DNA of 64,000 nt from Metabacillus flavus (GTDB lineage: Bacteria > Bacillota > Bacilli > Bacillales > Bacillaceae). The DNA is taken from assembly GCF_018283675.1 (NCBI RefSeq), contig NZ_JAGVRK010000001.1, positions 3,162,001-3,226,000 on the forward strand. The letters are read 5' to 3'. The notes beneath the pieces are model-generated. The model saw only the letters and a list, made by a program, of their open reading frames with translations, was not told where the DNA came from and made no database searches. Shown in pieces: positions 1 to 64,000 of the stretch. Each line of letters begins with the position of its first letter. Position 1 is the stretch's first letter. Both the position numbers and the translations under genes were made by a program.

Positions 1-94
1 CTAGTTTCTGCAGTTTTTTTCGCAGTTATCCAGAAAGAAGATGGATAAACAAGTGCATACTACACAATAAAGAATGGATGCAGAAGGTGAAACC

Positions 95-352
95 ATGAAA
101 ATCTCAGGGAAAGAGAAGGAAAACCTTAGCGAAGCAATTGATCAAATGAATGAGGCACTGGATGTATTTATCCAGATATATAATCAATCGGAAGAAGACA
201 AACCAATCCTCCGTTTTACTACCGAGACGGAGCAGGTGATACTTAAGGCAATCGAGATTTATGGTGAAAAAACAATTGAGAACAAGATCAATACTTTAAT
301 TAAAGAGTTTCTCTCCTTCACAGATAACAAAGCAGGAAAAGTAAATGAGTAA
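95..352 (+). CDS. mstX: Mistic (MstX) membrane-associating protein, short form
   Basis: An 85-residue acidic protein very rich in Glu, Lys, Ile and Asn, with no hydrophobic signal or typical membrane segment. The central part (KENLSEAIDQMNEALDVFIQ) resembles B. subtilis Mistic, an unusual hydrophilic helical-bundle protein that associates with the membrane and is encoded just before the YugO potassium channel. The start is the ATG preceded by GAAGGTGA. An in-frame ATG 21 bases upstream lacks such a site. The end overlaps yugO by 8 bases, so the two are probably translationally coupled. B. subtilis 168 Mistic is about 110 residues, so this matches the shorter forms known in relatives. Identity rests on resemblance plus context. 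Confidence 0.82.
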   Translation: MKISGKEKENLSEAIDQMNEALDVFIQIYNQSEEDKPILRFTTETEQVILKAIEIYGEKTIENKINTLIKEFLSFTDNKAGKVNE

Positions 353-1334
353 AAGCCGCTTTATTACGGCTTGGCAGAAGCTTCCTATTTATGCCCGGAT
401 CGCGTTATTTGTTCTGCTGCTGATTTTGATTTTCAGTATGATCATGACATGGGTTGAGCCTGAAACCTATCCCACTCTTTTCGATGGTTTATGGTGGACA
501 GTTGTAACAATTTCTACAGTTGGATTTGGTGATCTCGTCCCAAAAACCATAGCGGGAAAAGCGGTGGGAATGCTGATTATATTGCTTGGGGCAGCTTTCG
601 CTACAGCTTTTTTCGCTACTTTTGCAGCAGCGGCTGTGGAGCTTCAGCATAGCTATAAAAGGGGGAGACTCATGTTCAAAAGCAAAGACCATGTCATTAT
701 TGTAGGATGGAATGCAAAATCTGCTGAGATGATCCGCTCCATGATGAAAGCGACACCTGAACAGAAAATCGTATTAATCGATCAGACGCTAGAGGAATCT
801 CCGATTGACCACATCCACTTTATCAAAGGACCTGCTATACAGGACAGCACACTGCTTCATGCAAACTCAGCCAATGCCAGGACTGTTGTCATCACTTCTG
901 ATCAGCATAAAAATGAAACAGAAGCGGATATGCAAACCATACTAATCATACTTGCAGTAAAAGGACTAAACCCTGATACATATACCATTGCAGAAATTCA
1001 AACAGCCCATCAGGCTGCAAATGCTATTCGTGCAGGAGCAGATGAAATCGTTAAAACATTCGAGTTGTCCAGTCACATTATGGTAAATGGAGTCCTGCAC
1101 AAGCATTCCATCCGGGAAAGTACAGAGATGGTCAATCCGGGTGAAGGGAAGCATATCGAGGTGATTGATATCCCTATTCCTCTGTGCGAGACCCCTTTCA
1201 AGGATCTTAGCCTCTACTTTCTTGAACACAGAAGCATACTCGTGGGAATAAAACGCGATGATCAGCTAATCTATAACCCGGCAGCCGAGTTCACCGTACA
1301 CGAAGGGGATAAGGCGATCCTGTTTATTTGCTAA
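345..1334 (+). CDS. yugO: Potassium channel protein YugO (two-TM pore plus RCK/TrkA-N)
   Basis: A 329-residue K+ channel. Residues about 18-38 and 75-100 are membrane helices flanking a pore loop with the selectivity filter TVGFGD (near residue 60). The rest is a cytoplasmic TrkA-N/RCK regulatory domain beginning at HVIIVGWN, followed by a TrkA-C-like tail. In B. subtilis YugO is the channel used for potassium-based electrical signalling and biofilm formation and is co-transcribed with mstX. The ATG start overlaps the end of mstX and has an AGGAAAAG site. Length and domain order are normal for the family. Confidence 0.92.
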   Translation: MSKSRFITAWQKLPIYARIALFVLLLILIFSMIMTWVEPETYPTLFDGLWWTVVTISTVGFGDLVPKTIAGKAVGMLIILLGAAFATAFFATFAAAAVELQHSYKRGRLMFKSKDHVIIVGWNAKSAEMIRSMMKATPEQKIVLIDQTLEESPIDHIHFIKGPAIQDSTLLHANSANARTVVITSDQHKNETEADMQTILIILAVKGLNPDTYTIAEIQTAHQAANAIRAGADEIVKTFELSSHIMVNGVLHKHSIRESTEMVNPGEGKHIEVIDIPIPLCETPFKDLSLYFLEHRSILVGIKRDDQLIYNPAAEFTVHEGDKAILFIC

Positions 1335-1337
1335 ACC

Positions 1338-1580
1338 AGAAAGCAGTATTAATCTGTTTTTGTAAATTTTGCTTTTGGAAAATGTCTTGTAATGGCTGAT
1401 TTCCGCTGCAGGCAGCTCGCTTATACTTGGGCGGGCGGTGATCCTCCTAAAGCAGCAAAGCGCCTCCGGGGTCTCAGCTGTCCCGCTGCAGGTACATATA
1501 AAAACCGGAGAACGCTCATACTTCGAGCAGTCTTCGGTTTCATTGGAGATATATCCTCTAAAGCAGGCTTTTCAGGCAAC
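1338..1580. repeat. Dispersed GC-rich intergenic element, copy R1, with terminator-like hairpin
   Basis: Contains the repeat landmark GATTTCCGCTGCAGG, a GC-rich block (GGCGGGCGGTGA, then AAGCGCCTCCGGGGTCTCA), and the hairpin AAAACCGGAGAACGCTC paired with a downstream copy ending TCTTCGGTTT. The same blocks recur in the same order near 6.8 kb. ORFs drawn across it are not supported by ribosome binding sites and run through the repeat. The hairpin could end yugO transcription. Confidence 0.75.
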
Positions 1581-1584
1581 TCCT

Positions 1585-1992
1585 TTATTCGGAAAGAAGA
1601 ACCGTTTCAAGTTCTTTTACTAATGATTTCCCAAGGTCAATATACTTCTCGGGGAAAGAAGCATCCTTATCCTGCGGCTCCGAAAATTGATTAAAGGATG
1701 CTTGGAAATTGCCGATCCTTGCATGATCATCGAGACCAATTTGATATTTATGAGACAATAAATAAGGAGTACCGAGCTTTACTGTTGTATTTTTTGAGTC
1801 CAGGGCCCCGCTTGCTGCAAAGAATGGAAGCCTCAAGAACTGATACCCCACTTCATCATCTATTTTGTAATCAAACGATCCTTTTTCATAGTCCCAGCCC
1901 CCGCCAATGGAATATCCAAGGGGTTTGAGCTCTGACTCCAGATCAAATAAATTAAACTGCTGGCCTTCAAGCTTTGAAGGAATTTCAATCAT
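1585..1992 (-). CDS. yugN: YugN-like family protein
   Basis: A 135-residue soluble protein resembling the YugN-like family of B. subtilis, which sits beside pgi and yugO there as here. No catalytic motif or membrane segment is visible, and the sequence is mixed alpha/beta. The ATG start has GGAGGTG a few bases upstream. Function is unknown. The 3' end lies against repeat copy R1. Identification relies on recognised sequence similarity and conserved neighbourhood. Confidence 0.8.
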   Translation of the reverse strand: MIEIPSKLEGQQFNLFDLESELKPLGYSIGGGWDYEKGSFDYKIDDEVGYQFLRLPFFAASGALDSKNTTVKLGTPYLLSHKYQIGLDDHARIGNFQASFNQFSEPQDKDASFPEKYIDLGKSLVKELETVLLSE

Positions 1993-2046
1993 GGGAACAC
2001 CTCCGTTTTAAAAGGTAGGTTTTCCTTTACACAGGGTTTCATGCAA

Positions 2047-2081
2047 AAAGGAACTGCCCAAAATTGGACAGTTCCTTTTGT
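2047..2081. terminator. Rho-independent terminator between pgi and yugN
   Basis: AAAAGGAACTGCCCAAAATTGGACAGTTCCTTTT forms a nearly perfect stem flanked by A and T runs, so it could act in both directions. It lies just after the pgi stop. Confidence 0.85.
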
Positions 2082-2084
2082 TAC

Positions 2085-3434
2085 TTATTTTAAGCGTTTT
2101 TCAAGCTCTGCTTTCTTCTCTTCAAATCCAGGTTTTCCAAGCAATGCGAACATGTTGACTTTGTACGCTTCTACACCAGGCTGATCAAATGGATTGACGC
2201 CAAGAAGATAGCCGCTCATCGCGCAGGCGATCTCAAAGAAGTACGCAAGATAGCCAAATGTATAAGCATCCATCTCTGGAACATTGACAATCAGGTTTGG
2301 AACGTCTCCGTCTGTATGAGCTAGCATCGTTCCTTCAAACGCCCTTTTATTAACAAAGTCCACGTTTTTGCCTGCAAGGTAATTCAAGCCGTCAAGGTCA
2401 TTGTCTTCCTCTTCAATCAGCAATTCATGACGGGAATTTTCCACATTCAAGACCGTTTCAAACAGATCTCTGCGTCCTTCCTGAACGTATTGTCCAAGAG
2501 AGTGCAAGTCCGTTGAGAAATTAGCTGAAGAAGGGAAAATGCCTTTTTGGTCTTTTCCTTCGCTTTCGCCGAAGAGCTGCTTCCACCACTCGGAGAAATA
2601 CTGAAGACCCGGCTCATAGTTAATCAGCATTTCGATTGTTTTACCTTTGCTGTATAGAACATTGCGGACAGCGGCATATTGGTAGGCAGCATTTTCTTCA
2701 AGCTCAGAACTGGAGAAATCGTTCATCGCATCCGCTGCACCCTTCATCATTGCTTCAATGTCGTTTCCTGCTACAGCAATCGGTAGAAGTCCTACAGCTG
2801 TTAATACAGAATAGCGTCCGCCCACATCATCAGGAATCACAAAGCTTTCATAGCCTTCTTCATCAGCAAGCGTTTTAAGAGCACCGCGTGCTTTATCTGT
2901 CGTAGCATAAATGCGTGTGCGTGCTTCTTCTTTTCCGTACTTCTCTTCTAAAAGCTTGCGGAAAATACGGAAAGCAAGAGCTGGTTCAGTTGTCGTTCCA
3001 GACTTGGAAATCACATTAATTGAAAAATCTTTGCCTTTTAGAACGTCCATCAAGTCTTTCATGTACGAGGAACTAATGTTATTTCCAGCGAAAATCACCT
3101 GAGGAGTCTTTCTGTCTTCTTTTGAAAGAACATTATAGAAAGAATGATTCAGCATTTCAATTGCAGCACGTGCTCCAAGATAAGATCCGCCGATTCCAAT
3201 AACAACCAGCACATCTGAATCTTCTTTAATTTTGGCTGCACTCTTTTGAATGCGGCTGAATTCCTCTTTATCGTAGTTGACAGGAAGGTCTACCCAGCCT
3301 AAGTAATCGCTGCCGGCACCTGTTTTTTCGTGTATGGAATGATGCGCTACTTTTACAAAATCGCGCAGGTATGTAACTTCGTGCTCACTGAAAAATGACA
3401 GCGCTTTGGAATAATCAAAACGAACATGTGTCAT
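2085..3434 (-). CDS. pgi: Glucose-6-phosphate isomerase
   Basis: A 449-residue phosphoglucose isomerase that interconverts glucose 6-phosphate and fructose 6-phosphate in glycolysis and gluconeogenesis. Visible family features are GGSYLGARA, the sugar-phosphate binding loop [14 protein letters not shown], and the catalytic region [14 protein letters not shown]. The reading frame is open 13 codons further upstream, but the ATG giving MTHVRFDY has GGAGG eight bases before it and gives the normal length for Bacillus. It is monocistronic with a terminator directly after the stop. Nothing unusual was seen. Confidence 0.97.
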
Positions 3435-3621
3435 GTATTCATCCTCCAATCTTAAATTGTTTGCCTCTTTCACTTTAACTAAACTAAATCCTTAAATCAA
3501 GCCAAGCCACAGATGAAAGCGATACCAGGATCAAATTTTCTTTTGACTCCTCCAAAAAAGCTGTTACATTAATATTTAGATGGAAATTTTTCCTGATTCC
3601 AAGCCTTTCTAGGAGGAACCC

Positions 3622-4146
3622 ATGAGAACGATGATCCGTTTTGCCACGCAGGCAGATGCTTTTAAAATGACACGGTATATTAAAAAAATCCTCGGTGAAA
3701 CTCCTTATATGATCAGTGAAGCCGGTGAATATCATCCATCGATCGAGGATGAAGAATACTGGATTAAACAAACCTATCAGGACGGCGGTATGATTTTACT
3801 GGCCTTTTCAGGACGAAGTCTCATTGGAATGCTGAGTGTAAACCGCCATAAAAGAAACAGAAGAAACCACGTCTGTTCCTTCGGGATTTCCGTCAAGAAT
3901 AGTTTTCAGGGCCATGGAATCGGCAAGGAATTAATGAGAAGAATGATCGAGTGGTGCAAAGGCGAACAAGGTCTTGAAAAGATAACGCTGGAAGTGTTCT
4001 CAAATAATCATAAAGCCATACAGCTTTATAAAACTCTGGGGTTCAAAGAAGAAGGCAGGATGCGCAGCGAAATCCGCTATGCAGATGGCGTATATGCCGA
4101 TATGATTACTATGGCGCTGTTTCTCCACTATGACGAAATTACGTAA
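3622..4146 (+). CDS. GNAT family N-acetyltransferase
   Basis: A 174-residue acetyltransferase of the GNAT fold. The acetyl-CoA binding motif is visible as FQGHGIGKELMRRMIEW near residues 95-110, followed by the typical tail NNHKAIQLYKTLGFKEEGR, which resembles RimI/RimJ or spermidine acetyltransferase-like members. The substrate cannot be told. AGGAGGAACC precedes the ATG. It is transcribed alone between the divergent pgi and the convergent alcohol dehydrogenase, with a shared terminator after it. Confidence 0.88.
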   Translation: MRTMIRFATQADAFKMTRYIKKILGETPYMISEAGEYHPSIEDEEYWIKQTYQDGGMILLAFSGRSLIGMLSVNRHKRNRRNHVCSFGISVKNSFQGHGIGKELMRRMIEWCKGEQGLEKITLEVFSNNHKAIQLYKTLGFKEEGRMRSEIRYADGVYADMITMALFLHYDEIT

Positions 4147-4181
4147 AAAGCTGATTTCCCTATGGAAAATCAGCTTTTTCA
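4143..4181. terminator. Bidirectional terminator
   Basis: AAAAAGCTGATTTCC pairs with GGAAAATCAGCTTTTT around a short loop. It sits between convergent genes and has A/T tails on both sides. Confidence 0.88.
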
Positions 4182-4185
4182 CTTC

Positions 4186-5349
4186 TTATAGAGATGCTTG
4201 AAGAATGTCGATTACATCTTGTTTTTTAAGCGGATTAAAACGTCCGAATTCACCGTAAATCATTGCTTTGTCTGCAATCACATCAAGGTTCTCATCATTG
4301 ATGCTGTAATCAGCAAGACGAGTCGGTGCACCCAGGCTGCTCCAGAAATCACGCAGACGGCTGATTCCTTCAAGAGCTGTTTCTTCATCCGTTTTCCCTT
4401 CAGGATTCACATCAAACACACGAACAGCAAGCTGTTTAAAGCGGCTGACATCCACATTAAGATTGTGCTTCATCCAGTTAGGGAAAAGAATTGCCAATCC
4501 TCCCGCATGCGGGATATCGTAAACAGCTGATACAGCATGCTCAATGTTATGGGATGCCCAGTCACCAGGTGCTCCCATTTGAAGTGTTCCATTAAGAGCA
4601 ATTGTACCATTGTAAAGAATGGTTTCACGAAGATCATAATTTTCAAGATCTTCCAGCAGTTTTGGTGCTGTTTCAATGACTGTTTTTAGAACGGATTCAC
4701 ACATGCGGTCCTGCAGCGGTGTATTGGTTGCACGGTGGAAGTATTGCTCAAATACATGGGACATCATATCTACAATGCCATACACAGTGTGGTCTTTTGG
4801 CACGGTGAAAGTATTAACCGGATCAAGAATTGAGAATTTAGGGAATGTAAGCGGGCTGCCCCAGCCGTATTTCTCCTGTGTTTCCCAATTTGTGATAACA
4901 GAACCTGAATTCATTTCTGAACCTGTCGCTGCAAGTGTAAGAACTGTTCCGAATGGAAGAGCGTCAGCCGGAGTATGTTTTTTCGTTACAATATCCCATG
5001 CATCTCCATCGTACTTAGCGCCTGCTGCGATTGCTTTTGTACAGTCAATAACGCTTCCGCCTCCGACTGCAAGAATGACTTCAATTCCTTCAGTTTTGCA
5101 GATGTCCACACCTTTTCTTACTGTTGTAAGGCGAGGATTCGGTTCTACTCCTGCAAGCTCAGATACTTCCGCTCCCATTTCATTTAGTACAGAAATGACC
5201 TGATCGTAAAGTCCGCTGCGTTTAATGCTTCCGCCGCCATATACAAGCAAAACCTTGCTGCCGTATTGAGGCAGTTCGTTCTTCAATTGCTCCAGCTGGC
5301 CTTTTCCGAAAATAAGCTTAGTTGGATTGTAGTATGTAAAATTTTCCAT
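4186..5349 (-). CDS. yugJ: Iron-containing (butanol-type) alcohol dehydrogenase YugJ/YugK
   Basis: A 387-residue group III alcohol dehydrogenase that probably reduces aldehydes to alcohols with NAD(P)H. The nucleotide-binding [13 protein letters not shown] stretch and the metal-ligand region around MSHVFEQYF and [17 protein letters not shown] are present. The annotated start (MENFTYY) has GAGGAGGCG upstream. Six extra in-frame codons before it are not needed. B. subtilis carries two close paralogues, yugJ and yugK, at this position. Only one exists here, so the symbol is approximate. It is preceded divergently by yuzA. Confidence 0.9.
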
Positions 5350-5541
5350 TTTAATTCGCCTCCTCAAATTTACATCTGTATTATCTACCCTCGCCCAATC
5401 TTTTGTAAAGAAATGCGCTTCGGTTAGTATTTTCCTTCAATTGAAATTTTATTGACTCTATTTTTCAGATCAGCAGTGTATAATTTTTTCCGCACTCCGC
5501 AAATTAAGATTGAATAAATCAAACAACAGGAGGTTATGTGC

Positions 5542-5775
5542 ATGAGTGGAATTCAGCGTGCAGCACTTGTACTTACTATTATCGGAGCTGTTAACTGGGG
5601 ATTGATCGGCTTTTTCCAATTTGATTTGGTAGCCGCAATCTTCGGAGGACAGAATGCAGCCCTGTCCCGAATCATTTATGGCTTAGTAGGAATTGCCGGA
5701 TTGATCAACCTTGGCCTTCTTTTCAAGCCAGCTGCGGAACTTGGACGCACTGAGCCGAAGCCAGATATGAGGTAA
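5542..5775 (+). CDS. yuzA: DUF378 small membrane protein YuzA
   Basis: A 77-residue protein with two hydrophobic helices (IQRAALVLTIIGAVNWGLIG and a second around residues 45-62). This is the DUF378 pattern of B. subtilis YuzA, found at the same place. Function is unknown. AGGAGG lies about eight bases before the second ATG, whereas the first ATG (5536) is too close to it, so the second is chosen. Confidence 0.88.
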   Translation: MSGIQRAALVLTIIGAVNWGLIGFFQFDLVAAIFGGQNAALSRIIYGLVGIAGLINLGLLFKPAAELGRTEPKPDMR

Positions 5776-5794
5776 CAATTTATACTCTGGAAGA

Positions 5795-6000
5795 GAATGG
5801 CAGTCCAGCAAGTGTTTTCAAAGCTCCTTTCACTTTTTGAAATTGTATTGGTTTTGGGTGATTTCCGCTGCAGGATGCTTCAATCAGCCTAACTCATAAT
5901 TGCTCAAAGCACCTATTACAAACCCCCGGTATGCTCACACAGCGGCCGGGGGTTTCGATTTCAATCATTTCCACTGAGCAGGACTTTTTAGACAGTCTCA
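5795..6000. repeat. Dispersed intergenic element, copy R2 (internally shortened)
   Basis: Begins with CAGTCCAGCAAGT, then TTGAAATTG, TGATTTCCGCTGCAGGA, AATCAGCCTAACT, a strong hairpin (AAACCCCCGG paired with CCGGGGGTTT) and ends with GAGCAGGACTTTTTAGACAGTC. All blocks recur in the same order in copy R3, but the central GC-rich block is missing here. R2 and R3 are direct repeats on either side of yugI. The remainder up to 6185 holds a degenerate GC-rich stretch with no gene. Confidence 0.7.
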
Positions 6001-6185
6001 TTTCTTTTGGCCCTATTATTGGCAGTTGATATCCCCTTCTGCCTCATTACTCGCAGGCGCTCTGCTCAGAGGAGGAGTCTTAAGCGTCCGCTTAAAGGAA
6101 GCCGAGCAGCTGGAGAGAAAATCAACCCTCCCCCTACCTAACCCTTAACAGCAATGTTTACGGAAAAAGGCGAATAAAAAACGTC

Positions 6186-6220
6186 AAAAAAGGCACCCGG
6201 CTAATCGGATGCCTTTTAAC
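6186..6220 (-). terminator. Terminator of yugI
   Basis: On the minus strand, AAAAGGCATCCGATTAGCCG is followed by GGTGCCTTTTTT. This is an imperfect stem with a T run directly after the yugI stop. Confidence 0.75.
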
Positions 6221-6229
6221 AGTTATTGA

Positions 6230-6625
6230 TTATTTTTTGGATTGCTCGATCCATTCTTCAAGCTTTTCTTTCAGTGTGTTGAAACCTTGTGCGGAATCAC
6301 CGGAAGAGTAAGAAGTAGCAGCTGAAGCAGCCGGTTGTTTCTTTCTTGGCTGTTTTTTCACTTCAGGACGCTCAGGAGCTTCTTGAGTGGCGCGGATTGA
6401 AAGGCTCATTTTGCCTGCTTTTTCGTCGATGGAAAGAACTTTCACTTGAACTTCCTCTCCAACTTTCAAATGCTCGTTAATATCCTTAACAAAGCTATGT
6501 GTTACTTCAGAAATATGAACAAGGCCTTGAGTATCGCCATCAAGCGCTACAAACGCTCCGTACGGCTGAATGCCTGTAATTTTTCCTGTATATACATTTC
6601 CAACTTCATAAGTGGCTGTCATCAT
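6230..6625 (-). CDS. yugI: S1 RNA-binding general stress protein 13 (YugI)
   Basis: A 131-residue protein with one S1 RNA-binding domain at about residues 6-76 (GNVYTGKITGIQPYGAFVAL, GLVHISE, VKVLSIDE), then a Lys/Pro/Ala-rich linker and a short charged tail. YugI/GSP13 is a ribosome-associated general stress protein in B. subtilis and relatives. AGGAG lies before two consecutive ATG codons, and either could start it. It is a single gene flanked by repeat copies R2 and R3. Confidence 0.92.
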   Translation of the reverse strand: MMTATYEVGNVYTGKITGIQPYGAFVALDGDTQGLVHISEVTHSFVKDINEHLKVGEEVQVKVLSIDEKAGKMSLSIRATQEAPERPEVKKQPRKKQPAASAATSYSSGDSAQGFNTLKEKLEEWIEQSKK

Positions 6626-6710
6626 TAAACACTCCTAAAAATTTTATATTTCGGTCTACATATACGCAAGTAAAAAGTATATCACAAGTTGCGGTTTTTA
6701 TCAAAAAGAA

Positions 6711-7043
6711 AAAGGGACTGTCCAGAAAGTATTCTTTCTTAAATCCTGCTGTTTGAAATTGGGGCTGGTATGGCTGATTTCCGCTGCAGGTTACTCGCTT
6801 TACGCGTGGCGGGCGGTGAGCTTCCTCGGCATAAAGCGCCTGCGGGGTCTCACCGGTCCCGCTGCTCTAAGCAAAGAAGTCTCGCACCTTCCACTCCAAT
6901 CAGCCTAACTATTTATTGTTAGAGCACATGGTTAAAAACATTCTTTAAGCCCAAATTAAAAACCAAAGATCACTCATACAGCGAGTGTTCTTGCGTTTTC
7001 AATTTGGATATTTCCTCTCAGCAGGGCTTTTAAGACAGCCCTT
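6711..7043. repeat. MITE-like dispersed element, most complete copy R3
   Basis: About 330 bases of non-coding DNA. The left end reads AAAGGGACTGTCCAGAAAG. The right end, read on the other strand, starts AAAGGGCTGTCTTAAAAG, so the ends form imperfect terminal inverted repeats of about 18 bases. Inside are GATTTCCGCTGCAGG, a GC-rich block, AATCAGCCTAACT and a terminator-like hairpin (AAAACCAAAGATCACTC with GAGTGTTCTTGCGTTTT). There is no ORF of its own. Partial or variant copies lie elsewhere in the window. Confidence 0.7.
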
Positions 7044-7045
7044 TA

Positions 7046-7509
7046 CTACTGTCTGTCAATTTGTACTCGCGAAGATAAGCCGCTCCTGCTGGTATTCAGA
7101 TAAAATGTTTGTTCGATCCCTTCCAAAGAATATAGTTCAAGGACCGTAATGCCCTCCTCTCCATCAGAGTGTTTCACTTTTAAATACTTGGCTTTTGTAT
7201 TTAAAGACAAATAATCAGCCGGTGCTTTTTCAGCTTCCTGAAGAAATTCTGATTTTGATTTTTGAGTATCAGCAAGCGTATATGCCGTTTCATAATCTTT
7301 TTTAAGCATCGCATAAAGATAAATTCTTAAAACAGTGATTTGTTGCGTATTCATGTTTCCTTTATATCCAGTTTCAGCTATCAGAGCGGCTGGATCCTTT
7401 GATGATTGAAGATTTCTATACATCCCGCAGGCCGATACTTTTCAACCAGCTGATGAAATGCTGCCGTATTGCCTTGTTTTGCTTTTGCTACCAGTTCTTC
7501 CTCCTGCAT
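7046..7509 (-). pseudogene. Frameshifted gene of unknown function
   Basis: A strong site (AAAGGAGAGAGCACC) precedes an ATG at 7509 encoding MQEEELVAKAKQGNTAAFHQ and LVEKYRPA. This frame stops 42 codons in. A second frame runs from 7423 for 125 codons to the stop but has no ribosome binding site of its own. The frames join if one G is added to the GGG run at 7424-7426, giving a product of about 153 residues. The N-terminus resembles the first helix of ECF sigma factors, but the rest does not look like a sigma factor. I do not recognise the family. Confidence 0.6.
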
Positions 7510-7659
7510 GGTGCTCTCTCCTTTCGCACATATAACGAAGGTTTGTTAATGAAAGTTTCAAAAGTTGCTCACAGAAAATCCATTTTTAAGAAGGGCAGAT
7601 CAGCGGGTTTAAAAGTAGGATAAGAATAGGAAGATAAGATGTTTAATGGAGGGATTTAC

Positions 7660-8022
7660 ATGAAAAGAATTGGAGAAATCATTAAGCATTATCGTGAGCA
7701 AAGAAGGCTGTCGCAGCAGGAGCTTGCCTTGAAAATGAGAATGGGCGTATCCGCTATTGAAAAATATGAGTCAGGAGAACAAATACCGGATACATCAAGC
7801 ATTTTAAATTTTTCGACTGTACTGGACATCCCTGCATCCGAGCTTATGGAAAAACACATCACTGCATCATCAGGTTTGGATCCCGAATTGGAACAGCTAA
7901 TCAAAGAAGCCGGCATTAAAAAAGCAAAGCTTATCCTTAGAAAGACAAATGAATTATCAGAGGATGACTTTCTAAAGGTCCTGCAAATCCTGTTCGAAAA
8001 AAATATAAAAAAAGGTGAATAA
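7660..8022 (+). CDS. XRE-family helix-turn-helix regulator
   Basis: A 120-residue DNA-binding protein. Residues 1-55 form a Cro/CI-type HTH (IGEIIKHYREQRRLSQQELA and VSAIEKYESGEQIPDTSSI). The rest is a helical, charged C-terminal region, perhaps for dimerisation. GGAGGG lies before the ATG of MKRIGE, and the seven-codon upstream extension is not needed. Length suggests a small repressor of the SinR/YgzD type, but its targets are unknown. It is convergent with alaT across two terminators. Confidence 0.85.
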   Translation: MKRIGEIIKHYREQRRLSQQELALKMRMGVSAIEKYESGEQIPDTSSILNFSTVLDIPASELMEKHITASSGLDPELEQLIKEAGIKKAKLILRKTNELSEDDFLKVLQILFEKNIKKGE

Positions 8023-8045
8023 AAAAGGTTTAATAAGATAATCAG

Positions 8046-8092
8046 GGGGGAATACTAAAACCATCAAAGGCTTTCTAGTATTCCCCCCTTTT
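8046..8092. terminator. Long perfect hairpin, first of two terminators
   Basis: GGGGGGAATACTA is followed, 18 bases later, by its exact complement TAGTATTCCCCCC and then TTTT. The stem of 13 pairs lies just after the XRE gene. Confidence 0.85.
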
Positions 8093-8098
8093 ATTATC

Positions 8099-8131
8099 TG
8101 ACAAAGCGAACTCGCTTTGTCCTTTTTTTTG
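8099..8131. terminator. Second terminator between XRE gene and alaT
   Basis: GACAAAGCGA-ACT-CGCTTTGTC is a perfect ten-pair stem followed by eight T residues. It is oriented as a terminator for the plus-strand gene. Confidence 0.88.
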
Positions 8132-8132
8132 C

Positions 8133-9335
8133 TTAAAAATCCTGAAGTGTTTTCCAATGGGCTCCAGAACGCTGTCTGCGTTTCATAAAGGCAGCCATCC
8201 TCTTTAATGCTTCTTCGAGCTGGGCAAGAGATGAAGCGTACGAGCATCTGACAAATCCCTCTCCTGAAGGGCCAAAAACACTTCCGGGTACTACTGCTAC
8301 TTTTTCCTCCAGCAGCAGCTGCTCGGCGAATTCCTCAGATGATAAACCGGTGTATTCAACTGATGGAAAGGCATAAAATGCTCCGCCCGGTGTCTGGCAT
8401 GGAAACCCCGCTTCGTTTAATGAACGGACAAAATAATTCCGCCTTCTGCGATAATCTGTTTTCATCCGCTGCACATCTTCTTCACCATTTCTTAATGCTT
8501 CCAATGCTGCGTGCTGGGACATCGTGGGAGCGCACATCATTGAATATTGATGGATTTTGAGCATCGCCTGCAGCAACGGTGCTGGAGCAGCAGCAAATCC
8601 CAATCTCCAGCCAGTCATCGCAAAACCCTTTGAAAATCCTGAGATTGTGATGGTTCTCTCTCTCATTCCCTCCAATGATGCGAGACTCGTGAATTCCTCA
8701 TCATAGGAAAGCTCCGCATAAATCTCATCCGAAATTGCCAGGAGATCATGCTGCTTTATAATGACTGATATTTTTTCCAAATCTTTTCTGCTGAGCATTG
8801 ATCCGGTTGGATTGCTCGGAGAACAAATCAAAACAGCCTTTGTATTCTGAGTAATTGCTTTTTCTATCTGACCTGGGAGCGTTTTAAACCCATTGTTCGA
8901 GTTGGAGGATACATATACTGGAATTCCGCCTGCCAGCTTCACAAGAGGCCCATATGCTACGAAGCATGGTTCGGGAATAATCACCTCATCACCGGGGTTG
9001 ATTATGGCTCTTAAAGCTAAATCCAAGGCCTGGCTTGCTCCTACTGTTACTAAAACTTCACGTTCCGCTTCGTAATTCACATGAAATTTTCGATCAAGAT
9101 ACAAGCTGATTTCCTCTCTGAGCTCAATAAGACCGGCATTGGCGGAATATGCCGTGTGACCATTTTCCAGAGAAAGAATGCATGCTTCACGCACACTCCA
9201 TGATGTGACAAAATCCGGTTCTCCGACTCCTAGTGAGATGACGCCATCCATGCTGGCAGCAAGATCAAAAAATTTCCTTATGCCGGAAGGCTTGAGTTCG
9301 GTTACACTGGTTGATAAAAAACGGGAACTATCCAT
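8133..9335 (-). CDS. alaT: Alanine transaminase AlaT, PLP-dependent class I aminotransferase
   Basis: A 400-residue fold-type I aminotransferase. The PLP lysine lies in SGFSKGFAMTGWRLGF, with SPSNPTGSML and SDEIYAEL as the other cofactor-contact motifs. B. subtilis AlaT (YugH) makes alanine from pyruvate and glutamate. The start ATG overlaps the alaR stop by one base (TAATG), so the two are translationally coupled in an alaR-alaT operon like that of B. subtilis. The C-terminus is about 14 residues longer than I recall for B. subtilis. Confidence 0.93.
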   Translation of the reverse strand: MDSSRFLSTSVTELKPSGIRKFFDLAASMDGVISLGVGEPDFVTSWSVREACILSLENGHTAYSANAGLIELREEISLYLDRKFHVNYEAEREVLVTVGASQALDLALRAIINPGDEVIIPEPCFVAYGPLVKLAGGIPVYVSSNSNNGFKTLPGQIEKAITQNTKAVLICSPSNPTGSMLSRKDLEKISVIIKQHDLLAISDEIYAELSYDEEFTSLASLEGMRERTITISGFSKGFAMTGWRLGFAAAPAPLLQAMLKIHQYSMMCAPTMSQHAALEALRNGEEDVQRMKTDYRRRRNYFVRSLNEAGFPCQTPGGAFYAFPSVEYTGLSSEEFAEQLLLEEKVAVVPGSVFGPSGEGFVRCSYASSLAQLEEALKRMAAFMKRRQRSGAHWKTLQDF

Positions 9336-9835
9336 TACGGAGTGACCACCATCCGTTTATCTTCTTCTCCGGTTTCAAAAATACGGCCATCATGCTTATA
9401 TTTTTTCAGAATAAAATGAGTCGTTGTCGAAAGAACGGAATCAAGAGTTGAAAGCTTCTCTGACACAAATCTTGCCACTTCAGACATGGAACGCCCCTCA
9501 ATCACGACACTTAAATCATAAGCTCCAGACATGAGATAAACGGATTGCACCTCTTTAAAGCGATAGACCCGTTCTGCAATTTCATCAAAGCCCACACCAC
9601 GCTTAGGAGCAACCTTTACATCAATCATGGCAGTTACACCTTCATGGCCTTCCACTTTTCTCCAGTCAATCGTTGCCGCATAGTCAATTATGACTTTTTC
9701 CTGTTCCAGTTTATGAATAATCTGCTCTGCTTCCTCAGAAGTTATCCCGGCCATTTTTGAGATGGAGGCGATTGGCAGCCTGCTGTTCTCTTCCAGGATT
9801 TCCAGCACCTCTGTTTCTTTTTCATTCAGTTTCAT
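9335..9835 (-). CDS. alaR: Lrp/AsnC-family regulator AlaR
   Basis: A 166-residue Lrp-type regulator. The winged HTH is at residues about 6-55 (LEILEENSRLPIASISKMAG), followed by the ligand-sensing RAM/Lrp domain with EVQSVYLMSGAYDLSVVIEG. AlaR (YugG) activates alaT in B. subtilis. It is the first gene of the alaR-alaT operon, with GGAGGGATTAGC upstream of the ATG. Length and domains are normal. Confidence 0.92.
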   Translation of the reverse strand: MKLNEKETEVLEILEENSRLPIASISKMAGITSEEAEQIIHKLEQEKVIIDYAATIDWRKVEGHEGVTAMIDVKVAPKRGVGFDEIAERVYRFKEVQSVYLMSGAYDLSVVIEGRSMSEVARFVSEKLSTLDSVLSTTTHFILKKYKHDGRIFETGEEDKRMVVTP

Positions 9836-10061
9836 GCTAATCCCTCCTGTAATAAAATCTTCAGAACATTATAACATGAAAATGATTTCGTTGACTGAAA
9901 ATTCTGTTTTCAAAATAGCCATTCGGGGTATTTTTTACATGAGTGGGACAACATTTCCCGGACACAATAATAAAAAATCGGTCAAAATTTGTCCCAAATC
10001 GACACGTTTTGCCGTTTCTTACGAATACCTGTCAATAACTATCATTGCTGGAGTGTTGATT

Positions 10062-10888
10062 ATGAACCCAACTTTTTGCCATTCTACAATGAACCTGCAG
10101 GGCATCAATATTCATTATGAGCTATATGAAAAACATCCCGGAAAACCGACCATGGTTTTGCTTCACGGTTTTTTATCTTCAACGTTCAGCTATAGAAGGC
10201 TTATTCCGTTGCTTCAGGAAGAATTCCGGATTATCGCAATTGACCTTCCCCCATTTGGAAAAACAGAAAAATCGATCCGATTTGTACACTCTTATTCCAA
10301 TATGGCGAAGGTTGTCATTGAGCTGCTGGAAAAGCTTGAAGTAAAAAATGCAGTGCTGGTAGGGCATTCCATGGGGGGCAGGTGGCATTGTATGCGACAA
10401 AGGAAAAACCGGAAATGTTTAAAAAAGTCGTCTTGCTTTGCAGCTCAGGCTACATGAAGCGCATGAAGCACTACATGATATGCGGGTCCTATGTTCCCTA
10501 TTTTTATCTTTGCATTAAGCATTGGCTTTCCAGCCAGGGAGTCTTCAAAAACCTTTGCAATGTCGTTTATGACCGTTCTTTGATTGATCAGGAAATGATG
10601 GACGGTTATATGCAGCCATTTATAGACGACAGCATATTCATGGCACTGACCCGTATGATCCGGGACAGAGAAGGGGATCTCTCACAGGATGATTTGAAGA
10701 AAATTGAAGTGCCGAGCCTTTTAATATGGGGACAGGAAGATAAAATCGTACCAGTAGAAGTAGGGAGAAGAATGAGTAAGGATTTGCCCAACGCATCATT
10801 GTTTGAATTGGCCCAAACAGGACATCTTGTTCCTGAGGAAAGACCGATGCATGTAATGGACAGAATCATGAATTTTTCACATGCCTGA
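10062..10888 (+). pseudogene. yugF: Alpha/beta hydrolase YugF, interrupted by a frameshift
   Basis: Two overlapping frames together encode one alpha/beta hydrolase of about 275 residues. The first half has the oxyanion-hole motif LLHGFLSSTFSY and the nucleophile elbow VGHSMGG. The second half continues as ALYATKEKPEMFKKVVLL and ends with the catalytic Asp region LLIWGQEDKIVPVE and His in AQTGHLVPEE. The break falls in a run of six G after AT at the elbow, and a seventh G would restore GHSMGGQVALYA. The gene therefore looks like a one-base deletion, a phase-variable tract or a sequence error. The ATG has GGAGTG upstream. The position between alaR and yugE matches B. subtilis yugF. Confidence 0.85.
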
Positions 10889-10896
10889 GGAAAAAG

Positions 10897-10929
10897 AGAA
10901 AAAAGCCGGTTATGCACCGGCTTTTTTCT
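10897..10929. terminator. Bidirectional terminator
   Basis: AAAAAAGCCGGTTATGCACCGGCTTTTTT lies between convergent yugF and yugE. Confidence 0.9.
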
Positions 10930-10932
10930 GAT

Positions 10933-11196
10933 TCAGCAGCTTGCCTGTTCTTTGACAGTTAATAATTTACTGGCCATTTGCAAGCATTCCTCCATGGGAA
11001 TCCATTTTTCGAAGGAATGTTCGTAAATAGTTTGAATCCGTTCCGCAAGCTCGGGCGAATGATCCAATTCATGAACAGCCTGAACAACATCAACGGCTTC
11101 GGTCTCGTAAAAACCTTCTCCGCATCCAAATGGATCCCATTTATATAGTATTTCCATCATGATTTCATTTGCAGCTTGTGTTTCCATATTCATCAT
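10933..11196 (-). CDS. yugE: DUF1871 family protein YugE
   Basis: An 87-residue acidic protein of the DUF1871 family. The recognisable WDPFGCGEGFYETEAVDVVQ segment is followed by a helical C-terminal half. In B. subtilis yugE lies between yugF and patB, as here. Function is unknown. Several ATG codons crowd the start. AAGGT about seven bases before the ATG at 11196 favours that one, but starts at 11193 or 11187 are possible. Confidence 0.82.
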   Translation of the reverse strand: MMNMETQAANEIMMEILYKWDPFGCGEGFYETEAVDVVQAVHELDHSPELAERIQTIYEHSFEKWIPMEECLQMASKLLTVKEQASC

Positions 11197-11273
11197 CACC
11201 CGTACCTTATTTTTGCAAATTTATTTTAACACATTTACGATATAAAGAAGAAATCCGTTTAAGAGGTGAAGAA

Positions 11274-12443
11274 ATGAAGCAATTCGATGAAATTGTTGAA
11301 CGCCGCAAAACCAACTCCGTTAAGTGGGACTTAACAAAAGAAATATTTGGGACATCTGATGTGCTCCCTATGTGGGTAGCCGATATGGATTTTAAAGCCC
11401 CCGCAGAAGTTCTAGAAGCGTTAAAGAAAAGAATCGACCATGGAATATTCGGGTATTCTTCCATAGGAGAAAGCACCAAGACTGCGATTGTGGAATGGGC
11501 AGAGAAAAGAAATGGCTGGCGGTTTAAAAAAGAGGCGATCCTGTTCAGCCCGGGAGTCGTAACAGCTTTAAGTTTTGCAATCCAAGCCTATTCCGAGCCC
11601 GGAGAAAAAGTACTGATTCAATCCCCTGTTTATACACCATTTTTTGACATGGTCAAACGAAACGGACGGGAAATTGTTAATAGCCAGCTCATTCTTGAGG
11701 ACGGGCGCTATGAAATTGATTTTAACGATCTGGCCAAAAAAATGGATGATCCCCAAGTAAAAATGATGCTTTTATGCAATCCGCACAACCCTGGGGGCAG
11801 GTCCTGGAACGCTGACGAATTAATGAAAATAGGCGAATTATGCGCAGAGCATGATGTACTCATGGTCTCAGATGAAATCCATTCTGACCTGATGCTCTTT
11901 GGTCATAAGCACGTCCCCTTTGCATCCATCAGCAAAGAATTTTCAGACCATTCCATAACCTGCTTCGCTCCAAGCAAAACGTTCAATCTTGCCGGCCTTC
12001 AAGCCTCTGTGATGGTTATCGAAAACGACTCACTGAGAAGAAGAATGGATGAAACGCTTCATCGGCAAGGATTCTTTACCCTCAATGCACTGGGAAGTTT
12101 AGGCATGGAGGCTGCATACAGCCATGGCGCAGCCTGGCTGGGCGAACTAAACGCCTACATAGAAAGGAATATGGAATATGCTATTGATTTTCTTAACAGT
12201 CAAGTTCCGGGTGTGACTGCAATCAAACCGGATGCCTCCTATCTCTTATGGCTGGATTGCCGGGAACTGGGGCTTGATGACAAAGAAATCAAAAGACGGC
12301 TCCTCCATAAAGGAAAGGTGGCTCTGGAGGAAGGAACAAAATACGGTCCTGGCGGAGAGGGATTTGTCAGACTCAACGCGGGCTGTTCCTTTGAAACTTT
12401 GAAAGATGGTCTTTCAAGGGTGAAAGCAGCCTTTTCTTCCTAA
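11274..12443 (+). CDS. patB: Cystathionine beta-lyase PatB (C-S lyase)
   Basis: A 389-residue PLP enzyme of the MalY/PatB group that cleaves C-S bonds, for example in cystathionine and cysteine conjugates, giving pyruvate, ammonia and a thiol. The PLP lysine is in FAPSKTFNLAGLQ, with CNPHNPGG and SDEIHSDL as the other family signatures. The frame is open 35 codons upstream, but AAGAGGTGAAGAA places the start at the ATG of MKQFDEIV. It is divergent from yugE and closed by a terminator. It is not interrupted. Confidence 0.93.
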   Translation: MKQFDEIVERRKTNSVKWDLTKEIFGTSDVLPMWVADMDFKAPAEVLEALKKRIDHGIFGYSSIGESTKTAIVEWAEKRNGWRFKKEAILFSPGVVTALSFAIQAYSEPGEKVLIQSPVYTPFFDMVKRNGREIVNSQLILEDGRYEIDFNDLAKKMDDPQVKMMLLCNPHNPGGRSWNADELMKIGELCAEHDVLMVSDEIHSDLMLFGHKHVPFASISKEFSDHSITCFAPSKTFNLAGLQASVMVIENDSLRRRMDETLHRQGFFTLNALGSLGMEAAYSHGAAWLGELNAYIERNMEYAIDFLNSQVPGVTAIKPDASYLLWLDCRELGLDDKEIKRRLLHKGKVALEEGTKYGPGGEGFVRLNAGCSFETLKDGLSRVKAAFSS

Positions 12444-12471
12444 AGCGGAAGGGCTGTTGAGGGAGAATGGA

Positions 12472-12517
12472 AAAACCGAAGAACGCTCGCTTTACGAGTG
12501 ATCTTCGGTTTTTTTTG
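12472..12517 (+). terminator. patB terminator of the AACCGAAGA-CGCTC type
   Basis: AAAACCGAAGAACGCTCG pairs with CGAGTGATCTTCGGTTTT and is followed by a T run. The same stem sequence, with small changes, lies in repeat copies R1 and R3. A fragment resembling the repeat (GGCTGATGGAACCTGCGGGG) follows directly. Confidence 0.88.
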
Positions 12518-12673
12518 GCTGATGGAACCTGCGGGGCACATCTGTCACACACCGACCATTTTCGAAAAAATAAAGTTTACTTATACTACTTTTAAACAGA
12601 AACTTTTTTCTTGGCACAACGTTGAAAATTCAACATTCGGCACACATAAAAACAACATATATTTTCCAATAAT

Positions 12674-12682
12674 GGTATAATA
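12674..12682 (+). promoter_or_regulatory. Candidate extended -10 element of kinB
   Basis: TGGTATAAT, an extended -10 with a full TATAAT, lies about 30 bases before the kinB start. No good -35 was seen at the usual spacing. Confidence 0.4.
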
Positions 12683-12709
12683 ACACTATCAACGACATAG
12701 GAGACCGTA

Positions 12710-14014
12710 ATGGAGAATTTAAAGGATTTAATTTTGCAAGTGACGTTTATCCTGTTCCCCATCTATCTCTATCAGGCCATCTGGCTCAACAGACCCACAG
12801 CCACTATACCGAAACCAAATCTTTTTCTGATTTATTTGCTTTGCAGCCTCTCAGCTGTGCTTTGCATGATTTTCCCCATTTACGTGATAGACGGACTTCC
12901 CTATGGACTGCATTACATACCTTATTTGGCAGCTGCTTTATACGGAGGACCTATGACTGGCATCTCGGTTGCCTGTACTGCCTTGCTCTATCGCTTATAT
13001 TCGGGAGGCGATGTCATTTGGATGTCCCTTATCATAACCCCGCTTTTTTTAATTGCTCCTCTCATGCTTCAGTCAAAATGGAATGACTTTAAAATTCATA
13101 CAAAGCTTGCGCTCGCATTGCTATTCAGCGGAATAAAAACAGCCTTAACCTATCTGACTATTGCGATTCTTACTTTTTTCAAACTGTTTCCATACCCATT
13201 AGCTGAAAGTCTGCCTGAAATGCTACTCGCCTTTCTATTATTTACAATTGTGCTCATTCTGACCATCTATTGTATAAACTCTACGAAAGAGAGCGCCTTT
13301 CTCCGGGCAAGACTCATTAAATCAGAAAAACTTTCAATCGTCAGCGAGCTTGCAGCGAGCGTTGCCCACGAGGTACGAAATCCGCTGACAGTCGTTAGAG
13401 GATTTATTCAGCTCATAGGTACTGACCGCAAAAACATGGATCCTAAAAATGAGGAGTACATTGCCCTCGTTCTATCCGAACTTGACAGAGCACAGGAAAT
13501 CATAACGGATTACCTCAATCTTGCCAAACAGCAGTACTTTGAGAAAAACAAGCTTTCTTTGAGCACTCTTTTGGAGGAAGTGGTTAAAATTATGACCTCC
13601 TATGCCAATTTAAAAAATGTCCATTTCAGAAACAGCATTGCGCCGGATTTATACGTTCATGGAGATTCATCAAGATTAAAGCAGGTTTTTCTAAATCTCC
13701 TTAAGAACGCAGTTGAAGCAGTCTCTGAATCGGACGGTGAGGTTAAAATTACGGCTTATTCTTCCCATGATTTTATCAGGATCAAAATTAAAGACAATGG
13801 AGTCGGAATGACGGCTGAACAGCTCGCAAGGATTGGCGAGCCGTATTTCACTCTGAAAGAGAAGGGAACGGGACTTGGACTGACCGTTACGTTTTCCATT
13901 GTCGAGCAGCATGAAGGAACGCTGCGTTATCAAAGCGAACCGGGTGCAGGAACATCCGCTACCGTTTCGCTGCCGATTTATAAACAAACAGACCCTCCTC
14001 TTCCTGCCCCATAA
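12710..14014 (+). CDS. kinB: Sporulation sensor histidine kinase KinB
   Basis: A 434-residue membrane kinase. The first roughly 190 residues hold about six membrane helices of the 5TMR-LYT type. The dimerisation/phosphoacceptor motif is ELAASVAHEVRNPLTVVRGF, and the ATPase domain has FLNLLKNAVEA, DNGVGM and KGTGLGLTV. KinB phosphorylates Spo0F and starts sporulation through the phosphorelay. In B. subtilis kapB follows directly and is needed for KinB function. Here kapB is about 1.35 kb downstream with two minus-strand genes between, so kinB appears monocistronic and ends at a terminator. The final residues (QTDPPLPAP) are unremarkable. Confidence 0.9.
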   Translation: MENLKDLILQVTFILFPIYLYQAIWLNRPTATIPKPNLFLIYLLCSLSAVLCMIFPIYVIDGLPYGLHYIPYLAAALYGGPMTGISVACTALLYRLYSGGDVIWMSLIITPLFLIAPLMLQSKWNDFKIHTKLALALLFSGIKTALTYLTIAILTFFKLFPYPLAESLPEMLLAFLLFTIVLILTIYCINSTKESAFLRARLIKSEKLSIVSELAASVAHEVRNPLTVVRGFIQLIGTDRKNMDPKNEEYIALVLSELDRAQEIITDYLNLAKQQYFEKNKLSLSTLLEEVVKIMTSYANLKNVHFRNSIAPDLYVHGDSSRLKQVFLNLLKNAVEAVSESDGEVKITAYSSHDFIRIKIKDNGVGMTAEQLARIGEPYFTLKEKGTGLGLTVTFSIVEQHEGTLRYQSEPGAGTSATVSLPIYKQTDPPLPAP

Positions 14015-14042
14015 ACACGGGGGCTGATTGTAAGTCCTTAAA

Positions 14043-14074
14043 ATAAGCCCTGACTATGGCAGTCAGGGCTTTGC
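14043..14074. terminator. Terminator shared by kinB and the sodC-like gene
   Basis: AAGCCCTGACTATGGCAGTCAGGGCTTTG forms a nine-pair stem. It overlaps the last codons of the convergent sodC-like gene. Confidence 0.8.
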
Positions 14075-14632
14075 TTCAATATCGATTTCTTTTTTATCTT
14101 TACGCATGGCTTCCTTTTCTGTAATCTTTCCGCAAGCGATTCTGGCACCGGATTCGCCAGCAGGCTGAGACATTCCATCATCCTTCGTTTCGGTAATGAT
14201 GATCGACGTTCCTTCTTTAAAGAGCAGCGAGTTTTTGGTACCCTTTTTTAAAGTGAGCTTCGGACCAAACAATTCAGCCTGTGCTTTCCCATCATTCTCC
14301 GCCACAATATTAGGCAGATCTCCAAGGTGTGCGCCTTCCGGATTCAGCAGACCGTGCTGTTTGTTATCAGGATTGTAATGTTCCCCGGCAGAAATAAAAT
14401 CAGGGCCCTGGCAATCCGGCTTCTGGTGAATATGGAACCCGTGCTCACCCGGCTGAAGACCTTCCAGTACGATATCAAACTTCACGCCCTCCGGCTGTTC
14501 AGACAGCTTGATTGTTCCAAGTGAATCTCCGTCTGTATTAAACATTTCGACCCCGATTGAGGTCAGCTGATCCTGACTGCAGCCGCCTGCCAATATCAGA
14601 GCTGCTGCGGACATGCCCATCCATTTTCTCAA
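14063..14632 (-). CDS. Cu/Zn superoxide dismutase-like lipoprotein (YojM type)
   Basis: A 189-residue exported lipoprotein. The signal peptide ends at the lipobox ILAGGC, so the mature protein is anchored to the outer face of the membrane. The SodC fold is evident: GFHIHQKPDC, SAGEHYNP, HGLLNPEGAHLGDLPN and GESGARIACGK. The zinc-side His residues and Asp, both disulphide Cys and the active-site Arg are visible, as are three expected copper His. At the fourth copper position the sequence reads SIIITETKDD, with Thr where His is normal, so activity is doubtful. TTG is chosen as the start because GGAGG lies eight bases before it. It sits between kinB and kapB. Confidence 0.87.
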   Translation of the reverse strand: MRKWMGMSAAALILAGGCSQDQLTSIGVEMFNTDGDSLGTIKLSEQPEGVKFDIVLEGLQPGEHGFHIHQKPDCQGPDFISAGEHYNPDNKQHGLLNPEGAHLGDLPNIVAENDGKAQAELFGPKLTLKKGTKNSLLFKEGTSIIITETKDDGMSQPAGESGARIACGKITEKEAMRKDKKEIDIEAKP

Positions 14633-14647
14633 AACCCGAACCTCCAT

Positions 14648-14827
14648 CCGTAGAGTGAACCTTCCAACAGCGTAAGAGTTTCACTAATTCAGCTGCTGAC
14701 CGTTTCCTCTCAAGCCTTGCGCGGGTAATACCAGCCGCAAAAGCGGAGTAAAACCCTTTGTAGGCTAGTTTTTTCTTAGGATAAGGGATTTATACAGGTT
14801 ACAGAGTGCGGATACATATCTCCGTCA
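14648..14827. other. Intergenic stretch with no gene seen
   Basis: Upstream of the sodC-like gene. It contains a short GC-rich piece (GCGCGGGTAATACC and CCGCAAAAGCGGAG) faintly like the dispersed elements, but no coding frame with a ribosome binding site. Confidence 0.5.
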
Positions 14828-14945
14828 AGATTTATTCATCCGTGCTGCCTCTTTATTTAGCCGTTCCTCCCGTTAATTTGGCCGGTCGAGACTGTTATTT
14901 AGCCTTACCCTTTTATCTAGTCGATTGAGCTCTTTATTTAGCAGG
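14828..14945. repeat. Degenerate tandem repeat with unit of about 20 bases
   Basis: Six diverged units based on TTTATTTAGCCG occur every 18-22 bases: TTTATTCATCCG, TTTATTTAGCCG, TTAATTTGGCCG, TTATTTAGCC, TTTATCTAGTCG and TTTATTTAGCAG. No reading frame uses it. The remaining DNA up to 15054 contains no gene I can support. Confidence 0.6.
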
Positions 14946-15054
14946 TTAATACCCCGCCGCAAGTCAGCGGGTGAAGCCCCTTTTCAAACTCGTTCACAGC
15001 AGCAAGGTTAGTGTAAACAGTAAAAAAAACGCAGAGCTAAGGCCCATGCGCAAA

Positions 15055-15243
15055 CTATAAATCTTTTCCCTTCAGGTGTTTATAATTCTCATTTACTTCA
15101 CGTTCTTCCTTTTTTGACAGCTTGATGAAAAAGCGGAATGCCAGAACGGCCAATAGCAGGAAAATGGCCATATGGAAGGCAGCAGGAATATACTCGGTTT
15201 TATCTTCAGGAAAATATAAAAACAAGGATAGGACAAAACCCAT
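15055..15243 (-). CDS. Small membrane protein of unknown function
   Basis: A 62-residue protein starting at the ATG after AAAGGTGGATCC. It has two hydrophobic segments (GFVLSLFLYF and AAFHMAIFLLLAVLAFRFFI) and a charged C-terminus (KLSKKEEREVNENYKHLKGK), probably cytoplasmic. A 13-codon upstream extension is open but lacks its own site. I do not recognise the family. It is divergent from kapB, in the interval that separates kinB from kapB. Confidence 0.6.
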   Translation of the reverse strand: MGFVLSLFLYFPEDKTEYIPAAFHMAIFLLLAVLAFRFFIKLSKKEEREVNENYKHLKGKDL

Positions 15244-15370
15244 GTAAGCGGATCCACCTTTCTTGTACAGTCTTGTCTTCACTATACAGCTTTCTGCCGG
15301 ATTATACCAAGTCCTTTTTTAAGGCCGGCTTTATATGTGGTAAAATGAACAAAAATGAGCGGAATGGGGA

Positions 15371-15757
15371 ATGAGTTGTATGGAATTCCAGCCAGGCGAT
15401 TATGTAACGGGTATTTACAAAACAGGGAAGTATGCAGGGGTTGTAACAGCAATCCGTCCTATGCATATTCTTGTACAGGTTAAGGCGGTTTTAAAGCATC
15501 CGCAGCAGGGAGATTTGCACATGCCTAAGGAGGCGGAGGTCCCCCTCTTTCATGAAAGGCGGGCACTGAGCTTCAACGAACAAACCAATGTGCCGAAAAA
15601 CATGGTAAAACCGCTGGACGGGGATATTCCGGATTATAAGAAGTCCCTGCGCGAGTCAATTGATCAAATGAGGTCTTCTCTAAATAATGATGACTCTTTA
15701 TGGGCAAAAAGATCAATGGCCTGCCTTGATCAGCTTGAAAAAGATTATAACCTCTAA
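15371..15757 (+). CDS. kapB: Kinase-associated protein KapB
   Basis: A 128-residue protein matching the KapB family (GDYVTGIYKTGKYAGVVT, VLKHPQQGDLH, VPLFHERRALSF). KapB is needed for KinB-dependent sporulation in B. subtilis. It is called a lipoprotein there, but no lipobox is visible here. Two starts are possible: this ATG, which gives the usual family length, and an ATG nine bases later after GGGGA. It is detached from kinB, so it must have its own promoter. Confidence 0.88.
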   Translation: MSCMEFQPGDYVTGIYKTGKYAGVVTAIRPMHILVQVKAVLKHPQQGDLHMPKEAEVPLFHERRALSFNEQTNVPKNMVKPLDGDIPDYKKSLRESIDQMRSSLNNDDSLWAKRSMACLDQLEKDYNL

Positions 15758-15765
15758 TTAAACAC

Positions 15766-15803
15766 AAAGCCAAATCACAATGATTAGTGATTTGGCTTTA
15801 TGT
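15766..15803. terminator. Bidirectional terminator between kapB and kapD
   Basis: AAAGCCAAATCACAATGATTAGTGATTTGGCTTT is a strong stem between convergent genes. Confidence 0.88.
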
Positions 15804-16418
15804 TGCGAACTTGCTTAGAAGCTTGGTGAAATCAACCCGGTCTCCAATTGTTGTGGGATTTGGCTTTTCGAGATATTTTTTATCTTTTTCAATCAGCTTA
15901 TAAATTTTCATGGTTGTTAATGCATCATCCAGAGCCCGGTGATGCTGCCCCGTTCCTTTCTTTCCATATTCCTCAACGGCCTTCCATAAACCTGTCTGAT
16001 TTCTGTCCCCGAAAAATTTCTTATATTCCATAGACAAATCGATAAATTCATCATTCTCAAATGGAAAGGCGCAGCGATTTTTTTCACAATTCATTCTCAA
16101 AACCTTCATGTCCATGTTTCCCCAGGTTACCACTTTTTTAGGGGAATCCAGCTGCTTAAGAGCTTCAATCAATTTAGAAAATGAAATTCCCTGATCCACC
16201 TGGGCCTGAGTGATCCCCAGAAACGATTTGCAGCGTTCTGTAAGACGCTTTCCTTTAACAGGCGTCACAAAGGATGAAAATTCCTGCTCGATTTTTCCGT
16301 TTTTAGAAAAGACGAGACCAGCTTCAATGATTTCAGCATAAAAGCCTTTATAGCCCGAATTTCCGTCAGGCATGCTGAATTCGAAATCAATAAACAGCAG
16401 AGGTTTCGACCCGTCCAT
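15798..16418 (-). CDS. kapD: KapD, DEDD-type 3'-5' exonuclease-like inhibitor of the KinA pathway
   Basis: A 206-residue protein with an RNase T/DEDDh exonuclease fold. FIDFEFSM carries the first two acidic residues, VTWGNMDMKVL the third, and HHRALDDALTTMKIY the last His and Asp. Multicopy kapD inhibits the KinA route to sporulation in B. subtilis. GGAGGAAGAG precedes the ATG of MDGSKPLL, and the 12-codon upstream extension is not used. It is convergent with kapB. Confidence 0.9.
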   Translation of the reverse strand: MDGSKPLLFIDFEFSMPDGNSGYKGFYAEIIEAGLVFSKNGKIEQEFSSFVTPVKGKRLTERCKSFLGITQAQVDQGISFSKLIEALKQLDSPKKVVTWGNMDMKVLRMNCEKNRCAFPFENDEFIDLSMEYKKFFGDRNQTGLWKAVEEYGKKGTGQHHRALDDALTTMKIYKLIEKDKKYLEKPNPTTIGDRVDFTKLLSKFAT

Positions 16419-16695
16419 GCTCTTCCTCCTTTCTTTCCTGCATTTTATTACCATTATATCACCGCCCTCCTTAATTTAACTGTATTTTTAGAAAAATTTT
16501 AATCGGAAAAGCACACATTTTTCCTGCACGTTTCCCTTGTCTCTGTGCGCAAAAAAATTCTTCTCAGATTTGGAAATCAATGCTAGGATTACATCAGAGC
16601 GGCGGCTTCTGAGTCGCTCCCTATAAAAAGCCAATGGCGGGGGTTTTACACCTCTTAAATGAATAAAAAAACGAATGGATCCTAAGTGAAAGAAT

Positions 16696-18540
16696 GTGAA
16701 AGTGTTGAGAAAATGGTTCGGATGGGGCTTCATCCTGCTTCTTATCCCTTTATCTTTATCCCTCCTGTTAAGCTCCGGACAGGCTGTTGAAAGTCTGAAG
16801 TCCGTCCCCGAGGCCCTTGATGAACGGGTTCCGCTTAAAGAAACTTCTGCATTTATGAACAGTTATATCAAGGACTCTGAAGGAGCGGTAATATCCGAGT
16901 TGACCACTGAAGGACAGAATCGGATTTTCGTCCGGGACGCCGATATTCCCCCTCAAATGAAAGAGCTTTTTCTGCAATCAGAGGATAAGCGCTTTTATGA
17001 GCATGCCGGTCTTGATTTTGAAGGGACGGCAAGAGCGATGCTCGTAAACGCTAAAAATAAGTCTCTTGACCAGGGCGGCAGCACAATTACCCAGCAGCTT
17101 GCCAGAAATCTGTATTTAAACCATGAGCGAACCTATAACCGGAAGCTAAGCGAACTGCTGATTTCGGTCCAGCTGGAGCGGAAATGGTCAAAAGAAAAGA
17201 TCCTGGAAAGCTATTTAAATACAATCTACTTCCAAAACAGGGTATATGGGGTGGGGGCGGCGGCAGACTATTATTTCAGCAAATCGCTGAAAGCATTGAC
17301 GACCGCGGAAATGGCCTATTTAGCCTCCATTCCGAATAACCCTTCCTACTATAACCCTTTGAAATATCCTGAAAGGACTAAAAAGAGGCAGGAAAGGCTT
17401 TTGCAGCTTCTTGCTGAAACGGGAATGCTGAATTCGGATCAGCTGAAAAATGAGAAAGACCAGCCCATTAAATTAGCCATTAAAAAGAAGGAAGAACTGT
17501 ATCCTGATTATACGGATTATGTAATGGAAGAACTAAAACAAGCAGTGGCCACCAAGGATAGCCTTGCAGATCCTGAGCAGATAAGCAGGGCTGCCTCCGA
17601 TCTAATCAAATCCGGCATCGTGATTGAAACGTATTTAAATCCCTTTCTCCAGGAAAGAATTTATAAAGCAAATGAAAAATATTCAGATGACAGCCATCAA
17701 TCAGCTGCGGTCATCATTGATCACAATAATCATCAAATTGTTGCAATGAGCGGTGGAAACCGCTATAAGAAGCATGAATTTAATAGAGCCTTTCAGGCAA
17801 GAAGGCAGCCTGGATCCGCTATTAAGCCGCTTCTTGACTATGTTCCCTATATCGAAAAATCAAAGGCTGGCAAGTTCAGTCTTATTAATGCAGATCGGTT
17901 ATGCATTAAAACATTCTGTCCTGAAAACTACAGTAAAAAAGAGTATGGCATGGTTACTCTTGAAAAGGCCTTTAGCCAATCCTATAATACCCCTGCCGTA
18001 AGAATGCTGAAAGAGGTTGGAATAGAGAAGGCAGCTGCGTATCTTAAGCCTTTTAACTTCAGCGGCAGCATTCCAGCTGATAATTATGCAGCCGCTCTTG
18101 GAGGAGTTGAAATAGGTTTCTCTCCTCTTGAACTTGCAAATGCCTATACAGCATTCGGCAATGGAGGACAGTATCAATCCGGAAGAGCCATAAAAAGAAT
18201 TCTTTCGATGGATGGATCGGTGCTCTTTGAATGGAAGGAATCACCTAAGCAGGTGTGGAGCAAGGAAACGAATACAGTTATGCGGGACTTGCTTGGAGCC
18301 GTCGTAAAAAAGGGAACCGGGAAAATAGCGTCCTTTGAAACAAATTATATAGGCGGGAAAACTGGAACAACCAATGACTACAATGATTTATGGTTCTCGG
18401 GGTTAACTGATCGCTATACAGCTGCTGTCTGGTTCGGGAAAGACAATAACGGATCGATCGAATCCATTTACAAAAACGGCAGTCTCCTTAAGTATTGGAA
18501 AATGATCATGGGCGGTGACCAAGTTGCAGAAGAAAGATAA
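16696..18540 (+). CDS. pbpD: Class A penicillin-binding protein PbpD (PBP4)
   Basis: A 614-residue bifunctional peptidoglycan synthase. An N-terminal signal anchor (residues about 8-30) is followed by the glycosyltransferase domain with the catalytic Glu in QSEDKRFYEHAGLDF and GGSTITQQLARNLYL. The transpeptidase domain has the SxxK box PGSAIKPLL, SYNTPA and GGKTGTTND. It polymerises glycan strands and crosslinks peptides outside the membrane. GTG is taken as the start because it gives the short cytoplasmic tail, although the ribosome site is weak. The next gene, yuxK, begins one base after the stop. Confidence 0.93.
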   Translation: MKVLRKWFGWGFILLLIPLSLSLLLSSGQAVESLKSVPEALDERVPLKETSAFMNSYIKDSEGAVISELTTEGQNRIFVRDADIPPQMKELFLQSEDKRFYEHAGLDFEGTARAMLVNAKNKSLDQGGSTITQQLARNLYLNHERTYNRKLSELLISVQLERKWSKEKILESYLNTIYFQNRVYGVGAAADYYFSKSLKALTTAEMAYLASIPNNPSYYNPLKYPERTKKRQERLLQLLAETGMLNSDQLKNEKDQPIKLAIKKKEELYPDYTDYVMEELKQAVATKDSLADPEQISRAASDLIKSGIVIETYLNPFLQERIYKANEKYSDDSHQSAAVIIDHNNHQIVAMSGGNRYKKHEFNRAFQARRQPGSAIKPLLDYVPYIEKSKAGKFSLINADRLCIKTFCPENYSKKEYGMVTLEKAFSQSYNTPAVRMLKEVGIEKAAAYLKPFNFSGSIPADNYAAALGGVEIGFSPLELANAYTAFGNGGQYQSGRAIKRILSMDGSVLFEWKESPKQVWSKETNTVMRDLLGAVVKKGTGKIASFETNYIGGKTGTTNDYNDLWFSGLTDRYTAAVWFGKDNNGSIESIYKNGSLLKYWKMIMGGDQVAEER

Positions 18541-18541
18541 A

Positions 18542-18940
18542 ATGCACTCCCCTATCATTCTTTTTGACGGAGTCTGCAATTTATGCGAGGGTGTTGTGAA
18601 GTTTGTCATTAAGCGGGATAAAGAAGCAGTTTTCAGGTTTGCTTCGCTCCAATCCGAAAACGGACAGGCGCTGCTTAAAAAACATCAGCTAGACCACGAA
18701 AATTTTGATTCTTTTGTCCTCGCCTTTGATGAGAACGTGTATGTAAAATCAGAAGCGGCCCTTAAAACCGCAAGCTTTCTCCCGTTTCCCATGAATATGC
18801 TGCGTATTATGCTCATCATTCCAAGACCCATAAGAGATGCGGTATATTCCTTCATTGCGCGAAACAGGTACAAATGGTTTGGCAAAAAGGACAGCTGCAT
18901 GCTTCCCGACTCCTCCGTTAGAAAACGATTTTTAGAATAG
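18542..18940 (+). CDS. yuxK: DUF393 thiol-disulphide oxidoreductase-like protein YuxK
   Basis: A 132-residue DCC-family protein. The N-terminal motif ILFDGVCNLCEGVVKFVI contains the CxxC pair that marks DUF393 and suggests thiol-disulphide exchange. The C-terminal half has a helical segment and a final KDSCMLP. ATG follows the pbpD stop by one base, so it is co-translated with pbpD, as in B. subtilis. The biological partner is unknown. Confidence 0.88.
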   Translation: MHSPIILFDGVCNLCEGVVKFVIKRDKEAVFRFASLQSENGQALLKKHQLDHENFDSFVLAFDENVYVKSEAALKTASFLPFPMNMLRIMLIIPRPIRDAVYSFIARNRYKWFGKKDSCMLPDSSVRKRFLE

Positions 18941-18974
18941 TCTCTGATTAAAGCAGAGGGCAAGAGACTTCTTC

Positions 18975-19128
18975 ATGATTGAGTCCCTACGGCGGAGAGT
19001 GCTGAGCAGGCTGCGGCCAATTAACGTACGCAGCCGGAGTCCTCAGCTAGCGGAAGGCGCGAGACACCGCAGGCGCAAGGCACAGAGGACGCTCACCTTC
19101 CGCAGCGGAAATCAACAACCAAGTTTAA
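18975..19128. repeat. Dispersed GC-rich element, copy R4 (plus orientation)
   Basis: GC-rich DNA ending in CTTCCGCAGCGGAAATCAAC, the reverse of the block opening copies R1-R3. It contains GCGAGACACCGCAGGCGCAAGG and GAGGACGCTCACC. It has diverged strongly at its left end and holds no gene. Confidence 0.65.
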
Positions 19129-19144
19129 CTTAGCTCAAAAATAT

Positions 19145-19186
19145 GAAAAGGCTGTCATATCCAACAGAGGATCGACAGCCTTTTTC
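19145..19186 (-). terminator. Terminator of yufK
   Basis: On the minus strand, AAAAAGGCTGTCGATCC is followed by a loop and GACAGCCTTTT directly after the yufK stop. It could also stop read-through from yuxK. Confidence 0.85.
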
Positions 19187-19742
19187 AAATCGGCAAGCTA
19201 TTAATCAGTCCATTATAGAGGCGCAGGAATAAATAAAACAGTCCAAGGGTAAATACAAACCAGAACAGAATATTAAACAAAACCATTCCAATGAGAGACC
19301 AGGATGTTACCATAGAGCTTGCCTGATAGATGATAAATACGAAATAGCAAAGGGTCGATAAAAGAAAAACCCCTCCGATTATCCAGCTGAATTGAACGAG
19401 AAAGAGCGATATAGCCCCTCCAGCAAGATAGAAGGCCGATCCCGTTCTTATTTTATTCAATGTGACCCCTTCCGCATCCTGTGAGAAAAAAAGAAAGGAG
19501 AGCTCGGTTACTGTATTTGCAATCAGTTTGAGAGCGGAAAAAATCATAAAATAAAGAAGAGCAAATAAAGCAAAAAAAGCAATTTTCATTTCACTTTCTG
19601 AGAAGAAATCAAGCATACTGTTGTAGATGCCGATTTTTTTCAGCACTTCAGATACGTACATAACAGTGGAAATAGATAAGGAAGTACTAAAGAGCAATAG
19701 TGAGATTAATGGAAAATAGCTGGTGAAATAAGTATTTCTCAT
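19185..19742 (-). CDS. yufK: YufK (DUF5366) integral membrane protein
   Basis: A 185-residue protein that is almost entirely membrane embedded, with about five hydrophobic helices. It resembles B. subtilis YufK (DUF5366), which also lies between yuxK and mrp. There are no catalytic motifs and function is unknown. The ATG of MRNTYFTSYFP is preceded by AAGGGACGAC. It is convergent with yuxK. Confidence 0.82.
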   Translation of the reverse strand: MRNTYFTSYFPLISLLLFSTSLSISTVMYVSEVLKKIGIYNSMLDFFSESEMKIAFFALFALLYFMIFSALKLIANTVTELSFLFFSQDAEGVTLNKIRTGSAFYLAGGAISLFLVQFSWIIGGVFLLSTLCYFVFIIYQASSMVTSWSLIGMVLFNILFWFVFTLGLFYLFLRLYNGLINSLPI

Positions 19743-19822
19743 AAAGTCGTCCCTTCAAGAAGCATTCTTTTTCATTATGCTTAGGAGGGAAATATTTGTA
19801 AAGACTCTTTTTAGGATCACCG

Positions 19823-20059
19823 TTATGGACGTGGAATGACTTTAACGTACTCTCTGGGATTAAAGGATTCAACTTGCATCGGTTCGCGAACATGCCAAAC
19901 ATCATTCGGTCTGTTCATTTCAAGTTCGCTGATTTGCTGTTTTGAAGAAGCAACAAATGGACTTCCATAATATTCATTTGTCTTTAGCTGTACGAACCAA
20001 ATGAGAGTACACAAAACTGCAAAAATTAACAATCCAGCCAATGCTTTGAATTTCATCAT
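19823..20059 (-). CDS. Membrane-anchored small protein of unknown function
   Basis: A 78-residue protein starting at MMKFKALAG after AAGGAGTGATC. One N-terminal hydrophobic helix (ALAGLLIFAVLCTLIWFV) is followed by an outside-type polar domain rich in Asn, Pro and Glu with no cysteine. The longer frame upstream lacks a ribosome site. It is divergent from mrpA. I do not recognise it. Confidence 0.62.
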   Translation of the reverse strand: MMKFKALAGLLIFAVLCTLIWFVQLKTNEYYGSPFVASSKQQISELEMNRPNDVWHVREPMQVESFNPREYVKVIPRP

Positions 20060-20140
20060 GAAGATCACTCCTTGCTGCTCAGCATCCCACCAAAACTTAG
20101 CGTTATGCAAAAAAATCATAATTTGTTATGATTATTATGA

Positions 20141-20152
20141 GTTCATATGAAC
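20141..20152. promoter_or_regulatory. Perfect palindrome upstream of the mrp operon
   Basis: GTTCATATGAAC is a perfect 12-base palindrome about 125 bases before mrpA. It is followed by a split inverted repeat (GAACC, CTGAT, ATCAGGTTC). It could be an operator for mrpA or for the divergent small gene. No factor can be named. Confidence 0.3.
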
Positions 20153-20275
20153 CCGAAATAATCTGATAAAATTCTTCATCAGGTTCATACTAGAGAAAAA
20201 AGGATAATCTATGAAAATCCTTCTATTTCACAGATCGGTACGTAATCTTAAGACTGCTTAGATTGGAGGCAAAAC

Positions 20276-22678
20276 ATGTCATTGCTGCATTTAGCCATTC
20301 TTCTTCCTTTTATAATGGCTCTTTTTGTTCCATTGTTTTATAAATGGTTCAAAAATGTACATACTGGGTGGTTCGTGCTTCTCCTTCCGGTCATCCTTTT
20401 TATTTATTTCTTCCAATACATAAAACCGGTCAGCAGCGGCTCCAACACATACTCTACCGCGAATTGGATTCCTTCACTCGGAATTCAATTTACAGCCTAT
20501 GTTGACGGACTTGGCCTTTTATTTGCCCTATTAATTACCGGAATCGGTGCACTTGTAATCCTCTATTCCATTTATTATCTGTCAAGAGCAAAGGAACAGC
20601 TTCATACGTTCTATGTATATCTGCTTCTGTTTATGGGCGCGATGCTCGGAATTGTTTTATCAGATAACATGATCGTACTGTATACATTCTGGGAATTAAC
20701 GAGCCTTTCATCCTTCTTGCTCATTGGTTATTGGCATACTCGTGAAAAATCAAGATACGGTGCTCTTAAATCCATGCTGATTACAGTATTTGGCGGGCTT
20801 TGCATGCTGGGCGGCATCATCCTGCTTTATCTTGTGACTAATACATTCAGCATCAGGGAAATGGTCACACAGGCTCCTATTATAATGGACCATCCCTATT
20901 TTCTCCCTGCCATGCTGCTGTTTCTTCTAGGGGCTTTTACAAAATCCGCTCAGTTTCCATTTTACATATGGCTGCCTGATGCCATGGAGGCGCCAACTCC
21001 TGTCAGTGCGTACCTGCATTCAGCTACAATGGTTAAAGCCGGCATTTATTTGACTGCCAGGTTCACGCCTGTTTTCGGGCTCGCTCCAGAGTGGTTTTGG
21101 CTTGTAACAGGAATCGGAATCATTACCCTTGCCTGGGGTTCATTCCAAGCTATTAAACAGACTGATTTGAAAGCCATTCTTGCCTTTTCAACCGTCAGCC
21201 AGCTCGGTTTGATCATGTCCCTATTGGGTGCCGGCTCGGCTTCGCTTCATTTTGAGTCCTTGGATAATAACATGTTTTCTGCGGCAGTGGTGGCGGCGAT
21301 CTTTCATTTGATCAACCATGCAACCTTTAAAGGGAGCTTATTTATGGCAGCCGGGATTGTGGATCATGAAACAGGCACAAGAGATATCCGCAGGCTTGGC
21401 GGTTTAATGAGCTTTATGCCGATCACTTTTACAATTGCTGTTATAGGAGCCTTTTCAATGGCAGGTCTTCCGCCATTCAATGGATTCCTGAGCAAAGAAA
21501 TGTTTTTTACCAGTATGATTAAGCTTTTAGAATTTGATTTATTCAATGTAGAAACATGGGGCATTTTATTTCCCGTTTTAGCCTGGATCGCAAGTGTTTT
21601 CACATTCATCTACAGTATGATTATTGTGTTCAAGACGTTTACTGGAAAATATCAGCCGGAAAAATTAGATAAGGTACCACATGAAGCACCTCTTGGAATG
21701 CTTTTATCTCCGATTATTCTCGCGTCACTTGTAGTTTTATTCGGTATCTTTCCCAATGTGCTGTCTTTCAGCATTATTGAACCGGCAACAGCCTCCATCC
21801 TTCCATATTTATTGGAGGACGGGGAAAAGTTTCATGTTCATATCTCACACTGGCACGGGTTCAGCCCTGAGCTCTTTATGACACTCGGCGTCATTGCTCT
21901 TGGTACCCTTTTATACATAGGATTAGCCAAGTGGAGGAAGGTATACAGACTGTTACCGGAAAAGCTCACGCTGAATAAAGCCTACGATGCATCATTGAGA
22001 GGCTTGGATAAAGGATCTCTGAGAGTTCAAGAGCTTTATATGACCGGTTTTCTTCGGGACTATCTTGGTTACATTTTTGCATTTTTCGTTTTAATGACAG
22101 GATGGGCTCTGTTCGCTAACTCGGCATTTTCGTTTCAAATAGACGGCAATGCACCTATTGGTGTGTACGAATTCGTTTTGGCAGCAGTCATGGTTGCGGG
22201 TACTGTAACCGTTTTGTTTGCCAAATCAAGACTGACATCTATCATTGCCCTTGGATCAGTCGGCTACGGCGTAGCGCTGTTCTTCGTATTTTTCCGGGCA
22301 CCTGACCTTGCATTAACACAGCTCGTAATCGAAACGGTTTCTGTGGCATTATTTCTGCTTTGCTTTTACTACCTTCCAGAACTGCAGAAGCGGGAAAAGC
22401 TTCCTTTTAAGCTGACAAACTTCCTGATTTCACTTGGAGTTGGAACGGTTGTCACACTTATTGCCCTTTCTGCAAACAGCCAGAGGGTTTCAGAAACCAT
22501 CTCTTCCTATTTTATTGAAAATAGCTACAAAGAGGCTGGCGGCAAAAACATGGTCAATGTCATTCTAGTAGATTTCAGGGGCTTTGATACTCTGTTTGAA
22601 ATAACTGTCCTGGGCATAGCCGCTCTTGGAATTTTTGCGATGGTAAAGCTGCGCCTGTCTAAGGAGGAAGAGTCATGA
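20276..22678 (+). CDS. mrpA: Mrp antiporter subunit A
   Basis: An 800-residue membrane protein related to NuoL/ND5, with a C-terminal MrpB-like extension. It is the largest subunit of the Mrp cation/proton antiporter. Conserved helix sequences include YTFWELTSLSSFLLIGYWHT, LPDAMEAPTPVSAYLHSATM and LINHATFKGSLFM. With the other six subunits it exports Na+ in exchange for H+ and supports alkali and sodium tolerance. The start follows TTGGAGGCAAAAC. It is the first gene of a gapless seven-gene operon, and its stop overlaps mrpB by four bases. Confidence 0.96.
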   Translation: MSLLHLAILLPFIMALFVPLFYKWFKNVHTGWFVLLLPVILFIYFFQYIKPVSSGSNTYSTANWIPSLGIQFTAYVDGLGLLFALLITGIGALVILYSIYYLSRAKEQLHTFYVYLLLFMGAMLGIVLSDNMIVLYTFWELTSLSSFLLIGYWHTREKSRYGALKSMLITVFGGLCMLGGIILLYLVTNTFSIREMVTQAPIIMDHPYFLPAMLLFLLGAFTKSAQFPFYIWLPDAMEAPTPVSAYLHSATMVKAGIYLTARFTPVFGLAPEWFWLVTGIGIITLAWGSFQAIKQTDLKAILAFSTVSQLGLIMSLLGAGSASLHFESLDNNMFSAAVVAAIFHLINHATFKGSLFMAAGIVDHETGTRDIRRLGGLMSFMPITFTIAVIGAFSMAGLPPFNGFLSKEMFFTSMIKLLEFDLFNVETWGILFPVLAWIASVFTFIYSMIIVFKTFTGKYQPEKLDKVPHEAPLGMLLSPIILASLVVLFGIFPNVLSFSIIEPATASILPYLLEDGEKFHVHISHWHGFSPELFMTLGVIALGTLLYIGLAKWRKVYRLLPEKLTLNKAYDASLRGLDKGSLRVQELYMTGFLRDYLGYIFAFFVLMTGWALFANSAFSFQIDGNAPIGVYEFVLAAVMVAGTVTVLFAKSRLTSIIALGSVGYGVALFFVFFRAPDLALTQLVIETVSVALFLLCFYYLPELQKREKLPFKLTNFLISLGVGTVVTLIALSANSQRVSETISSYFIENSYKEAGGKNMVNVILVDFRGFDTLFEITVLGIAALGIFAMVKLRLSKEEES

Positions 22679-23112
22679 AGCGAACCAATTTGAAGACAAA
22701 TGACCTGATATTGCAGACTGTCGTGAAAGTCGTCTTTTTTATCATTTTCATCTATTCCGTATACATATTTTTCGCTGGCCACTATACACCAGGAGGAGGA
22801 TTTGTCGGAGGCCTCATGACTTCCTCTGCAATTGTCCTTTTGCTTTTGGCCTATGATGTGAAAACTGTCGCTTCAGTCATTCCGGTTAATTTTCTTAAAG
22901 TCGCAGCGGCTGGCCTGCTTGTCGCACTTGGGACAGGGCTTGCTTCCTTCTTATATGGAGTTCCGTTTTTGACACATGCGCATGGACCTGTTCATCTTCC
23001 TGTTTTCGGAGAGGTCGAGGTCGCCTCTGCAACGGCTTTTGACCTTGGAGTATATATGGTTGTTGTGGGCGTTACCATGACCATCATTCAAACGATTGGA
23101 GAGACTGAATAA
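22675..23112 (+). CDS. mrpB: Mrp antiporter subunit B
   Basis: A 145-residue MnhB-domain protein with about four membrane helices. [16 protein letters not shown] is the conserved loop. Required in the hetero-oligomeric Mrp complex. ATG overlaps the mrpA stop (ATGA) and the stop overlaps mrpC (TAATG). Confidence 0.95.
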
Positions 23113-23453
23113 TGGAAGTGATGATGTCGATTGTATGCGGAATTTTATTTATGGCCGCCACTTATTTAATGCTCTCAAAGAGTTTGCTGAGGATCATTAT
23201 TGGGACAGGGCTGCTCAGTCATGGTGCTCATTTGCTGATTTTAACGATGGGCGGGCTTAAAGGCGGGGCTGCCCCGCTTCTTGGGGAAAAAGCAAAATCG
23301 TACGTTGATCCGCTGCCGCAGGCACTGATCCTGACCGCCATTGTGATCAGTTTCGGAGTGACGGCCTTTATGCTCGTTCTTGCCTACCGGTCTTATCAGG
23401 AGCTTGGCACGGATGACATGGATCACATGAGAGGAACTGATTCACATGAGTAA
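23112..23453 (+). CDS. mrpC: Mrp antiporter subunit C
   Basis: A 113-residue NuoK-like subunit with three membrane helices and the conserved [11 protein letters not shown] and [14 protein letters not shown]. It overlaps mrpB by one base and mrpD by eight bases. Confidence 0.95.
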
Positions 23454-24927
23454 CAACCTTGTCATGATGCCGTTGATTTTCCCCTTAATAGGAGGCATTC
23501 TATTAATTTTCTTTAATAAAAAGCCGATAGTACAAAGAATTCTGAGCACTATTTTTTCCATAGCGGCTCTAGCCGTATCCTGCATTCTTGTTTGGACGGT
23601 TCACCAAAACGGAATTCAGATTGTGGAAATTGGAGGATGGGCACCGCCGTATGGCATTACCTTTGTTGCGGACATGTATGCCAGTCTGCTTGTCCTGACC
23701 ACTAGTATTATAGGATTAACAGGGGTTTTGTATTCTTTCCGTACAGTTGGAAAAGAGCGGGAGTACTTTTTTTACTATCCTGCCGTACAGTTTTTACTTG
23801 CGGGAGTTACTGGGGCTTTTCTGACCGGAGATATATTTAACCTGTTTGTTTTTTTTGAGGTCCTGTTAATGGCTTCGTATGTTTTAATGGTTTTAGGCGG
23901 CACCAAAAGACAGCTCCGGGAATCCATAAAATACATTGCGGTAAATGTTTTCTCCTCCGCTCTATTCGTCATTACGGTAGCATTTCTTTATGCCGTTACA
24001 GGCACCCTTAATATGGCGGATTTGAGTGTGAAAATAAGCGAAAGCGGACAAACGGGATTACTGACCGTAATTGCAATATTATTTCTCATCGTGTTTGGGA
24101 TGAAAGGCGCCATTTTCCCTCTGTACATCTGGATGCCCGGTTCCTATCAGGCCCCGCCCGCAGCGGTATCAGCCCTATTCGGGGCGCTGCTTACGAAAGT
24201 CGGAGTGTATGCAATTACGAGAGTATACACACTGATTTTTATTCATGATAAAGCCTTTACCCATGGAATTTTGGCATGGCTTGCTGCCCTCACAATCCTG
24301 TTCGGGGTTATCGGAGCAGTAGCCTATTGGGATGTTAAAAAAATTGTCATCTACAATATTATTACGGCTGTAGGAGTTATTCTTTTCGGGGTAGCTGCGG
24401 CTAACCCGGCAGGAATTGAGGGTTCAATTTACTATTTGCTTCACGATATGATTATCAAGGGTGCTCTGTTCTTCCTTGCTGGAATAATGATTAGTATTAC
24501 CGGAACCTCTGATCTAAAGAAAATGGGAGGGCTGATAGGGAACTATCCGCTCGCCGGATGGATGTTCTTCCTGTCAGCCATTGCACTTGCTGGCATTCCT
24601 CCGCTAAGCGGATTTATCGGGAAGCTGAAAGTCATTCAAGGCGGTTTTGAGGCCGGTGAATATGCGATATCGTTTGTCGTTCTATTATCCAGTCTGCTCG
24701 TCCTCTATTCGGTTATGAAAATATTTATCAATGGCTTTTGGGGCGAAACAAAGCCCATTCAAGGGAATCCTTCCGTAAAAGGAATGGTGTATCCAGCAGT
24801 CATTCTGGTGGCGCTGTCTGCAGCATTCGGACTCGGAACAGAATTCATTGCCCCTTTTATTACACAGGCATCTGAGACTTTATTGGATCCATCTATTTAT
24901 ATTGAAGCCGTTTTAAAGGAGCAGTGA
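23446..24927 (+). CDS. mrpD: Mrp antiporter subunit D
   Basis: A 493-residue NuoM/N-like proton channel subunit. The family sequences [18 protein letters not shown] and [19 protein letters not shown] are visible, as is the lysine in LLTKVGVYA. It pairs with MrpA as the second antiporter-like module of the complex. The start overlaps mrpC. Confidence 0.95.
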
Positions 24928-24932
24928 TGTAA

Positions 24933-25409
24933 ATGGCTTTTCAGTTATTGCTGAATGTCTTTATTGCATTTTTGTGGATGTTTCTTCAGAATACATACAC
25001 ACTGGTTACTTTTGCAGTTGGATTTCTCTTCGGACTGCTGATTATTTTTGGAATGAGGCGTTTTTTTTCAACCCGGTTTTACCTTTACAATGTAATGGCA
25101 GTCTTTACTCTTCTTTCTATTTTTATGAAAGAGCTAATCATGGCGAATGTCTCAGTGTTAAAAATCATCCTTACTCCAAAGCTGAAACTCACTCCAGGAA
25201 TATTCGCATATGAAACCGAGCTTACAAAAGCCTGGGAAATCACCGTCCTGTCTAATCTGATTACCTTAACACCAGGAACACTCGTAGTAGAGATTTCAGA
25301 AGACAACAAAATTCTTTACATTCATGCTATGGATATAAGCAATGAAGAAGATGCAAGAAAAGATATCCGGGATTCATTTGAAAAAGCGATCAAGGAGGTG
25401 AGCCGGTAA
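24933..25409 (+). CDS. mrpE: Mrp antiporter subunit E
   Basis: A 158-residue MnhE-family protein. The N-terminal half is membrane helical. The second half contains ITVLSNLITLTPGTLVVEIS, the family signature. Five bases separate it from mrpD, and ribosome site GGAGCAGTGATG lies in the mrpD end. Confidence 0.94.
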   Translation: MAFQLLLNVFIAFLWMFLQNTYTLVTFAVGFLFGLLIIFGMRRFFSTRFYLYNVMAVFTLLSIFMKELIMANVSVLKIILTPKLKLTPGIFAYETELTKAWEITVLSNLITLTPGTLVVEISEDNKILYIHAMDISNEEDARKDIRDSFEKAIKEVSR

Positions 25410-25410
25410 T

Positions 25411-25695
25411 ATGTTCGACGCAATAATGAAGCTGTCTTTACTAATTCTGGCTGTCTCCACTCTCTTTTATTTTTACCGCCTTGTGAAAGGCCCGACAGTT
25501 CCTGACCGGGTCGTGGCCCTTGATGCAATTGGTATTAACCTGATCGGACTGACAGGGGTCACCTCAGTCATGCTGAAAACAAGTGCCTTTTTAGATGTAA
25601 TCCTATTGCTTGGGATTCTTGCATTTATCGGCACGGTGGCATTCTCCAAGTTCCTTGAGAAAGGAGAAATCATTGAAAATGACCGTAATCAGTGA
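25411..25695 (+). CDS. mrpF: Mrp antiporter subunit F
   Basis: A 94-residue protein with three membrane helices and the conserved GPTVPDRVVALDAIG loop. Start is one base after the mrpE stop, with AAGGAGGTGAGC upstream. In B. subtilis MrpF has also been linked to bile-salt efflux. Confidence 0.94.
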   Translation: MFDAIMKLSLLILAVSTLFYFYRLVKGPTVPDRVVALDAIGINLIGLTGVTSVMLKTSAFLDVILLLGILAFIGTVAFSKFLEKGEIIENDRNQ

Positions 25696-26044
25696 ATGGA
25701 TCATTGGCACTCTTATCCTTCTCGGTGCTCTGCTTTGTCTGATTGCCTCCATCGGTGTGCTGAGGCTGCCCGACGTTTACACCCGGAATCATGCAGCATC
25801 GAAAGGCGCAACCCTTGGTGTCATGAGTCTGCTGCTCGGAGTCTTTCTATACTTTCTCCTAATCCAGGGACATTTCAATTCAAGAGTACTGCTTGGAATT
25901 GTATTTGTATTTATTACTTCACCCGTTGCAGGCCATCTGATCATGCGGGCTGCTTTCAACACTAAAATTCCATTATGGGAAAATAGTGTTCAAAATGATT
26001 TGCAGAAGAAAAGGGATTCGGAGAAGAAATTTAATGAAAACTGA
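25679..26044 (+). CDS. mrpG: Mrp antiporter subunit G
   Basis: A 121-residue MnhG/PhaG protein with three membrane helices. RLPDVYTRNHAASKGATLG is the family signature. The start ATG lies inside the mrpF end (17-base overlap), preceded by AGAAAGGAGAAATC. The upstream open extension belongs to mrpF in another frame. The last codons overlap the AlkD-like gene. Confidence 0.93.
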   Translation: MTVISEWIIGTLILLGALLCLIASIGVLRLPDVYTRNHAASKGATLGVMSLLLGVFLYFLLIQGHFNSRVLLGIVFVFITSPVAGHLIMRAAFNTKIPLWENSVQNDLQKKRDSEKKFNEN

Positions 26045-26729
26045 TTACGCCGAGGGTCTTATTGAACTGATGAAGGTTCATGCCGATTCAGGAAATAATG
26101 CAGCAATGGAAGCATATATGAAAAATCAATTTTCGTTTCTCGGCATCAAGGCTCCTGAAAGAAAAAGACTCCTTACACAATATGCAGCGGAAAACGGTTG
26201 GCCTGAAACGAACAGCGAATTAAAAGTTATTGTTCATAGGCTGTTTTTATCTCCCTATAGGGAATGTGTATATGCAGGACTCGATTTGCTTATCAAAAAG
26301 AAGAAACTTCTGAAGAACAGCGATTTGGATTTTGTAATGGAATTAATCGTTACGAAGCCATGGTGGGATACAGTCGATCTTCTTGCTTCGCATATTGCCG
26401 GATACCTAATTGAACAGAATCCTTGTTTAGCATCTCAACCGGATGGCTGGATTAAACATGAATCGATGTGGGTGAAACGCACTGCCCTTCTATATCAGCT
26501 CAAGTACAAAGAAAAGACGAATAAAGCAAAGCTTGCTGAATATATTTGCAGCATGTCTGATTCTAATGAGTTTTTCATTCAAAAAGCAATCGGCTGGGCT
26601 CTAAGGGAATATTCTAAGACCGAACCTGACTGGGTAATCACATTTACCTCTGCCGAAGAACTAAAACCCTTAAGCAAACGGGAAGCATTGAAATATGTAA
26701 ATAGAAGAATAGAAAAAGGAGCAGAGTAA
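26034..26729 (+). CDS. AlkD-like DNA alkylation repair protein
   Basis: A 231-residue helical-repeat (HEAT-like) protein of the DNA alkylation repair family. FSFLGIKAPERKRLL near the start and the TKPWWDTVDLLASHIAG segment with its Trp-Trp-Asp are typical of AlkD, which removes positively charged alkylated bases such as 3-methyladenine and 7-methylguanine. The start ATG overlaps the mrpG end by 11 bases and has GGAGAAG upstream, so it is read as an eighth gene of the mrp transcript. I know of no functional link between the two. Confidence 0.85.
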   Translation: MKTDYAEGLIELMKVHADSGNNAAMEAYMKNQFSFLGIKAPERKRLLTQYAAENGWPETNSELKVIVHRLFLSPYRECVYAGLDLLIKKKKLLKNSDLDFVMELIVTKPWWDTVDLLASHIAGYLIEQNPCLASQPDGWIKHESMWVKRTALLYQLKYKEKTNKAKLAEYICSMSDSNEFFIQKAIGWALREYSKTEPDWVITFTSAEELKPLSKREALKYVNRRIEKGAE

Positions 26730-26747
26730 ACCCTGCTCCTTTTTTGT
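26711..26747 (+). terminator. Terminator of the mrp-alkD transcript
   Basis: AAAAGGAGCAGAGTAAACCCTGCTCCTTTTTT forms a stem over the alkD stop codon with a T run. Confidence 0.88.
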
Positions 26748-26816
26748 TGGCATTGGATTTGGATAAATAAAAGAACCTGTACATTGCCTCATTAGAAACT
26801 TTGGTTAAACATAACT

Positions 26817-27212
26817 TTATCTAAACTCTATACGGCAGCCTCCTCTCGTTTTCTCGCCTTTAAGATTAATGGTATGCATGCTGCTGCCTGCCTCCGATGA
26901 AAACGTCCCCTGGCTGCTCTCTTTAAAGGTTTCTTTCCAGATCATTCGTTTACGTTCGCTCCATTCAATGGTCAGCTCTCCTTCCTCCACCACTACATCG
27001 TATACAATCATCATCTTTTTCCCCTTTTTGAATACAAAATGATAATAGTCAACACCTGTATACTTCTTATAGGAAACTTCTAATTTTTTTCCAAAATGTT
27101 TATAAAAATAGCCCACTTTATAGACTCTATGGAATTTGATATATTTCCTTAGCATAAAGCCAATGACTAGAATGAATATTAATGATATCCAATTTGAGTC
27201 CAATTTTTTCAT
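26817..27212 (-). CDS. Hypothetical membrane-anchored protein
   Basis: A 131-residue protein. An N-terminal helix (WISLIFILVIGFMLRKYI) is followed by a strand-rich, basic domain (VDYYHFVFKKGKKMMIVYDV, ELTIEWSERKRMIW) that ends CRIEFR. AGAAGGGATG precedes the ATG. No known motif was recognised. It lies alone between the mrp terminator and another terminator, in the place where B. subtilis has yuxO directly. Confidence 0.65.
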   Translation of the reverse strand: MKKLDSNWISLIFILVIGFMLRKYIKFHRVYKVGYFYKHFGKKLEVSYKKYTGVDYYHFVFKKGKKMMIVYDVVVEEGELTIEWSERKRMIWKETFKESSQGTFSSEAGSSMHTINLKGEKTRGGCRIEFR

Positions 27213-27294
27213 CCCTTCTCATGATTCTCAAATTCCCCTAACGTTTTCTTATCCCTCTTGCGCTATTATTAAACAAAACGGTTCACGTAAATAA

Positions 27295-27332
27295 AAAGGA
27301 GCAGAATCAATTCTGCTCCTTCCGTTTATTTC
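27295..27332. terminator. Terminator downstream of yuxO
   Basis: AAAAAGGAGCAGAATCAATTCTGCTCCTTCCG forms an eleven-pair stem next to the yuxO stop. Confidence 0.8.
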
Positions 27333-27709
27333 TTTTTGATGACGGCCATCGTACATCTTGAGATGCAGATTAGCTGTCCTTCTTCGTCTGTTATTTTAAT
27401 GTCCCACACCATCGTCGATTTCCCTTTGTGAAAAGGAACCGCCCGTGCAGTGACAAATCCGTCTTTTTTGGAACGGATGTGATTGGCATTAATCTCAAGC
27501 CCTACACAAATCTCCGTATCCTGGTCAATGAAGTGGAAAGCCCCTATGCTTGCTGCTGTTTCAGCTAGTGCAACAGATGCACCGCCATGCAAAATGCCGA
27601 ACGGCTGTCTTGTTCTCTCATTAACAGGCATAACCGCTATAACACCTTGATCAGAAACCTCCTTTATTTCAATCCCTAAGGTTTCAATCATTGTATTCGT
27701 GATATCCAT
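27326..27709 (-). CDS. yuxO: Hotdog-fold thioesterase YuxO (MenI-like)
   Basis: A 127-residue PaaI/YbgC-type hotdog thioesterase. The signature RQPFGILHGGASVALAETAA, including the usual HGG motif and catalytic acidic residue in the following helix, is clear. VGLEINANHIRSKKDGFV marks the YuxO/MenI subgroup, which is thought to hydrolyse 1,4-dihydroxy-2-naphthoyl-CoA in menaquinone synthesis. This substrate is inference from family. Gene order relative to comA matches B. subtilis except for the inserted small genes. Confidence 0.88.
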   Translation of the reverse strand: MDITNTMIETLGIEIKEVSDQGVIAVMPVNERTRQPFGILHGGASVALAETAASIGAFHFIDQDTEICVGLEINANHIRSKKDGFVTARAVPFHKGKSTMVWDIKITDEEGQLICISRCTMAVIKKK

Positions 27710-27775
27710 TCATACCCCTCCCCTGTACTCATCCCATCTTTATCATAATAACGCTTCTTGCGCTGAAATGTCTTT

Positions 27776-27856
27776 TTATTTTTTTAAAATGTTTGCAACA
27801 AAACAAAAATAAACAGCCAATAAAAACAATGCGGGTATAACCGCCAAGATATTCAT
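27776..27856 (-). CDS. Candidate 26-residue membrane peptide
   Basis: Reads MNILAVIPALFLLAVYFCFV followed by ANILKK. This is a single hydrophobic helix with a basic end, the usual look of bacterial small membrane proteins. GGGGGATGA lies just before the ATG. It sits alone in the yuxO-SIMPL gap. I recognise no homologue, and its short length makes the call tentative. Confidence 0.5.
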   Translation of the reverse strand: MNILAVIPALFLLAVYFCFVANILKK

Positions 27857-27973
27857 TTCATCCCCCTAATATGATTCTTTCATGATACATGAATATCATC
27901 ATAAGGGATGAATATCATGGCAATATTGAGAATTTGTTTATTTTTTGTAAAGTTCTGTTATTTATAGGCCTTT

Positions 27974-28645
27974 CTACCCGTAACGATAGTGAACCAGTAC
28001 TTCAGCAGTAACCGTTAAGGAACCTGGAAAAACAGGAGTTGGAGCTGAGGCTGCCATTAAAGCTGTGCCCTCTCTCTCAAAGGGAACAAACCCTTTTGAC
28101 ACTTCTACTACTTTTATCGGTGTAGACTGAAGAGATACCTGGTAGCTTTGAGCAAGTACAACCGCCTTTTCATATCCCTGTTTTACGGCGTCTCTTAATG
28201 CAGCTTCCACATAAGGCTTTGTGTTTTCAAGTTTAAACTGAACCCTGTCAACCCGGTTCACCCCATTATTAACAGCAGTATCAACAATCGCTCCAATTTG
28301 ATCAAGCCGCTCCGTTTTAACAGAGAGCAAATTAACGACTTCGTACCCTTCAAGCGTTTGTTTCCCGTCCTGAAAGGAGTACTTAGGAGAGATATTATAC
28401 GATATCGTCTGGACATTTTCTTTATCAATTCCCAGTCTGTATAGAGCATTAACGGCTTTTTCTAACCGGACCTTGTTCTCATCCTGCGCCGATTTTACAT
28501 CCTGTGATTCTGTAACGATTCCGAGCTGAATAATTGCTGTATCAGGACTTGCTTCCGCACTGCCCTGTCCGGTCACTTCCATTAAATATTCTTTTCGGTC
28601 CCTCGCCTGGCCGCCTGAAACAGGCATATATCCTCCGTATTGCAT
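27974..28645 (-). CDS. SIMPL-domain (DUF541) protein
   Basis: A 223-residue SIMPL-domain protein. EYLMEVTGQGSAEASPDTAI begins the domain, with IGAIVDTAVNNGVNRVDRVQF and the closing LTVTAEVLVHYRY. Members are often periplasmic or surface proteins of unclear role, some tied to oxidative stress. No signal peptide is visible here, so it may be cytoplasmic. AGGATGTGAG precedes the ATG. It lies directly downstream of comA with 62 bases between and may share its transcript. Confidence 0.85.
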   Translation of the reverse strand: MQYGGYMPVSGGQARDRKEYLMEVTGQGSAEASPDTAIIQLGIVTESQDVKSAQDENKVRLEKAVNALYRLGIDKENVQTISYNISPKYSFQDGKQTLEGYEVVNLLSVKTERLDQIGAIVDTAVNNGVNRVDRVQFKLENTKPYVEAALRDAVKQGYEKAVVLAQSYQVSLQSTPIKVVEVSKGFVPFEREGTALMAASAPTPVFPGSLTVTAEVLVHYRYG

Positions 28646-28707
28646 GCACTCACATCCTATTAGAGAATTTCTTCTAACTATATGTGAGAAGCAAACGGTA
28701 ATTGCCC

Positions 28708-29349
28708 TTAATCAATAATTGATTCAGACTTTGCAATTAAAACAGCCTCGGTTCTTGAGCCTACATTAAGTTTATTAAAAATAGAAGTCAGGCTATATTC
28801 AATGGAGCGCTTGCTTAAATGGAGGTTATCAGCAATTTCCTGATTGGTATGCCCCTTCTCGACCTCCTGCAAAATCGCTTTCTCCCTCTCATTCAGACAG
28901 TCCGTCTCAAGAACCTGCTCGGAATTCTTGATTTTCTGCTGAGATAGCAAGCTTTGCAGGTAACCATAAGGAAGAATGATTTCACCTTTGATCGCGTGAC
29001 GAATATATGCCAAAATCTTTTCTTTGGACTCAGCTTTATTGATTGCCCCATGGATCCCCATGCGAATTGCTTCTTCAAAATAATCTTCCACTTCATACCC
29101 TGTATAAAGAATGATCTTGCAATCCGATTTTTGCTCAACAATCCCTCTGGATAATTCCATCCCATTTGCATCGCCTAAATTCAAATCCATTAAAACCACA
29201 TCAAAAGCGGAGAAATCCATCTGCTCAACTGCCTCGAGTGTAAAAGGAGGATTCATAAAATCAACCGTTACCTCAGGATCCTTTTCTAAGATGGCTTTCG
29301 TACCCTCCCGGACTGCCGGGTGATCATCTACTACTAAAATATGTATCAT
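28708..29349 (-). CDS. comA: Competence response regulator ComA
   Basis: A 213-residue NarL/FixJ regulator. The receiver domain (residues 1-120) has Asp8, Asp9, the phosphoacceptor Asp55 in LMDLNLGDANG and ILYTGYEVEDYFEEAI. The C-terminal LuxR-type HTH is EKGHTNQEIADNLHLSKRSI, nearly identical to B. subtilis ComA. Phosphorylated by ComP, it drives srf/comS, degQ and other density-controlled genes. AGGAGGGCT lies close before the ATG of MIHILVVDD, and an 18-codon upstream extension is open but unlikely. Confidence 0.95.
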   Translation of the reverse strand: MIHILVVDDHPAVREGTKAILEKDPEVTVDFMNPPFTLEAVEQMDFSAFDVVLMDLNLGDANGMELSRGIVEQKSDCKIILYTGYEVEDYFEEAIRMGIHGAINKAESKEKILAYIRHAIKGEIILPYGYLQSLLSQQKIKNSEQVLETDCLNEREKAILQEVEKGHTNQEIADNLHLSKRSIEYSLTSIFNKLNVGSRTEAVLIAKSESIID

Positions 29350-29390
29350 AGCCCTCCTACCTCTCCATGAAGCTAGTCCTATTGTATAAA

Positions 29391-29421
29391 AAAGACTTGG
29401 CATTCGCCAAGTCTTTAATTG
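29391..29421 (-). terminator. Hairpin between comP and comA (attenuator or partial terminator)
   Basis: On the minus strand, TTAAAGACTTGGCGAATGCCAAGTCTTTTTT is a stem of nine pairs with a T run. It lies between comP and comA, so it should reduce read-through unless comA has its own promoter. Confidence 0.75.
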
Positions 29422-29427
29422 AAAAAG

Positions 29428-31734
29428 TTATATTTCAATTACTGCTTTAAATCCATGTCCTCTGGAAGTCTCAATTGTGAGCGTGCCTTTTAACGCTTTT
29501 ACACGCTCGGTTATACCGGAAAGTCCCATACTTTCGGAACTATAGCTAATCTCATTTTGATCGAAGCCAATTCCGTCATCCTCATAATGCAGAACAATTT
29601 TATCCTTAATGCAAACAAGCATGATTAGGACATTGCTCGCATGTGAGTGCTTATTCGCATTCGTAAGCAGCTCCTGAATAATCCTATATAAGTTCAGCTG
29701 CACATCCAAATCCGTATTAGGCTGGAACTTCCCAGCATTCATCCGGATCTCAAAATCTGCAATTTCTTTATATTGTGTGACAAGTTTATTCAGAGCCTTT
29801 ACCAGGCCTAAATCATACAGCAGCTGCGGACGAAGCTCCTGACACGTTTCTCTAGTCGTTTTAATAATCTTGGTCATATTCTCATTCATATCCTCAAGCT
29901 GATCCTTCAAATCGGCTGGGGCAGCCTCAAGCTCCACAAGCGCGACTTCGCACTGCCTCTTTAAAGAAATCAAATCCTGCAAAACCGAATCATGCAAATC
30001 CTTCGCCAGGTTCGACCGCTGTTTTTCTTCTATTGAAAAGAAGAGTTTTGTCAGCCAGGAAGGATTTGTTCCTTCTTTTTGAACGGTCTCCAAATGGTTC
30101 ATGAGTTCTTCAATCTTTAAGAAGTTCTCAAGGGACACGTTAGTATAAAAGGAAAGTGCTTTGAGCCATGAGATTTCATCTCTGGTTAGTTTTGGAGTAT
30201 TGATGGATGAGAGGCAGAGAAGTACGTAATTTCGATTGTCTGTTTCACCAATATTTATTAAAAAACCACGGTCGACTTCTTTTATTTTTCCAATTTCAGA
30301 TATTACATTAACGCATTCATTCTTATAAAAATCAATATCATCTAAATTAGGATTAACATCTTTTGCTATTACCTTATTGTCTTTGCTAACTTCAAGAAAA
30401 AATGCTTTATTAACCAATAGCACGTCTGTAATAGTTCTTTTAAGTTCTGTTATTACCTGGTTTAGATTGCTTGCTTTTCTTAATTCACTTGTATATTTAA
30501 ATATGCTATCCTGATAATTATATTTTTCTGAAAACCTTTTAAGCTTAAATCTAAAGTCAAAAATTTCCTTGAGATAAAATACAACTAACATAATTAAATA
30601 AATAAAAATAGATAATTGTATTGGATAAAAGACACTTGTTTTGTTATCTAAAGTAAGGGCTACAAAAACTGTTATCAATGTAGGCAAAATAGCTAAAAGG
30701 CCATAGTACCTAAAACGTCCTAGGAGAAATTCTATGTCGTAAATTTTTGTAGCTAAAAATTGATATACAAGAGAAAACGGTATTAGAAGCAAAAAAGAAG
30801 CTAGTGCAGCCGGTGGGAAAATATGTTTGTTAAAGATTACAAAAGGCAAGATATATAATATTAAGAAAGGTGAAAACGCAAGCACATTAGTTATAATCAA
30901 GACTTTCACAAAATATTTCTGTTCGGAAAGTTTTACTTTCCTTAATCCTATTATTTTAAGGGTAAATATTAATATAAATAAAGTAAGGAAAGAAACTAAA
31001 TTTAATGCCTTGACCTCAGTATAAGTAGCGTATACATAAGTATTTGTAATATTTCTAAATACGTCTATTGAGACATTTATAAAAAGTATTCCATAAGCTA
31101 AGTATACAAATCTTTTATTAAATAACTCTACGCCAATTTCCTTAAAGTAGTGGTATATAAATTGGAGATAAGTAACAGGAACTAACAGAAATAAAGAGAC
31201 ATTAGTAAATCGCCCAAATAAATCTCCCCTGGACGAACCACCCGTACTTAAATATGCCATTGATATCGCGAACAAGAACCAGATGAGTATAGAAGCAGAT
31301 TGCAGGTTCATTTTTCTATTTGATTTGTAAATAAAATAACTGCAAAACATACATAGTAGAAACAGCGTAAAAGGAATGACAATTAAAAATAAATTTTGAT
31401 AATACAGAACAGATTCTGATACCTTTAAATTAATTTCTTCAGAACCTCTTTTAATTTTAAGAGATTCAAGTTGTTCAAGTAAGCCATATTTAGCCGTTTG
31501 AGAATGGAGTTGAGGATCTTTTCCATTAATTTCAAGGACAAGATCCCCAGGCATTAAATTTTTTTCAGACCATGTTTTTGGCTCTACTTCACTAACATAA
31601 AATTCACCATTACTTTTTGGAATTGCAGCAGCCCCAATATAAGGGAATTTCACAGTTATATAAGAGAAATATATGACTAAAATACAACTAATAATTAAAG
31701 TTATATAGTAGGTCTTTTTGTTGTTGAAAACCAT
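29428..31734 (-). CDS. comP: Pheromone sensor histidine kinase ComP
   Basis: A 768-residue membrane kinase. After a first helix comes an extracellular PDZ-like segment (NLMPGDLVLEINGKDP). A cluster of about seven further helices follows, then a GAF-like linker. The kinase core is of the HisKA_3 type with the phosphoacceptor His near residue 581 (NLAKDLHDSVLQDL) and an ATPase domain with DDGIGF and SMGLSGITERV. It senses the modified ComX peptide and phosphorylates ComA. The first two thirds is much richer in A+T than the kinase core, as in polymorphic comQXP loci. The ribosome site is weak (AAGGGATG). Confidence 0.94.
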   Translation of the reverse strand: MVFNNKKTYYITLIISCILVIYFSYITVKFPYIGAAAIPKSNGEFYVSEVEPKTWSEKNLMPGDLVLEINGKDPQLHSQTAKYGLLEQLESLKIKRGSEEINLKVSESVLYYQNLFLIVIPFTLFLLCMFCSYFIYKSNRKMNLQSASILIWFLFAISMAYLSTGGSSRGDLFGRFTNVSLFLLVPVTYLQFIYHYFKEIGVELFNKRFVYLAYGILFINVSIDVFRNITNTYVYATYTEVKALNLVSFLTLFILIFTLKIIGLRKVKLSEQKYFVKVLIITNVLAFSPFLILYILPFVIFNKHIFPPAALASFLLLIPFSLVYQFLATKIYDIEFLLGRFRYYGLLAILPTLITVFVALTLDNKTSVFYPIQLSIFIYLIMLVVFYLKEIFDFRFKLKRFSEKYNYQDSIFKYTSELRKASNLNQVITELKRTITDVLLVNKAFFLEVSKDNKVIAKDVNPNLDDIDFYKNECVNVISEIGKIKEVDRGFLINIGETDNRNYVLLCLSSINTPKLTRDEISWLKALSFYTNVSLENFLKIEELMNHLETVQKEGTNPSWLTKLFFSIEEKQRSNLAKDLHDSVLQDLISLKRQCEVALVELEAAPADLKDQLEDMNENMTKIIKTTRETCQELRPQLLYDLGLVKALNKLVTQYKEIADFEIRMNAGKFQPNTDLDVQLNLYRIIQELLTNANKHSHASNVLIMLVCIKDKIVLHYEDDGIGFDQNEISYSSESMGLSGITERVKALKGTLTIETSRGHGFKAVIEI

Positions 31735-31763
31735 AAAAACATCCCTTGTAGTTTATTGCAAGA

Positions 31764-31925
31764 TCAATACCAGAACATGTTGACAGTTCGGCCGGCGTCA
31801 ATCAGCCCCTCTAACAATCCTTTTAAATCATCTAATTTATCTAATCCTAAAATGCTGGCCTCTCCATTAACAACTTTTTCAAGAACCTCTGGATTCTCTA
31901 CTAAATAGTTTACGATTTCTTGCAT
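31764..31925 (-). CDS. comX: ComX pheromone precursor (53 residues)
   Basis: A 53-codon frame between comQ and comP, starting MQEIVNYLVENPEVLEKVVN and ending GRTVNMFWY. The N-terminal part, with a leader-like helix and GEASILGLD, matches the ComX pattern. The C-terminal Trp52 is the expected residue for isoprenyl modification by ComQ, and the mature pheromone would be a short peptide from the tail. TAGGAGATGAAAAAG precedes the ATG. In B. subtilis pheromones that I recall, Trp is third from the end. Here it is next to last, so this is a distinct pherotype. Identity rests on position, size and tail. Confidence 0.9.
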   Translation of the reverse strand: MQEIVNYLVENPEVLEKVVNGEASILGLDKLDDLKGLLEGLIDAGRTVNMFWY

Positions 31926-31947
31926 TCTTTTTCATCTCCTAAATGGC

Positions 31948-32889
31948 TTATTTTATCAAATGAGATTTTAATATCTCAATTCGATCAGTTGTTAATGGCA
32001 GGTTATTCATAGCTGTAGTCGCTTTTTGGATGGCTATCTGCTTCATCACATTTAAGTAATGTGTTACACCTGATTTAAGCAGTACCTCTTTATACGTCTT
32101 CATGTCGCCATATTGTTTTTCAAAAGTTTTACCACTCTCAATAAATTCAAGTAATTCCTTAGATGTTTCATTAAATTGTCTTTTTATATATAAAAGTGCA
32201 AGTGTATTTTTCTGAGCAGACAGATCACTTTTATGTAGTTGAAATAAGTCACGAAAATCATTCTCAGTCTGAGCTGCAATGCCAATCTGCACCGCATACT
32301 CATGGACTACAGGAATCTCACTTCCATATGAATACATGGTTCCTATCATGGAGGCCATCGCGATGAGGGAACCAGACTTGCGTTTCATCATTTCTAAACA
32401 TGCTTCTTCTGTATCCGCAGATCCGGTCAAATCTTCGTGCTGCCCCGTCATTGCGTTAATAGAATAGTTATTTACTAAAGGAATCAGCAAACCGCTGCGG
32501 TCCGTTTCAGCTATCATCTGAAGACTGATCGTATAGATAAGCGTTGAAAGATTCAGGGCTTCTCCAGGAGGAATCTGCATCCATGGCTCAGAAAAATTAT
32601 CCTGGTCTTCCAAATCATCAAAAATATCAAATGACAGCGCATAAAGTTCAACTGCGGCCGCAAGTTTATGCAAATCCTCAATGAACTGTTCAGACCGCCC
32701 TTGTTCTGCCGCAAATAACATCCCATGGATATAGGTCAAGTTTCCAAAAAAGGCCTGATCCTTCGTGCCGATAAACGACAAAATTCGATCCCGGGCTGCG
32801 GTATTTTTCACTTTGGAGGTTACCGATTGCGCAGATGCCTTTATTACTGCGTCGAAGTTCAAGTGTAATTGGTCACTAATTGCAATCAC
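31948..32889 (-). CDS. comQ: ComX isoprenyl transferase ComQ
   Basis: A 313-residue polyprenyl-synthase-like enzyme. The first Asp-rich motif is visible in SFDIFDDLEDQDN near residue 98, and the second is shortened to ENDFRDLF, as in ComQ. It attaches a geranyl or farnesyl group to the ComX tryptophan and is needed for pheromone maturation. The start is GTG with AAAGGGG very close, so the exact start is uncertain. comX begins 22 bases after its stop. The DNA is A+T rich like comX and the front of comP. Confidence 0.9.
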   Translation of the reverse strand: MIAISDQLHLNFDAVIKASAQSVTSKVKNTAARDRILSFIGTKDQAFFGNLTYIHGMLFAAEQGRSEQFIEDLHKLAAAVELYALSFDIFDDLEDQDNFSEPWMQIPPGEALNLSTLIYTISLQMIAETDRSGLLIPLVNNYSINAMTGQHEDLTGSADTEEACLEMMKRKSGSLIAMASMIGTMYSYGSEIPVVHEYAVQIGIAAQTENDFRDLFQLHKSDLSAQKNTLALLYIKRQFNETSKELLEFIESGKTFEKQYGDMKTYKEVLLKSGVTHYLNVMKQIAIQKATTAMNNLPLTTDRIEILKSHLIK

Positions 32890-32983
32890 CCCTTTAAAAG
32901 TAATATTACTATATATGCATTTTTTTTAATAGATAATTATAAAATATTTACATTAATATAAAGAGATTCACATAATTTCAATA

Positions 32984-33015
32984 AAAAAAACAGCCTCTAT
33001 TTGATGAGGCTGCTT
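32984..33015 (-). terminator. Terminator upstream of comQ
   Basis: On the minus strand, CAGCCTCATCAAATAGAGGCTG is followed by eight T residues. It isolates comQ from degQ transcription. Confidence 0.85.
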
Positions 33016-33045
33016 TCTGTTTCATCCTATTATATGTTCTGTATG

Positions 33046-33074
33046 CAAAGAAAAAAGCTCTTTATGTAAGAGCC
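33046..33074 (-). terminator. Terminator of degQ
   Basis: On the minus strand, GGCTCTTACATAAAGAGCTTTTTTC lies directly after the degQ stop. Confidence 0.88.
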
Positions 33075-33215
33075 TTAAGAAACCTTTACATATGCGTATT
33101 TGTCATACTTATCAATGCTTTTGTTAATGGATTGCAAGGATTGTTTGGTTTCACGAATTTCCTTTTCCAGCTGGTGAAGAATCTGTGTCAGTTCTTCAAT
33201 CTTATGTTGTGTCAT
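33075..33215 (-). CDS. degQ: Degradation enzyme regulator DegQ (46 residues)
   Basis: A 46-residue protein (MTQHKIEELTQILHQLEKEI, then INKSIDKYDKYAY) of the same length and pattern as B. subtilis DegQ. DegQ helps phosphate transfer from DegS to DegU and so raises production of secreted degradative enzymes. It is activated by ComA in B. subtilis. AAGGAGTGTGG precedes the ATG. It lies directly upstream of comQ, separated by two terminators, as in B. subtilis. Confidence 0.93.
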   Translation of the reverse strand: MTQHKIEELTQILHQLEKEIRETKQSLQSINKSIDKYDKYAYVKVS

Positions 33216-33440
33216 CGCTTCCACACTCCTTCTTTTAGATCAGGCTGGCGAATGGGAAGCCACTAGCCTTTGTTAACTTAATTGTATAGGAGTGTAGACC
33301 GTTTGTAACCGAAAATAAGGCGAAATTCTCAGTGCGTGATACCGCAAACCTTTCAATAGTCCATTGTGTTTATATTTACGTGATTTTCAGTCGTGTTTAT
33401 TATCCTATAAACCTGGGCTATTAGAGTCTGAATACTCATT

Positions 33441-33665
33441 TTATCCGCCTTTTCTGGATAAATGGTCCTCGATTAAATTCTCCGCAAGTATTTCGGCTCT
33501 CGAACGAACTGCGGCTAATTCAGCAGGACCTTTGTATCTTACAATTAAATCTACAATATTGTTATCTGAGCAAACAAATTCTGCTTCGACCGCATTTCCT
33601 TCGTGATGGAATACAAAGATAAATACCAGCTTACTCTCCAATTCAAAGATTTTCGGTTCGAGCAA
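33441..33665 (-). CDS. Hypothetical 74-residue protein
   Basis: A short mixed alpha/beta protein (FELESKLVFIFVFHHEGNAV, AEILAENLIEDHLSRKGG) without membrane segments or metal motifs. A plus-strand frame overlaps it, but the minus frame has a better ribosome site (TGGGAGGGGTAGGTTTTG before the start). Function unknown. It lies between degQ and the YuzC-like gene. Confidence 0.55.
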   Translation of the reverse strand: MLEPKIFELESKLVFIFVFHHEGNAVEAEFVCSDNNIVDLIVRYKGPAELAAVRSRAEILAENLIEDHLSRKGG

Positions 33666-33802
33666 AACCTACCCCTCCCAAAATTTGTCTTATTAGAGAA
33701 ATTCGCCTCTGTTTTCAGAAACCCTTTCTTTTAACAGAAAAAGGACAAATCTCATAAACCCTGGACATATAGTTTAAGGATATGGATAGGAGGTGATTGT
33801 AC

Positions 33803-34093
33803 TTGCCCAGCCCGCCGTTCAGTTCAAGCTATATTGAGATATTCCGCTTAAGTGCAAGAGAAGCCGCTTCACTTTTCGGTGATATGCAAAAAGTGCTTAT
33901 CACGATATCCTCTTCCCCTCAATATGCATACCGCATCAAAAAGAGCGCAGAATTATCGAATACAAAGGAAGTAAGAAGGTTAATACGCCAGTCTGGGTTA
34001 GTTTCACCATTCGAGGTCACTTATACTCCTGATGGGATTAACATTTTATTGTTGAAAACTCATGGTCATCTTACTGCTTCCCTAAGATGGTAG
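33803..34093 (+). CDS. YuzC-like small protein, probably sporulation related
   Basis: A 96-residue protein starting at TTG, eight bases after GGAGG. A TTG six bases earlier is too close to that site. The C-terminal half (VRRLIRQSGLVSPFEVTYTP) resembles what I recall of B. subtilis YuzC, found near degQ. CATATAGTTT lies about 35 bases before the start and loosely resembles a sporulation sigma -10. Function is unknown and the name is tentative. Confidence 0.6.
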   Translation: MPSPPFSSSYIEIFRLSAREAASLFGDMQKVLITISSSPQYAYRIKKSAELSNTKEVRRLIRQSGLVSPFEVTYTPDGINILLLKTHGHLTASLRW

Positions 34094-34162
34094 CCCGCAA
34101 TTAGCAAATTACGGTCAGCATATTAGGGGCGGATTGGACCAAAATAAGTGCGAGGTGGTTAC

Positions 34163-34846
34163 ATGGAGATTTTTACTGCAGATTTTTTAGCTTCACTTCT
34201 TTCCATTGTAGTCATTGACCTTGTCCTGGCAGGGGATAATGCGATTTTAATTGGACTCGCTGCAAGGAATTTGCCTGCAGGGCAGCGAAAAAAAGTGATT
34301 CTGTGGGGAACGGCAGGAGCGATTATCATCAGGGCAGTTGCCACTTTTGCATTCGTATACCTGCTAAAAATTCCAGGATTGCTATTAGCAGGAGGACTTA
34401 TCCTTTTATGGATTGCATATAGGCTGCTTACCGATGATAAGGAGCATGATGTGAAAGGCGGAACGAGCACCATGTCCGCTATCCGCACGATCATTATTGC
34501 GGATGCTGTAATGGGACTTGATAATGTTCTTGCTGTTGCCGGAGCTGCACACGGCAGTTTTTTGCTTGTAACACTTGGTCTTCTCATTTCGATTCCGATT
34601 GTTGTTTGGGGAAGCACAATTATCTTGAAATTTATCGATCGATTCCCGGTTATCATTGTCATCGGTGCAGCGATTCTCGCTTGGACCGCAGCAAAGATGA
34701 TTGTAAAGGAGCCCTTCCTTAAACCTTATTTTAGGGAAGAATGGCTTACTTATACATTTGAATTAGCAGTCATTGTCCTCGTTACTGGTATCGGGTATTA
34801 CCGCAAAAAATCCCGAAGCCGACGAAGAGTGATTGAACAAAATTAA
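34163..34846 (+). CDS. TerC-family membrane protein (YjbE/YkoY type)
   Basis: A 227-residue protein with about seven membrane helices. The conserved acidic motifs VVIDLVLAGDNAILIGLAA and ADAVMGLDNVLAVAGAAHG are clear. Members are associated with metal export. Some are implicated in manganese efflux or metalation of secreted enzymes. GAGGTGG precedes the ATG of MEIFTAD. No manganese riboswitch was seen in the short upstream gap. Confidence 0.9.
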   Translation: MEIFTADFLASLLSIVVIDLVLAGDNAILIGLAARNLPAGQRKKVILWGTAGAIIIRAVATFAFVYLLKIPGLLLAGGLILLWIAYRLLTDDKEHDVKGGTSTMSAIRTIIIADAVMGLDNVLAVAGAAHGSFLLVTLGLLISIPIVVWGSTIILKFIDRFPVIIVIGAAILAWTAAKMIVKEPFLKPYFREEWLTYTFELAVIVLVTGIGYYRKKSRSRRRVIEQN

Positions 34847-34879
34847 AACAAGGGCGCCGTCAGGCAGCCCTTGTTTAGT
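34846..34879 (+). terminator. Terminator of the TerC gene
   Basis: ACAAGGGC, an eleven-base loop region, then GCCCTTGT and a T run. Confidence 0.85.
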
Positions 34880-35013
34880 TAGTTGATGAGTTTTTCACTT
34901 CATATAATACATATTTTTCTGCCGCATCCTTTAACTGATCAAATGTATGCGTTCTTACGCCCTGGATCATATCAGGAGCACATCGTATGCATGAAAAAAC
35001 CGGCTTTCTTTCC

Positions 35014-35916
35014 TTAAGGTACTTCGTGCCCCATAGATGCATGGAGGATGTCGAACCATTGCTGCCTGTCTAATTTCAAATCCAGCGCTTTTACTGCTGA
35101 CTGGATGCGGTTTACCTTGCCTGACCCGACAATCGGCATGATTTTTGCCGGATGTGCAAGCAGCCATGCATAAAGAACTTCATCAATGCCGCTGGCTCCG
35201 ATTTGTCCCCCGATTTTTTCAAGAACCGGATGAAGGCGCTTCGCCTTCTCATCTTCCCCTTTAAAAATTTCTCCTCCTGCAAGCGGTGACCATGCCATTG
35301 GAGGAATTCTCATTTCCTGGCACAAATCCAATGTTCCATCCTCAAAATTTTCAAGCTGATAAGCGGACAGCTCAATCTGATTCGTTACAAGCGGAAAATC
35401 GAGGTGGGACTGAAGCATATGGAATTGGGAATGCTTGAAGTTCGACACACCGAATTGACGCACCTTTCCTTCTTCCTTCAGCTTCTTGAAAGCCTCAGCC
35501 ACTTCTGCTGGATCCATAAATGGATCTGGACGGTGAATTAAAAGCACATCTATGTAATCGGTTTGAAGATTCTTAAGCGACTGCTCTGCCGAAGCGACAA
35601 TGTAATCTTTGCTTGTATTATAATGCTTAATGTTATTTTCAGGACGATTTTCTGAAACAAGCGCAATACCGGCTTTCGTCACAATTTCCATTTTGTCTCT
35701 AAGGGATGGTTTCAGTGCCAGGCCTTCTCCAAACAAAATGTCACATGTATATGAGCCATATATGTCTGCATGGTCAAAAGTCGTAATTCCAAGTTCCAGA
35801 CATTGCTCGATTAATTTAAGCCGTTCCTCCTTGCTCATATTCCAGTCAGCCAGCCGCCATAAGCCGTGTATAATACGTGTAAAAGATAAATCTTCTGCAA
35901 TTTGTATGCGTTCCAT
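35014..35916 (-). CDS. Aldo/keto reductase
   Basis: A 300-residue NADPH-dependent aldo/keto reductase. The catalytic Asp and Tyr are in TFDHADIYGSY, the Lys in EIVTKAGIAL and the His in DVLLIHRPDP. PIVGSGKVNRIQSAV near the end binds the cofactor. It resembles the YdhF-type oxidoreductases. The substrate is unknown. GGAGAATGATATAA precedes the ATG. It is a single gene. Confidence 0.92.
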   Translation of the reverse strand: MERIQIAEDLSFTRIIHGLWRLADWNMSKEERLKLIEQCLELGITTFDHADIYGSYTCDILFGEGLALKPSLRDKMEIVTKAGIALVSENRPENNIKHYNTSKDYIVASAEQSLKNLQTDYIDVLLIHRPDPFMDPAEVAEAFKKLKEEGKVRQFGVSNFKHSQFHMLQSHLDFPLVTNQIELSAYQLENFEDGTLDLCQEMRIPPMAWSPLAGGEIFKGEDEKAKRLHPVLEKIGGQIGASGIDEVLYAWLLAHPAKIMPIVGSGKVNRIQSAVKALDLKLDRQQWFDILHASMGHEVP

Positions 35917-36087
35917 TTATATCATTCTCCTCTCATGTGATATTGTACTTCAATTATTAACGCTTTCACAGCACTTTGCCTCTAGATGCCTTCCGCAGCT
36001 TTTATTCATCCCGCCCGCTTAAGGCGAGTTCCTTAAATGGAAATCAGCCGGTAAGTTCAACAAATCCGAAAAAGTAAAAATGGGGGA

Positions 36088-36204
36088 TCAAGACTGCATA
36101 AAATGCAATATCAGCTTGATCCACCCGTATAGTGCAATCCATAATGGAACGCTTAGAACTGTTGCACAGATCATTCCCTTAAAGAAGCTCCCATCGCTAC
36201 TCAT
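36088..36204 (-). CDS. Small membrane protein of 38 residues
   Basis: Reads MSSDGSFFKGMICATVLSVP then a hydrophobic stretch LWIALYGWIKLIL and HFMQS. AAAGGAGG sits eight bases before the ATG, which strongly supports translation. One or two short membrane helices. I do not recognise the family. It lies alone in the 690-base gap between the aldo/keto reductase and the HpaB-like gene. Confidence 0.65.
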   Translation of the reverse strand: MSSDGSFFKGMICATVLSVPLWIALYGWIKLILHFMQS

Positions 36205-36299
36205 CTAAACGCCTCCTTTTACCCCTTTCAGTTTTACCTTTTCTATCTTCGTCTAAACGCCTTTGTTTTAGCTCTATTCTAAAAGATTGCTGTTTTTAA

Positions 36300-36425
36300 A
36301 TAGGTTCTTTAAACAAAAACGCTGCGGGACTCCTGCAGGAGCTGCAAGATCGGTGAGAACCCATTGGAGTCTCATCGCCCGCTTCGCGGAAAGCGAGGAT
36401 CCCTGAGAGGAAATCAACCATATTC
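36300..36425. repeat. Dispersed GC-rich element, copy R5 (plus orientation)
   Basis: Contains CGGGACTCCTGCAGGAGCTG, GGTGAGAACCC, CGCCCGCTTCGCGGAAAGCG and ends GAGAGGAAATCAACC, the family end motif. A decayed fragment (CCGCCCGCTTAAGG, GGAAATCAGCCGG) lies near 36006-36050. No gene. Confidence 0.7.
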
Positions 36426-36614
36426 AATCCTATTTCATAGCAGCAAGGTCTGCAAAAACCGACTTGTTTTATTATGTATTCTCTTTTTTTTTTCATGATG
36501 GATGAGTTGAATAAAACGCCTGATTTAAAGGGCTCACGTTCCATTTTGCACAGCATATAGTGAAAAAGGATTCAGTTATTCAGTTCGAACAAACATCTGT
36601 CGGGAGTGAAAAAA

Positions 36615-38060
36615 TTGCCGGTCATTTCAGGAAAACAATTCATCGATCGGTTAAACCAGCTGCACCCTGCTATTTGGTATAAAGGAAAGAAAATTGAAGG
36701 TCCAGTTTCAGAGCATCCAGCATATAAGGGCGCCGTCCAGACCAAAGCTTCGCTTTATGATTTACAGCATGATAGTGCGAAGGCCGACAGGATGACCTTT
36801 TTATGCCCTGATACGAATGAACGTGCAGGTATGTCTTTTCTGCGGCCGCAAACGAAGGAAGATTTAGAGAAAAGACGCATGATGATGACGGAATGGGCAC
36901 GCAAAACCCATGGCATGATGGGCAGGACACCTGATTACATGAACACCGCATTGATGGCTCTTGCAGCATCTTCTTCCATTCTTAAGGATCAGGATGAGGA
37001 ATTTGCCAAAAATCTCATGCAGCATTACCACCGGGCAAAAAAAGAAGATTTATCTTTCACCCATAGTTTCATTAATCCTCAATCAAACCGTTCATCCACT
37101 TATTATGATTCTGATCACCACCCTGTTGCTGCAAAAGTAGTAAAAAAAACCTCTGAAGGCCTGATTATTAAAGGAGCACGTCTGCTTGCTACTGAAGGAG
37201 GTATGACGGATGAAGTCCTGGTATTCCCTTCAGGAGGGGGGGTTCAGTCAAAGGAATTCGCGTTTTCTTTTTCCATCCCCAGCAATACAAAAGGATTGAC
37301 GTTTTTATGCAGAGAATCCTTTGCACAAGGTGAGTCATCCTTTAATTATCCGCTTTCCTCCCGCTTTGAGGAAATGGATACCGTCATCATTTTTGATCAT
37401 GTCCTTGTACCTTGGGACCGGGTATTTTTTTATCATCGTCCAGACCTCGCTGTCCGAATGTTCAATGAGAGCTGCTTTGCTTCCCAGGCTCTTCACCAGG
37501 TTGTGAACCGGCAGCTTGTGAAGCTGGAGTTTCTGCTTGGCCTCGCCCAGCTTCTTGTCTCCACACTTAATGTGAGCGAATATCAGCATATACAGGAAAA
37601 AATCTCTGAATTGATTATCGGAACAGAAGTGATTGGGGCCCTTCACCACAAATCAGAGAGTACGGCATCTGTTGACCGATGGGGGACGATGTGCCCTAAT
37701 CTCCAGCCCCTTTACTCTGCCATAATTTTTCATTCCAAGCTCTATCCGCGTTACATTGAGATCCTTCAGCTGATTGGTGCCGGCGGCTTCATGACGATTG
37801 CTTCCGAGGAAGATTTTGAATCAGAATTGGGTGAAAAAGCAGAGCATTATTTACAAGGTGCAGCCATCGACGGAAAAATGAAAACAGCCCTCTTCCGCCT
37901 TGCCTGGGATGTAACAATGAGCTCTTTTGGCGGAAGACAAACTCAATATGAACGTTTCTTTTTTGGCGACCCGATAAGGCTTTCTTCCAGCCTGTATAAA
38001 TTCTATCCACGCCAGCACATGATCGACGAAGTGTTAGGCTGCCTGAACTATAACAACTAA
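36615..38060 (+). CDS. yoaI: HpaB-type 4-hydroxyphenylacetate 3-monooxygenase-like protein (YoaI)
   Basis: A 481-residue flavin-dependent hydroxylase of the HpaB/PvcC family, the large component that uses reduced FAD to hydroxylate aromatic rings. HGMMGRTPDYMNTALMA, FTHSFINPQSNRS, MDTVIIFDHVLVPWDRVFFY and the final FFGDP are family landmarks. B. subtilis YoaI is the closest I recall. TTG is chosen as the start, six bases after GGGAGTG. A GTG at 36606 lies inside that site. No reductase partner gene (HpaC) is adjacent. Confidence 0.88.
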   Translation: MPVISGKQFIDRLNQLHPAIWYKGKKIEGPVSEHPAYKGAVQTKASLYDLQHDSAKADRMTFLCPDTNERAGMSFLRPQTKEDLEKRRMMMTEWARKTHGMMGRTPDYMNTALMALAASSSILKDQDEEFAKNLMQHYHRAKKEDLSFTHSFINPQSNRSSTYYDSDHHPVAAKVVKKTSEGLIIKGARLLATEGGMTDEVLVFPSGGGVQSKEFAFSFSIPSNTKGLTFLCRESFAQGESSFNYPLSSRFEEMDTVIIFDHVLVPWDRVFFYHRPDLAVRMFNESCFASQALHQVVNRQLVKLEFLLGLAQLLVSTLNVSEYQHIQEKISELIIGTEVIGALHHKSESTASVDRWGTMCPNLQPLYSAIIFHSKLYPRYIEILQLIGAGGFMTIASEEDFESELGEKAEHYLQGAAIDGKMKTALFRLAWDVTMSSFGGRQTQYERFFFGDPIRLSSSLYKFYPRQHMIDEVLGCLNYNN

Positions 38061-38090
38061 AATAGGCGCCCAATGAGCGCCTATTTTTAC
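38060..38090. terminator. Bidirectional terminator
   Basis: AAAATAGGCGCCCAATGAGCGCCTATTTTT lies between convergent genes. Confidence 0.9.
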
Positions 38091-38323
38091 ATTTCGGTAA
38101 TCCAGTGCCTGATCTTACCGGCAAGCAGTTTCGCTTTTTCCTGCTCCGTCACTTTAGTCAAGGATTGGAGGAGCTTTTCATCAACTTCTTCAAATGCTTC
38201 CTCATATCTCACCATAATAGACCATTGTTTCTCAGGTATGGCAACGAGGCTATATTCTTCCTTCTTGTTTTCATAGATAAAAACCATATCTGTACTGGGC
38301 AAATGCGCTCTTCTGATTTTCAT
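38087..38323 (-). CDS. yueH: YueH family protein
   Basis: A 78-residue acidic protein that resembles B. subtilis YueH (MKIRRAHLP, VAIPEKQWSIMVRYEEAFEE). Function is unknown. It keeps its B. subtilis neighbourhood near yueG and yueF. GGAAAGGATTC lies before the ATG. It is probably transcribed with the small HTH gene upstream, with 35 bases between them. Confidence 0.78.
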   Translation of the reverse strand: MKIRRAHLPSTDMVFIYENKKEEYSLVAIPEKQWSIMVRYEEAFEEVDEKLLQSLTKVTEQEKAKLLAGKIRHWITEM

Positions 38324-38358
38324 TTCAGAATCCTTTCCAATAAGGTGGAGCTTCCTGA

Positions 38359-38523
38359 TTACTTTATCATTTCTTTAGCTATAGGCTTCAGCGTTTCAGC
38401 TGCCTGAAGAATCTTAAGCGTATCCTGATTCTTTTCAGGAGATTTTCTTTCTGAATATAGCACTTCATTCACTTTGCTTTGTGACACACCTGCAAGCTTT
38501 GCGATGCATGCTGTTTCATTCAT
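38359..38523 (-). CDS. 54-residue LacI-type helix-turn-helix mini-protein
   Basis: Reads MNETACIAKLAGVSQSKVNE, VLYSERKSPEKNQDTLKIL and so on. IAKLAGVSQSKVNEVLY has the spacing of a LacI-family HTH, yet no sugar-binding domain follows, so the protein is a free-standing DNA-binding head. GAGGTGATTT precedes the ATG. It lies between yueH and the GerPF-like yueG. It could regulate them, but that is inference. Confidence 0.65.
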   Translation of the reverse strand: MNETACIAKLAGVSQSKVNEVLYSERKSPEKNQDTLKILQAAETLKPIAKEMIK

Positions 38524-38609
38524 ATTAAATCACCTCTATTTAAATCGTACATAAAGTTTATAAAGGAATCAACGTTTTTGCTGAATCTTAACATACTTGA
38601 AAAACGCAA

Positions 38610-38825
38610 TTACGCATTAAGAGCATCCGTTTGATCGATAACATCTGCATCATAATCGTTCGTTAGATTCCTGCTGTTTACCAGCTGGTTTCCATCTCCA
38701 TTGGAAAGAGCTCCTGCTCCAACAGCTGCCTTCAGCACACTCTTAGGAGAAATGGTAAACGTATCTCCAACTTTAAAAACACCGGAAACACTCTCTACTT
38801 CCATTGGGCCTACAAATGCCGGCAT
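38610..38825 (-). CDS. yueG: Spore germination GerPA/GerPF-family protein YueG
   Basis: A 71-residue protein starting MPAFVGPMEVESVSGVFKVG and ending DYDADVIDQTDALNA. This is the pattern of GerPF/GerPA proteins, small spore-coat-associated proteins that help germinants cross the coat. GAGGTGAGGAT precedes the ATG. A candidate mother-cell promoter (AC, 17 bases, CATAGGCTG) lies upstream. It is divergent from two related genes. Confidence 0.85.
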   Translation of the reverse strand: MPAFVGPMEVESVSGVFKVGDTFTISPKSVLKAAVGAGALSNGDGNQLVNSRNLTNDYDADVIDQTDALNA

Positions 38826-38845
38826 ATCCTCACCTCTTTTTTATT

Positions 38846-38873
38846 CAGCCTATGCTTTTACGCTACAAACGGT
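38846..38873 (-). promoter_or_regulatory. Candidate sigma-K-type promoter of yueG
   Basis: On the minus strand, AC, then exactly 17 bases, then CATAGGCTG. The sigma-K consensus is AC-N16/17-CATANNNTA. It lies about 20 bases before the yueG ATG. Confidence 0.5.
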
Positions 38874-38881
38874 TCAAACGA

Positions 38882-38909
38882 ACAATTGGGCTTAAGCGGG
38901 CATACACTG
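38882..38909 (+). promoter_or_regulatory. Candidate mother-cell promoter of the plus-strand spore cluster
   Basis: AC, then exactly 17 bases, then CATACACTG. The -10 part also fits the sigma-E form CATACANT. It lies about 28 bases before the GTG start. Confidence 0.5.
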
Positions 38910-38936
38910 TATAAGCGAATGGAGGAAGGTGACATT

Positions 38937-39179
38937 GTGCCGACTACGATTAATCTGTTCAACCTAAAAATTCATAGCATCTCATGCAACGGTTCCGTAA
39001 ATATAGGCGAAACTGTGCATAACAGTCATACTGCCAGTTCTAAATCGACAGGATCGAATTCTTCCTTCGGCGATTTTTCACCTGCTGACTCCCTTATGGA
39101 AAATATATATATCGATCCGGATCAAAATGATCAATCCAACATTGCCAATCTTGATGAATTTATCGCCAGTCAGTCATAA
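38937..39179 (+). CDS. GerPA/GerPF-family spore protein, first plus-strand copy
   Basis: An 80-residue protein starting at GTG just after GGAGGAAGGTGA. INLFNLKIHSISCNGSVNIG and NSHTASSKSTGSN follow the family pattern of a hydrophobic start, an Asn/Ser/Gly-rich middle and an acidic DPDQNDQSN end. It is about 45% similar by eye to the next gene, so the two look like tandem duplicates. It is first in a four-gene plus-strand group with a candidate sporulation promoter upstream. Confidence 0.78.
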   Translation: MPTTINLFNLKIHSISCNGSVNIGETVHNSHTASSKSTGSNSSFGDFSPADSLMENIYIDPDQNDQSNIANLDEFIASQS

Positions 39180-39194
39180 GGAGGAATGGCAATT

Positions 39195-39437
39195 ATGCCT
39201 TATCAAATCAACATATTTAACATAAAAGTAAATGGCGTAGCCCAAAACGGAAATATCGACTTCGGAAACGTCAGCCAAAACAGCCATACAGCCAATTCAA
39301 AGTCCGTAGGTGCAAGCTTTACAGTTGGAGACTTATCTCCTAACTGCTCCATAATGGGAAATGCCAATGCCGATCCTGACGTTAGTGACCAGGATCAAAT
39401 TGCGAACCCGTCACTTCCAGTCACTACTCAAATTTGA
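39195..39437 (+). CDS. GerPA/GerPF-family spore protein, second plus-strand copy
   Basis: An 80-residue protein (MPYQINIFNIKVNGVAQNGN, NSHTANSKSVGAS, DPDVSDQDQIANPSLP). The DVSDQDQI end is the typical GerPF-like tail. AAGGAGG lies ten bases before this ATG. An ATG nine bases earlier is too close. It begins 15 bases after the previous gene and resembles it along its length. Confidence 0.82.
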   Translation: MPYQINIFNIKVNGVAQNGNIDFGNVSQNSHTANSKSVGASFTVGDLSPNCSIMGNANADPDVSDQDQIANPSLPVTTQI

Positions 39438-39455
39438 TCAGCAGGAGGGTGACCC

Positions 39456-39932
39456 TTGGATAAAGAAAAAATTCAGAAGTGGATGGAGCTTACCGAAAAA
39501 TGCCAGAAAAATGATTTTTGGAAATCTATTTTTGATACAGAAGAAGCCGGGAACCCTGTATCATCTACATCTTCATCCCGCGGAGATGCAGCGTTTCCCA
39601 AATATGATCTTTACTCGCACAATGGCATTCTTGCAGTCTTAATAGAAATCCCCGGTTTCAGAAAGGAAGATTTTACGGTTACCCTTGATTCCACTAAAAC
39701 GAAGATCCTCTTCAAAGGAGATCTTCGTCCGCCCTATTCCTTTCAATATAGAGTTTCTTCCGAACGAAGCTATGGAGAAACAGAACGGGTCATTTCGCTT
39801 CCCTATCCTGTAGAAAAAGAGTCTATCCAAAGCCAATATGCCAATGGGATCTTAGAGCTCACCTTTAAAAGGGCTGACGAAGAAGATGCCGTTTCAATAA
39901 ACTTCACAGAAAGTCATAATGACGGGCAGTAA
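39456..39932 (+). CDS. Hsp20/alpha-crystallin-family protein, probably spore associated
   Basis: A 158-residue small heat-shock-type protein. The alpha-crystallin domain spans about residues 45-145 (YDLYSHNGILAVLIEIPGF, KEDFTVTL, GETERVISLPYPVEKESIQ, YANGILELTF). It lacks the C-terminal IxI motif. The TTG start follows AGGAGGGTGACCC. It lies 18 bases after a GerPF-like gene, which recalls GerT of the Bacillus cereus group and the CotM/CotP proteins. A spore-coat role is inferred from context. Confidence 0.8.
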   Translation: MDKEKIQKWMELTEKCQKNDFWKSIFDTEEAGNPVSSTSSSRGDAAFPKYDLYSHNGILAVLIEIPGFRKEDFTVTLDSTKTKILFKGDLRPPYSFQYRVSSERSYGETERVISLPYPVEKESIQSQYANGILELTFKRADEEDAVSINFTESHNDGQ

Positions 39933-39976
39933 TTCCATATAATACATTACCTTGCAAACATGTGTGGGATCAGTCC

Positions 39977-40444
39977 ATGTTATTCAGAAAAAAGAAGAAA
40001 GAAGCGGAAACACAAGCCATCCAGCATAAGCTTGCTAAGCTTGAGAAATCCATTCAAAACCTGGCAGGGGTTCTTTCACAGCTCGACAGCCGGTCAGAAC
40101 CTAAATCCGCAAGTGCCGAATCTATTATGATCCGAAAAACACAGGCAGAGCTTGGACACACCTTATCTATGCTGGGGAATGAACTTTCTTTTATTAAGAA
40201 TCATTTGCTTTCAGCAGGGAATTCCGAGAACCCGTCCGAAAAAACCGGTCAAATCCCCGTTGTTTATATTCAAAATCTTCACGTTGAGCACGTCGACATG
40301 AAAGAGGTGGATTTAAGCAACAATCTGGGTCAATTGGGAATAAAAGAATTGCCCGGGCAGCTAAATATTGGAACGGTATACGGAAAAAGCAAACCAGCAG
40401 AAAAAAAGAATCCGAAAGTATATATTCAGCCAAAAAAAGACTGA
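39977..40444 (+). CDS. Coiled-coil protein with GerPC-like tail, probable spore protein
   Basis: A 155-residue protein with a basic start (MLFRKKKKEAETQ), a predicted coiled coil at about residues 10-80, and a polar C-terminal part (VYIQNLHVEHVDMKEVDLSN and LGIKELPGQLNIG) that faintly recalls GerPC. It is the last gene of the plus-strand spore group, with a terminator after it. The start is set by GGGATC six bases before the ATG and is uncertain. Function is inferred only from context. Confidence 0.62.
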   Translation: MLFRKKKKEAETQAIQHKLAKLEKSIQNLAGVLSQLDSRSEPKSASAESIMIRKTQAELGHTLSMLGNELSFIKNHLLSAGNSENPSEKTGQIPVVYIQNLHVEHVDMKEVDLSNNLGQLGIKELPGQLNIGTVYGKSKPAEKKNPKVYIQPKKD

Positions 40445-40468
40445 CTCAAATGAGCCAGTCTTTTTTAC
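40435..40468. terminator. Bidirectional terminator
   Basis: AAAAGACTGACTCAAATGAGCCAGTCTTTTTT lies between convergent genes and overlaps the preceding stop. Confidence 0.88.
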
Positions 40469-41589
40469 AATTTCGGATTTTTCAAATCGTTTGCTCTTTT
40501 TTCAGCCTGATACCTCATTCTAAGACGGATCAATCTTGTTAAATTTAAAATCGTTGCTTTTAAGACCGCATAGGTGGGAACAGCAAGAATCATGCCGATG
40601 ATTCCGCCAAAGCTTCCCGCACCGATCATCAGAAGGATAATGGTCAAAGGATGGGTATTGATTCTTTTCCCAATGATCAGCGGAGATAAGAGATTTCCGT
40701 CAATCTGCTGAACTACTAATACGACCAATGCGGCAAGCAATCCTTTAGTCGGGGAATCCAGAAGCCCGATTACTACTGCAGGCGTTGCCCCAAGAAAGGG
40801 TCCAAGATAGGGAATGATATTAGAAACGGAAACGGCAATTCCAAGGATCAATGCGTAATCTAAGCCAATTATAGAGAATCCGATAAAACATCCTGTTCCA
40901 ACAAAAATTGAAACAAGAAGCTGTCCCTGGATATAAGCTGCAAGCGTATCATACAGGTCATGGAAAATTTTAATTCCTTCATGACGATATGTATTCGGCA
41001 AAACTCTAACTGCCTGCACAGGGAATTTATGACCGTCTTTAAGCATAAAGAACAAAATAAAAGGCACCGTTACAATCGCCAAAGTAATATTTGTTACGAC
41101 TCCAAGAACAGCTGTGATGCTCGCAGTCAGGTTTTGGGGCAGCTGTGATGCAAAGTTCGTGAGAGACTGTTCGATCTTTTCAATCGAAACATAGTCCTGA
41201 GTCATGATCCATTTAAACCACGTAGATTGAGAGAGACTTTGAATAAACTGCGTCAGTTCCGTTACATAGTTCGGAAAATTATTAAAAAGATCCGTTACCT
41301 GTTCGGATAGAAGCGGTCCCGCAATTGCGCCAAGCATGACAATAAGTCCTATAAAAATCAAGTAGATAATTAATATAGCCAAGGTTCTCGGCACACGGTT
41401 CTTTTCCAGGAATCGGACAATCGGGCTGAAGATAAAGAATAAGACACCTGCAATAAGCATCGGAAAGAAGAGGGTTGTGGTAAACGATACCAGTGGTGAA
41501 AAAATAAACGAGACTTTGGTACAGACGAAAATGATTAACAGGATTAATAATATTTCGAGCGTCCAAAAATGTACTTTAGACTTCAGCAA
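40465..41589 (-). CDS. yueF: AI-2E family transporter YueF
   Basis: A 374-residue permease of the AI-2E/DUF20 family with about eight membrane helices and the conserved PYLGPFLGATPAVVIGL and VVQQIDGNLLSPLIIGKRI segments. Members include sodium/proton exchangers and putative autoinducer exporters, so the substrate is open. The start is TTG with AGGAGGCAGGTG upstream. Same place as in B. subtilis. Confidence 0.9.
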   Translation of the reverse strand: MLKSKVHFWTLEILLILLIIFVCTKVSFIFSPLVSFTTTLFFPMLIAGVLFFIFSPIVRFLEKNRVPRTLAILIIYLIFIGLIVMLGAIAGPLLSEQVTDLFNNFPNYVTELTQFIQSLSQSTWFKWIMTQDYVSIEKIEQSLTNFASQLPQNLTASITAVLGVVTNITLAIVTVPFILFFMLKDGHKFPVQAVRVLPNTYRHEGIKIFHDLYDTLAAYIQGQLLVSIFVGTGCFIGFSIIGLDYALILGIAVSVSNIIPYLGPFLGATPAVVIGLLDSPTKGLLAALVVLVVQQIDGNLLSPLIIGKRINTHPLTIILLMIGAGSFGGIIGMILAVPTYAVLKATILNLTRLIRLRMRYQAEKRANDLKNPKL

Positions 41590-41685
41590 CGGGCACCTGC
41601 CTCCTAAACCAGTTTATTCTTTTACCTTCAACCTACTATCCTCACATCTCTATGTCAATGCTAATCAATTAAAATCAAAAAATAA

Positions 41686-41714
41686 AGCGCGCAGAATGGA
41701 TATCCACGCGCTTA
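41686..41714 (-). terminator. Terminator after the HlyC/CorC gene
   Basis: AAGCGCGTGGATATCCATTCTGCGCGCTT on the minus strand forms a seven-pair stem with a following T-containing tail (TATTTTTTG). Confidence 0.7.
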
Positions 41715-41716
41715 CC

Positions 41717-43063
41717 TTATTGTACATTTGCTGCCTTTTCCTTTTCAGACTGAAGCTTCAGGACTTCCACTGATCGGATCAAGTGCCCCTCCATTTCTCG
41801 GACGGTAAACTCATAGCCTTCATGAAAGACCGTTTGGCCCTCTTTAATGTCAATATTTCTTGTCAGCATCCATCCGCCCACTGTATCAATGTCCTCCTCT
41901 TCAATCTGGAGATGAAGAAGATTGTTTACTTGATGCAAAAGGACTTTTCCATCAAAAATATAGTGATGTTCAGACTTTCTCTGGACCTCTGGTACTTCAT
42001 CCTGGTCAAATTCATCCCTGATTTCCCCTACAATCTCTTCAATAATATCTTCAACAGTTACGAGCCCTGCTGTTCCGCCATACTCATCCACCAAAACGGC
42101 CAGATGTACACGTTCTTTTTGCATTCTTATGAGCAAATCTTGAATCGGTGTGGTTTCAATCACTTCAATTACCGGTCTGATATATTTTATTATTTCCATA
42201 TTCTCACGATTTTCCTCATTATGGGTAAAGAGATCAGTGAAAATCTCTTTGCTGTTAACCATCCCTAAAATGTGATCTTTGTCGCCATTCACAACTGGAT
42301 AGCGGGTATATTTTTCTGTACTCATCAGCTCCAGGTTCTCCTGAAATGTATCCTCAGAGTCCAAAGCAGCAATTTCCGTTCTTGGAACCATGATTTCTTT
42401 TGCCACCCGGTCATCAAACTCAAAAATTCTGTTTACATATTTATATTCAGATTGATTAATTTCCCCGCTCTCATAGCTCTCCGATAAAATGATTCTCAAT
42501 TCTTCCTCTGAGTGGGCAAGCTCGCTCTCAGATGCAGGCTTAATCCCAAAAAGGCCTGTAACAAATCGGGCAGAAGAATTTAACGCCCAAATAAAAGGAA
42601 ACGCAATTTTGTAAAACATAATCAGCGGTCTGGCAAATGCGAGGGCTACGGCTTCGGTTTTTTGAATAGCGACCGTTTTCGGTGCAAGCTCTCCTACGAC
42701 CACATGAAAAAAAGTAATGATAGCAAATGCAATCGCCACCGTTACAACATGCGAAAATGACTCTCCTATTGGAAGCATCTTAAATAAAGGCTCAAGCAAA
42801 TGGGCTACTGTCGGTTCTCCCAGCCACCCCAAGCCAAGTGCTGTCACGGTAATACCGAGCTGGCAAGCTGATAAATACTCATCAAGACTTGTCGTGACCC
42901 TTTTAGCAGCGGCTGCGTTTTTATTTCCTTCTGCAATAAGCTGATCGAGCCGCGAGCTTCTGATTTTTACAATAGCAAATTCCGATGTGACGAAAAATGC
43001 TGTTAAAGCAATAAGTATGGCAACGAGCACTAGATTAACTATGTCCAAAATTCCCTTATCCAT
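41717..43063 (-). CDS. Hemolysin C/CorC-type membrane protein (CNNM-CBS)
   Basis: A 448-residue protein. The N-terminal DUF21/CNNM domain has about four helices (LVAILIALTAFFVTSEFAIV, TALGLGWLGEP). A CBS pair follows at about 205-325 (VPRTEIAALDSEDTF, VLVDEYGGTAGLVTVEDIIE), and a CorC/HlyC domain closes. The family is linked to magnesium or cobalt efflux, and B. subtilis MpfA (YhdP) is one member. Which paralogue this is cannot be told. The start is unclear: GGGAGGTGA is 14 bases from this ATG and overlaps an in-frame GTG at 43081. Confidence 0.88.
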   Translation of the reverse strand: MDKGILDIVNLVLVAILIALTAFFVTSEFAIVKIRSSRLDQLIAEGNKNAAAAKRVTTSLDEYLSACQLGITVTALGLGWLGEPTVAHLLEPLFKMLPIGESFSHVVTVAIAFAIITFFHVVVGELAPKTVAIQKTEAVALAFARPLIMFYKIAFPFIWALNSSARFVTGLFGIKPASESELAHSEEELRIILSESYESGEINQSEYKYVNRIFEFDDRVAKEIMVPRTEIAALDSEDTFQENLELMSTEKYTRYPVVNGDKDHILGMVNSKEIFTDLFTHNEENRENMEIIKYIRPVIEVIETTPIQDLLIRMQKERVHLAVLVDEYGGTAGLVTVEDIIEEIVGEIRDEFDQDEVPEVQRKSEHHYIFDGKVLLHQVNNLLHLQIEEEDIDTVGGWMLTRNIDIKEGQTVFHEGYEFTVREMEGHLIRSVEVLKLQSEKEKAANVQ

Positions 43064-43211
43064 AATTGGATAAGGAGTCACCTCCCAATGGTTCAGGTTA
43101 TCTGTATATTGTTTATGGTTTTATAAGGTACAGCCTTTTTAACCCGTCATTACCTATACCCTAAATTCTTTTGCCGCTCACATGTATATAAATGTCATCG
43201 CCAATTAAAAT

Positions 43212-43246
43212 AAAAAGCCGGGTTCGCAGCTGAACCGGCTTCTTGG
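43212..43246 (-). terminator. Terminator of yuzF
   Basis: On the minus strand, AAGCCGGTTCAGCTGCGAACC is followed by CGGCTTTTT. It lies directly after the yuzF stop. Confidence 0.8.
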
Positions 43247-43251
43247 GACTT

Positions 43252-43476
43252 CTAATCGTTATCAGGCATAATGGATACGATTTGCTGAATACGGATAAAG
43301 AACACAGAATCTCCGTTAGCCTTTAATACGATGTGATCTGGCTTCACATCCGTAAGGTTTCCACGAACTGTATCCCTGGTCGTTTGAATGACAAGGTCCT
43401 TCCCAATAACCGTCTGAAGCGTTTGATATACATATGGATCAATGATTGTAATCATTTGAGGAGCCTGGTTCTGCAT
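43252..43476 (-). CDS. yuzF: YuzF (DUF2642) family protein
   Basis: A 74-residue protein with the family signature DPYVYQTLQTVIGKDLVIQT and VRGNLTDVKPDHIVL, ending FFIRIQQIVSIMPDND. DUF2642 proteins are Sm-like small beta-barrels by fold and some are spore coat associated (CotD/YuzF group). AAGGAGATGAACCCC places the start at the fourth codon of the open frame. It sits between yueE and the HlyC/CorC gene. Confidence 0.85.
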   Translation of the reverse strand: MQNQAPQMITIIDPYVYQTLQTVIGKDLVIQTTRDTVRGNLTDVKPDHIVLKANGDSVFFIRIQQIVSIMPDND

Positions 43477-43562
43477 GGGGTTCATCTCCTTTTAAGCATT
43501 CTTCACACTTTTAACGTATGAGTTATGCAGCGGAGATATCACCACTTCCCGGATTCTTCGGA

Positions 43563-44093
43563 CTATACCGTTCTTTTTAAGGGATGGTTCCTCTTTTCTA
43601 TAAGCTGATCCAGTTCCTGTATCTTTTTCCTTGCAGTCTGTTCGGAAATTCTCCTGTAGTGATGCTTTCCATCCGGTTCCTCATCCATTTCGTCTGCCAG
43701 CTTTACCACTTTTTGCAGAGGATTCTGTGACAGGCTCCCGTCAGGCAGATAGGAATCTGTATGGAGAAGAATAGCGAGGGCGATCTCTTTTGCAGCTTCC
43801 CGGTCCTCTCCGAGACGAACCAGCAGCTTGTGAGCACGCTCTGCTCCTTTAATGGCATGAATGTCATTTTTCTTATATTGTTCGAAGTCCCATTCCCCAT
43901 CTGTATACCATTCATAATGTCCAATATCATGAAGCAGTGCTGCCTTAACTGCCAAATCCGGATCAACTCCTTCTTTTACGGCAAGTCTATACGCATGATA
44001 AGCAGCAGAAACGGCATGGGCAATTCCTGAACGCTGCAAATATTTTTGTGCAATCGGATGGTCAAAGATCTCTGTCAGCGTAACTTTCCTCAT
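43563..44093 (-). CDS. yueE: HD-domain phosphohydrolase YueE
   Basis: A 176-residue HD-superfamily protein. The metal-binding motif is ALLHDIGHYEWYTDG, with a preceding His in SGIAHAVSAAYHAYRL and later His residues in NDIHAIKGAERAHKLL. Probably a metal-dependent phosphohydrolase, but the substrate is unknown. AAGGAGGGTTCATAG precedes the ATG. Position matches B. subtilis yueE. Confidence 0.87.
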   Translation of the reverse strand: MRKVTLTEIFDHPIAQKYLQRSGIAHAVSAAYHAYRLAVKEGVDPDLAVKAALLHDIGHYEWYTDGEWDFEQYKKNDIHAIKGAERAHKLLVRLGEDREAAKEIALAILLHTDSYLPDGSLSQNPLQKVVKLADEMDEEPDGKHHYRRISEQTARKKIQELDQLIEKRNHPLKRTV

Positions 44094-44255
44094 CTATGAA
44101 CCCTCCTTATCCTAAATAATTTTCTTATCAAAATATCATAGTTGAAAGACAATATCAAATGAAATGTAATATTCTATGACATCTCTTGAAAAGTTGTCCA
44201 TTTAAATGCCCTGACTGTACAAGAAAAACCGTTCCTCATTATGAAGAACGGCGAT

Positions 44256-45578
44256 TTATCGTGGAAGAAGAACCTGAAAGGCGACCCCATCCTTTTCGTT
44301 TTCAACTGTAATGGAGGCATGGTGAAGATCAGCAATCCGCTTAATAATGGCAAGTCCAAGACCGAAATTGCCCTTTTCTCCTTTTACAAACGGCTGAAAC
44401 AAATTGGAAAGAAGCTTTTCGCTTACCGGTTCACCATCATTGTAGCAGCGTAAAAGAATTGAATCTCCACGTTGCTTCACAGAGAGATCCACTGCACTTC
44501 TGGCATATTTAAGCGCATTTTCCAGAAGATTTTCAAGAAGCACCCTGATTTGTTCCTCGCTGCCATAGATTTCAGCGGGTTCTAAATCTGTACGGATCTT
44601 TACCAATGGATTGGCGGCGCTGAATCTCACAATCACATCCTCTGCCGTTTCATTAATATTGACCGGTTTCTTTTCAAGCTTCAGCTGTGAAAGATAATCG
44701 AGTTTTGTTAAATAAAGCAAATCTTTAATTTTCTTCTCTAGCAGCAGAGCCTCTTTTTCAATGATATCGGCAGATCCCTCAAGCGAGCCCGCAGGATGAA
44801 TCCCATCTTTCATTGCTTCTGAGTAGCTTCTAATCACCATAATTGGAGTTTTTAAGTCATGGGAAACATTTTGAAGCATTGTCTGCTGAAATTCGTCTTG
44901 TTTTTTGAGCTGCTTCCTCATATCATCAATTGAGACGGCAAGCTTCCCGATTTCATCCTTCCGATCTAATAGAAGGGATTCGCCAAGCTTTCGCTGAGAA
45001 ATTTTATTTACATGGACCGTGATCAAATCGAGCGGTTTAACTAGCCATTTTGAAAATATAAAAGCAAGGACAATGCCGCCCACAATGATTAAGGCAAAAA
45101 TGAAGAAAATCCGTGTTAATAAAGTTTGTATAAGTTCATTTCGATACTTGTCCCATAGGAAGGACACCAGATATCCTTTGTTTCCTTCTCTGTCATAGCC
45201 TTTTCTAATTACATAGAGCATTTCACTTTTACCGAAGGATAAATTATAGCGTTTAACATTTTCTTCTTGCTGCTGGCCCTGAGCCAAAAACAATCTCAGA
45301 TACTGCTCCTGAGAGTCACCCTCATAATGCCCATTTTCGTAGATGAAAATATGTTTAACAGAACGGATTTGCTGATCTGCAGAAAAATTATCCGCAGGAT
45401 CCGTGTAGTTTAGATTTGGGTAGGATGGCTGCTGCGCCTCTTCAATTGTGCGAAAAAGCTCATTTGTAAAAAACGTCTTTAGTGTTGAAGGAATGACAAG
45501 AAAAAAGACAATCGCCATTACCACGATTAAACCTGTGAAGAGTGTGGCAATTTGAATAAAAAGCGGCTTATTTCTCAA
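44256..45578 (-). CDS. cssS: Secretion-stress sensor kinase CssS
   Basis: A 440-residue histidine kinase. Two membrane helices (about residues 10-30 and 155-178) enclose an external sensor region, followed by HAMP, the phosphoacceptor QNVSHDLKTPIMVIRSYSEA and an ATPase domain with LLENALKYA and GNFGLGLAIIKR. It resembles B. subtilis CssS, which senses misfolded exported proteins and induces htrA and htrB. The TTG start overlaps the cssR end by 11 bases. No htrA-like gene is adjacent. Confidence 0.9.
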   Translation of the reverse strand: MRNKPLFIQIATLFTGLIVVMAIVFFLVIPSTLKTFFTNELFRTIEEAQQPSYPNLNYTDPADNFSADQQIRSVKHIFIYENGHYEGDSQEQYLRLFLAQGQQQEENVKRYNLSFGKSEMLYVIRKGYDREGNKGYLVSFLWDKYRNELIQTLLTRIFFIFALIIVGGIVLAFIFSKWLVKPLDLITVHVNKISQRKLGESLLLDRKDEIGKLAVSIDDMRKQLKKQDEFQQTMLQNVSHDLKTPIMVIRSYSEAMKDGIHPAGSLEGSADIIEKEALLLEKKIKDLLYLTKLDYLSQLKLEKKPVNINETAEDVIVRFSAANPLVKIRTDLEPAEIYGSEEQIRVLLENLLENALKYARSAVDLSVKQRGDSILLRCYNDGEPVSEKLLSNLFQPFVKGEKGNFGLGLAIIKRIADLHHASITVENEKDGVAFQVLLPR

Positions 45579-46242
45579 GATACTTTACCGTCCGGTATCC
45601 GTATCCGTAAATCGTCTCCACGTGCAGTTTAGGGCATTTTTTTCTTACTCTTCGAACTAAATCATCCACTACCCGGTCAGAACCAAAATAGTTGTCTCCC
45701 CAAACATAGGTCAATATCTGCTCGCGGCTCAGAGCGCTTCCAACGTGCTTGACAAGATAAACAAACAGATCAAATTCCTTTGAAGTCAGCTGAATCACTT
45801 GATTGTTTTCGGAAATGGTCCTCTCTCTTTCCTTAATAATATACGGACCATAAATCAGGCTTGGCTCCTCTTGCTTTTCATAGGTGCGCTTCATAATTTT
45901 TTTCGCCCGGATAATCAATTCCTTCGGCAAAAAAGGTTTAGCCAGATAATCATCCCCGCCGAGCTCCAGACCTATTATCCGATCGAGGTCTTCATCACGT
46001 GCACTAATAAAGATAACAGGAGTCTCTTCATTCATTTTTTTGATTTCTTTTATAACGTCATAACCATCAACGTCCGGCAGCATAATATCAAGAATCCATA
46101 AATGAGGCTGTTCATGAATGCTTTTAATGGCATCCGTACCATTATGAAAGGTCTTTACTTCCCAATTTTCCTGTTTCAAATAGGTGGTCAATACGGTATT
46201 TAAATGATTTTCATCTTCTACTAAATAGACGGTATAAGACAT
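45568..46242 (-). CDS. cssR: Secretion-stress response regulator CssR
   Basis: A 224-residue OmpR/PhoB regulator. The receiver domain has the acidic pair in YLVEDENHL, the phosphoacceptor Asp52 in LWILDIMLPDVDGYDVIKEI and FISARDEDLDR. The winged helix contains LTSKEFDLFVYLVKH and FGSDRVVDDLVRRVRKK. It matches B. subtilis CssR closely in these parts. TGGAGGATTGAA precedes the ATG of MSYTVYLV. It forms an overlapping two-gene operon with cssS. Confidence 0.92.
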   Translation of the reverse strand: MSYTVYLVEDENHLNTVLTTYLKQENWEVKTFHNGTDAIKSIHEQPHLWILDIMLPDVDGYDVIKEIKKMNEETPVIFISARDEDLDRIIGLELGGDDYLAKPFLPKELIIRAKKIMKRTYEKQEEPSLIYGPYIIKERERTISENNQVIQLTSKEFDLFVYLVKHVGSALSREQILTYVWGDNYFGSDRVVDDLVRRVRKKCPKLHVETIYGYGYRTVKYLEK

Positions 46243-46300
46243 TTCAATCCTCCATAAGCTTGACATTCAATCAGTGAAGGCAATCACCGAGTCTGATTCA

Positions 46301-46328
46301 CTAAAAAAGGGAGCAGGAATGCTCCCTC
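46301..46328 (-). terminator. Terminator upstream of cssR
   Basis: On the minus strand, AGAGGGAGCATTCCTGCTCCCTTTTTT ends transcription coming from the gene to the right, so cssR needs its own promoter. Confidence 0.85.
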
Positions 46329-46341
46329 TTATTCCTTCTTA

Positions 46342-46434
46342 TTATTGTACCTTTTCATCCAAAAGGTTTTCCAGTTTTTCATTTACAAATGGCATGCTCT
46401 CAATTGGTTCCGCATCCTTTTGGATGTAAGGCAT
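46342..46434 (-). CDS. Possible 30-residue peptide
   Basis: Frame reading MPYIQKDAEPIESMPFVNEK then LENLLDEKVQ, ending just before a terminator. The acidic, helical sequence looks plausible, but no proper ribosome site is seen before the ATG, so this is tentative. Confidence 0.3.
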   Translation of the reverse strand: MPYIQKDAEPIESMPFVNEKLENLLDEKVQ

Positions 46435-46505
46435 GGTCCATTTTTATCCTAACCGAAAAATGACGCAGAAATATGATAGAACTATGGGGAATTTATTAAT
46501 AAGCT

Positions 46506-47000
46506 TTACTTCACTCGTTGTTCGAGTTCTCTATTTCGGCTTTGCACCCGTTTAAGCATACTGTTTAGCGATTCTTTAATACTTGCTTCATCTTTATCTT
46601 TTAAAGCACGCTTAAGATCCTGTAAAACCCTTTTCCGGTCAGGATGTTGAGGATGCCCCTTGTGTTTGCTTTCCCGCCACTCTCTTGTATTTTTCCGGAT
46701 GGCTTCCTCTGATAAATTTTGTTCCTTCCACTGTTTTCTTAATCCAGCTAGTTCATTCCGGTCTTTTTTATAATTTTGATGCAGCTTTCCCTTGAGCTCT
46801 TCTCTTTTTTTGATTGCAGCTTCCCATTCATGGGTCTTTTCTGGCGTATAGGTTCTCACAAGGCGGAAAAGCTCCTGCTTCCTATCCATTTTGAAATGCT
46901 CAGAGTGTTTTGGAATATGCGGTTTTACAGAGGAAGCGAATGCAGCACTTGGAGCAGACAGCACAATCATTAAACTGGTGATCATCGATAATGCTTTCAT
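46506..47000 (-). CDS. Secreted highly charged helical protein of unknown function
   Basis: A 164-residue protein with a signal peptide (MKALSMITSLMIVLSAPSAA, cleavage near AFASS). The mature part is almost entirely charged helix, rich in Lys, Arg and Glu, with motifs such as LRKQWKEQNLSEEAIRKNTR. No cysteine or known domain. The size, export and helical charge pattern recall envelope-stress proteins like CpxP/Spy, but no LTxxQ motif is present. It lies next to CssRS. GGAAGAAAGGATG precedes the ATG. Confidence 0.68.
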   Translation of the reverse strand: MKALSMITSLMIVLSAPSAAFASSVKPHIPKHSEHFKMDRKQELFRLVRTYTPEKTHEWEAAIKKREELKGKLHQNYKKDRNELAGLRKQWKEQNLSEEAIRKNTREWRESKHKGHPQHPDRKRVLQDLKRALKDKDEASIKESLNSMLKRVQSRNRELEQRVK

Positions 47001-47195
47001 TTTAAATCATCCTTTCTTCCGGGAATTAGAATTCAGGTTTAGGATATCCAGAATTTCCTGGGAAATTATGTTGAATTGTGTAATATGATGATCCTTCATT
47101 TTTATTGTGAGTTTAATGATGCTCCCTCTTTTTGTTGATTTTTACAAAGGAGATGCGCATACTTTTTAATAGAAGAACGAGCAGGAGTGACGAAA

Positions 47196-48428
47196 ATGAC
47201 AGACCGCTATAATCAGCCTTTCATCTACCAATTTGACCGTCTGGAGGATATTGCCGACAAAATCAGTGAAGTATTGTCCCTCCCGATTACAATTGAGGAC
47301 GTAAATCATCGTCTTCTTGCCTACAGTACACACGACGACTGCACAGACCCTGCGAGAATTTCTACTATTATAGGCCGCCGGGTTCCCGAGAAAGTGATTA
47401 ACAGCTTATGGAAGGACGGGACGATTCCTAAGCTTATGAAAACAAAAGAACCGATCCGAGTGAACCAAATTGAAGAGGTCGGTCTAGGCAGCCGGGTTGC
47501 TATTTCTATTTGGAAAAATGAAGAGGTCCTTGGATTCGTCTGGGCTCTTGAAATCGAGAAAAAGCTATCGGCTTCAGAGCTTCAGCTATTAAAAGAAGCG
47601 GCCGAGGCGATTAAAAATAAACTGCTGAATCTTCATGCCAGTAAAACAAAAAAACAGGAACGCAGCCAGGAAATGTTCTGGAGGCTGCTGACCGGAAATG
47701 TCCATACGATCCACGAGATTCAACAGGGCTTTGGACAGCTGAATGTGAAGATTCCTCAGACATTTTCGGTCATTCTTTTTACATTTGCAGAAGAAATTTC
47801 CCAAAGCGCTGAGAAGCAAATTGATTATCTTCTTAAGACGACTCAGCAGGTTCATGTTCTGCTTTCTACAACAGATTACAACCAGCTTATTATATTGGCA
47901 GAGCCTCGCGGGGAGCAGGCATTGACAGAGCTGAAGGATTTTTGCGCTTCTACTGTAAAGCAGCTGGATGAGCGGTTTGCACTCCGCGGTGTTGAGGCTT
48001 GTATCGGAGGGGTTTACAGCGAAACGCTGAAAATTGAACAAAGCTACCGCGAAGCGCTTGCCGTTTCAAAGATTAAACAGCGTTTTTCCGAAGAGACCAT
48101 TTCTTTAACCAGTTTTTCAGAGCTTGGGATCTATCAGTACCTTGATGTTCTTTACGAGAAGCGCAAGCAGGAAGGATTTGAAAATTACTCTTTGCAGAAG
48201 CTTAAGGAGTATGATGCCGATCACAAATCCAATCTAACCGAGACACTTGAGGTATACTTAGAGGCCGACAGCTCGGTGAATGCAGCAGCCAAGCTGCTGA
48301 ATGTCCACGTAAACACACTTAGCTACAGGCTAAAACGCATTGCTCAAATAGCGGAGATTGATTTAACAAACCCAAATGAGAAAATGACCATTTATCTGGA
48401 TATGAAGCTGGAGCGGATGTCTTTGTGA
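47196..48428 (+). CDS. adeR: AdeR, PucR-type transcriptional activator of alanine dehydrogenase
   Basis: A 410-residue regulator. An N-terminal GAF-like sensory region (residues about 15-150) is followed by a middle domain and the C-terminal PucR/CdaR HTH (DSSVNAAAKLLNVHVNTLSY, RLKRIAQIAEIDL). In B. subtilis AdeR (YukF) sits beside ald and activates it in response to alanine. AGGAGTGACGAAA precedes the ATG, and the in-frame GTG at 47187 is too close to that site. ald follows on the same strand 122 bases downstream. Confidence 0.9.
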   Translation: MTDRYNQPFIYQFDRLEDIADKISEVLSLPITIEDVNHRLLAYSTHDDCTDPARISTIIGRRVPEKVINSLWKDGTIPKLMKTKEPIRVNQIEEVGLGSRVAISIWKNEEVLGFVWALEIEKKLSASELQLLKEAAEAIKNKLLNLHASKTKKQERSQEMFWRLLTGNVHTIHEIQQGFGQLNVKIPQTFSVILFTFAEEISQSAEKQIDYLLKTTQQVHVLLSTTDYNQLIILAEPRGEQALTELKDFCASTVKQLDERFALRGVEACIGGVYSETLKIEQSYREALAVSKIKQRFSEETISLTSFSELGIYQYLDVLYEKRKQEGFENYSLQKLKEYDADHKSNLTETLEVYLEADSSVNAAAKLLNVHVNTLSYRLKRIAQIAEIDLTNPNEKMTIYLDMKLERMSL

Positions 48429-48550
48429 AATTTCACAAAAGCATGGAAACCCTTTCTCTTTTTTAAACAAACAAAAAAAATGGAGAAGCTATTATACTAA
48501 ACCTATAACTTATTCCAAACCAATACCTGACCTTATAGGAGGACGGATTT

Positions 48551-49681
48551 ATGATTATAGGTGTACCTAGAGAAATTAAAAATAACGAAAACCGCGTTGC
48601 GCTGACTCCAGGCGGAGCGGCTCAATTTACTGCTGCCGGACATCGTGTTCTTGTAGAAAAAGAAGCTGGCTTAGGAAGCGGCTTTACAAATGAGGCTTAT
48701 TTGGAATCAGGAGCAGAAATAATTGAGACTGCAGCTGATGTCTGGGCTCAATCCGATATGATCATGAAAGTAAAAGAGCCATTGCAGCCTGAATACGGAT
48801 ATTTCCGCGAAGGCTTGATTCTTTTCACTTACCTTCACCTTGCGGCTGAACCGGAACTGGCTCTTGCTCTTAAACAATCCGGTGTAATTTCCATTGCCTA
48901 TGAAACAGTCTCTGCCGGACGCACTCTTCCATTGCTTACACCAATGAGTGAAGTGGCAGGCCGTATGTCTGCTCAAATTGGCGCACAATTCCTCGAGAAG
49001 CCTAAAGGCGGAAAAGGGATTCTGCTTGCAGGAGTTCCCGGGGTCAGCCGAGGTAAAGTCACGATCATCGGCGGCGGCGTAGTTGGCACAAACGCTGCTA
49101 AAATGGCGATCGGACTTGGAGCGGATGTGACCATTATCGATTTAAGCGCGGACCGTCTTCGTGAATTAGACGATATTTTCGGCACCCAAATTAAAACACT
49201 CATGTCCAATCCAATCAACATTGCCCAAGCAGTCGCTGAATCCGACTTGCTTATCTGCGCGGTTCTTATTCCAGGCGCTAAAGCACCGACTCTTGTAACA
49301 GAGGAAATGGTAAAAAGCATGCAGCCTGGTTCTGTCATCGTTGACGTAGCGATTGACCAGGGTGGAATTGTTGAAACCGTTGACCACATCACAACACATG
49401 ACCAGCCTACTTACGAAAAGCACGGAGTTGTCCATTATGCTGTTGCCAACATGCCTGGTGCCGTTCCTAGAACATCTACAATGGCGCTTACTAATGTGAC
49501 CGTTCCTTACGCACTGCAAATCGCCAATAAAGGCGTCTACAGAGCCATTTCAGAAAATATTGCACTTAAAGCAGGCCTAAACACAGCAAAAGGAGAAATT
49601 ACGTACGCAGCTGTAGCCCGTGACCTTGGCTTTACGTATGTACCAGCTGAAGTAGCCTTGGATAAGGAATTGACTGTATAA
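48551..49681 (+). CDS. ald: Alanine dehydrogenase
   Basis: A 376-residue NAD-dependent L-alanine dehydrogenase that converts alanine to pyruvate and ammonia. It supports alanine use and normal sporulation. [20 protein letters not shown], the catalytic region around [27 protein letters not shown] and the NAD-binding [17 protein letters not shown] are clear. TAGGAGGACGGATTT precedes the ATG. It is activated by AdeR in B. subtilis, and a terminator follows. Confidence 0.97.
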
Positions 49682-49690
49682 CAATCGGTT

Positions 49691-49726
49691 GAAAAAGAAG
49701 GTGCGATGAGCATCTTCTTTTTTTAA
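49691..49726 (+). terminator. ald terminator
   Basis: AAAAAGAAGGTGCGATGAGCATCTTCTTTTTTT follows the ald stop. Confidence 0.88.
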
Positions 49727-49767
49727 TGTTACAAGTTGCGATACACTAGCCTGAGGAGGCGATATCA

Positions 49768-50220
49768 ATGGCAGAACACAGCTTTTTGCTTCAGGCAACA
49801 TGGCCCGGCGGAAGAAACAGTGTCGGGGAAATACAAACCGGTCATTTAAAAACATCCATTTCCATCCCGCCTGAAATGGACGGACCTGGCGAGGGAACAA
49901 ACCCCGACGAAATGCTTCTCGGGGCAGCAGCAACATGCTATATCATTACACTCGCCGCCATGCTCGAAAGAAACTCAATCTCGACAGAAAGTCTCACGAT
50001 GGAGTCTGAGGGAATCGTCGAGGTGGTAAAGGGATATATTACGTACAAAAAAATCATTCACCGCCCTGTTTTGGTTCTTACATCTGAAGCGGAAGAAAAA
50101 GAGGTCCGCCTGGCTCAGAGACTGGCAGAAAAAGCAGAGCAGTCCTGTATGATCTCAAGAGCACTTAAAGGCAATGTTTCCATCGAATTGGAAGCTCATA
50201 TAGAAAAAAGTTCAAAATAA
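49768..50220 (+). CDS. OsmC-family peroxiredoxin
   Basis: A 150-residue OsmC/Ohr-fold protein. The first peroxidatic Cys is in LLGAAATCYIITLAAML and the second in AEKAEQSCMISRAL. The GTNPDEMLLGAAATC motif is typical of the SACOL1771/YmaD group, which reduces organic hydroperoxides with thiols. GAGGAGGCGATATCA precedes the ATG. It is a single gene with a terminator. Confidence 0.9.
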   Translation: MAEHSFLLQATWPGGRNSVGEIQTGHLKTSISIPPEMDGPGEGTNPDEMLLGAAATCYIITLAAMLERNSISTESLTMESEGIVEVVKGYITYKKIIHRPVLVLTSEAEEKEVRLAQRLAEKAEQSCMISRALKGNVSIELEAHIEKSSK

Positions 50221-50255
50221 TCCGCCTGCCTAAAAAGCCTTGTCAAGGGCAGTAT

Positions 50256-50301
50256 ATGAAAACCCGGAAACGCTCAGCATGAGCATTTCCGGGTTTTTGT
50301 A
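50256..50301 (+). terminator. Terminator of the OsmC gene
   Basis: AAAACCCGGAAACGCTCAGC pairs with GAGCATTTCCGGGTTTTT. The CGCTC core and flanks resemble the hairpins next to the other dispersed elements. Confidence 0.87.
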
Positions 50302-50334
50302 TTACATTAGGGTTTATGGATGTTTTTAACATTG

Positions 50335-50490
50335 TACATTGGTAATGCTGATTGGAGCGGAAGGGGCGAGACTCCAGCGGGAGCAGCGGGACAGGTGAGA
50401 CCCCGCAGACGCAAAGCGGCGAGGAGGCTCAAGCAGCCCGCCCCGCGGAAAGCGAACGCCTGCAGCGGAAATCAACAGCCAAATTTAACA
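50335..50490. repeat. Dispersed GC-rich element, copy R6 (plus orientation, well preserved)
   Basis: Reads GGGGCGAGACTCCAGCGGGA, GGACAGGTGAGACCCCGCAG, GGCGAGGAGGCTCAAGC, CCCCGCGGAAAGCGAACG and GCAGCGGAAATCAACAGCC. Internal complementarity (GGTGAGACCCCGC with GCGGGG-type blocks) allows a large stem-loop. It is the best preserved core copy in the window. The 61-codon frame through it is not a gene. Confidence 0.78.
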
Positions 50491-50497
50491 GAGCTTA

Positions 50498-52273
50498 TTA
50501 AATAAATCTTTTCTTGGCTTCTTCAATCGGATCCAAAGGAAGAAGGATGGTCACGGTTGTCCCTTTTCCAAGCTCACTCTGGAACTGAATTTTCCCTCTA
50601 TGCTCATCCTTTACAATTTTGTAGCATACCGTAAGCCCTAAGCCTGTACCTCGTTCTTTCGTTGTGAAAAATGGCTCTCCCAGTTTTTCAATCCGGTCAG
50701 GTTCAATGCCCTCTCCTTCATCCTGCAATATGAATTGGGCATAGCCATCGGCCGTCAGCGAGCAATAGATGGTCATCATTCCGCCAAACTCCATTGCTTC
50801 AATTGAATTTTTAATTAAATTCAGGAAGACCTGCTTTAAATGATTTTTGTTGCACATAATATACAGCTCCGGGTCAGCATTTATACTGAATTGTACATAC
50901 GCAGCTTTAGCTGTTTCTTCCATAAGCAGGATAACATCATCCAGTATCTCTGCAGCTTTTTCTTTTTTGAACGTTTTGCCTTGAGGCTTTGCAATCAGCA
51001 AAAGCTCATCAATGACTTCATTAATCCGATCAATCTCCTCAGCCATTACACGCAGATGATTTTTATGCTTCAGGTTCTCATCCTCACCTAAAAATTGGAC
51101 AAAACCTTTAAGAGAGGTAAGCGGGTTTCTGATTTCATGAGCCACCCCGGCTGCCAGTTCTCCAACTACACTCATTTTCTCTGTCTTTAAAATATATTCT
51201 TCGTCCCGCTTCCTTTGACTGATATCATTTCCAATACATAAGATCAGCTGTTTCCCATCAAGGGTTACTGGAATTTTCAGAACTTCAACCCACTTGACCT
51301 GTCCTTTTAAATCAACAATTTTGTCAACCTTTTCATATTTCGGTTTGATTCCAAGGAGAACCTTTTTCTCTTCCATCTCAATTTTAACTGCCTGAACGCT
51401 GCGGGGATTCAGATCCAGGTCTGTCTTATTCAGCAGATCTTTCACATCCATATCATAAAGAGAAGCCATGGCTTCATTGGCGATAATATACTGATGATCT
51501 TCATTTTTCACATATATATAGTTGGGATTAAGATTCATAATTTTATGAAGGAGGTTTTTCTGCTCCTTCAGACCGCGGGTAAGATTTTGAATAAGACCGA
51601 TAAAAATGATTAGTGTAAGCAATATAGACGAAAAACCGGACACAAAAAGCGGAAGGATTTTATACCCGCTCAAGAGTCCAATCGTGATAACACTGAAAAC
51701 CGTTATGCTTAAATACACGCTAAATAACCGATGTTCCTTTACAGTCAGGAAAATGGAGAAAAGAATTAAAATGAAGGCAACAAGTAAGGTTAAGCTCGTG
51801 TTCAGAACAAACAGCCACTGCCAATCTCCGAAGACAGGATAATAGTGATTAGGGTATTGTTTGCCAGGGTTATATATCTCCAGCCCTCGGACTCCTAAAG
51901 CAGTGTTGCTGAGCACATAAACAGCGGTGCTTAACGTAAAGGAGAAAATCAAGATAAGCCGAAGCATCCATACGAAAACTTTTTTGGAGAATAGGCTCAC
52001 TTTGCTGTAGCGGGTAAGAAGAATGTACATGAAATAACAGACCACTGGAAAATTAAAAATGATGCCAAACCGGAAAAAGGTGAAATATCTTTCGGCTTCT
52101 TCAGGCTCAAATAACTCCACTCCATATAAGATGGATAAATCAAATTGCCAAAAAGCCAGCAAAAGGAGAAAACTGATGGCGACTTTAAAAAAAGGAGTGC
52201 GATTGTGAAACAAAATCACAACACCTAATACAAAAGGAATGATCGCGATAATAGCCAATAACGTAAAATACAT
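50498..52273 (-). CDS. PAS-domain sensor histidine kinase of the sporulation-kinase type
   Basis: A 591-residue kinase. Residues 1-225 contain about seven membrane helices (histidine kinase 7TM type). A PAS domain follows at about 240-360 (LNPNYIYVKNEDHQYIIANE, QLILCIGNDISQRKRDEE). The phosphoacceptor is VGELAAGVAHEIRNPLTSLKG and the ATPase domain has VFLNLIKNSIEAM and KERGTGLGLTV. This core resembles KinB/KinC/KinE, which phosphorylate Spo0F or Spo0A. No regulator gene is adjacent, which fits an orphan phosphorelay kinase. Which Kin protein it corresponds to is unclear. Confidence 0.87.
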   Translation of the reverse strand: MYFTLLAIIAIIPFVLGVVILFHNRTPFFKVAISFLLLLAFWQFDLSILYGVELFEPEEAERYFTFFRFGIIFNFPVVCYFMYILLTRYSKVSLFSKKVFVWMLRLILIFSFTLSTAVYVLSNTALGVRGLEIYNPGKQYPNHYYPVFGDWQWLFVLNTSLTLLVAFILILFSIFLTVKEHRLFSVYLSITVFSVITIGLLSGYKILPLFVSGFSSILLTLIIFIGLIQNLTRGLKEQKNLLHKIMNLNPNYIYVKNEDHQYIIANEAMASLYDMDVKDLLNKTDLDLNPRSVQAVKIEMEEKKVLLGIKPKYEKVDKIVDLKGQVKWVEVLKIPVTLDGKQLILCIGNDISQRKRDEEYILKTEKMSVVGELAAGVAHEIRNPLTSLKGFVQFLGEDENLKHKNHLRVMAEEIDRINEVIDELLLIAKPQGKTFKKEKAAEILDDVILLMEETAKAAYVQFSINADPELYIMCNKNHLKQVFLNLIKNSIEAMEFGGMMTIYCSLTADGYAQFILQDEGEGIEPDRIEKLGEPFFTTKERGTGLGLTVCYKIVKDEHRGKIQFQSELGKGTTVTILLPLDPIEEAKKRFI

Positions 52274-52427
52274 GTAGTTTACACTCCATTAAATCTCGGG
52301 AATTAGATCGCTGTAAATATGCCAGCATAGTATTTATTATAACAATACAGGAGCTGTTTCGCGCCCCCTATGGTTAATGTTTTTTATTTTTCAAGTATTA
52401 ATTTTTACCAATAAAGAAAATAAAGCA

Positions 52428-53024
52428 TTAGTCCCAGGAAAACCTCTCCTCTTTCCATGGATTCCCATACATATGGTAGCCATTCTTTTCCCAGAATCCC
52501 GGATGATTTTGTTTAGTAAATTGAATTCCTCTCAGCCATTTAGCGCTTTTCCAAAAATAAAGATGAGGAAAAACAGCTCTGATCGGGTATCCATGCTCTG
52601 GGGTTAACGGTTTACCATCATGAGAATGAGCCAGCAGACTTGTCCCCTTCAGGAAATCCTCTAAAGGAAGATTTGCCGTCCATCCTTCCTCAGCATGAAG
52701 AACAACAAATCCCGATTCTCCACTAACTCCTGCAGCATGGGCTATATCCCTTGCTCTAACACCTGTCCATGTATTATCAAGCCTGGACCATCCCGTCACA
52801 CAATGAATATCATTGGAAACCGTTGCTTGAGGAAAATTCATCAAATCCTCAAAACTGAGCAGCAGCGGTTTTTCTACAAGCCCGTAAACCTGCAGATTCC
52901 AGCTCTTCAACTCTCGATATTCCGGAACCGACCCAGCATGCAGGACCGGAAAGGATTTCGTCACATGCTGGTTAGGAGGAACGCGTTCTGAATCAGCATG
53001 CGCTTTAGATTTTCCGAAGTACAT
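52428..53024 (-). CDS. Sulphite oxidase-type molybdopterin oxidoreductase
   Basis: A 198-residue protein of the sulphite oxidase/MsrP molybdopterin-binding family. SNDIHCVTGWSRLDNTWTGV contains the Cys that ligates molybdenum, and EHGYPIRAVFPHLYFWKSAK is the second family motif. There is no Tat signal, so it is cytoplasmic, unlike MsrP/YedY. The substrate is unknown. The ATG at 53024 follows GGTGAACAAA. An in-frame GTG at 53033 is possible. It is divergent from bioY. Confidence 0.85.
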   Translation of the reverse strand: MYFGKSKAHADSERVPPNQHVTKSFPVLHAGSVPEYRELKSWNLQVYGLVEKPLLLSFEDLMNFPQATVSNDIHCVTGWSRLDNTWTGVRARDIAHAAGVSGESGFVVLHAEEGWTANLPLEDFLKGTSLLAHSHDGKPLTPEHGYPIRAVFPHLYFWKSAKWLRGIQFTKQNHPGFWEKNGYHMYGNPWKEERFSWD

Positions 53025-53042
53025 TTTGTTCACCGCTTTCTT

Positions 53043-53073
53043 ATGTTAACCTTAAAATAATTTGAGTTGACAT
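53043..53073 (+). promoter_or_regulatory. Candidate BirA operator upstream of bioY
   Basis: ATGTTAAC, 15 bases, GTTGACAT: an inverted repeat close to the BirA operator form TTGTTAAC-N16-GTTAACAA. A TTGACA -35-like hexamer lies inside the right arm, 60 bases before bioY, so binding would block the promoter. Confidence 0.5.
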
Positions 53074-53133
53074 TAGTAGCACCATCTATTAGTCTATATA
53101 TAAAAGCCTATAGGTGTAAAGGAGAATTATGGT

Positions 53134-53727
53134 ATGGGTAGAAGATTTCAGACAATTGACTTAGTATACGCCAGTATGTTTGCCGCTTTAATGGCAGTCG
53201 GGGCAAATTTAACTTCATGGGTGCCGTTTCTGCAGGTAGCGGGAATACCGCTGTCCATGGCTCCATTTTTCTGCGTGCTTGCAGGGCTTCTGCTTGGAAG
53301 CCGTCTCGGAGCAGTATCGATGGCGGTCTATGCACTTATAGGCGCAGCAGGCGCACCTGTCTTTGCAGGATTTTCATCAGGATTGGGCATCCTTTTCGGA
53401 AAAACAGGCGGATTTATCCTTTCCTATATATTAGCTGCTTATGCAGCAGGAAAAATCGTAGAATGGAATAAAAATCCGAAGCTCCCGGTTTTTATGGCCG
53501 CTGCTTTTGCAGGAATTATCGTCATTTATTTTTTCGGAACAACCTACATGTATGCAATCATTAATTATGTTGCAGGGGCCAAGCTTTCCTATTTAGCATC
53601 ATGGCAGATCATGGCCTGGTTCGCCGTTAAAGATATTGTATTCACCATCTTCGCAGCTCTCATCACTCCGCGTATTTATCATCAGGTAAAAAAGGGATCC
53701 CGTCAAACGAAACAGCGGGCAGCGTAA
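53134..53727 (+). CDS. bioY: Biotin transporter BioY
   Basis: A 197-residue BioY protein, the substrate-binding membrane subunit of biotin ECF transporters, with about six helices. MAPFFCVLAGLLLGSRLGAV, YALIGAAGAPVFAGFSSGLG and GKTGGFILSYILAAYAAGK are conserved. It could work alone or with the shared EcfAAT module encoded elsewhere. AAAGGAG precedes the ATG. A likely BirA site lies upstream. Confidence 0.94.
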   Translation: MGRRFQTIDLVYASMFAALMAVGANLTSWVPFLQVAGIPLSMAPFFCVLAGLLLGSRLGAVSMAVYALIGAAGAPVFAGFSSGLGILFGKTGGFILSYILAAYAAGKIVEWNKNPKLPVFMAAAFAGIIVIYFFGTTYMYAIINYVAGAKLSYLASWQIMAWFAVKDIVFTIFAALITPRIYHQVKKGSRQTKQRAA

Positions 53728-53739
53728 GATATTTATGGG

Positions 53740-53772
53740 ATGGCAGCCAGGAGCTGCCGTCCTTTTTTAATG
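53740..53772 (+). terminator. bioY terminator
   Basis: GGCAGCCAGGAGCTGCC followed by GTCCTTTTTT. Confidence 0.85.
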
Positions 53773-54060
53773 CGGCGGCTAATAGTTTTATGTTTTGAAT
53801 ACTGATTAAATCAGCAAAAATAAGGATATGAGCATTATGGAGCGACAATCAGTCTAGTGTATGCAAAACGAATTATTTTGCTCAGTTAGGAAATGACACA
53901 ACTTTCCGTTCATTGCAGCATAAAATATTTAGGTAAAAATAAACAAAATGGGTTGAATTACCCTTTATTTTAATGTAATCTATTAACTATTGCCGCCGGA
54001 GGTATAAATAGAGCTCCAATTTGGCATAATGCAAGTATTGGAATAAAAGAGGTGAAGATC

Positions 54061-54225
54061 ATGTCTGGATTAGCGATTAAACGCTATTTTTTGAGTGAGC
54101 TGGACCGCGAACAATATGAAACAGAAGTATTAAATCATACCCCATCTGCAGCCGATTATTTGTTCGAATGGGACGACGCTGAACTCCTTAACGCATGGAA
54201 AAATATACAATCACAAGCATTATAA
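54061..54225 (+). CDS. Small 54-residue protein of unknown function
   Basis: Reads MSGLAIKRYFLSELDREQYE, TEVLNHTPSAADYLFEWDD and AELLNAWKNIQSQAL. It is acidic and helical, with no membrane segment. AGAGGTGAAGATC precedes the ATG, the codon use is ordinary for the window, and a terminator follows. I do not recognise it. The 330 bases upstream, after the bioY terminator, contain no other gene I can see. Confidence 0.7.
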   Translation: MSGLAIKRYFLSELDREQYETEVLNHTPSAADYLFEWDDAELLNAWKNIQSQAL

Positions 54226-54273
54226 TGAAAGATATGTGACTGCCGAATCCCGGCAGTCTTTTGTTTTTATAAA

Positions 54274-54307
54274 CGAAAAAGAGCCCCTAGAGAAGGCCCT
54301 TTTTCCA
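54274..54307 (+). terminator. Terminator after the 54-codon gene
   Basis: GAAAAAGAGCCCCTAGAGAAGGCCCTTTTTCC: an imperfect stem with T run. Confidence 0.6.
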
Positions 54308-54354
54308 ATCATGGCTTTATATATAAAGTCTGGAAACCAAACGATATACCGAAG

Positions 54355-55683
54355 TCAGAGAACCATTGCCGCAATCCATCCAAAAAGGACGAGCGGAATG
54401 TTATAAAGAAGGAACGTTGGTACAGTAGTATCCCAAATATGGTCATGCTGGCCATCGGCATTCAAACCGGAAGTGGGACCCAGGGTACTGTCCGATACAG
54501 GTGAACCTGCATCTCCAAGAGCACCTGCAGTTCCGATAATGGCGATTGTCGCTAAAGGACTGAAGCCGAGGTTTATGCACAATGGGACAAATAGAGCTGT
54601 AATAATAGGTACTGTTGAAAAAGAGGAACCGATTCCCATCGTGACAAGAAGGCCGACAATAAGCATGAGCAGGGCGGCCAATGCCTGGTTATTCCCGATT
54701 AGTGCAGAGGAACTTTTCACCATCTTCTCAATATGTCCGGTTTCTTCCATTACACTGGCAAAGCCCGATGCCGCAAGCATAACGAATCCGATGAATGCCA
54801 TCATCTGCATCCCTTTTGTAAGGATGGCATCGGCTTCCTTCCATCGCATTGCGCCTGTAACATAAAGGACCGCAATACCCGCAAGAGCTCCGAATATCAT
54901 TCCTCCCTCAATCTCCAGATGTGACAGGTATAACTGAACAGCAAGGGATATAATTATAGCCGCTGCCGCAAAGCTGAGAGAATTTTTAGAAAAGGCTACG
55001 GCCTCTGCTCCTGTAATTTCACGATCTTCATAATTCCTTTTCTTTCTATAGAAGAAGAAAGCAAGCAGTAAGCCGGTTACCATTCCTAAAGAAGGTATGA
55101 GCATGGCATCCGGGATATCTGAAAGTTTAATAGCTAGTCCCGCCTGCTTCATATTATCTCTTAAAATCCCATGAAAAATGGCTCCAAATCCTGCCTGAAT
55201 ATACATATAAGGTGTAATTAATCCAAATGTAATCACTGCTGCAACAAGTCTTCGGTCAATTTGAAGCTGATTAAAGATCTTTAAAAGAGGCGGTATTAAA
55301 ACTGGGATAAACGCAATATGAACAGGCACGATATTTTGAGAAGAAATTGAAACCAGCAGGATGATGAATAAGATCAAAACCTTAGAAAGAGTTTTTCTAT
55401 TCGATTCTCCTTCTCTGCCTACTAATTTAATCGCAAAATGCACCATTGCATCCGGCAGCCCGGTTTTAGTAAGTGCAACGGCAAATGCTCCAAGTGATGC
55501 ATAGCTAAGAGCGACTGCAGCATTTCCTCCCAATCCGGTCGTAAAAGCTTCTCCAATTGTTTTTATATCCAAGCCGCTTGCGAACCCTCCGGCCAATGCC
55601 CCGATAATCAAAGAAAATACAACATTTACTCTGAGAAGGCTAAGCACTAGCAGAACAGCAACAGCTAAAATGACAGCATTCAT
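54355..55683 (-). CDS. yuiF: Na+/H+ antiporter-family transporter YuiF
   Basis: A 442-residue NhaC-like/amino acid transporter-like membrane protein with about twelve helices. GLGGNAAVALSYASLGAFAV, MGIGSSFSTVPIITALFVPL and GTAGALGDAGSPVSDSTLGP are conserved in the family. B. subtilis YuiF has the same length and the same neighbour pepA (yuiE). Sodium-linked uptake or antiport is inferred. GGAGGTTCGTT precedes the ATG of MNAVILAV, and the upstream 15 codons are not used. Confidence 0.9.
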   Translation of the reverse strand: MNAVILAVAVLLVLSLLRVNVVFSLIIGALAGGFASGLDIKTIGEAFTTGLGGNAAVALSYASLGAFAVALTKTGLPDAMVHFAIKLVGREGESNRKTLSKVLILFIILLVSISSQNIVPVHIAFIPVLIPPLLKIFNQLQIDRRLVAAVITFGLITPYMYIQAGFGAIFHGILRDNMKQAGLAIKLSDIPDAMLIPSLGMVTGLLLAFFFYRKKRNYEDREITGAEAVAFSKNSLSFAAAAIIISLAVQLYLSHLEIEGGMIFGALAGIAVLYVTGAMRWKEADAILTKGMQMMAFIGFVMLAASGFASVMEETGHIEKMVKSSSALIGNNQALAALLMLIVGLLVTMGIGSSFSTVPIITALFVPLCINLGFSPLATIAIIGTAGALGDAGSPVSDSTLGPTSGLNADGQHDHIWDTTVPTFLLYNIPLVLFGWIAAMVL

Positions 55684-55821
55684 AACGAACCTCCATAAAT
55701 CCTTTAGTTTGCTAATATGGTAGAGCAATAAAATGACATGTTCCTAAATTATCACAGAATGAGAACCTATGTCAACGATTTGTTTATCACATTAGTATGT
55801 TAAAGGAATTTCATAATAGAA

Positions 55822-55862
55822 AAGACCGGACCCCCTGATTAGATCCGGCCTGTTTCTTATTA
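55822..55862 (-). terminator. Terminator of the Gly-rich gene
   Basis: On the minus strand, AAACAGGCCGGATC, a loop, then CGGTCTTTTCT: an imperfect GC stem with T run after the stop. Confidence 0.6.
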
Positions 55863-56180
55863 ATAATAAGGGTATCCGTAATATGGATAAGGATAATACG
55901 GATATCCATAGCCATACCCATAATAAGGGCTAAGTAAGGCAGAAGCAGCTAATCCTCCCGCCAAGCCCAAGGGAAAGCCGTAGCCAAATGGCCCGAAGCC
56001 ATATCCAAATCCGAATGGTCTTCCAAAGCCAAATCCGAATGGACGGCCGAAGCCCCCAAAACCGAAGCCTGGTCTGCCAAAGCCAAATCCCGGCCTTCCA
56101 AAGCCGAACCCTGGTCTTCCAAAGCCGCCAAAGCCAAATGGACGCCTGAAATCGTCATTTATACTAATTTGTTCATTCAT
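55860..56180 (-). CDS. Gly/Phe/Tyr-rich low-complexity repeat protein, possibly spore coat
   Basis: A 106-residue protein. After MNEQISINDDFRRP come tandem FGFGRPG units, then a short hydrophobic patch (GLAGGLAASALLSPYY) and a tail of GY, YPYY and YGYPYY repeats. The DNA repeats accordingly between about 56020 and 56145. Such Gly/Tyr-rich proteins are common among spore coat or exosporium components, which is inferred here. GGAGGTTATGTG precedes the ATG. It sits between yuiF and pepA, where I recall no such gene in B. subtilis. Confidence 0.72.
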   Translation of the reverse strand: MNEQISINDDFRRPFGFGGFGRPGFGFGRPGFGFGRPGFGFGGFGRPFGFGFGRPFGFGYGFGPFGYGFPLGLAGGLAASALLSPYYGYGYGYPYYPYPYYGYPYY

Positions 56181-56274
56181 CACATAACCTCCAAAACTCT
56201 TTCTGTATCATCCTGCCTACTGTAACCTATGCAGACGGACTGTCCAGAGAGTTAGGCGGAAGCCCTGTTTCCTG

Positions 56275-57765
56275 TTAAACCTCGAAATTTTCTACGAATG
56301 TAGCGAGTGTTCTTGCCATGACTCCTGTCGCTCCCGACGGTCCAAGACGGCCTTCCTTGCTCGTAACCGATGTACCTGCAATATCCAGGTGAACCCATGG
56401 CGTATCCTCAGCAAATTCCTTCAGGAAAGCGGCAGCCATAATCGCATGTCCCTCTCTTCCGGGAGAATTGCTCAGATCTGCCATTTTGCTGCTTTTTACA
56501 CGTTTTGTATCTTTTTCTGTAATCGGCAGCTGCCAGATTGGCTCCCCGCATTCCTTAGATGCCGCTGTCACTTGTTCATAAAGGGATTCATTGTTCGTCG
56601 TTGCACCCGTCATATCATTTCCCAATGCAACAATTACTCCCCCGGTCAGAGTCGCAACATCAACTAAATGGGTCGCTCCATGATGTTTGGCATATGTGAT
56701 GGCATCTGCAAGGACAAGCCTTCCTTCGGCATCGGTATTTAACACTTCAATCGTTTTTCCACTCATGGAAATGATGACATCGTCCGGCTTGAAGGCAGTC
56801 GCTGAAATGACATTGTCTGTAGAAGGAATAACCGCCACTACGTTTTGCTCAGGCTTTAGCTCGCCGATAATTTCCATTGCTCCTAATACAGCCGCAGCGC
56901 CTCCCATATCTGTTTTCATTCCGACAATACCGGATTTCGTTTTAATGGAATATCCGCCTGTATCAAAGGTGATTCCTTTGCCGACAAGGCCGATTATTTC
57001 CGTGCTGTTTTCACTGCCATTGTATTTCAATGTAATCATTTTTGGGGGCTCAGCGGAACCTTGATTTACAGCAAGCATCGCGCCCATGCCAAGCTTTTGC
57101 ATTTCTTCTTTTTCAAGAATTTCACACTCGAAGCCATATCGGTCGGCAAGCATTTTTGCATGTTCTGCAAGTTCGTTGGCCGTGAGTATGTTCGACGGCA
57201 TATTGACCAGCGTCCTTGCTGAATTTGTGCCTCTTCCATGTGCCGCTCCAACAAAAAGAGCAGCTTTTATCTCAGAAGCATCTTCTTTCGTCAAAACCGT
57301 CAGCTCTTCAATCTTTTTTTCCGGTTCATTTGATTTGTGCTTATAATCCTTAATTTTATAAGAAGCGAGTTCAAGTGCCTCCGCCAGTGCATGTGCGGCT
57401 TCTAATCCGTTCAGGTGTTCAGAAGTAAAACTGTCCAAATCAATGACTGCCTCTGTTTTCCGGTCAGCAAGAAGGCGCTTCACGATATGGCCGAATGCTT
57501 CTCTTGCTGATTCGAAATCCCATTCCTTCTCTCTTCCCAGCCCGGCAATGTAAATTCGTTTCATTTCCGCCTTTCCTAACGGGAAGATCTTTGCAACGGC
57601 CATGGAGTCTGCACTTATATCCCCTTCTTTAAGCAAGGCCGTCACATGACCTTCAAGACTCTCATCTATCGCTGCGAGTGTGCCCTGCAAAGGCTGTGTT
57701 TTCTTAAATAATCCTGTAATCAGGGTTTCTTCATTTCCTGTCAGCGTATCATTTACTTTAAACAT
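56275..57765 (-). CDS. pepA: Leucyl aminopeptidase (M17), YuiE
   Basis: A 496-residue cytosolic leucine aminopeptidase. It has the two-metal M17 active site with the signature [12 protein letters not shown], the metal-ligand region [17 protein letters not shown] and [12 protein letters not shown]. It removes N-terminal amino acids from peptides. TGGAGGAATGTGAC precedes the ATG of MFKVNDT. Same neighbourhood as yuiE in B. subtilis. Confidence 0.96.
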
Positions 57766-57792
57766 GTCACATTCCTCCATTAAGGGTTTTTA

Positions 57793-58173
57793 TCAGGACG
57801 ATTCAAGGTATAGAATAAGCAAGGGGAGACGGGGCAGATCCTTAGTCATTTCATACGGTACCTTATCCGGGACCTGTGGTATAATGAGTAAACAATTTTC
57901 CATGAACTGGCTTGTTTTTTCCAAATCAATGCCCCAGTGTGACGGGCGGTAGGGCTGTATGTACTTCCTGCCTGCAAGCATCATGGACCTTGCCCCTTTT
58001 AAGTTGCCGTAGCTGTAATGATAAAGGGCAACAGACATTTGAAGCAGTCCTTTTAAAAACAGGTTCGACTTGTCGGTCAGCCACATCTCTTCCAGAAGAT
58101 CATGGCACGTATAGAAATCGCCTTCATTGAAATGGATGAAAAACTGGTAGTATTCCTCCGGATAACCATCCAT
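57793..58173 (-). CDS. DUF309 family protein
   Basis: A 126-residue protein of the DUF309 family. HFNEGDFYTCHDLLEEMWL and FLKGLLQMSVALYHYSYGNL carry the conserved His, Glu and Trp of this helical family, whose function is unknown. GGGGGACCGCTTT precedes the ATG of MDGYPEEYY. Its stop lies 27 bases before pepA, so they may be co-transcribed. It is divergent from yuiD. Confidence 0.87.
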   Translation of the reverse strand: MDGYPEEYYQFFIHFNEGDFYTCHDLLEEMWLTDKSNLFLKGLLQMSVALYHYSYGNLKGARSMMLAGRKYIQPYRPSHWGIDLEKTSQFMENCLLIIPQVPDKVPYEMTKDLPRLPLLILYLESS

Positions 58174-58271
58174 AAAGCGGTCCCCCTTCACCTGTTAGCT
58201 TTATTCTATCAGAAGGAAAGAATTTGAACACAATTAAGTGCTGATACATATGGAAGGCAGGAGAATCCATT

Positions 58272-58754
58272 ATGGATATATTTTATAATTTCCCTTTAAT
58301 CGCTGCTCTGACAGCAATATTTTTCGCTCAGGTTGTAAAAGTACCGATTCATTTTATTGCCATTAGAAAATGGGACTGGTCACTCGTAACCAGCACAGGC
58401 GGTATGCCAAGTTCGCACTCCGCAGCCGTTACGGCTCTGACTACAGCCGTAGCTCTCGAAGAAGGTCTTGGTTCCACCCTATTTGCCGTGTCGGCCATTT
58501 TCGCCGTCATCACTATGTTTGATGCAACCGGTGTACGGCGTCATGCAGGCGAACAGGCAACTGTTCTTAATAAACTGGTCATTGACTTTAACCGTTTCAT
58601 GAAAGAAGCGAAGGATTGGCAGCAAAATCAGGAACAGGAAAAACAAAAAAGACTGAAAGAATTGCTTGGCCATCAGCCAATAGAAGTTTTCTTTGGCGGG
58701 ATCACAGGCATTCTCCTTACCCTTTTAATGCACTACCTCTTTTTCCAACTATAG
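58272..58754 (+). CDS. yuiD: Divergent PAP2-family membrane protein YuiD
   Basis: A 160-residue protein of the divergent PAP2/VanZ-like family (DUF212). FFAQVVKVPIHFIAIRKWDW, TGGMPSSHSAAVTALTTAVA and FDATGVRRHAGEQA reproduce the acid-phosphatase-like motifs, so a lipid phosphatase role is possible. About four membrane helices. GGCAGGAGAATCC precedes the ATG. The BtuF-like gene follows 17 bases after its stop. Confidence 0.9.
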   Translation: MDIFYNFPLIAALTAIFFAQVVKVPIHFIAIRKWDWSLVTSTGGMPSSHSAAVTALTTAVALEEGLGSTLFAVSAIFAVITMFDATGVRRHAGEQATVLNKLVIDFNRFMKEAKDWQQNQEQEKQKRLKELLGHQPIEVFFGGITGILLTLLMHYLFFQL

Positions 58755-58771
58755 GGCATGAGGTGAACTGG

Positions 58772-59587
58772 ATGAAAATTGTTTCGATTTGCCCAAGCAA
58801 TACCGAGCTCGCCGTCTGCCTGGGATTAACGGATCAACTAGCGGGACTTGACGATTTTTCAGATTGGCCGGATGAGATTAAGCATCTTCCAAGACTTGGT
58901 CCGGATTTGGCGATACGGATGGATGATGTTGAAAGATACGAGCCTGACTTAGTGCTAGCTTCCTTAAGCGTACCGGGCATGGAGAAGAATATTGAAGAAC
59001 TCGAACGGAGAAATCTTCCGTATATGATATTTGATCCTCAATCCTTTGAAGACCTGAACGATGATTTAATAAGGCTGGGGAAAAGAACCGGCTGCCTGGA
59101 ACGGGCTCAGGACAAAACGAAGCTCCTGCGAGAGATCCTGATGCAATTTGAAAGAAAGTCATCAGAGCTCTCCTCCAAGCCTTCCGTCTATTTTGAGTGG
59201 TGGCCGAAACCGATTTTCACTCCCGGAGGAACAAACTGGCTGACTGAGATGAGCCGCCTTGCAGGTGCAGAAAACATATTCAGTCAAACTGAAGTTCCCA
59301 GCATTCAAACGGACTGGGAGGAAATTTTAACAAAAGACCCCGATTACTTCTTTATGGTGTGGGTCGGAGTGAAAGAATCCAAAATGAAAATTGACCATGT
59401 TCAAAAAAGGACCCGTTCATCCGAATTATCAGCTTTAAAGAACGGCAGAGTACTCATGCTTCAGGAAGCGCTCTTTTGCAGACCATCTCCCAGACTGTAT
59501 GAGGGACTGGCAAGCCTTGCATCTATCCTGCATCCAGAGCATTTTAAGGATGAAATTTCCCTAATTCGGAACTCTTCTATTTATTAA
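58772..59587 (+). CDS. BtuF-like cobalamin/substrate-binding protein without signal peptide
   Basis: A 271-residue protein of the periplasmic binding protein fold used for vitamin B12 and siderophores. MKIVSICPSNTELAVCLGL and ERYEPDLVLASLSVPGMEKN are typical, as is EWWPKPIFTPGGTNWL. It lacks a signal peptide or lipobox, so it appears cytoplasmic, and no ABC permease genes are near. GAGGTGAACTGG precedes the ATG, and the 52-codon upstream extension belongs to yuiD in another frame. Co-transcribed with yuiD. Confidence 0.85.
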   Translation: MKIVSICPSNTELAVCLGLTDQLAGLDDFSDWPDEIKHLPRLGPDLAIRMDDVERYEPDLVLASLSVPGMEKNIEELERRNLPYMIFDPQSFEDLNDDLIRLGKRTGCLERAQDKTKLLREILMQFERKSSELSSKPSVYFEWWPKPIFTPGGTNWLTEMSRLAGAENIFSQTEVPSIQTDWEEILTKDPDYFFMVWVGVKESKMKIDHVQKRTRSSELSALKNGRVLMLQEALFCRPSPRLYEGLASLASILHPEHFKDEISLIRNSSIY

Positions 59588-59604
59588 AGGATACATAACT
59601 CCAA

Positions 59605-59646
59605 TTAAAAGGGCATCCGGATGAGTCATCCGGATGCCCTTTTCGC
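59605..59646. terminator. Perfect bidirectional terminator
   Basis: AAAAGGGCATCCGGATGA pairs exactly with TCATCCGGATGCCCTTTT between convergent genes. Confidence 0.95.
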
Positions 59647-59647
59647 G

Positions 59648-60346
59648 TTAATATCCAGTGTTCGCTTTAGTGTATTGCTGCCTGAATGCCTGCAGAGACT
59701 CACTTTCATTCAGCTTCGCCAATTCCTTTTCCGTAAAGCTGCCGTCCCCTTTTTTAACAACATACACGTCAAGCTCTTTTTTGCCCCAATTATTATAAAC
59801 ATCCGCAACCGTGTCAAAATACAAGTCCAGCCTGTCACCCTTAATCGCTGAACCTGTATCCGTTACCACTCCATAACCATAATCAGGAATAAAAAGGACC
59901 GTTCCAATCGGGAACACCGTAATATCTGCAGCGATCGTAGAAAACAAATCCCTTTTCACCTTTACACCGGAATAAGTTATTCCGTACTCAGGATGCCCGG
60001 GATTTTTACCTGTCGACTCAAATCCTGCCGTATACCCGGTAGCTAAAACCTTATGCTTCGGATATTTTCCCCAATCAAAAGCCGACTCCAATGAATCTCC
60101 CTTACTCACAGCAGGTGCTGAAGAGGTTAACGCCGCCAAATGATGATCTGATGGCAAAAACTTCAAAGCGAGTCCAAAGAAACGAAAAGATCCGTCTTTA
60201 TTATTTTGATATGTATACGTATTATATAAATCTTGGGTCAGTTCTCTCGCTTTAACGCCTGATACACCCTCAAACGTTGCAGCCAATGCTCCTGCAAAAA
60301 GCATAGCCATAACAAAACGTCTCGACCATATTCCAAGTTTTTTCAT
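59648..60346 (-). CDS. yuiC: 3D-domain secreted protein YuiC
   Basis: A 232-residue exported protein. An N-terminal hydrophobic signal or anchor ([20 protein letters not shown]) is followed by a C-terminal 3D domain, a cell-wall-related lytic transglycosylase-like fold, with its three Asp in [17 protein letters not shown]. Stationary-phase Sps proteins and B. subtilis YuiC belong to this group and cleave or bind peptidoglycan. AGAGGAGTGAAAACC precedes the ATG of MKKLGIW. It is preceded by yuiB. Confidence 0.9.
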
Positions 60347-60435
60347 TCTTTTGGTTTTCACTCCTCTCACTAGACTATTAGTTCCCAATTAGAAACTAAA
60401 ATATGCCAAATGAAAGGAAATGAAAAATTTGTAAT

Positions 60436-60465
60436 AAAAAAACCTCCGAAATAACCGGAAGCTTA
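60436..60465 (-). terminator. Terminator of yuiB
   Basis: On the minus strand, CTTCCGGTTATTTCGGAGGTTTTTT: stem over the yuiB end with T run. Confidence 0.72.
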
Positions 60466-60780
60466 GAACATTTGATATCCTCTTTTTCTTAAAGTCTGAA
60501 TCACCAATCCAGAACAGATTGCACCTGCGAGACCGCTTATCAAAATCGTAATGTCCACTCCTTGAAGGGAAACCACTTTATGAAGCAGAGCTGGAAATGA
60601 CTCTCCCGGTGCGGTGATATACGAGGCAGCTGCCGTATCATCAATAATTAAAATGCAAACAACCGGATAAATGATAGCCATAATCCATGACATTCTAAGC
60701 AGCATATTCAATAAAAAACCGATTCCAAAAAACAGCACGAAAAACAAGACGATGGAAATAATAAATACCGGTAATATCAT
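60463..60780 (-). CDS. yuiB: YuiB family membrane protein
   Basis: A 105-residue integral membrane protein with about three helices (FIISIVLFFVLFFGIGFLLN, SWIMAIIYPVVCILII, DITILISGLAGAICSGLVIQ). It matches YuiB in position and pattern. Function is unknown. GGAGGTGTTTTTGAT precedes the ATG. It lies between yuiA and yuiC. Confidence 0.85.
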   Translation of the reverse strand: MILPVFIISIVLFFVLFFGIGFLLNMLLRMSWIMAIIYPVVCILIIDDTAAASYITAPGESFPALLHKVVSLQGVDITILISGLAGAICSGLVIQTLRKRGYQMF

Positions 60781-60866
60781 ATCAAAAACACCTCCAGTAC
60801 ACCAATTTCAGTGTACTGAAAGCGCATTACATACGTCAATATGAATATTCCTGAATTTTCTATATA

Positions 60867-60986
60867 TCAAGACTTTTTTCCAGTTCCATTGCAGCAATCA
60901 CATGTTTCTGTACCGCCAAGCAGCAACTGAAAATAACCTTTACCTGAGCAATATGGACATTCTCTCTTTTCAGCCTTCAATGCCAT
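60867..60986 (-). CDS. yuiA: YuiA-like 39-residue zinc-knuckle protein
   Basis: Reads MALKAEKRECPYCSGKGYFQ then LLLGGTETCDCCNGTGKKS. The two DnaJ-like CxxCxGxG knuckles (CPYCSGKG and CDCCNGTG) should bind one zinc ion. Position before yuiB matches B. subtilis yuiA. AAAGGGGAGATCATAG precedes the ATG. Function unknown, and the length is slightly shorter than I recall for B. subtilis. Confidence 0.85.
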   Translation of the reverse strand: MALKAEKRECPYCSGKGYFQLLLGGTETCDCCNGTGKKS

Positions 60987-61135
60987 CTATGATCTCCCCT
61001 TTACGATCTATTGTTAATTAAGATATCAGGTATCTTGTCAACAATAAAGTCAGATAAGATGACAAAACAGCTAATGAAAGCGAATACATTAAGTCCATAC
61101 TCTTGTTTTCTTTAATTTTCTTATTTTTTTGAAAA

Positions 61136-61618
61136 TTATAAAAATAAGTTATATGCGGAGTAATGAAATTGCTCACCGGGGTCCAGCTGGTCAAATAACT
61201 TCAGTTTCGGATGGATATCTTTTTCTGCCAGAGCGGTAAGCAGCAAAGACGAATCCGGATCCGTTTTCAGCTGCTCGTAAGGAATAAATGCTGCCTCAAA
61301 AAGCTCATCTTCCTGGATGCGGATTACATTGCTTGCTGCCCGAAGTTTAAAGATAATCATGTTATCACTAACCTGTCCTTTTATAACGCCGGATCTTACC
61401 CCTACAATTCCATCGATGACCGCCTTAACCCCTGTTTCCTCATAAACCTCTCTGATTACAGCCTGATCAACCGTTTCATTCCCATCCACAAACCCAGCCG
61501 GCAAGGACCACTTCCCCATCAATCCCCCGTATTTCTTTTTTACAACAAGCCACCTGTTCGATTCATCGGTAACGATACCTGCAGCAGCCAGCCAAACATT
61601 TCCCCGTTTACTTGTCAT
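61136..61618 (-). CDS. Nudix hydrolase
   Basis: A 160-residue Nudix protein. The Nudix box runs from GFVDGNETVDQAVIREVYEE to TGVK, with all Gly and Glu of GX5EX7REUXEEXGU in place. The substrate is a nucleoside diphosphate linked to some group and cannot be named. AGAGGAGTGGCATC precedes the ATG. It is a single gene between yuiA and yumB. Confidence 0.93.
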   Translation of the reverse strand: MTSKRGNVWLAAAGIVTDESNRWLVVKKKYGGLMGKWSLPAGFVDGNETVDQAVIREVYEETGVKAVIDGIVGVRSGVIKGQVSDNMIIFKLRAASNVIRIQEDELFEAAFIPYEQLKTDPDSSLLLTALAEKDIHPKLKLFDQLDPGEQFHYSAYNLFL

Positions 61619-61680
61619 GATGCCACTCCTCTATCTGTCATTCCATCAAATGGTATATACTTTTTATTATGTACCCAAAA

Positions 61681-61721
61681 ATAATAAAAGGCAAAAGCTA
61701 TAAGCCTTTGCCTTTCCTTAC
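61681..61721 (-). terminator. Terminator of yumB
   Basis: On the minus strand, AAAGGCAAAGGCTTATAGCTTTTGCCTTTT directly after the yumB stop. Confidence 0.85.
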
Positions 61722-61724
61722 TTA

Positions 61725-62936
61725 TTAAAAGAACTTGAATTTTCCTTTTTTCATGACCATACCAGGTCCGCCCACCATGTATAGGGCACGGTTGTCGATC
61801 ATCTTTTTCATGAACGATGCTTTCGTTCCAACAAGCTTCTTGCCGAAAACGGTTCCCACTGCATCATCTTCACCAAGGGAAGCAACTGTACCTTTAATGT
61901 CAGCTTTAAAGCCTTCCATTTCTCCCTGGCCTTTAATTAATACAGCGAGGTTCTTCGCACAAGTTTCACCCTGCTGCATCGCAATTTGTGCAGTTGGAGG
62001 GTATGGACGGTTGATTTCTTCATTGATAATCAATGAGCAATCTCCAATGATGAATACATCTTTGTGGCCAGGTGCAAGAAGATCAGGAGTAACTTTAACG
62101 CGTCCGCGCATGTTCTCGAATCCAGCTTCTTCTACTACGCTGTTTCCGCGGACTCCAGCAGCCCACACAACTGTTCCAGCTTTGATTTCTTCCATATGGT
62201 CATCTTTAGCAACGACGATTCCATCTTCCGTACATTCTTTAATCGCTGTACCAATTTTAAATTCTACACCTTTGCGCTCAAGGTGGTTAACTGCATATTC
62301 AACAAGTTCCGGATCAAATCCTGGGAGAGCCGTTGGAGCAGCCTCCACACAGATAATGCGGACTTTCTTAGGATCAATATCATATTCACGGCAAAGCTTC
62401 GGTACACGGTTGGAAAGTTCACCAAGGAACTCGATACCTGTGAATCCTGCTCCCCCAACAACAATTGTCAAACGGTCATCATGTTTTACTTCTTCAGTTT
62501 GATACGTTGCGAATTGAAGCTCAATATGCTCGCGAAGCTGGCGTGCAGCATTAATATTTGTAATTCCGAAAGCATACTCTTTCAAGCCTTGAATTCCAAA
62601 AGTTTCCGGCTGAGAACCAAGAGAAACAACCAGATAGTCGTAATCAAGCTCGCCCTTCTCAAGAACAATTGTCTTCTCTTCCGGTTTGATCGCAGTTACT
62701 GTATCCTGAACGAAGTTTACACGGCTGCTGATTACTTCTTTGATTTGGTAACGGCATTTATCGTGATGAAGCGTACCTGCTGAAGCTTCATGCAGCCAAG
62801 TTGTTTCATAATGATAATCATTTTTGTTAACAAGCGTAATATCCGCATCATTAACTCCTACTAATTTAGAAAGACGGTTAACCGTAATTAAACCACCATA
62901 ACCTGCACCTAAAACCACTACTTTTGGTTTTCTCAA
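61725..62936 (-). CDS. yumB: Type II NADH dehydrogenase-like flavoprotein YumB
   Basis: A 403-residue NDH-2 family FAD protein. [20 protein letters not shown] binds [21 protein letters not shown] binds NAD(P)H and [18 protein letters not shown] is the family quinone-side motif. It resembles B. subtilis YumB, which probably passes electrons from NADH to menaquinone. TTG is chosen as the start, nine bases after AAAGGTGAT. The open frame runs about 60 codons upstream but looks non-coding. It is divergent from yumC. Confidence 0.92.
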
Positions 62937-63315
62937 GACGATCACATCACCTTTACTTAATTTGTCGGTAAAAGAACTAAAATGATACCTGTGTATATTT
63001 TCCGCTCTTTTCACCATTTTATTTTGTTTTTCGCCAAAAACTTTGTGAAATACTTCACTATATAGTGCGCAAAAAATAATCCAACACATAAAGAATGGTT
63101 CACAAAAAATTAACAATTATGCCTATTACCAATATTAATCCTTTGTGAATTGTTTTTCAAGCTATAATTAGCCCAAATCATCTGTTGCGAAAATTCCGAA
63201 AATAATGTAGGATACTTACTTAAATTGCATTCTTTTCACCAATTGAAAAGCCTGCAAGCTCTAATCAGGAAAAACTTACCGTTTTTTTATGGAAGATGAG
63301 CTTCCTAAAAAAATA

Positions 63316-63344
63316 TGGTATGATGTCAATAAGAATAGTTATCA
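63316..63344 (+). promoter_or_regulatory. Candidate yumC promoter with Fur-box-like site
   Basis: TGGTATGAT is an extended -10. Just downstream, TAAGAATAGTTATCA matches 11 of 14 defined bases of the 7-1-7 Fur box TGATAATNATTATCA. Confidence 0.4.
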
Positions 63345-63360
63345 ATTAGGGGGTTACATT

Positions 63361-64000
63361 GTGAAAGAAGATACAAAGGTTTACGACATTACGATCATTG
63401 GCGGAGGGCCAGTCGGCCTGTTCACTGCATTTTACGGAGGAATGAGACAAGCAAGCGTTAAAATCATCGAAAGTCTCCCTCAGCTTGGCGGACAGCTTTC
63501 TGCCCTTTATCCTGAAAAATACATATATGATGTAGCTGGTTTTCCAAAAGTCCGTGCCCAGGAGCTCATCAACAATTTAAAAGAGCAAATGGCAATGTTC
63601 GATCCTGCTGTTGCCCTGGATCAGGCAGTGGAAGATGTTGAAAAACAGGCGGACGGCGTATTTAAGCTGACAACCAACTCTGAAATCCACTATACAAAAA
63701 CCATCATCATCACCGCCGGAAACGGAGCATTCCAGCCGCGCCGCCTGGAACTTGAAAATGCTGCACAATACGAAGGCAAAAACATGCACTACTTCATCGA
63801 TGATCTTAACTCCTTTGCCGGCAAACGCGTCATGATCTGCGGCGGCGGAGATTCAGCTCTTGACTGGGCCCTTATGCTTGAGCCAATCGCAGAAAAAGTA
63901 ATCCTTGTTCACCGCCGCGACAAATTCCGCGCTCACGAACACAGCGTTGAGCAGCTGATGAACTCCAAGGTCGAAGTCATGACGCCATTTATACCTGAAG
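63361..64000 (+). CDS. yumC: Ferredoxin/flavodoxin-NADP+ reductase YumC, 3' end beyond the window
   Basis: The first 213 codons of a thioredoxin-reductase-like ferredoxin-NADP reductase. The FAD-binding [20 protein letters not shown] and NADPH-binding [15 protein letters not shown] are visible, but the CxxC of thioredoxin reductase is absent, as expected for YumC. It supplies reduced ferredoxin or flavodoxin for iron-sulphur and fatty acid pathways and is essential in B. subtilis. The start is GTG after TAGGGGGTTACATT. Confidence 0.95.

Follow-up and report, generated by a model that had tools for sequence, protein, structure and literature searches.

A ComX pheromone gene with a penultimate tryptophan in the comQXPA locus of Metabacillus flavus

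The window examined in this study, a stretch of 64,000 nucleotides from Metabacillus flavus, holds the complete degQ-comQ-comX-comP-comA cluster of this Metabacillus relative. We consider it very probable that its comX is a working-type pheromone gene of a complete comQXPA locus for quorum sensing, by which cells gauge their own numbers, that its next-to-last tryptophan (Trp) represents the ancestral layout, and that it forms part of an exchangeable allele. The gene is of an ordinary kind, with a layout that is unlike that of the characterised pheromones yet usual among its relatives. At the level of sequence comparison, the gene, the cluster, its motifs, the distribution of the layout, the tree pattern and the allele exchange are established.

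The comX gene and its cluster

The first-pass annotation had proposed a hidden comX gene of 53 codons between comQ and comP, and such a gene is present on the minus strand (31764..31925), where an open reading frame with an ATG start encodes a precursor of 53 aa (MQEIVNYLVENPEVLEKVVNGEASILGLDKLDDLKGLLEGLIDAGRTVNMFWY, translated from the ORF) and the stop codon lies directly 3' of Y53. A Shine-Dalgarno-like AGGAGA, read from the sequence, is found 9 nt 5' of the comX ATG (31935..31940, minus strand). The Pfam ComX family (PF05952) matches residues 1-31 (E 1.2e-9; 38.3 bits, the cut-off being 25), the variable tail lying outside the match. A search of the window ComX against NCBIfam gave no match, so it is plausible that the gene would be hidden from automatic annotation. 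The frame is not a chance one, given the Pfam match, the pattern of codon differences to the nearest relative, G001 (17 synonymous, 2 non-synonymous), and the conservation of the peptide across the genera sampled in the sequence comparison. Translation bears out the earlier reading of the tail, GRTVNMFWY, in which the sole Trp, residue 52, is followed by one residue. With W52 of 53, the precursor agrees with the family in size and Trp placement (approximately 50-75 aa, Trp near the C-terminus); its Trp is second from the C-terminus, however, and not third or fourth as in the B. subtilis group.

The genes degQ, comQ, comX, comP and comA follow one another on a single strand, each product has the domains expected of it, and the four comQXPA genes are adjacent, with the domains of both ComP and ComA present. 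The comQ gene (31948..32889, minus strand) belongs to the Trp prenyltransferase family (Pfam polyprenyl_synt, E 1.2e-15), and its product matches solved prenyl synthases in a profile search. Trp prenylation by ComQ is reported to require DDxxD and ND (or GD) motifs (PMC5331326), and the window ComQ carries DDLED as its FARM and NDFRD as its pseudo-SARM. The comP gene (29428..31734, minus strand) encodes a receptor histidine kinase of 768 aa, with HisKA_3 at residues 573-638, HATPase_c at 679-767 and a weak PDZ-like match at 42-80, while comA (28708..29403, minus strand) encodes a response regulator with a receiver and a LuxR-type DNA-binding domain. Upstream of comQ lies degQ (33075..33224, minus strand; Pfam E 1.5e-21, NCBIfam DegQ E 2e-28), a probable ComA target. 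A candidate ComA box (TTGCGGTATCACGCAC; 33332..33347, minus strand) upstream of degQ has 2 mismatches to the consensus. The window contains 5 ComA-box-like sites against 2.08 expected by chance, an expectation computed for the window only and weak alone; on window evidence alone the box was therefore rejected as too little above chance. It is retained as a candidate only together with similar 2-mismatch sites found 95-136 bases upstream of degQ in 10 of the 10 relatives with a recognised degQ (42 loci, L057-L098, scanned over their first 4200 bases, with degQ recognised by pattern in 10). The same genome (G000), whose named neighbours are Bacillus sp. SJS, Metabacillus mangrovi and M. kandeliae, also contains two ComK genes (G000:C1:1133467-1133913 and G000:C1:3646313-3646759).

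Compared to known systems, the locus resembles ComQXPA of B. subtilis 168 and RO-E-2 in gene order, in the N-terminal domain of ComX, in the ComQ motifs and in ComP and ComA; in those strains, however, the Trp is third or fourth from the end and the pseudo-SARM reads NDxx(A/G), whereas in the window the Trp is second and the motif is NDxxD. Loci of the same kind outside the B. subtilis clade were described in a 2014 census, in whose ComX the C-terminus is the most variable part and the Trp is near the end; the available text of that paper contains no statement of Trp position counted from the end (PMC4008528). The ComX of B. licheniformis belongs to the same family as the window ComX but has its Trp third from the end, and recombinant comQX of that species yielded a 13-residue peptide, EAGWGPYPNLWFK, with the modification of the Trp left open (PMC5385187). 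In Paenibacillus alvei, PalQ has, like the ComQ family, an isoprenoid-synthase fold and attaches a prenyl group to a Trp close to the peptide C-terminus; its substrate PalX is an NHLP-type precursor with the Trp last, and PalQ shares at most 25% identity with ComQ (PMC10853753). The window peptide differs from PalX in having a Tyr after the Trp and a Pfam match to ComX.

Position of the tryptophan inside and outside Bacillus

A penultimate Trp was found in 74 of the 80 comQ-linked ComX outside Bacillus sensu stricto (taken as genus group g6, an inferred assignment) and in 2 of the 44 inside, where the Trp otherwise stands third to seventh from the end or, in the natto type, twentieth. These counts derive from 147 ComQ places, of which the family search contributed 82, the order search 48 and the class search 17, with ComQ matches in 79 of 80 family, 63 of 397 order and 32 of 398 class genomes. 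Searches at the level of order, class and phylum draw samples from wider groups, with at most five candidates per genome, and may miss second loci. The comX frame was chosen beside comQ by position and ribosome-binding site, which gave a ComX with Trp for 124 of the 147 places. The 23 places dropped comprise 19 without a comX candidate, two whose candidates lacked a Trp (the second place of G139, and G158) and two removed by eye (G494 and G517, where the frame was far from comQ, with no ComX-like start and no kinase frame after it); with G494 and G517 kept in, the penultimate count would be 74 of 82. Standing outside the count are the detached ComX of G009, G604 and G628 (Trp second from the end) and G507 (Trp last), the ComX of G1174 (Trp last), and the antiparallel candidates of G390 (second) and G018 (fourth). 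Recovery of the published tails QWGD, GIFWEQ, DWHY and NLWFK within g6 serves as a check on the method, and 63 named loci, kept apart from the count as many are the same genomes, agree with the census. A Fisher test on the layout counts gave p 4e-24, which is not a fair probability because the counts are of related sequences, and it was set aside as evidence.

The six non-penultimate ComX outside Bacillus are those of the second loci of G008 and G026 (AWRN), G129 (MWKKLY), G199 (DYWYPK), G468 (YWVS) and G816 (YWRP). Of the 31 genera, 25 have only penultimate ComX, 4 are mixed and 2 never show the layout. Precursors of the 74 penultimate ComX are 51-59 aa long and the tail after the Trp is constant at one residue, which is of 15 kinds (two of the peptides end in WW); the fixed property of penultimate ComX is the distance of the Trp to the C-terminus. 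Tyr or Phe directly precedes the Trp in 66 of the 74, compared to 9 of the 44 Bacillus ComX. The first-pass annotation had regarded the penultimate Trp as an oddity, which is true in relation to the characterised pheromones but not among the relatives outside Bacillus sensu stricto, where it is the usual state. Its placement of the modified Trp third from the end in the B. subtilis group was partly correct, in that this position occurs; the characterised ComX also include Trp fourth from the end, and that of the natto type is internal (PMC5331326). The layout was not found to be common in CHARACTERISED ComX; it is in uncharacterised ones that it is common. No statement of a penultimate Trp as a rule outside Bacillus was found in a literature search of text open to us, with subscription papers, figures and supplements beyond its reach.

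Several unusual loci were met in these searches. At L017 (G031), L163 (G095) and L164 (G101), a comQ with intact motifs and a comP stand 44-56 nt apart with no comX between them, and no further ComX was found in these three genomes at E up to 0.1; they are possible receivers without a signal. In G009, taken as Metabacillus arenae, a comX (..HYWQ) and comP lie apart from comQ-comA (L235:1329-1662), with a Trp-less ComX-like frame of 59 aa ahead of them. ComX-like frames antiparallel to and after comQ occur at L222 (G390, ..HPQGWR) and L198 (the second locus of G018, ..DTWKPS), and they resemble antiparallel loci described earlier (PMC4008528). Outside the class, 12 new ComQ-like places were recorded, two without a locus and ten examined; the ComQ-like gene runs 11-20 nt into a long next frame, leaving no room for a comX between them, in seven of the ten (L239, L241-L244, L246 and L247), and is followed first by a response regulator in L240 and L245. 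Plasmid homologues of ComQ were identified in 7 of 72,556 records, including NZ_CP085444.1 and CP021891.1, and a comX with the tail SYWK is located on G411:C3, a putative counterpart of a Priestia megaterium plasmid. Two Stenotrophomonas rhizophila plasmids (CP065518.1 and CP031730.1) have a ComQ-like match scoring as that of a Lysinibacillus fusiformis plasmid, and are possibly mislabelled records. A phage origin was rejected, as none of 50,697 phage records gave a match to ComQ.

ComQ, the tail and the history of the layout

The first-pass annotation took the position of the Trp to call for either an unusual ComQ or another mode of trimming. This proposal is not supported: the penultimate position is the commonest outside Bacillus, and the RO-E-2 ComQ is tolerant, accepting Trp second, third or fourth from the end in vitro (PMC5331326), so that a special ComQ for the penultimate Trp is probably unneeded. 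It is unlikely that the ComQ pocket of this group is specialised to gauge how far the Trp lies from the carboxyl end, with a part played by the fifth pseudo-SARM position. Although this position is Asp in the window and Ala or Gly in Bacillus, and NDxxD is found in 56 of the 74 penultimate ComQs outside Bacillus compared to 0 of 44 in Bacillus, the Asp is absent from 18 of the 74 and present in 2 of the 6 non-penultimate outsiders. A special ComQ residue as the cause of the layout was rejected, as NDxxD follows clade and six independent pairs show no significant association. Further evidence against a specialised pocket comes from the licheniformis group, where the ComQs of G068 (Trp second) and G066 (Trp third) are identical at 282 of 289 positions (97.6%), though the G068 system may itself be broken. 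G068 looks like ATCC 14580, and its 54-aa ComX and 289-aa ComQ fit the published table. The possible breakage is suggested by this resemblance, since the ComP listed for ATCC 14580 has only 408 aa (PMC5385187).

The state of the G068 system also bears on whether the window comX could be a decayed allele, its longer tail cut by a stop codon and its pheromone dead. A penultimate-Trp comX in a genome resembling a strain with a shortened ComP would fit decay, as would a window tail one residue below the shortest characterised tails (PMC5331326); nevertheless, the chance of this is very slight, given that 74 of the 80 comQ-linked ComX outside Bacillus stop at this very position, that comQ, comP and comA are intact in the window, and that synonymous differences to G001 far outnumber non-synonymous ones. 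Alternatively, the last residue may be trimmed, in which case the mature pheromone would, like PalX, have the modified Trp as its last residue. PalQ modifies a C-terminal Trp only (PMC10853753), the C-terminus of natto ComX is trimmed (PMC5331326), Trp is the final residue of two distant ComX relatives, and the variability of the last residue (15 kinds in 74) points the same way. Trimming is nonetheless improbable, as the RO-E-2 ComQ takes a position-2 Trp untrimmed and its best-known products keep their tail (PMC5331326), and a single residue kept constantly after the Trp would be surprising were it removed in every case.

The reading of the window comX as a working-type gene with an ancestral layout draws on the ComQ phylogeny. 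In a tree of 124 rows, rooted at the midpoint, a single branch (SH-aLRT 97) sets Bacillus apart from all other rows, and at least 7 layout changes are needed; in a tree of 88 rows plus two distant ComQs, with the root placed by the analyst, the Bacillus clade has a support of 99/97 and there are 9 layout changes. In both trees every sister row of Bacillus is penultimate, as are most rows further out, which makes the penultimate Trp the simplest ancestral state for Bacillus and Metabacillus together; because Bacillus forms a single clade next to lineages with a penultimate Trp, the characterised pheromones of B. subtilis appear to be derived. It is therefore probably the well-studied B. subtilis form that is the exception, and the penultimate Trp that is the usual layout among its relatives. 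The ComX of the two distant relatives (G507 and G1174; loci L236 and L238) end in Trp itself (..VPFYW and ..PLLYW). A more speculative idea, which we put forward tentatively and think rather doubtful, is that the residues after the Trp are an evolving ruler, with none in these two distant lineages, exactly one in most Bacilli, and two or more only once the ComQ of Bacillus sensu stricto had ceased to sense the free C-terminus, as marked by the disappearance of the fifth pseudo-SARM Asp. If this were true, the B. subtilis pheromones would be a relaxed exception and the penultimate-Trp pheromones a large untouched class.

An exchangeable pherotype block

There is strong support from sequence comparison for comQ, comX and the N-terminal half of comP behaving as an exchangeable pherotype allele, and the earlier suggestion of a distinct pherotype is well supported in the same way, by a block swap with sharp borders between the relatives G001 and G005 (Bacillus sp. 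SJS). In this comparison the block (30200..32650, no strand) spans ComQ from approximately residue 90 on, comX, and ComP from residue 1 to approximately 511. The two genomes are identical in ComA (100%) and a TerC-like protein (100%) and 87% identical in the C-terminal half of ComP, but only 77% in ComQ, 68% in ComX and 49% in the N-terminal half of ComP, with 4 of 9 tail residues shared. At the DNA level (300-bp bins), the flanks are 97-100% identical and the region from 30300 to 32700 is 58-79% identical; the exceptions in the flanks are 27000-27300 (84%, over 109 aligned bases beside an indel) and the border bin at 30000 (90%). The borders fall near 30200, about ComP residue 511 and N-terminal to the kinase domain, and near 32600-32650, about ComQ residue 90.

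Among the six ComX of the window's genus that were compared, those of the window and G001 agree at 8 of 9 tail positions, with 84% identity between the N-terminal halves of the ComPs; G005 and M. mangrovi agree at 9 of 9 tail positions and are 73% identical in the ComP N-terminal half but only 86% identical in ComA. Informative sites in four genomes favour the species grouping in the flanks (187:7:2) and the allele grouping in 30300-32549 without the two border bins (267:41:35), with the G001 block grouping with the window allele and the G005 block with that of M. mangrovi. In the G001/G005 comparison, the N-terminal half of ComP follows the ComX tail; the case of a block polymorphic between otherwise near-identical genomes is one of these two relatives of the window's species. 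Exchangeable blocks are a familiar pattern of B. subtilis pherotypes. The exchange of comQ-comX-comP(N) between close strains is common to those pherotypes (PMC5385187, PMC4008528) and to the Metabacillus pair, whose systems have a penultimate Trp.

For prenylation at W52, processing, secretion, receptor specificity and output, we infer the following sequence of events. The 53-aa precursor would offer Trp52 near its free C-terminus, ComQ would add an isoprenyl group to it, and, after removal of the N-terminal part, a short hydrophobic tail (approximately VNMFWY, modified at its Trp) would exit the cell. The tail would then bind the N-terminal membrane half of its cognate ComP, leading to phosphorylation of ComA, which would act on targets such as degQ. 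In the explanation that we favour, a Trp second from the end is the ancestral and usual layout in the Bacilli sampled, the tail was lengthened in Bacillus sensu stricto, and the tail, ComQ and the N-terminal half of ComP together form one exchangeable pherotype allele.

Pherotype chemistry is known almost solely from the B. subtilis group. If the penultimate Trp is the usual layout, the rules drawn from that group on how ComQ finds its Trp would be rules on an exception. In the G001/G005 pair, nature has exchanged an entire pherotype while the background stayed almost constant, which makes the specificity between tail and receptor testable.
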